Shown piece by piece: positions 1 through 33,730 of a stretch of 33,730 nt of DNA. The stretch spans positions 1 to 33,730 of the forward strand of contig ONBN01000022.1 of NCBI GenBank assembly GCA_900316115.1, written 5' to 3'. Position numbers and translations under genes: made by a program. Within the stretch, counting starts at the first letter, position 1, and the number at the start of each line of letters is the position of its first letter. The notes beneath the pieces were generated by a model that was not told where the DNA came from, did not search any database, and saw only the letters and a program-made list of their open reading frames with translations. Source of the DNA: an uncultured Eubacteriales bacterium (GTDB lineage Bacteria > Bacillota > Clostridia > Lachnospirales > Lachnospiraceae).

Positions 1-65
1 TTGCTGAACCTTTGTCTGCGCTTGGCTGAAGTTTTGATTTTTTCGTAGTCAATCTGATTTTTCAT
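1..65 (-). CDS. Carbohydrate ABC transporter permease (MalG-type), N-terminal fragment
   Basis: Only the first 21 codons are inside the window, and the rest lies beyond base 1. The start is an ATG read leftwards from base 65, preceded by AGAGGA seven bases upstream. The visible residues are hydrophilic and rich in lysine and arginine (MKNQIDYEKIKTSAKRRQRF), as expected for the short cytoplasmic N-terminus before the first membrane helix of a MalG/UgpE-type permease. The gene starts two bases after the stop codon of the MalF-type permease, which implies one operon. The function is inferred from position, since sugar ABC operons usually carry two permeases; the fragment itself has no diagnostic motif. 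Confidence 0.6.
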   Translation of the reverse strand, partial: MKNQIDYEKIKTSAKRRQRFS

Positions 66-67
66 GG

Positions 68-958
68 TTATATCCTCTTTTTGCTGGAACTTACAAGCAG
101 GTTGATGCAGGTGATGGTGAGCACGATCACAAAAAGGATGATGGCTGCTGCAGAGGCATAGGAGGGATAACCGCCTCCATTGCCGTAAAGCATGTCATAA
201 ACATATCCTACAATGGTGTTCATACCGGCTGCGTTCAGGTCAGTACCAAACAAGGCGACAGCATCGCTGTATGCCTTAAAAGCACCAATAAATCCTGTGA
301 TCACCAGATAAAATACAGTTGGTGAGATCATGGGAAGGGTGATCCGCATAAAGGTACGGAATCTGGAAGTGCCATCTACCCGGGCGGCATTATAGTAGTT
401 TTTGTCTACAGAAGCCAGGGCACCTGTCAGGATCAGGATCTTAAAGGGCATAACCACCCAGATTGTGTAAAAGCACAGTACAAACATTTTTGCCCAGTAA
501 GGACCGTCAATGAAATCAATGGGACCTTTGCCGAACCAGGCAAGCATCAGATTGATCAAACCGTCTGTGTAGGCTGTTTTTTTGAAAAGGATCATAAATA
601 CAAGGCCAACTGCCAGGGTATTGGTCACATAAGGCAGGAAATAAACGGTCTGGAACAGGTTTTTCAGCGCCTTGATACTGCTTACAGCCATGGAGATCAG
701 CAGTGACAAAAGTGTGGACAAAGGCACAGTAATGATCACAAGGATAAAGGTATTTTTTACTGCCTGCAGAAAATATGTATCATGAAGCACATAGGAATAA
801 TTATACAAGCCTGTGCCGTAATAAGTCTGTGAAGCAGAATTATAGCCCTCTTCAAAGGAATAAATAAACACATCAATGAGAGGATATACCATGAATACCC
901 CAAGGAATAAAATGGCAGGCAGAAGGTACAGCCAGCCTTTGTAATTTCTTTTTTTCAT
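68..958 (-). CDS. Carbohydrate ABC transporter permease (MalF/UgpA type)
   Basis: This 296-residue integral membrane protein should form one half of the transmembrane channel of a CUT1-family sugar importer. About six hydrophobic segments are visible, starting with GWLYLLPAILFLGVFMVYPL at residues 8-27. The cytoplasmic coupling (EAA) loop lies at about residues 190-212 and reads AARVDGTSRFRTFMRITLP, the contact site for the ATPase. The length is normal for the family. The start is supported by AGGAGG eight bases upstream. The ATPase gene ends 12 bases before it and the second permease starts two bases after its stop, so the three genes form one minus-strand operon. No solute-binding protein is in view, so the substrate cannot be named. 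Family confidence is high, substrate unknown. Confidence 0.9.
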   Translation of the reverse strand: MKKRNYKGWLYLLPAILFLGVFMVYPLIDVFIYSFEEGYNSASQTYYGTGLYNYSYVLHDTYFLQAVKNTFILVIITVPLSTLLSLLISMAVSSIKALKNLFQTVYFLPYVTNTLAVGLVFMILFKKTAYTDGLINLMLAWFGKGPIDFIDGPYWAKMFVLCFYTIWVVMPFKILILTGALASVDKNYYNAARVDGTSRFRTFMRITLPMISPTVFYLVITGFIGAFKAYSDAVALFGTDLNAAGMNTIVGYVYDMLYGNGGGYPSYASAAAIILFVIVLTITCINLLVSSSKKRI

Positions 959-970
959 AGCTGCCTCCTG

Positions 971-2074
971 TTATGCAAGATCTGCAGGGATCCGAACGCC
1001 GCTTTCCCGGTCAAAGAGAAATACCTTGTTTGGTTTTAAGGCAAAACGGACAGTGGAAGAAGAAAGATCTACCTTGCTTTCGGCACTGATAATGGAGCGG
1101 ATGGCAGGATTTTCACAGGCTGGATGGGTGGATACCACGCTGATATCACGGCCCATAACTTCCACACCGGAAAGCTGACAGGAAAGAGGCCCATCATCCT
1201 GAAGGATAAAACCTTCCGGACGGATCCCAATGTACAGTTCCTGATCCGGCAGCCCCTTGGCAGAAAGAACCATCTGGTCATTCAGATAAATCCCCTCGCC
1301 CTTGCAGAAGCCTTTAAAAACATTGATCTGAGGAGTTCCAAGAAACCTGGCAACAAAAAGATTACAGGGATCATCATATACCTGCTGAGGCTTTCCTGTC
1401 TGCTGTACCAGGCCGTCCTTCATCACTACGATACAGTCGGAAATGTTCATGGCTTCTTCCTGATCATGGGTAACAAAAACAGTGGTGATCTTTGTGGCTT
1501 TCTGGATCTTACGGATCTCTTCCCTGGTCTGGAGGCGGAGACGGGCATCCAGATTGGAAAGAGGTTCATCCAGAAGAAGAACATGAGGCATTTTTACAAG
1601 CGCCCGGGCAATGGCAACTCTTTGCTGCTGGCCGCCGGAAAGCTCACCTGGCTTGCGGTCCATCAGTTCCTGGATCTGTACCAGACGGGCTGCTTCCTGT
1701 GCACGTTTTTCCATTTCCTGTTTGGAAAACTTGTTTTTACCTTTCAGATTCTGGAGTGGAAAGAGAATATTCTGCAGCACAGTAAGATGAGGGTAAAGGG
1801 CATAGTTCTGAAAAACCATGCCTACACCACGGTTTTCAGGAGGAAGATTGGTCACATCCTGATCTCCGAAAAAAATCTGTCCTTCTGTAGGTGTTTCCAG
1901 GCCGCAGATCATATTCAGGGTAGTACTTTTGCCACATCCGGAAGGGCCTAAAAGTCCGATCAGCTGTCCGTCCGGAATCTCAAAGCTGAAATGATCCACT
2001 GCAGTAACCGGAGTGTGGGAGCGGCGGGATCTGGAGGGAAAGGTTTTGGTAATGTTTTTTAAGATGATTTTCAT
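971..2074 (-). CDS. Sugar ABC transporter ATP-binding protein (MsmK/UgpC/MalK type)
   Basis: This 367-residue protein powers a sugar importer at the inner face of the membrane. It has Walker A (GPSGCGKST, about residues 42-50), a Q-loop (VFQNYALYPH), the ABC signature LSGGQQQRVAIARAL, Walker B (VLLLDEPLSNLD) and the switch histidine in FVTHDQEEA. A C-terminal TOBE-like regulatory region follows (about 245-367). An in-frame ATG 57 bases further upstream exists, but I chose base 2074 because AGGAGAG stands 10 bases before it and the protein then begins MKIILKNITK, the usual start of the family. It leads the operon with the permease(s). MsmK-type ATPases are often shared by several sugar transporters (family knowledge), so its partners may not be limited to the genes seen here. 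Confidence 0.93.
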   Translation of the reverse strand: MKIILKNITKTFPSRSRRSHTPVTAVDHFSFEIPDGQLIGLLGPSGCGKSTTLNMICGLETPTEGQIFFGDQDVTNLPPENRGVGMVFQNYALYPHLTVLQNILFPLQNLKGKNKFSKQEMEKRAQEAARLVQIQELMDRKPGELSGGQQQRVAIARALVKMPHVLLLDEPLSNLDARLRLQTREEIRKIQKATKITTVFVTHDQEEAMNISDCIVVMKDGLVQQTGKPQQVYDDPCNLFVARFLGTPQINVFKGFCKGEGIYLNDQMVLSAKGLPDQELYIGIRPEGFILQDDGPLSCQLSGVEVMGRDISVVSTHPACENPAIRSIISAESKVDLSSSTVRFALKPNKVFLFDRESGVRIPADLA

Positions 2075-2147
2075 ATGGGGAACTCTCCTGTAGAAAAATG
2101 TATGTAACTGTCCGGAAAATACTGCTAACATGTCAAACAGCTACAAA

Positions 2148-2192
2148 TATGAAAAGAAAGGGAAGGTTGTGTACATACAACATTCCCTCTTT
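2148..2192. terminator. Bidirectional intrinsic terminator
   Basis: The arms GGGAAGGTTGT (2160-2170) and ACAACATTCCC (2177-2187) pair over 11 positions with one mismatch and a six-base loop. A T-rich run follows on the plus strand (CTCTTTTT) and on the minus strand (TTTCTTTTC). On the minus strand it separates the flavodoxin-family gene from the sugar ABC operon, so the ABC operon probably has its own promoter between about 2075 and 2150. I could not identify that promoter with confidence. Confidence 0.75.
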
Positions 2193-2235
2193 TTAATACT
2201 TGGTATATGGATCCAAACCTGTCTGCCAGGCCATA

Positions 2236-2802
2236 TTACCGGATAAAGTTGGTCATTACCTTCTTTTCGGCTTCCGGATGGTGGATCCCTGCTTTTTTGC
2301 CGGCTTCAATACAGTTTAAAAGCCAGGTCATATTCTGCCCCAGATTACGCATGATCTGAAGTCCTTCTGCATCCTGACGTACTTCATCAGGGGTATTGCC
2401 ATGAACCATAGGCCAGTAATTGGAAGAAACAATGGGCATCTGGTGATAGGAGAAATATTTCAGCAGTACGTCCAAAGTAGCGGTAGTACCGGCTCTTCTT
2501 GCAGAAGCAACTGCTGCAGCAGGTTTGAACAGAAGATCCTTGCCTGCAAGGGAACAAAGTTTATCCATAAACTGGATGATCTGTCCGCTTGGGGAAGCCC
2601 AGTATACAGGGGAACCAACTACAAGTCCGTCAGATTCTTTTAATTTCTGGGCAGCAGCTTTTACGTTTTCCTGGGAAGGATCTCCTGCCTGGAAAATCTC
2701 TGTCTCAATGCCGTTTGCATTTAAAACACCTGCGATTTCACAAAGTGCAGTGTAAGTACAGCCTTCTTTTCTTGGGCTTCCATTTAAAAGTAAAACTTTC
2801 AT
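2236..2802 (-). CDS. Flavodoxin-fold NAD(P)H-dependent FMN reductase / iron-sulfur flavoprotein family
   Basis: This 188-residue soluble protein has the flavodoxin-like fold used by NADPH-dependent FMN reductases. The N-terminal strand and FMN-phosphate loop read LLLNGSPRKEGCTYTAL (residues 4-20). A second flavin-contacting segment reads GSPVYWASPSGQ (about 63-74), followed by FMDK. I do not see the full compact CX2CX2CX4-7C cluster motif of classic iron-sulfur flavoproteins, so a plain FMN-dependent oxidoreductase is more likely. The start at 2802 is supported by AGAAAGGATG upstream. It lies 61 bases after the small membrane protein gene and may be read from the same promoter at 3420-3448. 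The substrate is unknown. Confidence 0.85.
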   Translation of the reverse strand: MKVLLLNGSPRKEGCTYTALCEIAGVLNANGIETEIFQAGDPSQENVKAAAQKLKESDGLVVGSPVYWASPSGQIIQFMDKLCSLAGKDLLFKPAAAVASARRAGTTATLDVLLKYFSYHQMPIVSSNYWPMVHGNTPDEVRQDAEGLQIMRNLGQNMTWLLNCIEAGKKAGIHHPEAEKKVMTNFIR

Positions 2803-2863
2803 ATGTGATACATCCTTTCTTATAATAATGCGTATGCTTTAATATATTATAATAATGTTGCTT

Positions 2864-3340
2864 TTAGCTGAAAATAGCACCTGCAGCGCCAAAAAGACCT
2901 GCACTGGCAGCACCCATGATCACACTTGCGATCAGCACACCCAGCATAACTGCCAAAACACTGGATTTGAAATCCATATCCAGAAGACTGGCTGCAAGGG
3001 TACCGGTCCAAGCACCTGTACCAGGAAGGGGGATGCCTACGAAAAGCATAAGTGCGATGAAAAGTCCTTTACCGGCTTTGGCCTGAAGCTTTTTGCCGCC
3101 CTTTTCACCTTTTTCAAGGCAGAAGGTGAAAAACTTACCGATGACCGGCTTGTCCTTTCCCCACACCAGAACCTTACGGGCAAAAAGATAAATAAAAGGC
3201 ACAGGAAGCATATTCCCGATAATTGCAATAATGTAAGAAGGTACAAGGGGAAGGCCAAATCCAACAGCATAAGGAATGGCTCCTCTAAGCTCGATCAGCG
3301 GAAGCATGGAAATCAGAAACACAATAAGATAATTTTTCAT
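2864..3340 (-). CDS. Small multidrug export-type membrane protein (PF06695/COG2426 family)
   Basis: This 158-residue protein has about four hydrophobic stretches. It carries the two motifs I associate with the family: an early ELRGAIP (residues 17-23) and a mid-protein GIPLPGTGAWTG (about 101-112), both likely re-entrant or intramembrane, followed by a glycine/alanine-rich C-terminal helix. The motifs resemble those of DedA/VTT-type membrane proteins. The 'multidrug export' name is historical and transport activity is not established here. The ATG at 3340 follows AAGGAG by seven bases. Expression is probably driven by the strong promoter at 3420-3448. A TetR-family gene lies directly upstream on the same strand, but no evidence ties it to this gene. 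Confidence 0.8.
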   Translation of the reverse strand: MKNYLIVFLISMLPLIELRGAIPYAVGFGLPLVPSYIIAIIGNMLPVPFIYLFARKVLVWGKDKPVIGKFFTFCLEKGEKGGKKLQAKAGKGLFIALMLFVGIPLPGTGAWTGTLAASLLDMDFKSSVLAVMLGVLIASVIMGAASAGLFGAAGAIFS

Positions 3341-3419
3341 GGAAATCTCCTTTTCATAATATTTTCTGCCTGAGATCTACGTAGGCAGCAGTCTTTTCCT
3401 GTGTGATTATCTGTCCGCT

Positions 3420-3448
3420 ATTATACGCCAGGCACAGTGATTTTTCAA
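3420..3448 (-). promoter_or_regulatory. Near-consensus sigma-A promoter
   Basis: Read leftwards, TTGAAA (3448-3443) is followed by exactly 17 bases and TATAAT (3425-3420). It lies between the TetR-family gene and the small membrane export gene, giving a leader of roughly 70 bases. That leader holds a small inverted repeat, CTGCCT/AGGCAG, with an 11-base loop, of unknown meaning. Confidence 0.8.
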
Positions 3449-3471
3449 GTGAAAAGGGGCAGGAGGGAGCG

Positions 3472-4008
3472 TTATGCATCAGTAAAAACAAGACGCAGTG
3501 CCTGGGCCATTTCCTGGGGGGATTCTTTGGCGCCGCCTAAGGACCAGTGGATGTAGGAATTATACAGCGCTCCGCTGAATGCATGAAGCCTGTAAATATG
3601 ATCCAGGCTGTCCTCATCCTTTTTCCAGCGGTACATCACATAATTATCAATGGCATTCAGGAAAAAATGACCGTATCCGCATTTGAAAAGATTGTCCAGG
3701 AATTCCTGGTGCTTTTTTACATAAGTAAAATAGTGGGTCAGATTGGAGATATCGTAGTAGTTCCCTGTAATAGGAAGGCTTTGGATATCTTTGTCATAGA
3801 AGATCAGTGCATCTTCCAGGTAGGCTTCAAAAATATCTTCTTTGGAAGAGTAATTCCGGTAATAAGTCATTCTGGAAACACCGGCTTTTTTTGTAAGTTC
3901 GGAAACCGTGATGGAAGAAAAAGGTTTTTCTTTTAAAAGCTGACTTAGGGCGTCTGCGATACATGCCCGGGCCAGCAGGTTGGAAGGATTCTTCTTATGG
4001 GTGTTCAT
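3472..4008 (-). CDS. TetR/AcrR-family transcriptional regulator
   Basis: This 178-residue protein has an N-terminal TetR helix-turn-helix at about residues 8-55. It includes SSITVSELTKKAGVSRMTYYRNYSSK, shown here as its overlapping parts SSITVSELTKKAG and VSRMTYYRNY, the characteristic recognition helix. The C-terminal ligand/dimer domain (about 60-178) resembles the TetR_C type found in DhaS-like regulators and has no recognisable ligand. An ATG eight codons upstream is possible, but base 4008 is chosen because AAGGAG lies about 10 bases before it. The region upstream, shared with the divergent DegV gene, contains three TGTYACA copies that could be its own operator. The ligand and targets are unknown. 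Confidence 0.88.
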   Translation of the reverse strand: MNTHKKNPSNLLARACIADALSQLLKEKPFSSITVSELTKKAGVSRMTYYRNYSSKEDIFEAYLEDALIFYDKDIQSLPITGNYYDISNLTHYFTYVKKHQEFLDNLFKCGYGHFFLNAIDNYVMYRWKKDEDSLDHIYRLHAFSGALYNSYIHWSLGGAKESPQEMAQALRLVFTDA

Positions 4009-4026
4009 GAACAAATCTCCTTGCTT

Positions 4027-4085
4027 TGTCACAGTTTGAAAAAAAGAATTGAATCTTTATTTGGAAAGTGTTACAATCTGTCACA
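4027..4085. promoter_or_regulatory. Candidate operator: three TGTYACA repeats before the TetR gene
   Basis: TGTCACA occurs at 4027-4033, TGTTACA at 4069-4075 and TGTCACA at 4079-4085. The last two are spaced exactly 10 bases apart, one helical turn, and the first is 42 bases away, four turns. All lie in the divergent region between the TetR-family gene and the DegV gene. Binding by the adjacent regulator is inference. Confidence 0.4.
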
Positions 4086-4216
4086 TATGATTATTTCTGA
4101 TTATATCGGAAGCAGGAAATAATGCAAGAGTAAATTGACGGAAATATTGGATCAGGCATTTGCAGAAACAACTGTAAAATATAAATAATAAGAAGTTTTG
4201 GAAGGGAGCCCAAGGT

Positions 4217-5095
4217 ATGAAGACTGCCGTAATGACAGACAGTAACAGCGGTATCAGTAAAGAAGAAGCAGACAGGCTGGGGATATTTTTACTTCCCATG
4301 CCAGTGATCATTGACGAAGAGATATATTATGAAGGGATCAATCTGGATCAGCAGTTTTTTTATGAAAGTCTCACAGGAGGCCACGATGTATCCACATCCC
4401 AGCCCTCTCCGGGAGATGTGATGGATATGTGGCAGCAGATCCTGGCGCAGGGATATGATCAGATTATCCATATTCCCATGTCCAGTGGATTAAGCAGTTC
4501 CTGTGCTACCGCTATCGGACTTGCAGAGGATTTTCAGGGCAAGGTGGAGGTGGCAGATAATCACCGTATTTCTGTTACCTTACGTATTTCTGTAATGGAA
4601 GCTTTGCATATGGCAAAAGAGGGTAAGTCAGCCAAGGAGATCAAGGATGAGCTGGAAAAAAGAGCTTATGATTCCAGTATTTTTATTGCAGTGGATGACC
4701 TGAAATATCTGAAAAAGGGAGGCAGGGTTACACCTGCGGCAGCAGCCCTTGGTACAGTATTTAATATTAAGCCTGTGCTTACCATCCAGGGAGAGAAACT
4801 GGATGCCTTTGCCAAGACACGAGGCATGAAAAAAGCTAAGGCTATTATGCTGAAAGCCCTGAAAGAGGATCTGGAAAAGCGTTTTCCTGGCATTGATTCC
4901 AAATATGTAAGAGTCGGGGCGGCAGGGGCAGGCCTTAGTCCGGAAGAGTCCGGCCAGTGGCAGGCAATGCTTCAGGAGGTATTCCCGGATGTAAAGGTTT
5001 ATTACGATCACCTGTCCTTTAGTGTAGGCAGTCACACAGGCCCGGGAGCATACGGGATGGGCTTTAGTATTGTACAGGATTCGTCTATTGGATAA
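4217..5095 (+). CDS. DegV-family fatty-acid-binding protein (FakB-like)
   Basis: This 292-residue cytosolic protein belongs to the DegV family. Members bind a fatty acid and, as FakB, present it to the kinase FakA for phosphorylation and entry into phospholipid synthesis. Visible hallmarks are the start MKTAVMTDSNSGIS, the TSQPSPGDV motif near residues 58-66, the serine-rich lipid-carboxylate loop IPMSSGLSSSCATA near 84-97, and the KKGGRV loop near 160. The length is typical. GGGAGCCCAAGGT precedes the ATG. A weak promoter may be TTGCAG at 4160-4165 with TAAATA at 4182-4187, 16 bases apart. FakA is not in the window. DegV proteins are usually multi-copy, so the specific ligand is unknown. Confidence 0.93.
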   Translation: MKTAVMTDSNSGISKEEADRLGIFLLPMPVIIDEEIYYEGINLDQQFFYESLTGGHDVSTSQPSPGDVMDMWQQILAQGYDQIIHIPMSSGLSSSCATAIGLAEDFQGKVEVADNHRISVTLRISVMEALHMAKEGKSAKEIKDELEKRAYDSSIFIAVDDLKYLKKGGRVTPAAAALGTVFNIKPVLTIQGEKLDAFAKTRGMKKAKAIMLKALKEDLEKRFPGIDSKYVRVGAAGAGLSPEESGQWQAMLQEVFPDVKVYYDHLSFSVGSHTGPGAYGMGFSIVQDSSIG

Positions 5096-5163
5096 AGATC
5101 GTGTATTTAGTTGTTTATCAAGAGAATAGTGGTAAATAGTATATATAAAATTCAATAAATGAC

Positions 5164-5191
5164 TTGATTTTTGCTTGAAAATTGCTATCAT
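5164..5191 (+). promoter_or_regulatory. Promoter of the cobalamin riboswitch transcript
   Basis: TTGATT (5164-5169) is followed by 16 bases and TATCAT (5186-5191). Transcription would start around 5198, just before the first conserved bases of the cobalamin aptamer, which fits well. Confidence 0.6.
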
Positions 5192-5199
5192 ATGAGATG

Positions 5200-5385
5200 A
5201 ATATATATGTTTTCAGTGCCTACGCAGATTTTCTGTGAAGGGTAAAAGGGAATCAGGTGAAAATCCTGAGCGATCCGGTCACTGTAAGCAAGGAGCAATG
5301 CCAGTAATGCCATTGGACTTAAGGTCTGAGAAGGCGGCAAAGCGATGAACTGCAAGCCAGGAAACCTGCTGGAAATATCTGATGA
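5200..5385 (+). promoter_or_regulatory. Cobalamin (B12) riboswitch aptamer
   Basis: The conserved cobalamin aptamer elements appear in order. A GTGCC entry is at 5216-5220. GGGAATCAGGTGAAAATCC, a perfect match to the family core, is at about 5249-5267 and is followed by TGAGC. GGTCACTGTAAG is at about 5277-5288. A variable arm follows, then GGCGGCAAAGCGATGAAC at about 5333-5350, and the 3' core AAGCCAGGAAACCTGCTGG at about 5354-5372. Riboswitches of this class bind adenosylcobalamin or related corrinoids and normally switch off downstream genes when B12 is plentiful. The target here is the large secreted protein at 5656, with a terminator between. No other gene lies between aptamer and target. 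Confidence 0.95.
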
Positions 5386-5459
5386 AAAGCTTCCGATGAA
5401 AGCACTTTCATTCAAATAATCAGATCAAAAGTGGCGGAGTGTTTTTATACTCGGACACT

Positions 5460-5504
5460 GGTATTTTTGTGCTGTAAACAAATCCCCGTTGCAGCCTGAA
5501 TACC
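5460..5504 (+). other. Structured hairpin between aptamer and terminator
   Basis: GGTATT (5460-5465) pairs with AATACC (5499-5504). Inside this, GCTGTAAAC pairs with GTTGCAGC with one bulged A around an AAATCCCC loop. Together they make a two-step hairpin of about 45 bases in the leader. It probably belongs to the riboswitch expression platform, but its alternative pairing partner was not identified. Confidence 0.45.
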
Positions 5505-5529
5505 AAAGAGAACGATTAAGGATTGAAGG

Positions 5530-5566
5530 AAGTCTGTTTTCCAAGGAAAGCAGGCTTTTTTATTTT
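5530..5566 (+). terminator. Riboswitch-controlled intrinsic terminator
   Basis: GTCTGTTTTC (5532-5541) pairs with GAAAGCAGGC (5546-5555) over 10 base pairs, with a CAAG loop and flanking AA/TT pairing. The run TTTTTTATTTT follows. It sits 150 bases after the aptamer and 90 bases before the start codon, the expected place for transcriptional control by the upstream cobalamin riboswitch. Confidence 0.88.
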
Positions 5567-5655
5567 GCAGAAAATTACTACGTAATATTCCGGCAAAAAT
5601 GCGTTCAAAGCACAGAAACGTGTATATTTCATAACATTCAAAGGAGGAAGTAGCA

Positions 5656-8600
5656 ATGAGGAAAAAGTCAAATGCGTTTCTGGCACTTTTGCTGACAGGA
5701 GCAATGACCGTAACATCTGTATCTCCTGCTTTTGCTGCTGAAGAATTTTCAGCAGATGCAGATGTACAGGCTGCCTGGGATGTGACTGAGGATGAGCCGG
5801 CCGCTGAAGCATCCGATGTGCAGGATGTGGAGGAATTTGGAGAGGCCGGGGATGTAGAAGATGTATTTACCAGCGGCGAGGAAGTTTCTGACTCAGATAC
5901 AGTGGATGAGTCTGTGGAACTGACTGATGGGGATACAGAGGAATACGTAGAGGATGATCTTCTTCTGGCAGACAGCTCTGAAGAAAAATATCAGGACGGA
6001 ACTTATACACCAGAGTCCTTTACATTCCAGGGAGGATCAGGAAAAGCAACGATTACCTGCCCGAAAGTAACCGTTACAAGAGGAAAGGCAACAGGAACTA
6101 TCGTATTTTCCAGCAGCAGCTATACAAAGCTGGTTGTAGATGGTGATGAATACCTGCCGATCACAGGTACAGAATATACAGGCTCTGTTTTTGAGGTTCC
6201 GGTAGTTCTTAACCAGGATATGCAGATCACAGGAACAACAGTAGCAATGACAGCTGCTCATGATATTACCTATACTATCCATATTAAGCTGGATATTCCT
6301 ATGGTAACACCTGCTCCGGACAGACTGGAGGATGGTACATATGAAGCTGCTGTAAAAGCAGACAGCGGATTTCCGGCAGAAGCCTGCACACTGCTTGTAA
6401 AGGACGGAGAGATCGATGCAGTTGTCACATTGAAAAACGGGGATTATGACAGACTGTACGTAGGGGATGCTCTGGATGCAGTGAATGAAAAGGATGATAA
6501 GCTGATCGCTTACAGACCGTCCGATGATGGTTCAAAGCATATCTTCTGGCCTTTGGCTGTGGATAAGCTGGATACCCTGTTCCAGGTAGCCGCTCGCAAA
6601 ACAGACAAGACCTGGACAGACCATTATGTGAAGATCCTTTCTTCCTCTGTAACAAAGGTGAGTGATGAAGTTCTGGCACCGGATCAGGCAGCAGAGGCAG
6701 CAAAATTCCTTTACAGGAATTATGTGGATGATGTGATCTCAACCACAAATGGTGTTACAAAAGATGGAAGCTCCTATAATGTGGCATATTATAACAGCTA
6801 TAAAAGTACTGTTTCCAGCATCATCCTGAAACGGCCAGATGTGAAAACATATAAAAGCGGATGGTTCTTCTCAGACTGGGGTATTTTCAAGTCTACTGTA
6901 AAACAGGAACCTGCAACAATTTTGACGAGGGGTTATGCTCTGGATATGACAAAGAGAACCCAGGAGCAGCAGGTAACTGCCACGTTGAAGCTGTATGATC
7001 CATCTGTAGAGGATGTAGCCATTAACGATGACAGTGCACAGGCTCTGGCTGAGTATACCTATAATTTGGTGCTTGCAGCAAAGCCGGATACCTGCCAGGT
7101 AACTTTCCGTGCAGTAAACAGCAAGACAGGTGAAGTCATCCCGGATGCACAGATCACAGTAAAAGACAATACTACAAAAGAAGATGTGACAGGTACTGAC
7201 GGAAGTTATGAGCTGAAAGCCGGACAGAAATATACTGTACAGGCACAGTGCGATGGCTATATTGCAGTCGGTACAAAAGGAGTTAAAACTGCATCAGCTA
7301 CCTTTACAGCAGCTTTTGATGAAACCTATGATCTTTCCCTGACTGCAGATGCAGACAGCAAACATAAGGTCACATTTAAGGTGGTTGATGCAGATGGTAA
7401 TGTAGTACCGGATGCAGTGCTTACTGTAACAGGGGAAACTCCGGCAGAGGATGGAAGCTATACATTATGGGATAACTGCACATATTTCTATGGTGTAACT
7501 GCTGAAGGCTATCAGGTAGTAAAATCTAAAATTATCAAACCGTTAGAAGACCAGGAGGTTCTTGTAACCCTTACAGCACTGAAGAACTATCAGGCTACCA
7601 TTAAGGTTCGTGCAAAATCCGGACATCTGGCAGTTGTAAATCCAAAGGTTGTTTCTGTTACCTATAAGAAAAACGGAGAGACGCTTACACTTGATCCATC
7701 TGAGGATGGTACATATCCAATGGTAGAAACTGTAGCATATACTTATACTTATGATGCAGATAACTACCAGAGTGCATCTGCCACATGGACTGCAACCGGA
7801 ACAGAAGGACCGGTTGAACTGGAAGGTGTATTAAGCAATGAAACTATGAAAGCCCTTCTTGAGGATGCCATTGCAACTGCAAAAACACTTTATGAAGAAA
7901 TGACAGAAGGTGATGGAGCAGGACAGTGGGAAGCAGGAAGCAAAGAAACCTTAGATGCAGCTATCAAAGCAGCAGAAGAGGTTTATGCAAATGAAGAGGC
8001 AACAGATACTGAATATAAAACAGCAAAGGATACACTTCTGTCTGCTGTTTCCAGTGTGAGCCAGAAAGAAAATGCAGAGAGCATAAATATTACAGTCATC
8101 GTAAACAAAGCACCAGGGGAAGCGCCTGTAAAAATGTCCATGAAGGTGACAGCAGAGGATGCTCAGTCCGTTACCCTTCCATCCAACAGAAAAGACAATT
8201 ACTCTAAGGAGAGTGACCTGGGAAAACGTGCGACAGTGATCGATGCACTGGTAGATCTGCACAAGGAACTGTTTGGAGAAGACTATCTTGCAAATCCTGT
8301 CAACTATCTGATGTGTGGTTTGAAAGGTGCAGGAACCGGATATCTTCTTGGACAGAAGAGCTTTAATAACTTTGTTGGATTCCGTGTAAACGGAAAATAT
8401 GTGGCAAACGATCCAAGAATGTGCAGACTGAAAGACGGGGATGTACTTTCCGTATTTTCTGCAACAGCAAAAGCAAATCCTGCATATCTGCAGTTTGAGC
8501 AGCAGGAGATTACGGCAAACCAGAATGAGGAATTTACCCTGACTCTTACAGCTGACTCCTATTACATGGATTCCGATATCGGCAGAACAGTAGGTAAGAA

Positions 8601-9795
8601 TGAATTTACACCTGCTGAGGGTTATGATATCACACTTGCAAATGCTGAAACAGGCGAAGAAGTAACAGGCGAAGCAAAAACAGATGCACAGGGTAAGGTA
8701 AGCTTTAAGGTTGCTACACCTGGCACATATGTAGTAAAAACTGTAGCAAATGAAAATGTAGAAAGTATTGTACTGCCTTATGCCCAGATCCAGGTAAAAG
8801 AGGTTGCAAAGCCACCGGTAACTCTGGAGGATGGTACATACCTTGTAAAAGTGATCAATAACAACAAAATGTTTAATGTGATCAACAACAGTTGTGTCCT
8901 GAAAGTGGAAAACGGCAAGATGACCGCAGAGCTTTCCCTTCACGGAAAAGGCTATGATTACATGTATGCAGGAACAAAAGAAGAGGCAGAAGCAGCAGGT
9001 GAGTCTGCATGGTCCCACTATTACGAAAAAGAGGTAGTGGAAACATCCACAGGCGATAAGGGTCCATGGTATACTTACTCCCTGGCTATTTCCGCACTGG
9101 ATCAGGAAATCGTTCTGTCCAACCGTAATATCAGGGACAGCAAATGGTTTGACCGTCCGCTTACCTTCCTTACAGAAGGTATCCAGAAGATCGATACCCC
9201 GCAGCCGACTCCGACTGCAACACCAACCGTAGAGCCTACTGCTGCACCACAGCCTACTGCTGCACCGCAGCCAACAGAAGCACCAAAGCCTGAAACTGTG
9301 GCAGCCAGGAAACTGACTGTCAACACATCCACCATGTATCTGAAAGTAAAGAAATCTGATGCCATCGGTGTGATCGTTACTCCGTCCAATACAACAGATA
9401 AGGTAACTTACAAGTCCTCCAAGAAGTCTGTTGCAACGGTTGACAAGAACGGAAAAGTAACCGCTAAGAAAGCCGGAAAAGCTGTGATCACAGTTAAGGC
9501 AGGAAAGCTTACAAAGAAGGTAACTGTTGTTGTAGGAAAATCTGCAGCCAAAGTTACAAAGCTGAAATTTGCAAAGAAAACACTGACCCTGAAAAAGGGA
9601 AGTGTTCAGTTCCTGAAGGTTACTGTAAATCCGAAGAAAGCCACTACAGACCTGAAGTGGAAGACTTCAAACAAGAAGATCGTTACTGTAGATAAGAATG
9701 GAAAGATCACTGCTAAGAAAGCAGGAACAGCCAAGATCACAGTCAGCGCTGATGGTAAGACTGTATCCATTAAGATCAAAGTAAAATCAAAATAA
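5656..9795 (+). CDS. B12-riboswitch-controlled modular surface protein with transcobalamin-like (DUF4430) domain
   Basis: This 1379-residue secreted protein starts with a signal peptide (LALLLTGAMTVTS, cleavage near AFA-A at residue 27) and an acidic spacer (28-110). Three DGTY-initiated beta-rich modules follow at about 112-215, 222-340 and 1056-1180, the last two with YDRLYVG or YDYMYAG and W-x-R motifs; I think they are NEAT- or Tp47-domain-like, uncertainly. An unassigned segment covers about 345-475. Three carboxypeptidase-regulatory/Ig-like repeats span about 481-725, and a FIVAR-type helical module about 729-802. A DUF4430 domain lies at about 812-936 (VIDALVDL, CGLKGAGTGYLLG, NNFVGFRVNGKYV, LKDGDVLSVF). 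After a Pro/Thr linker (1181-1215) come two BIg2 Ig-like repeats (1217-1379). DUF4430 matches the C-terminal domain of animal transcobalamin/intrinsic factor. With the riboswitch this suggests corrinoid capture at the cell surface (inference). No LPXTG or C-terminal membrane helix is seen. AAGGAGG precedes the ATG. Confidence 0.85.
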   Translation: MRKKSNAFLALLLTGAMTVTSVSPAFAAEEFSADADVQAAWDVTEDEPAAEASDVQDVEEFGEAGDVEDVFTSGEEVSDSDTVDESVELTDGDTEEYVEDDLLLADSSEEKYQDGTYTPESFTFQGGSGKATITCPKVTVTRGKATGTIVFSSSSYTKLVVDGDEYLPITGTEYTGSVFEVPVVLNQDMQITGTTVAMTAAHDITYTIHIKLDIPMVTPAPDRLEDGTYEAAVKADSGFPAEACTLLVKDGEIDAVVTLKNGDYDRLYVGDALDAVNEKDDKLIAYRPSDDGSKHIFWPLAVDKLDTLFQVAARKTDKTWTDHYVKILSSSVTKVSDEVLAPDQAAEAAKFLYRNYVDDVISTTNGVTKDGSSYNVAYYNSYKSTVSSIILKRPDVKTYKSGWFFSDWGIFKSTVKQEPATILTRGYALDMTKRTQEQQVTATLKLYDPSVEDVAINDDSAQALAEYTYNLVLAAKPDTCQVTFRAVNSKTGEVIPDAQITVKDNTTKEDVTGTDGSYELKAGQKYTVQAQCDGYIAVGTKGVKTASATFTAAFDETYDLSLTADADSKHKVTFKVVDADGNVVPDAVLTVTGETPAEDGSYTLWDNCTYFYGVTAEGYQVVKSKIIKPLEDQEVLVTLTALKNYQATIKVRAKSGHLAVVNPKVVSVTYKKNGETLTLDPSEDGTYPMVETVAYTYTYDADNYQSASATWTATGTEGPVELEGVLSNETMKALLEDAIATAKTLYEEMTEGDGAGQWEAGSKETLDAAIKAAEEVYANEEATDTEYKTAKDTLLSAVSSVSQKENAESINITVIVNKAPGEAPVKMSMKVTAEDAQSVTLPSNRKDNYSKESDLGKRATVIDALVDLHKELFGEDYLANPVNYLMCGLKGAGTGYLLGQKSFNNFVGFRVNGKYVANDPRMCRLKDGDVLSVFSATAKANPAYLQFEQQEITANQNEEFTLTLTADSYYMDSDIGRTVGKNEFTPAEGYDITLANAETGEEVTGEAKTDAQGKVSFKVATPGTYVVKTVANENVESIVLPYAQIQVKEVAKPPVTLEDGTYLVKVINNNKMFNVINNSCVLKVENGKMTAELSLHGKGYDYMYAGTKEEAEAAGESAWSHYYEKEVVETSTGDKGPWYTYSLAISALDQEIVLSNRNIRDSKWFDRPLTFLTEGIQKIDTPQPTPTATPTVEPTAAPQPTAAPQPTEAPKPETVAARKLTVNTSTMYLKVKKSDAIGVIVTPSNTTDKVTYKSSKKSVATVDKNGKVTAKKAGKAVITVKAGKLTKKVTVVVGKSAAKVTKLKFAKKTLTLKKGSVQFLKVTVNPKKATTDLKWKTSNKKIVTVDKNGKITAKKAGTAKITVSADGKTVSIKIKVKSK

Positions 9796-9847
9796 AAAAA
9801 TTGCTGGGTACAATTAAATCAGAAATGTAAAAACAAAGAGATACGAG

Positions 9848-9892
9848 AATCCTCTGGAACCGGATGAGTAAAACCGGTTTCAGGGGATTTTT
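9848..9892 (+). terminator. Strong intrinsic terminator after the surface protein
   Basis: A 16-base-pair stem with a few G-T pairs is formed by AATCCTCTGGAACCGG (9848-9863) and CCGGTTTCAGGGGATT (9874-9889), with a 10-base loop and a TTTTT run. It isolates the B12-controlled gene from the iron transporter downstream. Confidence 0.92.
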
Positions 9893-9905
9893 GCATGTGA
9901 TGTAG

Positions 9906-9934
9906 TTGACAAAAGGCAGGGGGTGACATACACT
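9906..9934 (+). promoter_or_regulatory. Promoter of feoAB
   Basis: A consensus TTGACA (9906-9911) is followed by 17 bases and TACACT (9929-9934). The Fur-box-like palindrome begins 13 bases downstream of the -10 box, near the expected transcription start. Confidence 0.75.
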
Positions 9935-9946
9935 GAAAACCATAAA

Positions 9947-9961
9947 TGATAAAAATTATCA
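9947..9961 (+). promoter_or_regulatory. Fur box
   Basis: TGATAAAAATTATCA matches the Gram-positive 7-1-7 Fur consensus TGATAATNATTATCA with a single mismatch. It covers the probable +6 to +20 region of the feoAB promoter, so iron-loaded Fur would block transcription. The consensus is established knowledge; binding here is inferred. Confidence 0.8.
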
Positions 9962-9984
9962 ATTACGAAAAGAGGAAATGCCAT

Positions 9985-12330
9985 ATGACATTAAAGGACT
10001 TACCGATCGGGAAAACAGCTACTGTACAGTCTGTAGGGGGAGATGGGGCTTTACGGCAACATTTTCTGGATATGGGACTGATACCGCAGGCTGATGTGAC
10101 CATGGTAAAATATGCCCCTATGGGAGATCCTGTGGAACTGAGGATACATAGTTATGAACTTACATTGCGTCTGGCAGATGCCGAGAAGATCACGATTGAA
10201 CATGTGCGGGATGCAAAAGCTGTTCCTCCTGGAAAAAGAAAAGAACCTATTCCTCATCCTGGGCTGGGAGAAGGTGGCAGGTTTCACAGCAAAAAGGAAG
10301 AGACGCCGCTTCCGGAAAGTGAGAAGCTTACTTTTGCCCTTGTTGGTAACCAGAACTGTGGAAAAACGACTTTGTTCAATCAGCTGACAGGATCCAATCA
10401 GCATGTGGGTAATTTCCCCGGGGTGACAGTTGACCGGAAAGATGGTGTGATCCGGGGAAATGAGAATACACTTGTGACAGATCTTCCGGGGATTTATTCC
10501 ATGTCCCCATATTCCAGTGAGGAGATTGTAACAAGAAATTTTGTGTTGAATGAGCACCCAAAAGGAATCATCAATATTGTGGATGCAACCAACATAGAAC
10601 GAAATCTGTATCTTACCATGCAGCTGATGGAGTTAAATATTCCTATGGTTCTGGCTCTGAATATGATGGATGAGGTGCGGGAAAACGGAGGCTCCATTCT
10701 GGTCAATCAGATGGAAGAAATGCTGGGGATACCTGTAGTACCTATTTCTGCTGCCAAAAATGAAGGAATCAATGAATTGATCAGCCATGCCATTCATGTG
10801 GCAAAGTATCAGGAGAGACCCAGACGGATGGATTTTTGCGATGCAAACGAGGATGGAGGAGCCGTACACAGATGCCTTCATTCCGTAATGCACTTGATCG
10901 AGGATCATGCCCAGAGGGCACAGATACCACTTCGTTTTGCTGCAAGCAAACTGGCAGAAGGGGATCCGCTTATTCAGGATGGATTAAAGCTTGATGAGAA
11001 TGAAAAAGAGGCTCTTGAACATATCGTATCACAGATGGAAAGGGAAAGAGGCCTTGACAGGGCAGCTGCTATTGCCCATATGCGTTTTGACTTTATTGAA
11101 AATGTGTGTGACGAGACCGTTATAAGGCCAAGAGAAAGTAAGGAACATTTAAGAAGTGAAAAAATAGACAGGATCCTTACTGGCAGGTATACTGCAATTC
11201 CCTGCTTTGCCGGGATCATGGGACTTGTGTTCTGGCTTACCTTTGGTGTGATCGGTAAAGGCCTGTCAGATCTTCTGGAAATGGGTATTACGGGCCTGAC
11301 GGCTATGGCGGATCATGGCCTGGAGGCGTGGAATGTAAATAAAGTACTACATTCATTGATTATTGATGGCATATTCAATGGTGTTGGAAGTGTTTTAAGC
11401 TTTCTTCCTATTATCGTAACTCTGTTTCTGTTTTTATCGCTTTTGGAAGACAGTGGTTATATGGCAAGAGTTGCTTTTGTAATGGATAAGCTTCTACGGA
11501 AGATCGGTCTTTCCGGGCGGAGCATTGTGCCAATGCTGATCGGTTTTGGCTGTACAGTTCCGGGAGTAATGGCCAGCAGAACGCTGCCGTCGGAGCGTGA
11601 CCGTAAAATGACGATTCTCCTTACTCCTTTTATGAGCTGTTCTGCCAAGCTTCCGATTTATGCTTTCTTTGCTGCTGCCTTTTTTAAACAGTATGCAGCA
11701 CTGGTAATGGTTGTCCTGTATTTTGGGGGGATTTTTATAGGCATCCTGATGGCTCTGCTGTTTGGAAAAACTGTGTTCAAAGGGGAAGCAGTTCCCTTTG
11801 TAATGGAACTGCCCAACTACAGAATGCCAGGTGCCAAAAATGTAGGTCACCTTTTATGGGACAAAGCAAAAGATTTCCTGCAAAGAGCTTTTACAGTTAT
11901 TTTTGTTGCAACGATTGTCATATGGTTTTTGCAGACATTTGATCCTCATCTGAATCTGGTAACAGACTCAAAAAACAGTATCCTTGCAGTTGTTTCGGGT
12001 TATATCGCACCTGTGTTTGTACCGCTTGGGTTTGGTGACTGGAGGATTTCAACAGCGCTGATCACCGGTTTTATGGCGAAAGAAAGTGTAGTATCCACGT
12101 TATCCGTTCTTTTTGGAAAAGCAGTGTCACTTACAACGATCCTTACTCCCATCGGGGCAGCCAGCCTTCTTGCATTCTGTCTTTTATATACACCATGTGT
12201 GGCCGCCATAGCGTCTATAAAGAGGGAGCTTGGTGCGCGCTGGGCGGCAGGAGTGGTAATCGGACAGTGTGTGATTGCATGGATTGTAGCTTTTGCTGTA
12301 AGAATGGCTGGAATTTTCATTGGATTTTAA
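9985..12330 (+). CDS. feoB: Ferrous iron transporter, FeoA-FeoB fusion
   Basis: This 781-residue membrane protein imports Fe2+. Residues 1-75 form an SH3-like FeoA domain (LKDLPIGKTATVQSV, RQHFLDMGLIPQADVTM). After a charged linker the FeoB G domain begins at about 115, with G1 GNQNCGKTT (121-129), the FPGVTVDRKDG switch I segment, G3 DLPG (about 166), G4 NMMD (about 226-229) and a G5-like SAAKN. A helical insertion leads to the membrane domain (about 400-781) with the Gate motifs typical of FeoB (for example PMLIGFGCTVPGVMA and LTPFMSCSAKLPIYA). I use the ATG at 9985, preceded by AGAGGAAATGCCAT, because it starts exactly at FeoA; the upstream ATG at 9946 overlaps the Fur box. FeoA and FeoB are separate in many bacteria, and fusion is known in Clostridia. 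Regulation by Fur is indicated by the promoter. Confidence 0.96.
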   Translation: MTLKDLPIGKTATVQSVGGDGALRQHFLDMGLIPQADVTMVKYAPMGDPVELRIHSYELTLRLADAEKITIEHVRDAKAVPPGKRKEPIPHPGLGEGGRFHSKKEETPLPESEKLTFALVGNQNCGKTTLFNQLTGSNQHVGNFPGVTVDRKDGVIRGNENTLVTDLPGIYSMSPYSSEEIVTRNFVLNEHPKGIINIVDATNIERNLYLTMQLMELNIPMVLALNMMDEVRENGGSILVNQMEEMLGIPVVPISAAKNEGINELISHAIHVAKYQERPRRMDFCDANEDGGAVHRCLHSVMHLIEDHAQRAQIPLRFAASKLAEGDPLIQDGLKLDENEKEALEHIVSQMERERGLDRAAAIAHMRFDFIENVCDETVIRPRESKEHLRSEKIDRILTGRYTAIPCFAGIMGLVFWLTFGVIGKGLSDLLEMGITGLTAMADHGLEAWNVNKVLHSLIIDGIFNGVGSVLSFLPIIVTLFLFLSLLEDSGYMARVAFVMDKLLRKIGLSGRSIVPMLIGFGCTVPGVMASRTLPSERDRKMTILLTPFMSCSAKLPIYAFFAAAFFKQYAALVMVVLYFGGIFIGILMALLFGKTVFKGEAVPFVMELPNYRMPGAKNVGHLLWDKAKDFLQRAFTVIFVATIVIWFLQTFDPHLNLVTDSKNSILAVVSGYIAPVFVPLGFGDWRISTALITGFMAKESVVSTLSVLFGKAVSLTTILTPIGAASLLAFCLLYTPCVAAIASIKRELGARWAAGVVIGQCVIAWIVAFAVRMAGIFIGF

Positions 12331-12354
12331 AAAAATGACTATTTTTCATTTTTT
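12330..12354 (+). terminator. Weak A/T-only stem after feoAB
   Basis: AAAAAATGA (12330-12338) can pair with TCATTTTTT (12346-12354) across a seven-base loop. The stem is almost all A-T, so it is at best a weak terminator. The same bases form the first copy of the operator-like repeat, and that may be their real role. Confidence 0.3.
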
Positions 12355-12384
12355 AACAAAAAAATATTGACTATTGGTCATTTT
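12336..12384 (+). promoter_or_regulatory. Duplicated operator-like repeat before the MMPL exporter
   Basis: TGACTATTTTTCATTTT (12336-12352) and TGACTATTGGTCATTTT (12368-12384) match at 15 of 17 positions, and their starts are 32 bases apart, about three helical turns. The second copy contains the perfect dyad TGAC-N5-GTCA and overlaps the -35 box. This arrangement suits a repressor, perhaps TetR- or MarR-type. No candidate regulator gene lies adjacent. Confidence 0.55.
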
Positions 12385-12394
12385 GTATTATACT
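12367..12394 (+). promoter_or_regulatory. Promoter of the MMPL exporter
   Basis: TTGACT (12367-12372) is followed by 16 bases and TATACT (12389-12394). The -35 box lies inside the second operator-like repeat. Confidence 0.7.
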
Positions 12395-12429
12395 ATTCAA
12401 AGTAGAAAATCATTAAGGAGATGACATAA

Positions 12430-14514
12430 ATGGTCAAAGTAGGAAAGTGGATAGCCAAACATAAGGTGCTTGTTCTGCTGATCGGGCTGCTGCTTATATT
12501 CCCGTCTATGATCGGAATAGTTAAGACAAGAGTCAATTACGATCTGCTGAGTTACCTGCCGGAGACGCTGGAGACAGTGAAAGGGCAGGATATTATGGTG
12601 GATGAGTTCGGAATGGGCGCTTTCTCCATGGTGATCGTGGAAAACATGGAGATGAAGGATGTCCAGAAACTTGAAGATGAATTCAGCCAGGTAGAGCATG
12701 TGAAGGATGTTCTCTGGTATGATGATGTAGCAGATATCAGCCTGCCTGTTGAGATGATCCCACAGGATTTAAGAGAAGCCTTTTTCAAAGGCGATGCAAC
12801 CATGATGCTGGTTCTGTTTGATAATACCACATCTTCAGATGATGCCATGGATGCACTGACAGAGCTTCGTAAGATTGCTAACAAGCAGTGCTTTATCAGT
12901 GGTATGACAGGCGTAGTTACAGATATTAAGAACATTGCCATGCAGGAGCTGCCGATCTATGTAGTGATCGCAGCAGTGCTCAGTCTGGTGGTGCTGGAAC
13001 TTACATCCGGATCCTTTGCGGTTCCGTTCCTGTTCCTGCTCAGTATCGGCCTTGCTATTTTGTATAACCTGGGAAGCAATATCATTCTTGGAGAGACTTC
13101 CTACATCACACAGGCACTGACAGCTGTACTTCAGCTTGGTGTAACAATGGACTATTCCATTTTCCTTCTGAACAGTTATGAGGAAAATAAAAAGAGATTT
13201 CCGGAAGACAAGAACCGTGCCATGGGCCATGCCATTGCAAATACATTTAAGTCTGTAGCCGGAAGCTCAGTAACAACAGTGGCAGGATTTGTTGCCCTTT
13301 GTGTAATGACCTTTGCCCTGGGCCGTGACCTTGGTATTGTAATGGCAAAGGGAGTTGTGATCGGCGTTATCTGTTGTGTAACCATTCTTCCTGCTCTGGT
13401 GCTTTTCTTTGACAAGCCTATTGAGAAGACACAGCATAAGCTTCTGCTGGCGCACATGGATAAGCCATCTGCATTTATTACAAAGCATTACAAAGCATGG
13501 ATCGTGGTATTTCTTGTACTTCTGTTCCCTGCGATTTACGGAAATAACAATACAAAGATCTATTACAATATTGCAGAATCCCTTCCGGCTACTTTGGACA
13601 GTAATGTGGCTAATGATGAGCTGAAGAATGTTTTTGACATGAGCAATATCCATATGGTTATGATGGATAAGAATATGGATTCCAAAGAAAAACAGAAAAT
13701 GCTCAATGAGATCGATGAGGTAGACGGTGTGAAGTGGAGCATCAGCATGAATTCCCTGATCGGTCCTACAGTGCCGGATTCCATGATCCCTGAGGATATT
13801 AAGAAGATCTTCAAGGGAAAAGACTACGAGCTTGCATTCGTCTGCTCAGAATATGGTTCTGCTACAGATGAGGTAAATGCACAGATCAAAGCCATTGACA
13901 AGATCGTAAAATCCTATGACAAGAGCGGAATGGTTATCGGAGAGGCTCCTCTTATGAAAGACCTTCAGGATACCACAGATGCAGACCTTGTAAGGGTAAA
14001 TGTGATTTCCATTGGAGCTATTTTCCTGATCATCATGTTCCTGTTTAAATCTATTTCCCTGCCGATCATCCTGGTGGCAGTTATTGAATTTGCCATCATG
14101 ATCAATATGGCAATCCCATATTATCAGGGTATCAGCCTTCCGTTCGTGGCAAGCATTGTAATCGGTGCTATCCAGCTGGGAGCTACGGTTGACTATGCGA
14201 TCCTGATGACCACCCGTTATCAGAGAGAGCGTCAGCGTGGCAAGGACAAAATGGAAGCTATCAGCATTGCACATAAGACCAGCATGCCGTCCATTATCAG
14301 CAGCGGACTTAGCTTCTTTGCAGCAACCTTCGGTGTATCCTGCTATTCTCAGGTTGAGATGATCGGATCCATCTGTACACTGCTTGCACGAGGCGCTATC
14401 ATCAGTATGGTAGTTGTTCTGTTTGTTCTGCCGGCCATGTTTATGATCTTTGATAAGCTGATCTGCAAAACATCCATCGGATTTCTCGGGGATAAAAAAG
14501 CAGTAGCAAAGTAA
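12430..14514 (+). CDS. MMPL/RND-superfamily transporter
   Basis: This 694-residue membrane protein is built from two homologous halves. Each has one transmembrane helix, a large extracytoplasmic loop, and a block of about five helices. The proton-relay motif occurs in both halves: LGVTMDYSIFLLNSYEE (Asp about 241) and LGATVDYAILMTTRYQRE (Asp about 588), as in MmpL-type and hopanoid/sterol-sensing RND proteins. Members use proton-motive force to move hydrophobic molecules or lipids; the cargo here is unknown. AAGGAG stands nine bases before the ATG. The gene is single, between a promoter with operator-like repeats and a strong terminator. No membrane-fusion or outer-membrane partner is nearby, as expected for a Gram-positive exporter. 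Confidence 0.93.
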   Translation: MVKVGKWIAKHKVLVLLIGLLLIFPSMIGIVKTRVNYDLLSYLPETLETVKGQDIMVDEFGMGAFSMVIVENMEMKDVQKLEDEFSQVEHVKDVLWYDDVADISLPVEMIPQDLREAFFKGDATMMLVLFDNTTSSDDAMDALTELRKIANKQCFISGMTGVVTDIKNIAMQELPIYVVIAAVLSLVVLELTSGSFAVPFLFLLSIGLAILYNLGSNIILGETSYITQALTAVLQLGVTMDYSIFLLNSYEENKKRFPEDKNRAMGHAIANTFKSVAGSSVTTVAGFVALCVMTFALGRDLGIVMAKGVVIGVICCVTILPALVLFFDKPIEKTQHKLLLAHMDKPSAFITKHYKAWIVVFLVLLFPAIYGNNNTKIYYNIAESLPATLDSNVANDELKNVFDMSNIHMVMMDKNMDSKEKQKMLNEIDEVDGVKWSISMNSLIGPTVPDSMIPEDIKKIFKGKDYELAFVCSEYGSATDEVNAQIKAIDKIVKSYDKSGMVIGEAPLMKDLQDTTDADLVRVNVISIGAIFLIIMFLFKSISLPIILVAVIEFAIMINMAIPYYQGISLPFVASIVIGAIQLGATVDYAILMTTRYQRERQRGKDKMEAISIAHKTSMPSIISSGLSFFAATFGVSCYSQVEMIGSICTLLARGAIISMVVVLFVLPAMFMIFDKLICKTSIGFLGDKKAVAK

Positions 14515-14540
14515 CATCATAATATAGAAAATATATAACC

Positions 14541-14585
14541 GGGAGCTGTCTGGTAAGATTTACTGTGGCAGCTCCCATTATTTTT
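14541..14585 (+). terminator. Intrinsic terminator after the MMPL gene
   Basis: GGGAGCTGTC (14541-14550) pairs with GGCAGCTCCC (14567-14576), including one G-T pair, and is followed by ATTATTTTTGG. Confidence 0.88.
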
Positions 14586-14675
14586 GGTTGAATAACAGAC
14601 CGGGAAAATGTATAATGTGGTTCGTAAGACCGGAAGAGCCTGAGACTTTACCGGAGAATGAAGGGATATGATAGA

Positions 14676-15428
14676 ATGACATTAAAGGAAATACTGATGC
14701 AGGTTCAGAATGGTACACTTTCCCTGGATGATGCACAACGGATCTTAAAACAGGATGGATATAATGAAATGGATTATGCAAAGCTGGATACAGGACGCAA
14801 GGCCCGCACCGGATTTGCAGAGGTGGTATATTGCAGCAACAAGGCAGATGACCATCTGCTGAATATATACGAAAGGCTGTATCAGGAAGAGAGCGAGGTG
14901 CTTGGCACAAGAGCCAGTGAGAAGCAGTACCAGCTGGTGAAAGAAAGGCTTCCCCAGGTACAGTATGACCCTGTTTCCAGGATCCTGAAGATCGAGAAGC
15001 CGGATAAGCTTCATGAGGGCAGGGTTGCTGTGTGTACGGCTGGCACAGCAGATATTGCCGTAGCAGAAGAAGCGGCACAGACTGCAGAGTTTTTCGGAAC
15101 CTATGTGGACCGGATCTATGATGTTGGCGTCAGTGGGATGCACCGGCTTTTTTCAAGAATGGATACCATACAAAGAGCCAACTGCGTAGTTGCAGTAGCC
15201 GGGATGGAAGGCGCTCTTGCAAGCGTGATGGGAGGCCTGGTAAGCAGACCTGTGATCGCTGTTCCCACCTCTGTGGGATATGGTGCCAATTTTCATGGAC
15301 TGTCTGCACTTCTTACCATGATCAATTCCTGCGCCAACGGTATTGCAGTGGTCAATATTGATAATGGATACGGTGCAGGTTATCTGGCAACCCAGATCAA
15401 CAGGCTTGCCCTTGGAAAGGACAGGTAG
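14676..15428 (+). CDS. larB: Nickel pincer cofactor biosynthesis protein LarB
   Basis: This 250-residue protein matches LarB, the enzyme that carboxylates and hydrolyses nicotinic acid adenine dinucleotide in the first step of nickel-pincer nucleotide synthesis, the cofactor of lactate racemase LarA and related enzymes. The N-terminal helical part is at about 1-110. The PurE (AIR carboxylase)-like Rossmann part runs from about 110, with VAVCTAGTADIAVAEEA, YDVGVSGMHRL, VVAVAGMEGALASVMGG and VIAVPTSVGYGANFHGL. I prefer the ATG at 14676 because GAAGGGAT precedes it, whereas the ATG at 14658 has its GGAG only a few bases away. LarC, LarE and LarA are not in the window, so this is an isolated member. 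A terminator overlaps its stop codon. Confidence 0.93.
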   Translation: MTLKEILMQVQNGTLSLDDAQRILKQDGYNEMDYAKLDTGRKARTGFAEVVYCSNKADDHLLNIYERLYQEESEVLGTRASEKQYQLVKERLPQVQYDPVSRILKIEKPDKLHEGRVAVCTAGTADIAVAEEAAQTAEFFGTYVDRIYDVGVSGMHRLFSRMDTIQRANCVVAVAGMEGALASVMGGLVSRPVIAVPTSVGYGANFHGLSALLTMINSCANGIAVVNIDNGYGAGYLATQINRLALGKDR

Positions 15429-15438
15429 GCCCTTTTTT
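15403..15438 (+). terminator. Intrinsic terminator overlapping the larB stop codon
   Basis: GGCTTGCC (15403-15410), still inside the coding region, pairs with GGTAGGCC (15424-15431), which contains the TAG stop (15426-15428). A CTTTTTT run follows. The 13-base loop can form a further short CCTT/AAGG pair. Confidence 0.7.
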
Positions 15439-15445
15439 ACAACCG

Positions 15446-15474
15446 TTGCAACCAGTCTGATTATATGCTACAAT
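15446..15474 (+). promoter_or_regulatory. Promoter of the surface-polymer operon
   Basis: TTGCAA (15446-15451) is followed by 17 bases and TACAAT (15469-15474), directly after the larB terminator. The transcript would begin near 15481 with a small GGTTC-ACG-GAACC hairpin (15483-15495) at its 5' end. This is probably the main promoter for the roughly 14-kb run of genes to 29518. Confidence 0.8.
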
Positions 15475-15524
15475 ACATAGACGGTTCACGGAACCAAAAA
15501 AGACATAAGATGGAGCAAAGTAAA

Positions 15525-16301
15525 ATGAAGAAATACATCGACAATCTTATACAGTACAAATTTCTGTTAAGTGAGCTTGTAAAAAAAGGAATCAAGCTGA
15601 AATATCGGCGGTCATATCTTGGTATCGTGTGGTCCCTTCTGGAGCCGCTGCTTACCATGATCGTTCTTACCATTGTATTTGGTACTCTTTATGGCAATAC
15701 AGACAGGACATTTCCTGTATATATCCTGACAGGACGTCTGATCTACAGCTATTATTCCACAGCTACCAAATCAGCGTTGAAGTCCATACGTGCCAATTCA
15801 GCCATGATCAAGAAGGTATATGTGCCTAAGTACCTGTACCCCTTATCAACCGTTATTTTTAACTATATTATTTTCCTGATCTCCCTGATCGTGCTGGCAG
15901 CAGTAAGCGTTGTCCTTGGGATCAAGCCTACTATTTATCTGCTTCAGGCCCCCATCGCACTGATCCTTGTTCTGATCCTTTCCTATGGATGTGGGATGAT
16001 CCTTGCCACTATTGGCGTATTTTTCAGAGATATGGAGTATTTATGGTCTGTTGTCCTGATGATCATCATGTATACATGTGCCATCTTCTATTATCCTGAG
16101 AAGCTTCTGAAGAGTGGATGGTTCTGGATCCTGAAATACAATCCCCTTTACGGGATCATCAAGATCTTCAGGGATTCTGTTTTCGGAAAGCCTATCAATA
16201 TGCATTATCTGATGTATACAACAGCATTCAGTCTTTTATGCCTGGTAGTCGGCCTTGTATGCTTCAAGAAAAAGCAGGACGATTTTATTCTTCATATTTA
16301 A
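15525..16301 (+). CDS. Polysaccharide/teichoic acid ABC exporter permease (TagG/Wzm type)
   Basis: This 258-residue membrane protein has about six transmembrane segments and the ABC2-type permease signature. That includes the N-terminal amphipathic YKFLLSELVKKGIKLKYRRS and YLGIVWSLLEPLLTMIVLTI, typical of TagG, Wzm and RfbA exporters of lipid-linked surface polymers. It should pair with the ATPase that starts 20 bases downstream. An ATG at 15465 opens the same frame, but it lies inside the promoter. ATG 15510 lacks a ribosome site, whereas ATG 15525 follows GGAG by nine bases and begins MKKYIDN. It heads the surface-polymer operon. Confidence 0.92.
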   Translation: MKKYIDNLIQYKFLLSELVKKGIKLKYRRSYLGIVWSLLEPLLTMIVLTIVFGTLYGNTDRTFPVYILTGRLIYSYYSTATKSALKSIRANSAMIKKVYVPKYLYPLSTVIFNYIIFLISLIVLAAVSVVLGIKPTIYLLQAPIALILVLILSYGCGMILATIGVFFRDMEYLWSVVLMIIMYTCAIFYYPEKLLKSGWFWILKYNPLYGIIKIFRDSVFGKPINMHYLMYTTAFSLLCLVVGLVCFKKKQDDFILHI

Positions 16302-16321
16302 GAGGTAAGGAGTAAGAGAAG

Positions 16322-17065
16322 ATGAGTGATAAACCGGCGATCATTGTAGATCACGTAAGTATGAAATTTAACCTTAGCAAAGAAAAAGTAGACAGCCTTA
16401 AAGATTATGTCATAAAGATGATCAAGGGACAGATCCAGTATAATGAATTCTGGGCTCTTAAGGATGTTACATTTACTGTGAATAAAGGAGACCGTGTAGG
16501 AATTCTAGGACTGAACGGAGCTGGTAAGAGTACCCTTTTGAAGGTGATATCAGGAGTATTCAAACCTACAGAAGGAACTGTGACAAAGAACGGGAAGATC
16601 GTTCCACTTCTGGAATTGGGTGCAGGATTTGATCCCCAGTATACAGGCCAGGAGAATATTTTCCTGTACGGTGCAATGCTTGGATATTCCAAAGCCTTTA
16701 TCCAGGAGAAATATCAGGAGATCGTAGATTTCTCAGAACTGAAGAACTTTATGGATGTACCTGTGAAGAATTATTCTTCAGGTATGAAGTCCAGGCTTGG
16801 CTTTGCCATTGCTACAGTAGTATCCCCTAAGATCCTGATTCTGGATGAGGTGCTTTCTGTAGGTGATGCCAAGTTCCGCAAGAAAAGTGAGAATAAGATC
16901 TTAAGTATGTTTGATTCAGGAGTGACGGTGCTTTTTGTATCCCATTCCCTGGAGCAGGTAAAGCGTCTTTGCAATAAGGCCATTATCCTTGAAAAAGGAA
17001 AAGTGGTATCCTATGGGGATATTGACACGATTTCTGCACAGTATGAACAGATGATCGGAGGTTGA
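16322..17065 (+). CDS. Polysaccharide/teichoic acid ABC exporter ATPase (TagH/Wzt type)
   Basis: This 247-residue ATPase drives export of the polymer through the permease encoded just upstream. It has Walker A GLNGAGKST (about 63-71), the TagH/Wzt-type signature NYSSGMKSRLGFAIA (about 147-161), Walker B ILILDEVLSVGD (about 171-182) and the switch His in FVSHSLEQ. The protein ends shortly after the nucleotide-binding domain, so it lacks the C-terminal carbohydrate-binding domain of long Wzt proteins and the extension of Bacillus TagH. It may therefore export an undecaprenyl-linked polymer without recognising its end. AGGTAAGGAG and an AGAGAAG segment precede the ATG. Confidence 0.94.
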   Translation: MSDKPAIIVDHVSMKFNLSKEKVDSLKDYVIKMIKGQIQYNEFWALKDVTFTVNKGDRVGILGLNGAGKSTLLKVISGVFKPTEGTVTKNGKIVPLLELGAGFDPQYTGQENIFLYGAMLGYSKAFIQEKYQEIVDFSELKNFMDVPVKNYSSGMKSRLGFAIATVVSPKILILDEVLSVGDAKFRKKSENKILSMFDSGVTVLFVSHSLEQVKRLCNKAIILEKGKVVSYGDIDTISAQYEQMIGG

Positions 17066-17108
17066 TCAGAAGTTATTATCCGATCAGAGATCAATGTATG
17101 GAGGGGTT

Positions 17109-18203
17109 ATGGGAGAAGGATTAAAAAAAGAAGATTCTGCAGCATTAAAAGGGATTGCCATTCTGATGATGGTATTTCATCATTGCTATCGTACAGAGAA
17201 GAAGTTTGCAGGATATGAGATCCTTTTTACACCGTTTACAGCAGATCGTGTGATCAGTCTGGCCCTTTATATGAAAATCTGCGTCTGTATTTTTGCCTTT
17301 GTGTCAGGATACGGACTGATGTATGGATATTTGAGAAACCAGAATCCTGATAACCGGATTTCTGACAGCGCCTTTGTAAAAAGGCATCTGCTCAGTACCT
17401 GTTCAGGCTACTGGTTTCTTGTGGTTCCGGCATATCTTGTTTATGGGGCAAGGAATGGCTTTTCCTATGGCAAATGGGGTACTACTCTTTGGGAGAAATT
17501 CACCGGGATCCTGACAGATGCGCTGGGACTTTCTGAGATCCTTGGCACAAAAAGCGTAAACGGAGCCTGGTGGTATATGGGGGCAGCCATTACCTTTATT
17601 ATCCTGGTGCCGGTTCTTGGAAGGGTGATCTTAAAAATGGGAAGCCTTACCTGTATTGGCCTTGTTTTTCTTATCCCAAGGCTTTTGAATATTGGATTTC
17701 AGGGGGGCAGATCTCCATTAACCTTTTTAATGGCGCTTGTTCTGGGCATGGTATGCTGCCAGCAGGATATATTTACAAAATTTCATAACTGGGTTCCCAT
17801 TGGAAACAGATATGTGGGTGGCTTTCTGAAGTTTGTGCTGCTTACTGTTCTTGTTTTATGGGGCTATAAAAGCTACCGGCTTCTGCCATTTTCTTATTGC
17901 TGGGAATATCAGTTTGCTTTGATCCCGTTTATTCTGATCCTTTTTCTGAAAGAATATGTATTTCGGATTCCAGGCTTGAAAAGGCTGTTGGGATTCCTGG
18001 GTAAACATTCTTTGAATATCTGGCTTGTACATACCTTTGTGAGAGATTATCTGAAGTCATACCTGTGGTCCTTAAAGTATTTTGCACTTGTGCCTCTGGC
18101 AATCCTTCTGATCTCTCTGATTCTCAGTGTGGTGATCAATGCACTGAAGAAATATACCGGCTATGACGGCCTGATCAGGAAAATAAGCAGGAGTTTTGTA
18201 TGA
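17109..18203 (+). CDS. Membrane acyltransferase (acyltransferase 3 family)
   Basis: This 364-residue protein has about ten hydrophobic segments. Near the N-terminus it has the catalytic-type motif LKGIAILMMVFHHCYR (His about 24-25), as in OatA/PF01757 O-acyltransferases that move acyl groups, often acetyl, onto extracytoplasmic sugars. There is no C-terminal SGNH domain. GGAGGGG lies directly before the ATG at 17109; an in-frame ATG at 17094 has no such site. The 3' end overlaps the next gene by four bases (ATGA), showing translational coupling. In this cluster it probably decorates the surface polymer, but the acceptor and donor are not known. Confidence 0.85.
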   Translation: MGEGLKKEDSAALKGIAILMMVFHHCYRTEKKFAGYEILFTPFTADRVISLALYMKICVCIFAFVSGYGLMYGYLRNQNPDNRISDSAFVKRHLLSTCSGYWFLVVPAYLVYGARNGFSYGKWGTTLWEKFTGILTDALGLSEILGTKSVNGAWWYMGAAITFIILVPVLGRVILKMGSLTCIGLVFLIPRLLNIGFQGGRSPLTFLMALVLGMVCCQQDIFTKFHNWVPIGNRYVGGFLKFVLLTVLVLWGYKSYRLLPFSYCWEYQFALIPFILILFLKEYVFRIPGLKRLLGFLGKHSLNIWLVHTFVRDYLKSYLWSLKYFALVPLAILLISLILSVVINALKKYTGYDGLIRKISRSFV

Positions 18204-19297
18204 AAGTATTGCAGATCGGCATGGGGAATAACCCAGGCGGAGTGGAAGCCTTTGTAATGAATTATTACCGGCAGCTTTCTAAGAGAGGGATCCGGTTTGA
18301 TTTTGTATCCATGTATGGAGAGATTGCCTATCATCAGGAGATACTGTCTCTTGGGGGCAGGGTTTTTCTGGTGCCAAATGTAAAAAAAGATTATTTTGGT
18401 TATGTGAAAGCCATGAAAAAGATCCTGTCAGAGGGTAAGTATGATGTGGTGCATGTAAATATGCTTTCAGCAGCCAATATCCTTCCTCTTCGTCTGGCAA
18501 AAGAAGCGGGCGTGGGTAAGGTGATCGCACATTCCCACAATGCATCTGCACCGGGGATGTTACGCAGGATGATGGATCAGTGGAACCGGTCAAAGATCAG
18601 CCGGTATGCAGATGTGCTGGCAGCCTGTGGGGAAAAGGCAGGCAGATGGTTGTTTGGAGATCAGGCTTATGAACAGGGAAAAGTTACATTGCTTTCCAAT
18701 GCCATTGATGTGGACAGATTTTTATTTTCAGAAGAGAAAAGAAAGAAAGTCAGGGAAAGTCTGGAACTTACCGGCAGCTTTGTGATCGGCCATGTAGGAA
18801 GATTTCAGCTACAGAAGAATCATGAAAGGATCCTGGAAATCTTCAGGCAGATCCTGGAAACAGAACCGGATGCCAGACTGCTTTTGGTGGGAGAGGGAGA
18901 GCTTCTTCCAAGGATCCGTGAAAAAGCCTGTGAATATCAGATAGAGAAGCAGATCGTATTTGCAGGAGTTCGGTCAGACGTGGAAGACTGTCTTTGTGCT
19001 ATGGATGTGTTTCTTTTTCCTTCTCTTTTTGAGGGACTGCCCTTTACCCTTGTAGAAGCACAGGCAAATGGACTGTCCTGCGTGATCTCTGATAAGATTA
19101 CCAGGGAAGTGGTTCTGGACCAGGAAAAGGTGTGCTGTCTTGATCTTGAGAAAGACGATAAGATCTGGGCAGAAAAAGTGCTGTCATATAAAGAATACAA
19201 AAGGGAAGATCAAAAGAAAACAAAAGAAAGGCTTGTGGCTGCTCACTTTGATATACATAAAGAAGCAGACAGGCTTTTGGAACTGTACAGCCGCTGA
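18200..19297 (+). CDS. Glycosyltransferase family 4 (GT-B fold)
   Basis: This 365-residue soluble or membrane-associated enzyme transfers a sugar from a nucleotide donor. The N-terminal half begins MKVLQIGMGNNPGGVEAFVM, a glycine-rich acceptor-side loop like EpsF/WbpH-type enzymes. The C-terminal donor half has GHVGRFQLQKNHERI (about 195-209), LLLVGEGELLPRI and the GT4 retaining EX7E-type segment FPSLFEGLPFTLVEAQANG (about 275-293). The start overlaps the stop of the acyltransferase gene by four bases. It likely adds a sugar to the lipid-linked polymer at the cytoplasmic face. Donor and linkage cannot be told from sequence alone. Confidence 0.92.
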   Translation: MKVLQIGMGNNPGGVEAFVMNYYRQLSKRGIRFDFVSMYGEIAYHQEILSLGGRVFLVPNVKKDYFGYVKAMKKILSEGKYDVVHVNMLSAANILPLRLAKEAGVGKVIAHSHNASAPGMLRRMMDQWNRSKISRYADVLAACGEKAGRWLFGDQAYEQGKVTLLSNAIDVDRFLFSEEKRKKVRESLELTGSFVIGHVGRFQLQKNHERILEIFRQILETEPDARLLLVGEGELLPRIREKACEYQIEKQIVFAGVRSDVEDCLCAMDVFLFPSLFEGLPFTLVEAQANGLSCVISDKITREVVLDQEKVCCLDLEKDDKIWAEKVLSYKEYKREDQKKTKERLVAAHFDIHKEADRLLELYSR

Positions 19298-19346
19298 ATA
19301 AACAGGCTGTCTATATACGGCCTGGAAGCAGGAAGTGGGAGATCAG

Positions 19347-20339
19347 ATGGATAAAATAGATTTTGTGATCGCATGGGTAGATGGAAATGACCCTGCCTGG
19401 ATCGCACAGAGAAAAGAATATCAGCCTGATAAAAGGGATGATGACGGAGAGAGCCGTTACAGGGACTGGGAGAATCTTCAGTACTGGTTCCGTGGCGTGG
19501 AAAAGTTTGCCCCGTGGGTCAACAAGGTTTATTTTCTTACCTGGGGACATGTGCCTGCATGGCTTGATACCTCCAATCCAAAGCTGCAGATCGTAAGGCA
19601 TGAGGATTATATACCTGAGGATTATCTGCCTACCTTCAGCAGCCACCCGATTGAGATGAATATGCACAGGATCCAGGGGTTAAGTGAGCATTTCGTATAT
19701 TTTAATGATGATATGTTTCTGATCCGTCCGGTAGAGCCTGAGGACTTTTTTAAAAACGGGCTTCCAAGGGACTGCTGTATTGAAACAGCTCTGGCACAGG
19801 ATAATATAGATGATCCTTTTGCCCATATCCTGATGAATAATACAGCTCTTATCAATATGCATTTTAATAAAAAAGAAGTGATCCGCAAAAACTGGAAAAA
19901 GTGGTTCAGTCCTGCATACGGCAAGATGGTACTTCGGAATGTGCTGATGTATCCTTATCAGGAGTTTTCCGGATTTAAGTACACCCATATGCCAAGCCCA
20001 TTTCTGAAAAGTTATTTTGAGAAGCTGTGGCAGGCAGAAGGAGCAAGGCTTGATAAGCTGTGCCATAACCGTTTCCGCACAGCCTTTGATGTGAACCAGT
20101 ATGTGGTAAAACACTGGCAGTGCATGGAAGGTATGTATGAACCACAGTCCCCGGGAATCGGTCAGTTCTGTGTAATGGGCAGGGATGATGAAAAGCTTTT
20201 TGATACCATGGAGCATCAGTCTGCAAAAATGATCTGCATCAATGATGATGCAAGGCTGGAGGATTTCCAGGGAATGAAGCAGAAGGTGATCCAGGCCTTT
20301 GACCGGATTCTGCAGGAGAAATCTTCATTTGAAAAATAA
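19347..20339 (+). CDS. Stealth-family sugar-phosphate transferase
   Basis: This 330-residue protein carries the conserved Stealth blocks. CR1 is IDFVIAWVDGNDPAW at residues 3-17. CR2 is at about 40-125 (NLQYWFRGVEKFAPW, VYFLTWGHVPAWL, PTFSSHPIEMNMHRI, FVYFNDDMFL). A CR3-like block with HMPSPFLKSYFEKLW lies near 212-226, and a CR4-like CINDD near 301-305. Stealth proteins link hexose-1-phosphate units in capsules and are related to GlcNAc-1-phosphotransferase (family knowledge). The start is the ATG at 19347 after GGGAG; an in-frame GTG lies 12 bases upstream. Next to CDP-glycerol enzymes it suggests a polymer with sugar-phosphate as well as glycerol-phosphate units. Confidence 0.93.
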   Translation: MDKIDFVIAWVDGNDPAWIAQRKEYQPDKRDDDGESRYRDWENLQYWFRGVEKFAPWVNKVYFLTWGHVPAWLDTSNPKLQIVRHEDYIPEDYLPTFSSHPIEMNMHRIQGLSEHFVYFNDDMFLIRPVEPEDFFKNGLPRDCCIETALAQDNIDDPFAHILMNNTALINMHFNKKEVIRKNWKKWFSPAYGKMVLRNVLMYPYQEFSGFKYTHMPSPFLKSYFEKLWQAEGARLDKLCHNRFRTAFDVNQYVVKHWQCMEGMYEPQSPGIGQFCVMGRDDEKLFDTMEHQSAKMICINDDARLEDFQGMKQKVIQAFDRILQEKSSFEK

Positions 20340-20348
20340 GGGGATAGC

Positions 20349-21626
20349 ATGAATCTGAATGCAATAAAAAAGAAGATCAGGGATGAAGGCCTGATAAAAA
20401 GTGGAGGATATTACTTTAACAGGGTAATATCCAAGCTGTCCATGCATGTGGTTGGAAGGCTTGCAGCCTCACATGGACAGGCAAAAAAGAACAGAATCGT
20501 TTTTAAAAACAGGGAAATGCTGGATTTTACAGATAATCCAAGAGCATTGTTTGAATATTTGGAAGAAAAAGGGTATAATGAAAAATACCAGATTATATAT
20601 ATGGTTTCTGAAAAGAAGAATTTCAGGGACAGGCATTACAAAAATGTGAAATTTGTTACAGCAGAAAGCCCTAATGGGTTTTCCAGTCCTGCTGCTTTTT
20701 ATTATGGGGCAACTGCAGGTTATTTCTTTTACTCCCATAATTCCGCAGATCTGAACCGTTTTCACAGAAAAGGCCAGATCACAGTGAATCTGTGGCATGG
20801 CTGCGGATATAAAGGGGCATCTCTGGATAATAAAAATATTCCCCACAGTGCTACCATGTCTGCCTTTGATTACGGTCTTGTTCCTGGACAGGTTTTTGCC
20901 AGGTCAAAGTCAGAGTGCTGGAACTGGCCAAAGGAAAAGATCCTTTGCATGGGATATCCAAGATATGACTGGATGCTGGATCCGGGGAATGACCGGAAGG
21001 AGATACTTAAAAAGCTGGGATTTCACACAGATCCGGATACCAAGGTAGTGATCTGGATGCCTACTTTCCGTAAGAGTGTGCTTACAGGTTATGGAGAAAA
21101 TGAGATTTCTCTGCCTTATCAGCTTCCTGGGATCGAGGAACCAGGACAGATGGATCAGTTGGATCAGCACTGTGGCAGTAAGAACATTCTGCTTCTCATC
21201 AAGAAGCATCCGCTTCAGACAGGATGGGAGCAGGCGGATCGTTATAAGAATATCCGGTACGTAACAGAGGAAATGCTTGCTGATACGGATATTGTACTGT
21301 ACCGCCTTCTTGGGGTATGCGATGGCCTGATCTCAGATTATTCTTCTGTTGCAGTGGATTATATGCTGCTGGGGCGGCCAATGGCTTTTGTGCTTACTGA
21401 CCTGCCTGCTTATGGACAGCTTCGGGGGTTTGTATTTAAGGATCCTCTTGCTTATATGCCTGGGGAAAAGGTTTATGATTTCGGACAGCTTCTCGCCTTC
21501 CTTACCCATGTAAGGGAAGGAAAGGATCTGTTTTCAAAAGAACGGAAGCAGCTTCTTCCGGTTATGCATGATCCCTGTAAGGATTACAGAGGAAGGCTTC
21601 TTGACTTTCTGAATATTAAAAGATAG
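20349..21626 (+). CDS. CDP-glycerol glycerophosphotransferase-like protein (TagB/TagF family), WHGCG variant
   Basis: This 425-residue protein contains one PF04464 GT-B-like catalytic domain. The catalytic-histidine motif reads LWHGCGYK (His about 150) rather than the usual WHGTP. The second conserved motif SDYSSVAVDYMLLGRP is at about 328-343, with GYPRYDWML between them. Family members transfer glycerol-phosphate from CDP-glycerol onto a lipid-linked acceptor. The length fits TagB or a short TagF without an extra membrane-targeting domain. AAGGGGATAGC precedes the ATG, nine bases after the Stealth gene. It is followed by the cytidylyltransferase that would supply its donor. Whether it primes (TagB) or polymerises (TagF) is not visible. 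Confidence 0.9.
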   Translation: MNLNAIKKKIRDEGLIKSGGYYFNRVISKLSMHVVGRLAASHGQAKKNRIVFKNREMLDFTDNPRALFEYLEEKGYNEKYQIIYMVSEKKNFRDRHYKNVKFVTAESPNGFSSPAAFYYGATAGYFFYSHNSADLNRFHRKGQITVNLWHGCGYKGASLDNKNIPHSATMSAFDYGLVPGQVFARSKSECWNWPKEKILCMGYPRYDWMLDPGNDRKEILKKLGFHTDPDTKVVIWMPTFRKSVLTGYGENEISLPYQLPGIEEPGQMDQLDQHCGSKNILLLIKKHPLQTGWEQADRYKNIRYVTEEMLADTDIVLYRLLGVCDGLISDYSSVAVDYMLLGRPMAFVLTDLPAYGQLRGFVFKDPLAYMPGEKVYDFGQLLAFLTHVREGKDLFSKERKQLLPVMHDPCKDYRGRLLDFLNIKR

Positions 21627-21646
21627 TGTAAAAGTTGGAGAGAAAA

Positions 21647-22063
21647 ATGGGAAAATTAATCGGTTATACGCAGGGTACTTATGATATGTTCCACATAGGT
21701 CATTTGAACCTGATCAAGAATGCAAAAAGACGGTGTGATTATCTGATCGTTGGAGTGAATACAGATGAGCTTGTAGAAAGCTACAAGCATAAAAGACCCA
21801 TCATCCCTCTTGCTGAGAGGGCTGAGATCGTAAGGGCGATCCGCTATGTGGATGAGGTGTTGATCACAGATACCCTGGACAAAAAAGTGATATGGGATAA
21901 GATCCGCTTTGATGAGATCTATATCGGTGATGACTGGAAGGGAAATGAGCGTTGGGAGAAGACCGGCCGTGAGATGGAAGCCCTTGGGGCAAAGCTGGTA
22001 TATCTGCCATATACAAAGGATACTTCCTCCACCATGCTTCGTGAAAAACTGAAAGATTATTAA
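21647..22063 (+). CDS. tagD: Glycerol-3-phosphate cytidylyltransferase (TagD-type)
   Basis: This 138-residue enzyme should make CDP-glycerol from CTP and glycerol-3-phosphate. It shows the cytidylyltransferase motif GTYDMFHIGHLNLIKNAK with the HIGH signature (about 14-17), and a C-terminal TSSTMLRE segment in the place of the TagD ISTT motif. The length is typical of TagD. The ATG at 21647 follows GGAG by six bases; a TTG 12 bases upstream opens the same frame but is less likely. It stands between two glycerophosphotransferase-like genes, which supports CDP-glycerol as product. The alternatives CDP-choline and CDP-ethanolamine cannot be excluded. Confidence 0.88.
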   Translation: MGKLIGYTQGTYDMFHIGHLNLIKNAKRRCDYLIVGVNTDELVESYKHKRPIIPLAERAEIVRAIRYVDEVLITDTLDKKVIWDKIRFDEIYIGDDWKGNERWEKTGREMEALGAKLVYLPYTKDTSSTMLREKLKDY

Positions 22064-22080
22064 TAAAGATACTACAGGAA

Positions 22081-22114
22081 AGGAGCCGTTCGTCGGCAAA
22101 ACGGTTTTGATAAG
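22081..22114 (+). promoter_or_regulatory. Ribosome site separated from its start codon by a hairpin
   Basis: The only strong Shine-Dalgarno sequence, AAAGGAG (22079-22085), is about 29 bases before the ATG at 22115, far beyond normal spacing. Between them CCGTT (22086-22090) pairs with AACGG (22100-22104), extendable by G-T and A-T pairs. Folding would bring the site close to the start codon. Only a weak GATAAG lies at the normal distance. Confidence 0.45.
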
Positions 22115-23389
22115 ATGAGTATTGTCACAAAGATAAAGAATGTAACAGGAAAATTTAATAAAATCCGGAAGGAACAGGGGACGAAGGCTGCTTTTGACGA
22201 AGTCTGGGCACTGGGGACCTATGTGATCTATGACAGATGGAAGATCCGCCGTATGAAGAAATTCCCGCCTGCACTTCATCCCAACCGGATGCTGTTTGAG
22301 ACAAATGACGATTTTACAGATAACGGACGGGCTTTGTTTGATTATCTGGTAGAGAATGGATACAACCAGAAATATGAACTGGTATGGCTGGTTCATGATC
22401 CAAAGAAATATTCAAAATACCAGGCACCTAATGTAAAGTTTGTCCAGAGCTTTAAGAAAGGCTCCACGATCCGAAGAGCCATTGCCTACAGGTATGCCCT
22501 TACTTCAGGATATATTTTTTATACTCAGGCATTTAACTGGATCGGCATGTCAAGAAAGAATCAGCTTTTTATTGATCTGTGGCATGGCTGCGGTTATAAG
22601 GCAAATAAGAATAACCGACGGGTATTTTTTGATTACTGCCTAGTTCCTGGAGATATTTTTATTGAGACAAAGAAAGAGTTTTTCTCCTGCAGCTCCAAGA
22701 AGATCCTGCCTCTTGGCTATCCAAGGTATGATCTGATGCTGAAGGGAAGTGCTGCAGCAGACAGATTTAAAGAAAAGCTTCTCAAGGATTCAAAAAGTGA
22801 CAAGCTGGTGCTGTGGATGCCTACTTACCGCCATGCCACCAGTGAAAGATTGAATGAAGAGACTCTGAATAATGAGTTTAATATTCCTATCATTGATGAT
22901 AAGGAGAAATTACTGGATCTGAACAGGTTCTGTAAGGAGAATCATATCCTGGTTGTGATCAAGCGTCATTATCTTCAGATCCCTTATGATTTCGGGGAGA
23001 ATGTGCTTACCAATATTGTATATCTGGAGAACAGTGACCTGGAAAAAGAAGGTCTTCAGCTTTATGAATTTATCAACTGTGCTGATGCACTGGTATCCGA
23101 TTATTCATCTGTAGCCATTGATTATCTGCTCCTTGACCGGCCGCTTGGCTTTACACTGGATGATTATAAGGCATATACCCAGTCAAGAGGATGGGTTTTT
23201 GATGACCCGCTGGAGTACATGCCTGGAGAGCATATTTATGATGTGAAGCAGTTTGAACAGTTCCTTCTGGATGTGAAGGATGGCAGGGATGAATATGCTG
23301 CCAAGAGAAAAGCAGTGCGTGAGAAGACTCATAATGTGTGCGATAATTACTGTCAGCGTGTGCTGGATTATTTCCACATCACAAAATAG
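22115..23389 (+). CDS. CDP-glycerol glycerophosphotransferase-like protein (TagF family), second WHGCG variant
   Basis: This 424-residue protein is a paralogue of the protein at 20349-21626. It has LWHGCGYK (His about 157), GYPRYDLML and SDYSSVAIDYLLLDRP (about 330-345), with similar length and domain layout, including the N-terminal NGRALFDYL segment. It should transfer glycerol-phosphate (or a related polyol-phosphate) to the growing polymer. Having two such enzymes beside tagD fits a primase/polymerase pair or two different linkages. Translation may depend on the unusual hairpin-spaced ribosome site upstream. Ten bases after its stop the next glycosyltransferase begins. Confidence 0.9.
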   Translation: MSIVTKIKNVTGKFNKIRKEQGTKAAFDEVWALGTYVIYDRWKIRRMKKFPPALHPNRMLFETNDDFTDNGRALFDYLVENGYNQKYELVWLVHDPKKYSKYQAPNVKFVQSFKKGSTIRRAIAYRYALTSGYIFYTQAFNWIGMSRKNQLFIDLWHGCGYKANKNNRRVFFDYCLVPGDIFIETKKEFFSCSSKKILPLGYPRYDLMLKGSAAADRFKEKLLKDSKSDKLVLWMPTYRHATSERLNEETLNNEFNIPIIDDKEKLLDLNRFCKENHILVVIKRHYLQIPYDFGENVLTNIVYLENSDLEKEGLQLYEFINCADALVSDYSSVAIDYLLLDRPLGFTLDDYKAYTQSRGWVFDDPLEYMPGEHIYDVKQFEQFLLDVKDGRDEYAAKRKAVREKTHNVCDNYCQRVLDYFHITK

Positions 23390-23398
23390 GAGGGGCAA

Positions 23399-24589
23399 AT
23401 GAAGATCTGTATCTGGGTTACGAAAATTTTTGATCTGGGAGGCACCAAGCGTGTGGTAACGCTTCTTGCCAATGAGCTTGTAAAGGAACATGATGTGACC
23501 ATTATGGTTTATCAGGACCGTTTCAGGGAAGACCGGACCATGTATCATATGAGCGAAGACATTAAAGTGGATTTTATTGACAATGATGCTTTTGTGGACA
23601 GACACTGGACCCCTGCATTTGGTGCCAGGTTTGTGATCAAGAAATTAAACGAGAATTACGGTATTTTTAATAAAAAATGCTTCAATCATATTCTGGGGGA
23701 CGCCCTTTTCCCGAAAAAGACAAGGGACAGATGGGTGGAATACTTAAACCAGCAGGATTATGACATTATTATTACTACCGCTGCATTAAGCCTTCGTCTG
23801 GGCATGATTGCTCCAAGGCTGAATGCAAAGACCATTGGCTGGCAGCATAACTGTTACAGTGGATATGTGGATGTGCCAAAGGTTGTTTTCTGGAAGCAGG
23901 AGTGTCTGCTGCAGGAATATCTGCCTCAGCTTGACCGATATATTGTACTTAGTGAGTACGATAAACGGGACTATCAGAAATTCCTTGGAATTGATACAGA
24001 AGTAAAGATCAATCCAAGAAGCTTTGTAAGTGAAAAGAAATGTAATCCGGATGCCAAGCGTTTCCTGATGGCTACCCGTTTTGTATATGCAAAAGGCCTT
24101 GACCTGATGATGCAGTCCTTTGAAGAATTCTGTAAGCAGGATGATGAATGGGAGCTGGATATTATCGGAGATGGGGAACTTTGGAATGAGATCCTGGCAG
24201 AGGCTAAGAAGCGTCATGTGGATAAAAGGGTTCATTTTATCGGTTATACCAATGAGCCGGAGAAATACTATCTGAATTCTTCTGTATTTCTTCTTCCATC
24301 CAGATGGGAAGGCTGGCCAATGGTAATCATGGAAGCCTTTGAATTCGGTCTTCCTGTGATCGCTTACCATATGGGGGCCATGGATCTGATCATTGACGAT
24401 CAGAAGACAGGCTTTCTTCCGGAAGCCTTTGATACCCATAAATTTACAGAGGCAATGTTAAAGCTTGCTCATGATGATGAATTGCGTCATCAGATGCACA
24501 GAAATGCCATTGAGAAATCAGCAGATTTTAATATTGATAAGGCTGTGACTGCATGGAATGATCTGTTCCAGCGGCTTATGAACGAATAG
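23399..24589 (+). CDS. Glycosyltransferase family 4
   Basis: This 396-residue GT-B enzyme has an N-terminal acceptor half with the glycine-rich KIFDLGGTKRVVTLLANEL. Its donor half contains ATRFVYAKGLDLMMQ (about 222-236), LDIIGDGELWNEIL and the EX7E-type segment LPSRWEGWPMVIMEAFEFG (about 299-317). This is typical of retaining GT4 enzymes that use UDP- or GDP-sugars. AGGAGGGGCAA precedes the ATG. It is packed between two glycerophosphotransferase-type genes, so it probably adds a side-chain or backbone sugar of the same polymer. The donor sugar cannot be predicted. Confidence 0.92.
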   Translation: MKICIWVTKIFDLGGTKRVVTLLANELVKEHDVTIMVYQDRFREDRTMYHMSEDIKVDFIDNDAFVDRHWTPAFGARFVIKKLNENYGIFNKKCFNHILGDALFPKKTRDRWVEYLNQQDYDIIITTAALSLRLGMIAPRLNAKTIGWQHNCYSGYVDVPKVVFWKQECLLQEYLPQLDRYIVLSEYDKRDYQKFLGIDTEVKINPRSFVSEKKCNPDAKRFLMATRFVYAKGLDLMMQSFEEFCKQDDEWELDIIGDGELWNEILAEAKKRHVDKRVHFIGYTNEPEKYYLNSSVFLLPSRWEGWPMVIMEAFEFGLPVIAYHMGAMDLIIDDQKTGFLPEAFDTHKFTEAMLKLAHDDELRHQMHRNAIEKSADFNIDKAVTAWNDLFQRLMNE

Positions 24590-24600
24590 GAGCGTAGCAG

Positions 24601-26892
24601 ATGAAGGGGTTTGGACAATTAAAAAAACTGTTAGGCTTTGGAAAAAACAGGGATAAAGAAGAGAAAAAAGAAGAAAAGCAAGAAGGAAAAACAGCAGGGC
24701 TTGAGCAGGCTATAGAAGCTGCAAGGGAAGAGGGCAGGCTGAACCTGAATGAGGAAATGCGTGGAGTTTATGCGGATTTCTGGAAGAACAGCCCTATTAA
24801 AGAAAAATGTATTTTATATGAGGTATTTGGGGGCAGGGGTATGACCTGCAGCCCTTATGCTCTTTTCAGGTATTTACTGACCCAGACGGACTTCTCAGAG
24901 TATGTCCATGTCTGGGTCATTGACGATTTTCAGGATAACCAGTACCAGATGGAACTTTACAAGGATTATGAAAATGTGAAATTCATTTCCCGTCAGTCTG
25001 TAGAATACAGAGAGTATCTGGCAACTGCCAGGTATCTGATCAATAATGTAAGCTTTCCTGGCTTTTTTACAAAAAGAGAAGGGCAGATCTATATTGATAC
25101 CTGGCACGGGATCCCATTAAAGACACTTGGATTTGACATACCGGCAGGTAAGGTAAGTGCGGGGAATACAGCCAGGAACCTTCTGGCAGCAGATTACCTG
25201 ATCTCACCCAATCCATTTATGACACAGATCTATGAGAAGGCTTTCCGGATGGAAGGACTTTTTCAGGGAAGGATCCTGGAAGAGGGACAGCCCAGAAATG
25301 ACCGGTTTTTCCATACAGACCGTAAGGTCATCATGGATAAGCTGGCAAAAAGCGGGGTAAACATCGATCCATCCAAAAAGCTGATCCTGTATGCTCCTAC
25401 CTGGAAGGGAAGCAAATACAGCAGTCCGGATACCAGCCTGGATGCTTATTTTGAACTGATCCATATGGTGGAGGCGAATGTTGATACCAGTAAGTATCAG
25501 GTGCTTGTAAAGCCGCATCAGATCGTATATTACCATATTAAGAAAAACCAGGGGATCACCGGGCAGTTTATCCCTGCAACTATTGACACCAATGAGCTGT
25601 TATCCGCAGTGGATATTCTGATCTCTGATTATTCCAGCATTTATTTTGATTTTCTTGTATCCGGGCGTCCTGTGCTTTTCTTTATCCCGGATCTGGATGA
25701 ATATCTGGGATATCGTGGACTTTATTTTGGCATTGACAAGCTGCCTGGACCGATTGCAAGGAATCACAAGCAGCTAGGGGATATGATCCGTGACGTAGAT
25801 AAGGCTATGGAGCCTTGTATGGATACTTACCGCAGAGAGGCAGCCTGGGCATGTCCAAGGGATGACGGGGATGTGTGCAGCCGGATCGTGGATGTGGTAT
25901 TTCGTGGGAAAAGCTCAGACCATGCTATTTCCTGTGGGGAAACACAAAAGAAAAGACTGCTGCTTTACCCAGGAGAAATGGAAGGAAATGCGGACACATT
26001 TTCTTTTATGGAACTGTTACAGCTTCTGGATTACAGCAAATACGATGTGACCGTGCTTACCGGAGGCTCCGGAGATGAGCAGGAGCAGCGGATCTGCAGT
26101 CTGGATCCAAGGGTACGTGTGTTATATCGGGGACAGCCGGAAAACGGTACCTGTGAAGAAAAAGGACTTTATGCTTTTTCTAAAGGGAAAGATCCATCCC
26201 TTGCACCTTTTTATAAAAGGGAGGCAAAACGGCTTTTCGGAGATGCCAAGTTTGATCAGGTGATCAATCTTTCTGATGAAAAGAATGTGATCACAGCAAT
26301 GCTTCCGTTTGTGGATCATGCAGCTTATGCAGAATTTGGAAAAAGGTTTGCGGATGTAACAAGGATCGGTAAGGAACTGGAAAAGCAGCAGCAGATCCAC
26401 TGCCAGGGACAGGATTTTTATATTGCAGGCAGACAGCAGGAGACTGGAACCGGACCTGTTTTAAAATTGCTGCCGGTGCCTGATCCTGGTAAAAAGAATT
26501 ATGCAGCCATGGGAAGCCTGACAAAAGAGCAGGATTTCCAGGAACTGATCCGTGGCTTCAAGGCTTATGTTCATGAAAATGCAGACAGTCATCTGTATAT
26601 CCTTGGAGAAGGAACAGAAAAGAAAGTCCTGGAAAAGCAGATCCAGGAGGAAGGGCTTACGAAGTGTGTCACACTTACCGGTTATGTGCCGGAGCCATTT
26701 GGATTTCTGAAGCTTTGTACAGCCTTTGTGCATACGCAGGCACAGGGGGCAGATTCACTGGTTGTTTTGGAGGCAAAGGGTATGGAACTTATCCTGATGG
26801 ATGGGCATTTCAAAGAAGAAACATATCCAGAGTTTGATCCGCAGGCATACAATCAGAATGTTTATGCAGAGTTTGAGAGGGCGATCCAATGA
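24601..26892 (+). CDS. Fusion: CDP-glycerol glycerophosphotransferase domain plus GT-B-like half
   Basis: This 763-residue protein has a lysine/glutamate-rich N-terminus (about 15-45). A full PF04464 domain follows (about 55-430) with the classic WHGIPLK (His 169), a LYAPTWKGSKYSS motif and SDYSSIYFDFLVSGRP (342-357). A second half (about 445-763) resembles a glycosyltransferase GT-B donor domain: LYILGEGTEKKVL, CVTLTGYVPEPFGFL and LVVLEAKGMELIL near the end. That half has no clear glycine-rich acceptor loop and no strong EX7E, so it may be a degenerate or accessory glycosyltransferase. The architecture is longer than ordinary TagF (about 700 residues in Bacillus, where the extra part is N-terminal). 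The start is 11 bases after the previous stop with a weak GGAGCG. The downstream gene overlaps it by four bases. Confidence 0.85.
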   Translation: MKGFGQLKKLLGFGKNRDKEEKKEEKQEGKTAGLEQAIEAAREEGRLNLNEEMRGVYADFWKNSPIKEKCILYEVFGGRGMTCSPYALFRYLLTQTDFSEYVHVWVIDDFQDNQYQMELYKDYENVKFISRQSVEYREYLATARYLINNVSFPGFFTKREGQIYIDTWHGIPLKTLGFDIPAGKVSAGNTARNLLAADYLISPNPFMTQIYEKAFRMEGLFQGRILEEGQPRNDRFFHTDRKVIMDKLAKSGVNIDPSKKLILYAPTWKGSKYSSPDTSLDAYFELIHMVEANVDTSKYQVLVKPHQIVYYHIKKNQGITGQFIPATIDTNELLSAVDILISDYSSIYFDFLVSGRPVLFFIPDLDEYLGYRGLYFGIDKLPGPIARNHKQLGDMIRDVDKAMEPCMDTYRREAAWACPRDDGDVCSRIVDVVFRGKSSDHAISCGETQKKRLLLYPGEMEGNADTFSFMELLQLLDYSKYDVTVLTGGSGDEQEQRICSLDPRVRVLYRGQPENGTCEEKGLYAFSKGKDPSLAPFYKREAKRLFGDAKFDQVINLSDEKNVITAMLPFVDHAAYAEFGKRFADVTRIGKELEKQQQIHCQGQDFYIAGRQQETGTGPVLKLLPVPDPGKKNYAAMGSLTKEQDFQELIRGFKAYVHENADSHLYILGEGTEKKVLEKQIQEEGLTKCVTLTGYVPEPFGFLKLCTAFVHTQAQGADSLVVLEAKGMELILMDGHFKEETYPEFDPQAYNQNVYAEFERAIQ

Positions 26893-28562
26893 ATGAGATG
26901 GAAAGATATCTGAAAGAAAATATAGTGGATTATGAATCTGTAAAGCGGTCTGCCCTGAAATATATTAAGGAAAATGAGACAGATCTGAAAAAACGCTATC
27001 CTTACAGCAAAGAACTGGAAAAGGATGTACAGGAAAACAGGATCCTCTTTGTATGGGACAGTAAGGCAGGGAAAGCAGGCGAACTTCCACATAAGATGTT
27101 TCAGTATGTGGAACGGACATATGGAAAGCAGTATGACTGCATATGCTGCCAGAAGGGTTCCATGAAGCTTTCTTCAGGCAGAAACAGTGTGAAACATGAT
27201 TCCCCGCAATTTTGGGAGGCTGTTGCCAGTGCAGCATATATTGTAAGCAGCATTCCGCTTCCCATTGCCTTTGTAAAAAGAAAAGAACAGAAATATTTTT
27301 ATGTGGGCGCTCAGTTCTGGGAAAAAGATAACCGGATGGATGTGGAAGCTGTATCTGTGCTTGCAAGGGAAATATTAAAAGCTGATTATATTCTTGCACA
27401 GGATGAAAAAACAGCTGTAAAGGGACTGAAAGAGGATACCAGGCTTGCAGGTATTTATGAAGGAAAAGTTCTGGTCTGCCAGGATCCTGAGCATGCAGCA
27501 GGAGAACTGACCGAGATACTTCTGGGGAAAGATATGGACTCTTTGAATGTGTCTGTGCTGTCTCTTCGGGAAAAGACAAGGAAAAAGCTTCTTGTGCTTA
27601 CCAGCTGGAAGGACAGCAGAGAACATAAATTTACAACCAGACTTTTGCTTAAGAAGCTTCAGGAAAAAGATATGGATACAGTAGTTCTTTCGTCCTGGAC
27701 AGCAGATGGGGAAGAATTTAAGGATTTTGTTTCCGAAGACAATGCTCTTGCACAGGTGATGTACAGAGGACGTATGATTATGACAGAGGAGGACTTCCTG
27801 TTTTACCGGTGTATGGAAAAGAATCCGGATGTGTACAAAAGCTGTGCCCCTGTAAAAGAATACATGGATCATCTGATGGAGCGGGAGTGGCACAGGATCT
27901 GGGGAGAACAGACCTTTGATGTCTGCCTGGTACTGGGAAGCCAGGGCTATCAGCAGTATTATATGGCAATGGCCTGCCCTGCAAAAGAAAAAATCCTGGT
28001 GGATCTGGATTTTCTGCCTGTTTTAAAGGAAAAAGATGCAGGCAAATGGATGAAAGGCCTGTCTATGTTTGTCCAGATCTTTTATCCTGCTACCATGCCT
28101 GGTACAGGCTGCTATGGAATGGAGAACCAGGGAAAGATAAAGCCCCTTCCTGTGATGATCCAGGAGCAGCAGACAGAGGGAGAACTGGTGGAACTGGACG
28201 GCAGGAAGTACCTGGTATGTGACAGTACAAAAGATAAAAATAATGGGATGGATGTAAAACTGCTGCTTTATCCGGAAGCAGGCAGCATACTGGTCAATGC
28301 AGATACTGCACCGGATGAAGCAATCAAAGAGAAGCTTGGCAAGGTAAGCGGTAAGATCTGTCTTATTGGTCCCTGTGCACAAAGCTATCGTTTATTTTTG
28401 AAGGATGCAGTTGTCCTTGATGAATATGTGCGGAATATCCTGTATCTTTTGCCTGTAGCCGGATTTTACTGGAAGCAGTTTGAAGCATATGTACCTGCAG
28501 CAGGGGCGAAAGCAGATCCGCTGGGTGAGATCTGCAGCCTGTTTGGAGTAAAAACACTTTGA
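26889..28562 (+). CDS. Degenerate paralogue of the upstream fusion protein (catalytic histidine lost)
   Basis: This 557-residue protein is not annotated by any clear motif, but it aligns by eye with the protein just upstream. Its AAYIVSSIPLPIAFVKRK corresponds to ARYLINNVSFPGFFTKRE. The next segment KYFYVGAQFWEK then stands where IYIDTWHGIPLK should be, so the WHG catalytic motif is replaced by GAQ (about residues 140-142). The SDYSS region is missing. From about residue 235 (KKLLVLTSWKDSREHKF) it parallels the second half of the upstream protein (KKRLLLYPGEMEGNADTF). It overlaps the upstream gene by four bases and the downstream gene by four. It could be a non-catalytic partner or scaffold of the fusion enzyme. 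The frame is intact, so it is not an evident pseudogene. Confidence 0.75.
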   Translation: MNEMERYLKENIVDYESVKRSALKYIKENETDLKKRYPYSKELEKDVQENRILFVWDSKAGKAGELPHKMFQYVERTYGKQYDCICCQKGSMKLSSGRNSVKHDSPQFWEAVASAAYIVSSIPLPIAFVKRKEQKYFYVGAQFWEKDNRMDVEAVSVLAREILKADYILAQDEKTAVKGLKEDTRLAGIYEGKVLVCQDPEHAAGELTEILLGKDMDSLNVSVLSLREKTRKKLLVLTSWKDSREHKFTTRLLLKKLQEKDMDTVVLSSWTADGEEFKDFVSEDNALAQVMYRGRMIMTEEDFLFYRCMEKNPDVYKSCAPVKEYMDHLMEREWHRIWGEQTFDVCLVLGSQGYQQYYMAMACPAKEKILVDLDFLPVLKEKDAGKWMKGLSMFVQIFYPATMPGTGCYGMENQGKIKPLPVMIQEQQTEGELVELDGRKYLVCDSTKDKNNGMDVKLLLYPEAGSILVNADTAPDEAIKEKLGKVSGKICLIGPCAQSYRLFLKDAVVLDEYVRNILYLLPVAGFYWKQFEAYVPAAGAKADPLGEICSLFGVKTL

Positions 28563-29518
28563 GCGGATGGTCTTATGTTCTTACAGAAAGAGATTCTGGC
28601 AAAAGAATAGGTCAGCTGTTAAAAGAAGCCGGTTTTACAAAGAAGCAGATCAGCAGACAGAAGTTCCTGCCATCCGGGATCTGTCTGGATAAAAATCAGT
28701 GCCGTGTTACAGACACAGGAAAGGCAGGACAGCTTCTGGAGGTGAATTTCAGGGAAGCACGCAGTCCAAAACTGGCTTCAGAAGGAAAGGATATTGCAAG
28801 AGAAATTATTGCAGGAGAAACTTCTGAGAAAGAAGGGAATATGGAATTCGCAGATTTTTCAGATCTGGAGATTCTGTATGAAGATGAATATCTGCTGGCG
28901 GTGAATAAACCGTCAGGACTTGCCTGCCATAAAGGACGGGGACATTATACGGATCATCTGGGAAATCAGGTGGTCCGGTATTTTCTTCAAAAGGGAAGAG
29001 ACATTACTGTGCGTCAGATCGGCAGGCTGGATCTGGATACGTCCGGGATCGTCCTTTTTGCCCTGGATCCTGTAACTGCCCAGAGGCTTTGGAAGCAAAG
29101 GCAGGAAGGGCAGCTGGTAAAGACCTATTATGCCCTGGTGCATGACAGGCTTAAGACAAAAACAGGGCAGATCACCTTGCCAATGGGAAAGAAACCTGGC
29201 TGTAAGAATCAAATGTGTGTGTTTCCGGAAGGAGAGGGTCTGCCTGCAGAAACTTTATATTCACTTCTCTGGGAGAAAGAGATTTCTGGTGAAGCTGTCT
29301 CTTGTGTAAAATGCCATCTGAAGACAGGACGCACCCACCAGATCCGTGTGCATTTTTCGGCAACAGGTCATCCTCTCCTTGGTGATAAAATATATGGCAA
29401 AGAAGATGGGGCAAAGCGGCTGATGCTGCATGCCGGAGAGCTTTGCTTTATACATCCTTATACCAGGCAGCCTGTAAAAGTGCAGGCGCAGATACCCTGG
29501 GAGACTTTTCTATCTTAA
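28559..29518 (+). CDS. RluA-family RNA pseudouridine synthase
   Basis: This 319-residue enzyme isomerises uridine to pseudouridine in rRNA or tRNA. The N-terminal S4-like RNA-binding part is at about 1-60 (GKRIGQLLKEAGFTKKQISR). The catalytic domain follows, with LAVNKPSGLACHKG, the active-site GRLDLDTSGIVLFAL (catalytic Asp about 158), YYALVHD and LKTGRTHQIRVH. The likely start is TTG at 28559, overlapping the previous stop (TTGA), with GGAG 10 bases upstream. A later ATG would remove the S4 part. It is translationally coupled to the surface-polymer operon, although its function is unrelated. Its last nine bases overlap the 3' end of convergent sigG. The target uridine is unknown. Confidence 0.92.
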   Translation: MSGWSYVLTERDSGKRIGQLLKEAGFTKKQISRQKFLPSGICLDKNQCRVTDTGKAGQLLEVNFREARSPKLASEGKDIAREIIAGETSEKEGNMEFADFSDLEILYEDEYLLAVNKPSGLACHKGRGHYTDHLGNQVVRYFLQKGRDITVRQIGRLDLDTSGIVLFALDPVTAQRLWKQRQEGQLVKTYYALVHDRLKTKTGQITLPMGKKPGCKNQMCVFPEGEGLPAETLYSLLWEKEISGEAVSCVKCHLKTGRTHQIRVHFSATGHPLLGDKIYGKEDGAKRLMLHAGELCFIHPYTRQPVKVQAQIPWETFLS

Positions 29519-30286
29519 ATAATTTTTCATTACCTTTAAGGCACTTTTTTCCAGGCGGCTGACCTGCGCCTGGGAAATGCCCACTTCTTCAGCAACTTCC
29601 ATCTGTGTTTTCCCCTCAAAAAAACGAAGGTTAATAATATGGCGTTCCCTTTTTCCAAGTCGTTCCATTGCCTCCTGGAGAGCCAGATTTTCTACCCAGT
29701 GTTCTTCTTTGTTTTTCTTGTCACTGATCTGATCCATAACATAAAGAGTATCCCCGCCTTCTGTATATACAGGCTCAAACAGGCTTACCGGATTCTGGAT
29801 GGCATCCAGCGCATAGACAATGGTTTCCTTATCTATTCCGATTTCATTGGCGATTTCTGTAATGGTAGGCTCTTTCAGGTTCTGTTTTACATAGTTTTCT
29901 TTGGCATAAATGGCTTTATAAGCAATATCCCGAAGGGAACGGCTGACCCGGATACTGTTATTGTCACGAAGGTATCTGCGGATTTCCCCTATGATCATAG
30001 GAACTGCATAAGTGGAAAATTTTACCTGCAGGGAGGTGTCAAAGTTGTCAATGGCTTTGATCAGGCCAATGCAGCCGATCTGGAAAAGGTCGTCAGGATT
30101 TTCATTGCTGTTCTGAAACCTGCGGATCACACTGAGCACAAGGCGCAGGTTGCCTTTGATGTAAAGCTCCCTTGCTGCAGTGTCCCCCTCTTTGATCCGC
30201 TGGAAAAGTTCTTCCTTTTCTTCTGACGTAAGTACCGGAAGCTTCGCTGTATTGACCCCGCAAATTTCAACTTTGTTAAGTGCCAT
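29510..30286 (-). CDS. sigG: RNA polymerase sporulation sigma factor SigG
   Basis: This 258-residue sigma factor directs late forespore transcription during endospore formation. The diagnostic N-terminus is NKVEICGVNTAKLPVL (residues 4-19), seen in SigG proteins and tied to their control by anti-sigma factors. Region 2 is at about 45-110 (NLRLVLSVIRRFQ, DDLFQIGCIGLIKAIDNFD, FSTYAVPMIIGEIRRYLRD). Regions 3 and 4 are at about 115-258, ending with EEVGISQAQVSRLEKSALK, the helix-turn-helix that reads the -35 box. AGGAGG precedes the ATG. It lies 125 bases after ylmC/ymxH on the same strand. No sigE gene is next to it in this window, although sigE-sigG pairs are common. The 3' end overlaps rluA by nine bases. 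Confidence 0.97.
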   Translation of the reverse strand: MALNKVEICGVNTAKLPVLTSEEKEELFQRIKEGDTAARELYIKGNLRLVLSVIRRFQNSNENPDDLFQIGCIGLIKAIDNFDTSLQVKFSTYAVPMIIGEIRRYLRDNNSIRVSRSLRDIAYKAIYAKENYVKQNLKEPTITEIANEIGIDKETIVYALDAIQNPVSLFEPVYTEGGDTLYVMDQISDKKNKEEHWVENLALQEAMERLGKRERHIINLRFFEGKTQMEVAEEVGISQAQVSRLEKSALKVMKNYLR

Positions 30287-30411
30287 TTATGCATCCTCCT
30301 TATTGTCTTTGGTTACTACAGATGATTCCACGAAGGAGGATAAATATACTTTTTCCGGAAAAATATAAAAAATATAAGACCTTGACAAAAGCAGGCAAGG
30401 CCGGGAAAAAA

Positions 30412-30666
30412 TTACTGTTTACGCAGGCATTTGTCTTCCTGGATTTCCACCAGGATAATGTCCTCACCGATCTGGCAGATACATTCCCAGGGGATCACAT
30501 ATTCACTTTCATGGCCGAAAAATCCGCAGAATCTGCAGGGACCGGGAACTACAAGTGCAGTAAGCCGACTGGTGCAGCAGTCAAATTCAACATCTGCAGC
30601 ACAGCCAAGGCTTTTACAGGTACAGGTGTTGATGATTTCCTTTTGCTTTAATTCACAGATACGCAT
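30412..30666 (-). CDS. YlmC/YmxH-family sporulation protein (PRC-barrel)
   Basis: This 84-residue protein matches the short PRC-barrel-like YlmC/YmxH family found in spore formers. The cysteine pattern stands out: CTCKSLGC, CC, CRFC and CIC (about residues 15, 17, 22, 30-31, 44, 47, 62, 64), suggesting a metal site or redox control. The closing VIPWECICQIGEDIILV is typical of the family. The ribosome site before base 30666 is weak. A SigE-like promoter can be drawn at 30687-30715. It lies upstream of sigG on the same strand, so they may share a transcript. The molecular function is unknown in the family. Confidence 0.85.
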   Translation of the reverse strand: MRICELKQKEIINTCTCKSLGCAADVEFDCCTSRLTALVVPGPCRFCGFFGHESEYVIPWECICQIGEDIILVEIQEDKCLRKQ

Positions 30667-30686
30667 ATAAAATCACTTTTTCTTAC

Positions 30687-30715
30687 AATATATGCATAAA
30701 TGAAAGGGTTATGAA
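30687..30715 (-). promoter_or_regulatory. Possible sporulation (SigE-like) promoter
   Basis: Read leftwards, TTCATAA (30715-30709) is followed after 14 bases by CATATATT (30694-30687). The latter matches a SigE -10 element (CATACAnT) at all but one fixed position, and the -35 matches partially. It lies about 20 bases before ylmC/ymxH. Confidence 0.3.
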
Positions 30716-30752
30716 CCTGATCATCAACCTAATCATCAGTTACGGATATATA

Positions 30753-30782
30753 TTGACAGAATTCTTGAAAATAAAGTATAAT
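30753..30782 (+). promoter_or_regulatory. Perfect-hexamer sigma-A promoter of nrdR
   Basis: TTGACA (30753-30758) and TATAAT (30777-30782) are both perfect, with 18 bases between them. The leader to nrdR is about 90 bases. Confidence 0.85.
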
Positions 30783-30881
30783 TCAGGAAAGAACAGAAAA
30801 AAGTGTTATTGTTCAATATGTACGTAATATATGTAAATAACGAAAGAAAACTACATATCAGAGGAGAGAGGGGGAGCACCT

Positions 30882-31331
30882 GTGAGATGTCCATATTGTA
30901 ATCAGGATAATACCAGAGTAGTTGATTCAAGACCTGTAGAGGATATTAATGGCATTCGCCGCCGCCGTCTTTGTGATTCCTGCGGCAGAAGATTCACCAC
31001 CTATGAAAAGGTGGAGAATATACCGTTGACTGTGATCAAGAAGGATCAGAACAGGGAGCAATACAGCAGAGCCAAGATCCAGGGAGGGGTATTACGTGCC
31101 TGTTATAAGCGGCCCATCCCTATTGGCAAGATAGAAGCTATGATGGATTCCATTGAGGCTGCCATTTTTAATACAGAGGATAAGGAGATTTCCAGTACCA
31201 GGATCGGTGAGATCGTTATGGAGCATTTGAAGGATCTGGATGCAGTAGCATACGTGCGTTTTGCTTCTGTATACAGGGAATTTAAGGATGTAAGTACCTT
31301 CCTAGATGAACTTAAGAAGTTTATGAATTAA
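30882..31331 (+). CDS. nrdR: Transcriptional repressor NrdR
   Basis: This 149-residue repressor controls ribonucleotide reductase genes in response to ATP/dATP. A zinc ribbon uses Cys3, Cys6, Cys31 and Cys34 (MRCPYC, LCDSC) with the intervening RVVDSRP and the RRRxxC segment that binds DNA. An ATP-cone domain occupies about 46-136 (VIKKDQNREQYSRAKIQGGVL, given here as the parts VIKKDQ and REQYSRAKIQGG), and YVRFASVYREFKD is the conserved end. The start is GTG at 30882 with GGGGGAG five bases upstream. No nrd genes are in the window. NrdR next to late-sporulation genes is a frequent neighbourhood in Clostridia, as I recall. The promoter is unusually strong. Confidence 0.97.
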   Translation: MRCPYCNQDNTRVVDSRPVEDINGIRRRRLCDSCGRRFTTYEKVENIPLTVIKKDQNREQYSRAKIQGGVLRACYKRPIPIGKIEAMMDSIEAAIFNTEDKEISSTRIGEIVMEHLKDLDAVAYVRFASVYREFKDVSTFLDELKKFMN

Positions 31332-31337
31332 TATAGC

Positions 31338-31372
31338 TGTTTAGCAGGCAGTATGTGAGGAGAGCCTGAACA
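31338..31372 (+). other. Two-part hairpin after nrdR
   Basis: CTGTT pairs with AACAG, and inside it CAGGC pairs with GCCTG around a 14-base loop containing TGAGGAGAG. It lies just after the nrdR stop and before the terminator. No open frame follows the SD-like GGAG in the loop. The meaning is unknown. Confidence 0.35.
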
Positions 31373-31383
31373 GTTATGGACTC

Positions 31384-31421
31384 AAGGCGGTCGGCATAAT
31401 TTTAATGCTGGCCGCTTTTAT
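31384..31421 (+). terminator. Intrinsic terminator after nrdR
   Basis: GCGGTCGGCAT (31387-31397) pairs with ATGCTGGCCGC (31405-31415), including G-T pairs, around a seven-base AATTTTA loop. It is followed by a short TTTTAT run. The T-run is weak but the stem is strong. Confidence 0.72.
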
Positions 31422-31484
31422 GACGGGGCATTCTTGTGTAAATCTACAGGAATTTCCTCATGAAAAAAGGGGAAGACGATATTT

Positions 31485-32456
31485 ATGAAGGATACAATTG
31501 AATTGCTTCAGGATCTGTTGGAACAGCATCAATTCGAGCTTCTGATTCCGGAAAATGAAAATACAGATCGGCTTCGGCTGGTTTACCTGATGAATGATGC
31601 AGTTGAAAGCTTTCTTGTTTTTGTGAATGCAGGAATTACAGGCTTATATCAGAAAGACTATGAAGGAGAACTGGATTATTCTCTGAGCAGGGAAGGTCAG
31701 GGATATGTATTGTCAGTATGGCAGGGAAAGAACGTAGTTACCCTGTTTTTCCGTAAGCTGGAACTGGAAGTACATTTGTATGATTACGGAGAGATTGGGC
31801 ATTTCTGGGTGAAGGGATATGAATATCTCAGGCAGCTGGAGTACAGGATTGCCATTATCAGGGATAAGCTGGAGTATCTGGGAGAAGAATTCTGCACAGA
31901 GGAAGAAATCTGTCTGGCACATCTGGCCAACTTCCCTCCTTTGAATTATTGCTGCTATCCAGCTGTACCGGAGCAATACATTGTTCCGGGAGAAAATCCC
32001 TGGATGCCATCAGAGGCTGCATTTAAAGTGATGGATAACCTGTCAAAGGAAACACAGGATGCCTCCCTGCTCAGGCTTCTCAAGTTGTATAAACGATTGC
32101 CTTATCCTTTTATGGCCAGGATGGTAGCTGGAGCGCTTCATAAAAGAAAGCATCAGGCAGTGGTACGGCTTCTTACAGAGAAAATAAAGCATGCGGCCGG
32201 TACTTATCCTGACCGCTCTTTTGGGGCAGAGGCAGATAAAAAACTAAAAGAATTGCTGGAAAAAGCTGAACAAATAAAAAGGAATATGAGCATCAGGGAT
32301 CAGGATATCCATGTGGATATATTGCGGGAAGAGCCCTTTACTACTGCCCAGGATGATGTGGATTTCCATGTTTACCTGATGATCTGGGACACGAAAGGGA
32401 TAAATTGCAGGGTTAAAATACTCAGGATACCAGGAGTACAGGAACTTGTATTGTAA
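31485..32456 (+). CDS. Hypothetical protein, possibly DUF3878 family
   Basis: This 323-residue protein is predicted soluble, with no signal peptide or membrane helix. It begins MKDTIELLQDLLEQHQFELL and alternates helical and beta-like stretches. A tyrosine/phenylalanine-rich centre (about 85-130) precedes ANFPPLNYCCYPAVPEQYIV (about 148-167). A helical second part contains LLRLLKLYKRLPYPFMARMV and a lysine-rich region near 250-275. I think it resembles the DUF3878 group of Clostridiales proteins, but this is recall rather than a search. GGGGAAG lies 10-12 bases before the ATG. It follows the nrdR terminator and precedes another hypothetical gene. No function can be given. Confidence 0.7.
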   Translation: MKDTIELLQDLLEQHQFELLIPENENTDRLRLVYLMNDAVESFLVFVNAGITGLYQKDYEGELDYSLSREGQGYVLSVWQGKNVVTLFFRKLELEVHLYDYGEIGHFWVKGYEYLRQLEYRIAIIRDKLEYLGEEFCTEEEICLAHLANFPPLNYCCYPAVPEQYIVPGENPWMPSEAAFKVMDNLSKETQDASLLRLLKLYKRLPYPFMARMVAGALHKRKHQAVVRLLTEKIKHAAGTYPDRSFGAEADKKLKELLEKAEQIKRNMSIRDQDIHVDILREEPFTTAQDDVDFHVYLMIWDTKGINCRVKILRIPGVQELVL

Positions 32457-32546
32457 ACAATGTAACTATTCAGAAGATAACTGTGAAGGTATGAAACAGC
32501 TGCTAAACAATTACATATTCACATGGAGAAGGAAGAGGATAAGTAT

Positions 32547-33655
32547 ATGGACAAATATGCACGATCCCTTGCAGGACAGGGGCAGAAAATCTCGCCGGAG
32601 GATAGCGATTACAAAGAGAAACTGATTCATGTTGTACAGTCCTTCAGAACTTTTGATGTGGCTTTGGATGATTTTATTTTACATCATGGTTATACAGGGG
32701 AACTTTCGGATATAGATGGGAAAATCAGATTTATAAAAGCAAAATTTAATGAAGCAGGGATTCCGCTGGATTCCCGTGACCCTAAAAGCTGGTATCGCAG
32801 CCATACACAGGCAGATAAAAGAGAAATTGCTTTTCAGTTTTGTTTTGCTTTTCATTTAACGTTTAATGAGACAGAGGATTTTTTCGCAGAGTTTATCTGC
32901 AAAGAGGGATTGACTGCCATAGTATTCCCGAGGCAGTTTACTATTATTGCATCAGACATGGTTTGGGATATGGGGATGCACAGGAATTGATCAGGAAGGC
33001 AAAGCCGGAAAGTGGGAAAAACAGTATTTCTCCAGGTGAGGAGATTTTGTATACAGCATCAATTATTCATGAACAGAACCGTTTTCAGACACAGGAAGAG
33101 CTGCTTGCCTTTCGATTTTCCAGAGAAGAAGATGCAGGCATTTTGCTGGTCGACTGTATGTTTGGTAAGGCTTGTATTTTAATACGTAGCGGGATGGGAT
33201 CTGTGTTTCAGGTACGTTTCCTTCTGAAAAAGACTAAAAAGCTGATGGACAGTTATGCAAAAACAAATTCCATGCAGGTGCGTAACTATTCTTCAACATT
33301 AGCATGGTTTCATACATATCTTGATGAGAATATAGAAAAAACCCGGCATTATCTGGAGAAGACAGCGGAAATAACAGATATTATATGTGTTTCAGAACTG
33401 GCAAAAATCGATGAATATTTCAGTATCGCAGCCAATATTTACCTGGAATGGGGGCAGTTTGATGAGGCAGCAGGTCTATTACTGCAATCGATTGGAATCT
33501 GTGAGAAACATCTGGAAATTACTGCTTATGCCAGAAGGCAGCTGGATCTGCTGGAGCATCTGGCAGAAGTATATCATTTTGGCAGGCACGATGAAAAATG
33601 CCAGGCTGTTCTTACACTGCTGGAGACTAAAAGTTACTGTTCAAGGGTTAGCTAG
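32547..33655 (+). pseudogene. Hypothetical protein gene broken by an apparent one-base deletion
   Basis: Two frames carry one protein. The first runs from ATG 32547 (preceded by GAGGATAAGTAT) and encodes a helical region with VQSFRTFDVALDDFILHHGY and REIAFQFCFAFHLTFNETED. At about 32901-32904 the sense jumps to the -1 frame, which reads GIDCHSIPEAVYYYCIRHGL and continues with GYGDAQELIRKAKPESGK to the stop at 33655. Adding one A to the AAA at 32901-32903 restores a single frame of about 369 residues (FICKRGIDCHSIPEAVYYY). The C-terminal part is helical and TPR-like (SIAANIYLEWGQFDEAAGLL). No X-XXY-YYZ slippery heptamer is present, so a mutation or sequencing error is likelier than programmed frameshifting. 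An earlier ATG at 32523 lacks a ribosome site. The family is unnamed to me. Confidence 0.65.
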
Positions 33656-33663
33656 ACTTGAGA

Positions 33664-33710
33664 AAAACGATGGTGTAGACTGATAACAGTCAAAGCCATC
33701 GGTTTTCTTT
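33664..33710 (+). terminator. Intrinsic terminator
   Basis: AAAACGATGG (33664-33673) pairs with CCATCGGTTTT (33696-33706) with one bulged G. An inner GACTG/CAGTC stem and a following T-rich stretch complete it. It closes the hypothetical gene pair. Confidence 0.78.
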
Positions 33711-33730
33711 ATCCAAATATTCTGGACACT

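Follow-up and report, generated by a model that had tools for sequence, protein, structure and literature searches.

The window, the whole 33,730-nucleotide stretch of DNA analysed here, comes from a gut Blautia and contains a cobalamin riboswitch followed by the gene of a 1379-residue exported protein, P0001. P0001 probably belongs, as a large secreted component, to a system for corrinoid capture that is controlled by riboswitches and built of NEAT-like domains, in which the corrinoid would be relayed to an importer as described below. The features of the gene and its surroundings are the following:

5164-5191, plus strand: promoter-like TTGATT-16-TATCAT, with TG before the second hexamer (consensus match only)
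5197-5387, plus strand: cobalamin riboswitch aptamer RF00174 (114 bits, gathering score 31.5, E 4.3e-28, model positions 1-189 of 189)
5526-5561, plus strand: hairpin with T-run, likely the expression platform (terminator) of the riboswitch (folding z -3.8)
5656-9795, plus strand: P0001, exported protein of 1379 aa (open reading frame and translation)
5656-5739, plus strand: signal-peptide-like N-terminus, residues 1-28 (sequence judged by eye)
5989-6294, plus strand: NEAT-like domain D1, residues 112-213, with His202-xxx-Tyr206
6319-6648, plus strand: NEAT-like domain D2, residues 222-331
6661-7080, plus strand: segment with no Pfam match, residues 336-475, common to other giant Blautia proteins
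7081-7860, plus strand: CarboxypepD_reg-like beta-sandwich region, residues 476-735 (PF13620, E 4.7e-11)
7861-8085, plus strand: FIVAR-like segment, residues 736-810 (E 0.0069, under the cut-off)
8086-8478, plus strand: possible remote DUF4430-like segment, residues 811-941 (iterated profile via a bridging domain, E 0.098)
8479-8805, plus strand: Ig-like beta-sandwich, residues 942-1050
8818-9183, plus strand: NEAT-like domain D5, residues 1055-1176
9295-9783, plus strand: two Big_2 Ig-like repeats, residues 1214-1376, preceded by a Pro/Thr-rich linker (two PF02368 stretches, E 9.3e-16)
9844-9893, plus strand: terminator-like hairpin with T-run between the P0001 gene and feoAB (-31 kcal/mol, z -8.1)

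Of what the first-pass annotation described, the aptamer, a likely terminator and a signal-peptide-like start of the protein were recovered. That the riboswitch serves one gene only, as also proposed there, is likely: the predicted hairpin at 9844-9893 separates the P0001 gene from the FeoA-FeoB gene at 9946. Neither hairpin was among the terminators listed by the consensus scans, and the scan for the 5526-5561 side listed none at all on the plus strand. The promoter-like match is weak alone, since the consensus scan found two such sites and 1.6 were expected.

No lipoprotein Cys follows the signal peptide of P0001, the first Cys being residue 135, and a Pfam search of the whole protein found no CbiK domain. 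PF13620 matched three stretches across the whole protein; residues 475-645 carry the CarboxypepD_reg-like matches and residues 646-735 weak Pfam matches only. P0001 was present in 3 of the 64 Blautia genomes searched: G000 (the source of the window), G001 and G014. The G001 copy matches residues 1-1379 at 85%; the G014 copy matches residues 3-1054 and 1177-1378 and therefore apparently lacks the D5 stretch. In all three genomes the riboswitch lies 209-320 bases upstream of the match, and the upstream riboswitch was recorded again for loci L009, whose contig is equal in length to that of G001, and L098 of G014.

The first-pass annotation overlooked the three NEAT-like domains, which hold the strongest link to B12. 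In the predicted structures these domains have the NEAT beta-sandwich fold; the model of D1 and D2 together reached a pTM of 0.49, so that the single domains alone are reliable. Profile-profile comparison, one to one with Pfam-NEAT domains of the same order, gave E values of 6.4e-8 for the D1 type and 9e-9 for the D2/D5 type. The domains are called NEAT-like because the PF05031 gathering score of 32.8 was missed: residues 1050-1180 of P0001 scored 14.6 bits and the relative L153 31.6 bits (E 2.5e-7). Searches of PDB sequences with D1 profiles gave no NEAT chain.

The known ligands of NEAT domains are heme and hemoglobin, and the heme motif is Tyr-xxx-Tyr; 4h8p contains YHHFY. D1 of P0001 has His202-xxx-Tyr206 in place of Tyr-xxx-Tyr, a correspondence between the His and the iron-ligand Tyr of heme-NEAT domains that was set by eye and not by residue-level structure alignment. 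Among 104 unique D1 domains this place is occupied by His in 92, Tyr in 8 and Lys in 4, and it is flanked by Met(-4) and Tyr(+4) in all 104. Within P0001 the His occurs in D1 only: the residue after the conserved Trp is Thr in D2 and Phe in D5.

The NEAT-like modules are linked to riboswitches well beyond the window. Among the Blautia matches listed, 42 of 71 of the D1 type and 12 of 17 of the D5 type have a listed riboswitch at most 8 kb upstream, as against 1 of 47 Big_2-only matches within 8 kb. Cobalamin-class riboswitches accompany 59/70 D1 loci in the same order outside Blautia and 12/14 D1-module loci outside the order, compared with 0/20 control loci carrying Pfam-NEAT domains; in all these counts related genomes are not independent samples. 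The short D1 proteins form a set of their own: among the matches listed, 13 of 14 Blautia frames of 174-203 aa are more than 8 kb away from any listed riboswitch, and among nine D1-only frames of 137-243 aa in the order five are without a riboswitch and four with one. The refuting condition of the first-pass annotation, homologues that for the most part have no cobalamin riboswitch, is contradicted for the NEAT-like modules, the short D1 set excepted.

Four riboswitches above threshold were found in the genome from which the window derives, and three of them precede NEAT-like secreted proteins. One is that of P0001 itself. At the second (C78), NEAT-like proteins of 582 aa and 869 aa are followed by Peripla_BP_2 and FecCD proteins, placing a binding protein and a FecCD/ABC importer in the same regulon; the contig ends inside the permease gene, and the corresponding genes occur with an ATPase in G001 and, as judged by eye, also in G014 and G051. 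At the third (C66), a CbiK-family protein with a signal-peptide-like start is followed by a protein of 186 aa whose Pfam NEAT match is weak (E 0.0069). The same components occur as fusion proteins, CbiK with NEAT-like and NEAT-like with Peripla_BP_2, and a 941-aa protein joins CbiK, two NEAT-like domains and Peripla_BP_2. For the C78 permease the best NCBIfam model was BtuC (215 bits, under the model cut-off of 334) and the closest PDB entry HmuU. The nearest solved chain to the secreted CbiK-like proteins was the heme-binding FetB, with CbiK just behind, and one fusion of D1 with a binding protein gave a weak IsdE match (E 4.5e-6).

These findings are consistent with the following model. When cellular B12 is low, the riboswitch would let transcription proceed past the terminator and P0001 would be exported. 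Corrinoids (cobalamin, other cobamides or cobinamide) would be bound by the NEAT-like domains of P0001, mainly by the D1 type with its conserved His, which sits where heme-NEAT domains have the iron-ligand Tyr and is a candidate cobalt ligand. The corrinoid may then be handed on via other NEAT-like proteins of the regulon and the secreted CbiK-like protein to the periplasmic-binding-protein/FecCD/ABC importer, in the manner of the heme relay of Isd proteins. The Big_2 repeats could hold P0001 at the surface.

Three other explanations were considered. In one, the NEAT/CbiK/ABC set imports heme or another porphyrinoid (sirohydrochlorin, cobalt-porphyrin, uroporphyrinoids) that feeds corrin synthesis, hence the B12 riboswitch, and the secreted CbiK-like protein acts on metal extracellularly, by insertion or removal. 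The NEAT fold, the CbiK/FetB-like partner and the HmuU-like permease are each near heme systems, and passages of PMC10913741 present IhtB, a CbiK homologue, as thought to take iron from heme. cbiD is present in the genome, which may make its corrin ring itself. Cobalamin riboswitches normally serve B12 genes, however, none was found at the 20 Pfam-NEAT loci, and the ligand-place Tyr is replaced by His in most D1 domains. Import of heme or a porphyrinoid is the less likely reading beside corrinoid capture.

It is much less probable that corrinoid is bound by the DUF4430-like segment and that the remainder serves as a scaffold. This was the idea of the first-pass annotation, which placed a DUF4430 domain at about residues 812-936 and took it as a reason for the B12 link. 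PF14478 did not match residues 811-941 at E<=10 or the whole of P0001 at E<=1, direct profile-profile comparison of the segment with PF14478 gave a probability of 52%, and no Pfam match to an alpha/alpha-barrel was found in P0001. An iterated profile from the segment did reach PF14478 proteins (L072, E 1.7e-5 in round 2), but the crossing ran through one L103 domain with a round-1 E of 0.098, so this link is a lead and not proof. In Blautia, relatives of the central part are clustered with ECF genes, an alpha/alpha-barrel lipoprotein and PF14478 proteins, and two of the three clusters scanned had sub-threshold AdoCbl matches (40.4 and 36.5 bits, cut-off 50); yet none of the ten non-orthologue matches of the central part (residues 331-1050) among those listed, which represent five genes, some on short contigs, has a listed riboswitch at a distance of 8 kb or less. 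The broader proposal of a Gram-positive secreted corrinoid-capture protein made at low B12 fits the riboswitch linkage and is retained; the DUF4430 argument for it is mostly not borne out. Slightly less probable still is an ordinary adhesin-like surface protein under a riboswitch for other reasons, e.g. binding host glycans or proteins at low B12. Big_2, CarboxypepD_reg-like and FIVAR-like modules, all present in P0001, are common in adhesins, and P0001 is a rare mosaic among the Blautia genomes searched. Across the phylum, however, riboswitches go together with the NEAT-like domain and its transporter and chelatase partners, and the Big_2-only matches listed are nearly always elsewhere.

The proposed corrinoid-capture system resembles Isd-type systems (IsdA/B/C/H, IsdX, Hbp2) in its NEAT fold, in having several NEAT domains per secreted protein and in combining a binding protein with a FecCD permease under shared regulation; it differs in the cobalamin riboswitch, the CbiK-like partner, the proposed ligand and the His-xxx-Tyr of most D1 domains. 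With BtuG/BtuH of Bacteroidetes P0001 would share the role of surface B12 capture in the gut, but P0001 has no lipoprotein Cys. Passages of PMC8941943 describe Ig-like domains ahead of the ligand-binding domain in BtuH2, name three Firmicutes with predicted btuH homologues and state that cobamide acquisition is less known in Firmicutes. Likeness to transcobalamin/intrinsic factor lies in the possible DUF4430-like segment, P0001 having neither the alpha/alpha-barrel nor a Pfam-level match; among bacterial counterparts the C41 locus of this genome, with a Prenyltrans-type lipoprotein, a PF14478 protein and ECF genes, is a better one. CbiK, periplasmic CbiK-type chelatases and FetB/IhtB have secreted relatives in the same riboswitch operons and fusions, and not in P0001 itself. 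In the literature searched, which excluded preprints and most subscription papers, no link between NEAT domains and corrinoids was found; PMC7299338 and PMC5736727 are among six papers that mention both NEAT domains and cobalamin or vitamin B12.

Quite possibly, and we advance this tentatively, the NEAT fold has been re-tooled across Bacillota as a surface corrinoid relay under B12 riboswitches, with His for Tyr on cobalt and with secreted CbiK-family and fused binding proteins leading to an ABC importer; P0001 would be an elaborate form joined with modules of a second, transcobalamin-like B12 system found in the same bacteria. A heme-capture system re-tooled for B12-type molecules may be at work in many gut bacteria. 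Should the NEAT-like domains prove to bind corrinoids, a family that is widespread but unannotated would gain a function, the competition of gut bacteria for B12 with one another and with their host could be tested at a new point, and the NEAT fold would acquire a second class of metal-tetrapyrrole ligand through a single-residue Tyr-to-His difference.

The cobalamin riboswitch that the first-pass annotation had placed upstream of the giant secreted protein is real and strong, and the region around the gene is organized as follows:

5197-5387, cobalamin riboswitch (RF00174, 114 bits)
5526-5561, hairpin with a T-run, 3' of the riboswitch; missing from a simple consensus scan
5656-9795, open reading frame of 1379 residues with a signal-peptide-like N-terminus
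9844-9893, terminator-like hairpin between this frame and the FeoA-FeoB gene; missing from a simple consensus scan

Alignment of two orthologous loci showed that the aptamer and the rest of the upstream region are conserved. The FeoA-FeoB fusion (9946-12330) lies immediately 3' of the giant-protein gene, with a promoter-like site at 9906. Further along the window are LarB, of nickel pincer cofactor synthesis (14658-15428; 295 bits, NCBIfam cut-off 175), and, at 15465-20339, teichoic-acid/polysaccharide-type ABC export genes, an acyltransferase, a glycosyltransferase and a Stealth-family protein.

The nearest named record, on which the genus assignment rests, belongs to Blautia glucerasea MSK.21.93, whose best segment spans residues 1-1379 at 84%. 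The protein is rare, being found in three of 64 Blautia genomes: the window's own, G001, where it is full length, and G014, where the match spans 3-1054 and 1177-1378, apparently without the NEAT-like domain D5. In all three the gene is riboswitch-linked, the riboswitch lying 209-320 bases upstream of the match.

The question of whether homologues stand consistently behind cobalamin riboswitches received a divided answer, mostly positive for the NEAT-like domains D1 and D5 but negative for the central module (residues 331-1050). In the 64 Blautia genomes, among the matches listed and counting as linked any domain with a listed riboswitch no more than 8 kb upstream of it, linkage was found for 42/71 D1-type and 12/17 D5-type matches, for 1/47 Big_2-only matches, for the single D2-only match not at all, and for none of ten central-module matches (five genes, some on short contigs). 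The comparison of D1 plus D5 with Big_2 (54/88 vs 1/47) gave a Fisher p of 4e-13, which is too small since the genomes are related.

D1-type domains are present in 75 of 392 genomes of the order. For all 70 D1 matches listed outside Blautia, up to 6 kb upstream was analyzed, and a cobalamin-class riboswitch was found in 59 (batches of 18/20, 15/20, of which one was AdoCbl RF01482, 18/20 and 8/10). All 59 share the strand of their D1 gene and precede the domain; orientation was taken from the frame listing for the first 60 loci and by comparing riboswitch and frame listings for the last ten. The D1 frames were drawn from stop to stop, hence a few overlap the riboswitch. Of the 11 loci without one, L159, L175 and L210 have less than 2 kb upstream available, and eight (L151, L165, L169, L174, L179, L181, L193 and L205) are real misses with the full 6 kb. 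In a phylum sample of 398 genomes D1 occurs in 16, 13 of them outside the order; there, 12 of 14 fetched loci carry a riboswitch on the gene's strand, and the other two have about 1 kb upstream. As a control, the best Pfam-NEAT match per genome was treated identically in the 20 best-scoring of 34 genomes (Blautia G017 skipped). No riboswitch was found in these 20 loci; the upstream sequence falls short of 3.5 kb in four of them and reaches 5.2 kb in another, and several lie within very long genes that may begin farther away. The Fisher test of 59/70 vs 0/20 gave p 1.7e-12, again too small given the relatedness of the genomes.

At two loci an AdoCbl-II riboswitch lies near the D1-gene cobalamin riboswitch on the opposite strand (L267:3866-3945, minus; L275:4976-5055, plus), which suggests divergent B12-controlled genes.

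Four riboswitches in the window's own genome score above the Rfam threshold, and two weaker matches are on contigs C41 and C104. Besides that of the window, one (contig C78) precedes two secreted proteins (582 and 869 residues) that carry NEAT-like domains of the same kind, together with genes for a Peripla_BP_2 protein and a FecCD permease; another (C66) precedes a CbiK-family protein whose N-terminus resembles a signal peptide, followed by a 186-residue NEAT-like protein. The last (C23) lies about 1.7 kb upstream of aldolase-like and aldehyde dehydrogenase-like genes, with a minus-strand frame intervening, all as judged by eye.

The same partners recur elsewhere. In G001, G014 and G051, genes resembling a binding protein, a permease and an ATPase follow, most of them assigned by eye, with family matches for the G001 ATPase and the G014 permease. 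D1-type and D5-type domains are frequently in one protein, and the partners are also fused:

L164, 549 residues, CbiK with a D5-type domain
L164, 499 residues, and also L013, D1 with Peripla_BP_2
L153, D5-type with D1 and Peripla_BP_2
L202:69-2891, minus strand, 941 residues, CbiK with both NEAT-like types and Peripla_BP_2, cobalamin riboswitch ahead

In heme-binding NEAT domains the iron is coordinated by the first Tyr of a Tyr-xxx-Tyr motif. In 104 unique D1-type domains the position matching this Tyr, by a correspondence drawn by eye, is His in 92, Tyr in eight and Lys in four; a Met at -4 relative to the ligand position and the second Tyr of the motif do not vary. In the window protein the motif reads His202-xxx-Tyr206, which the structural model puts where the last strand of D1 begins. 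Transcobalamin provides a precedent for His as a cobalt ligand. D2 and D5 have no residue corresponding to this His, so the window protein may hold a single corrinoid, bound at D1, while D2 and D5 play other roles.

The main rival to corrinoid capture is uptake of heme or a porphyrinoid under B12 control, since heme-binding relatives exist for every component family. The C78 permease has BtuC as its top NCBIfam model, at a score under the model cut-off, and HmuU as its top solved structure; the CbiK-like proteins are nearest to heme-binding FetB, with CbiK next. The short D1 proteins pose a second problem for corrinoid capture. Among the matches listed in Blautia, 13 of 14 (frames of 174-203 residues; for example G046:C2:550181, G063:C36:136328 and G017:C1:3213157) lack a listed riboswitch within 8 kb, and in the order 5/9 D1-only frames of 137-243 residues are without one; B12 linkage is therefore not general to D1 domains. 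The genome contains cbiD, so corrinoid capture would be salvage alongside synthesis.

Relatives of the central part occur within giant proteins of Blautia clusters in which ECF genes accompany an alpha/alpha-barrel lipoprotein and PF14478 (DUF4430) proteins, several of these identities being assigned by eye. AdoCbl riboswitch matches, below the Rfam threshold, were found in two of three such clusters scanned. The window protein may thus join modules from two B12-linked systems, the second link being weak. The C41 cluster of the same genome (L070, 5167-17527) contains ECF-type genes, a Prenyltrans alpha/alpha-barrel lipoprotein-like protein and a PF14478 protein, and it lies behind an RF00174-like match at C41:17590-17723 (28.5 bits, below 31.5). 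This cluster is a better candidate than the window gene for a bacterial transcobalamin-like system.

Two papers describe surface binders of Bacteroidetes (PMC8941943, PMC6143338), and the open-access literature searched yielded no paper joining NEAT domains and corrinoids. The system is probably a NEAT-type surface capture, novel in its regulation and partners, and its ligand is probably novel too.
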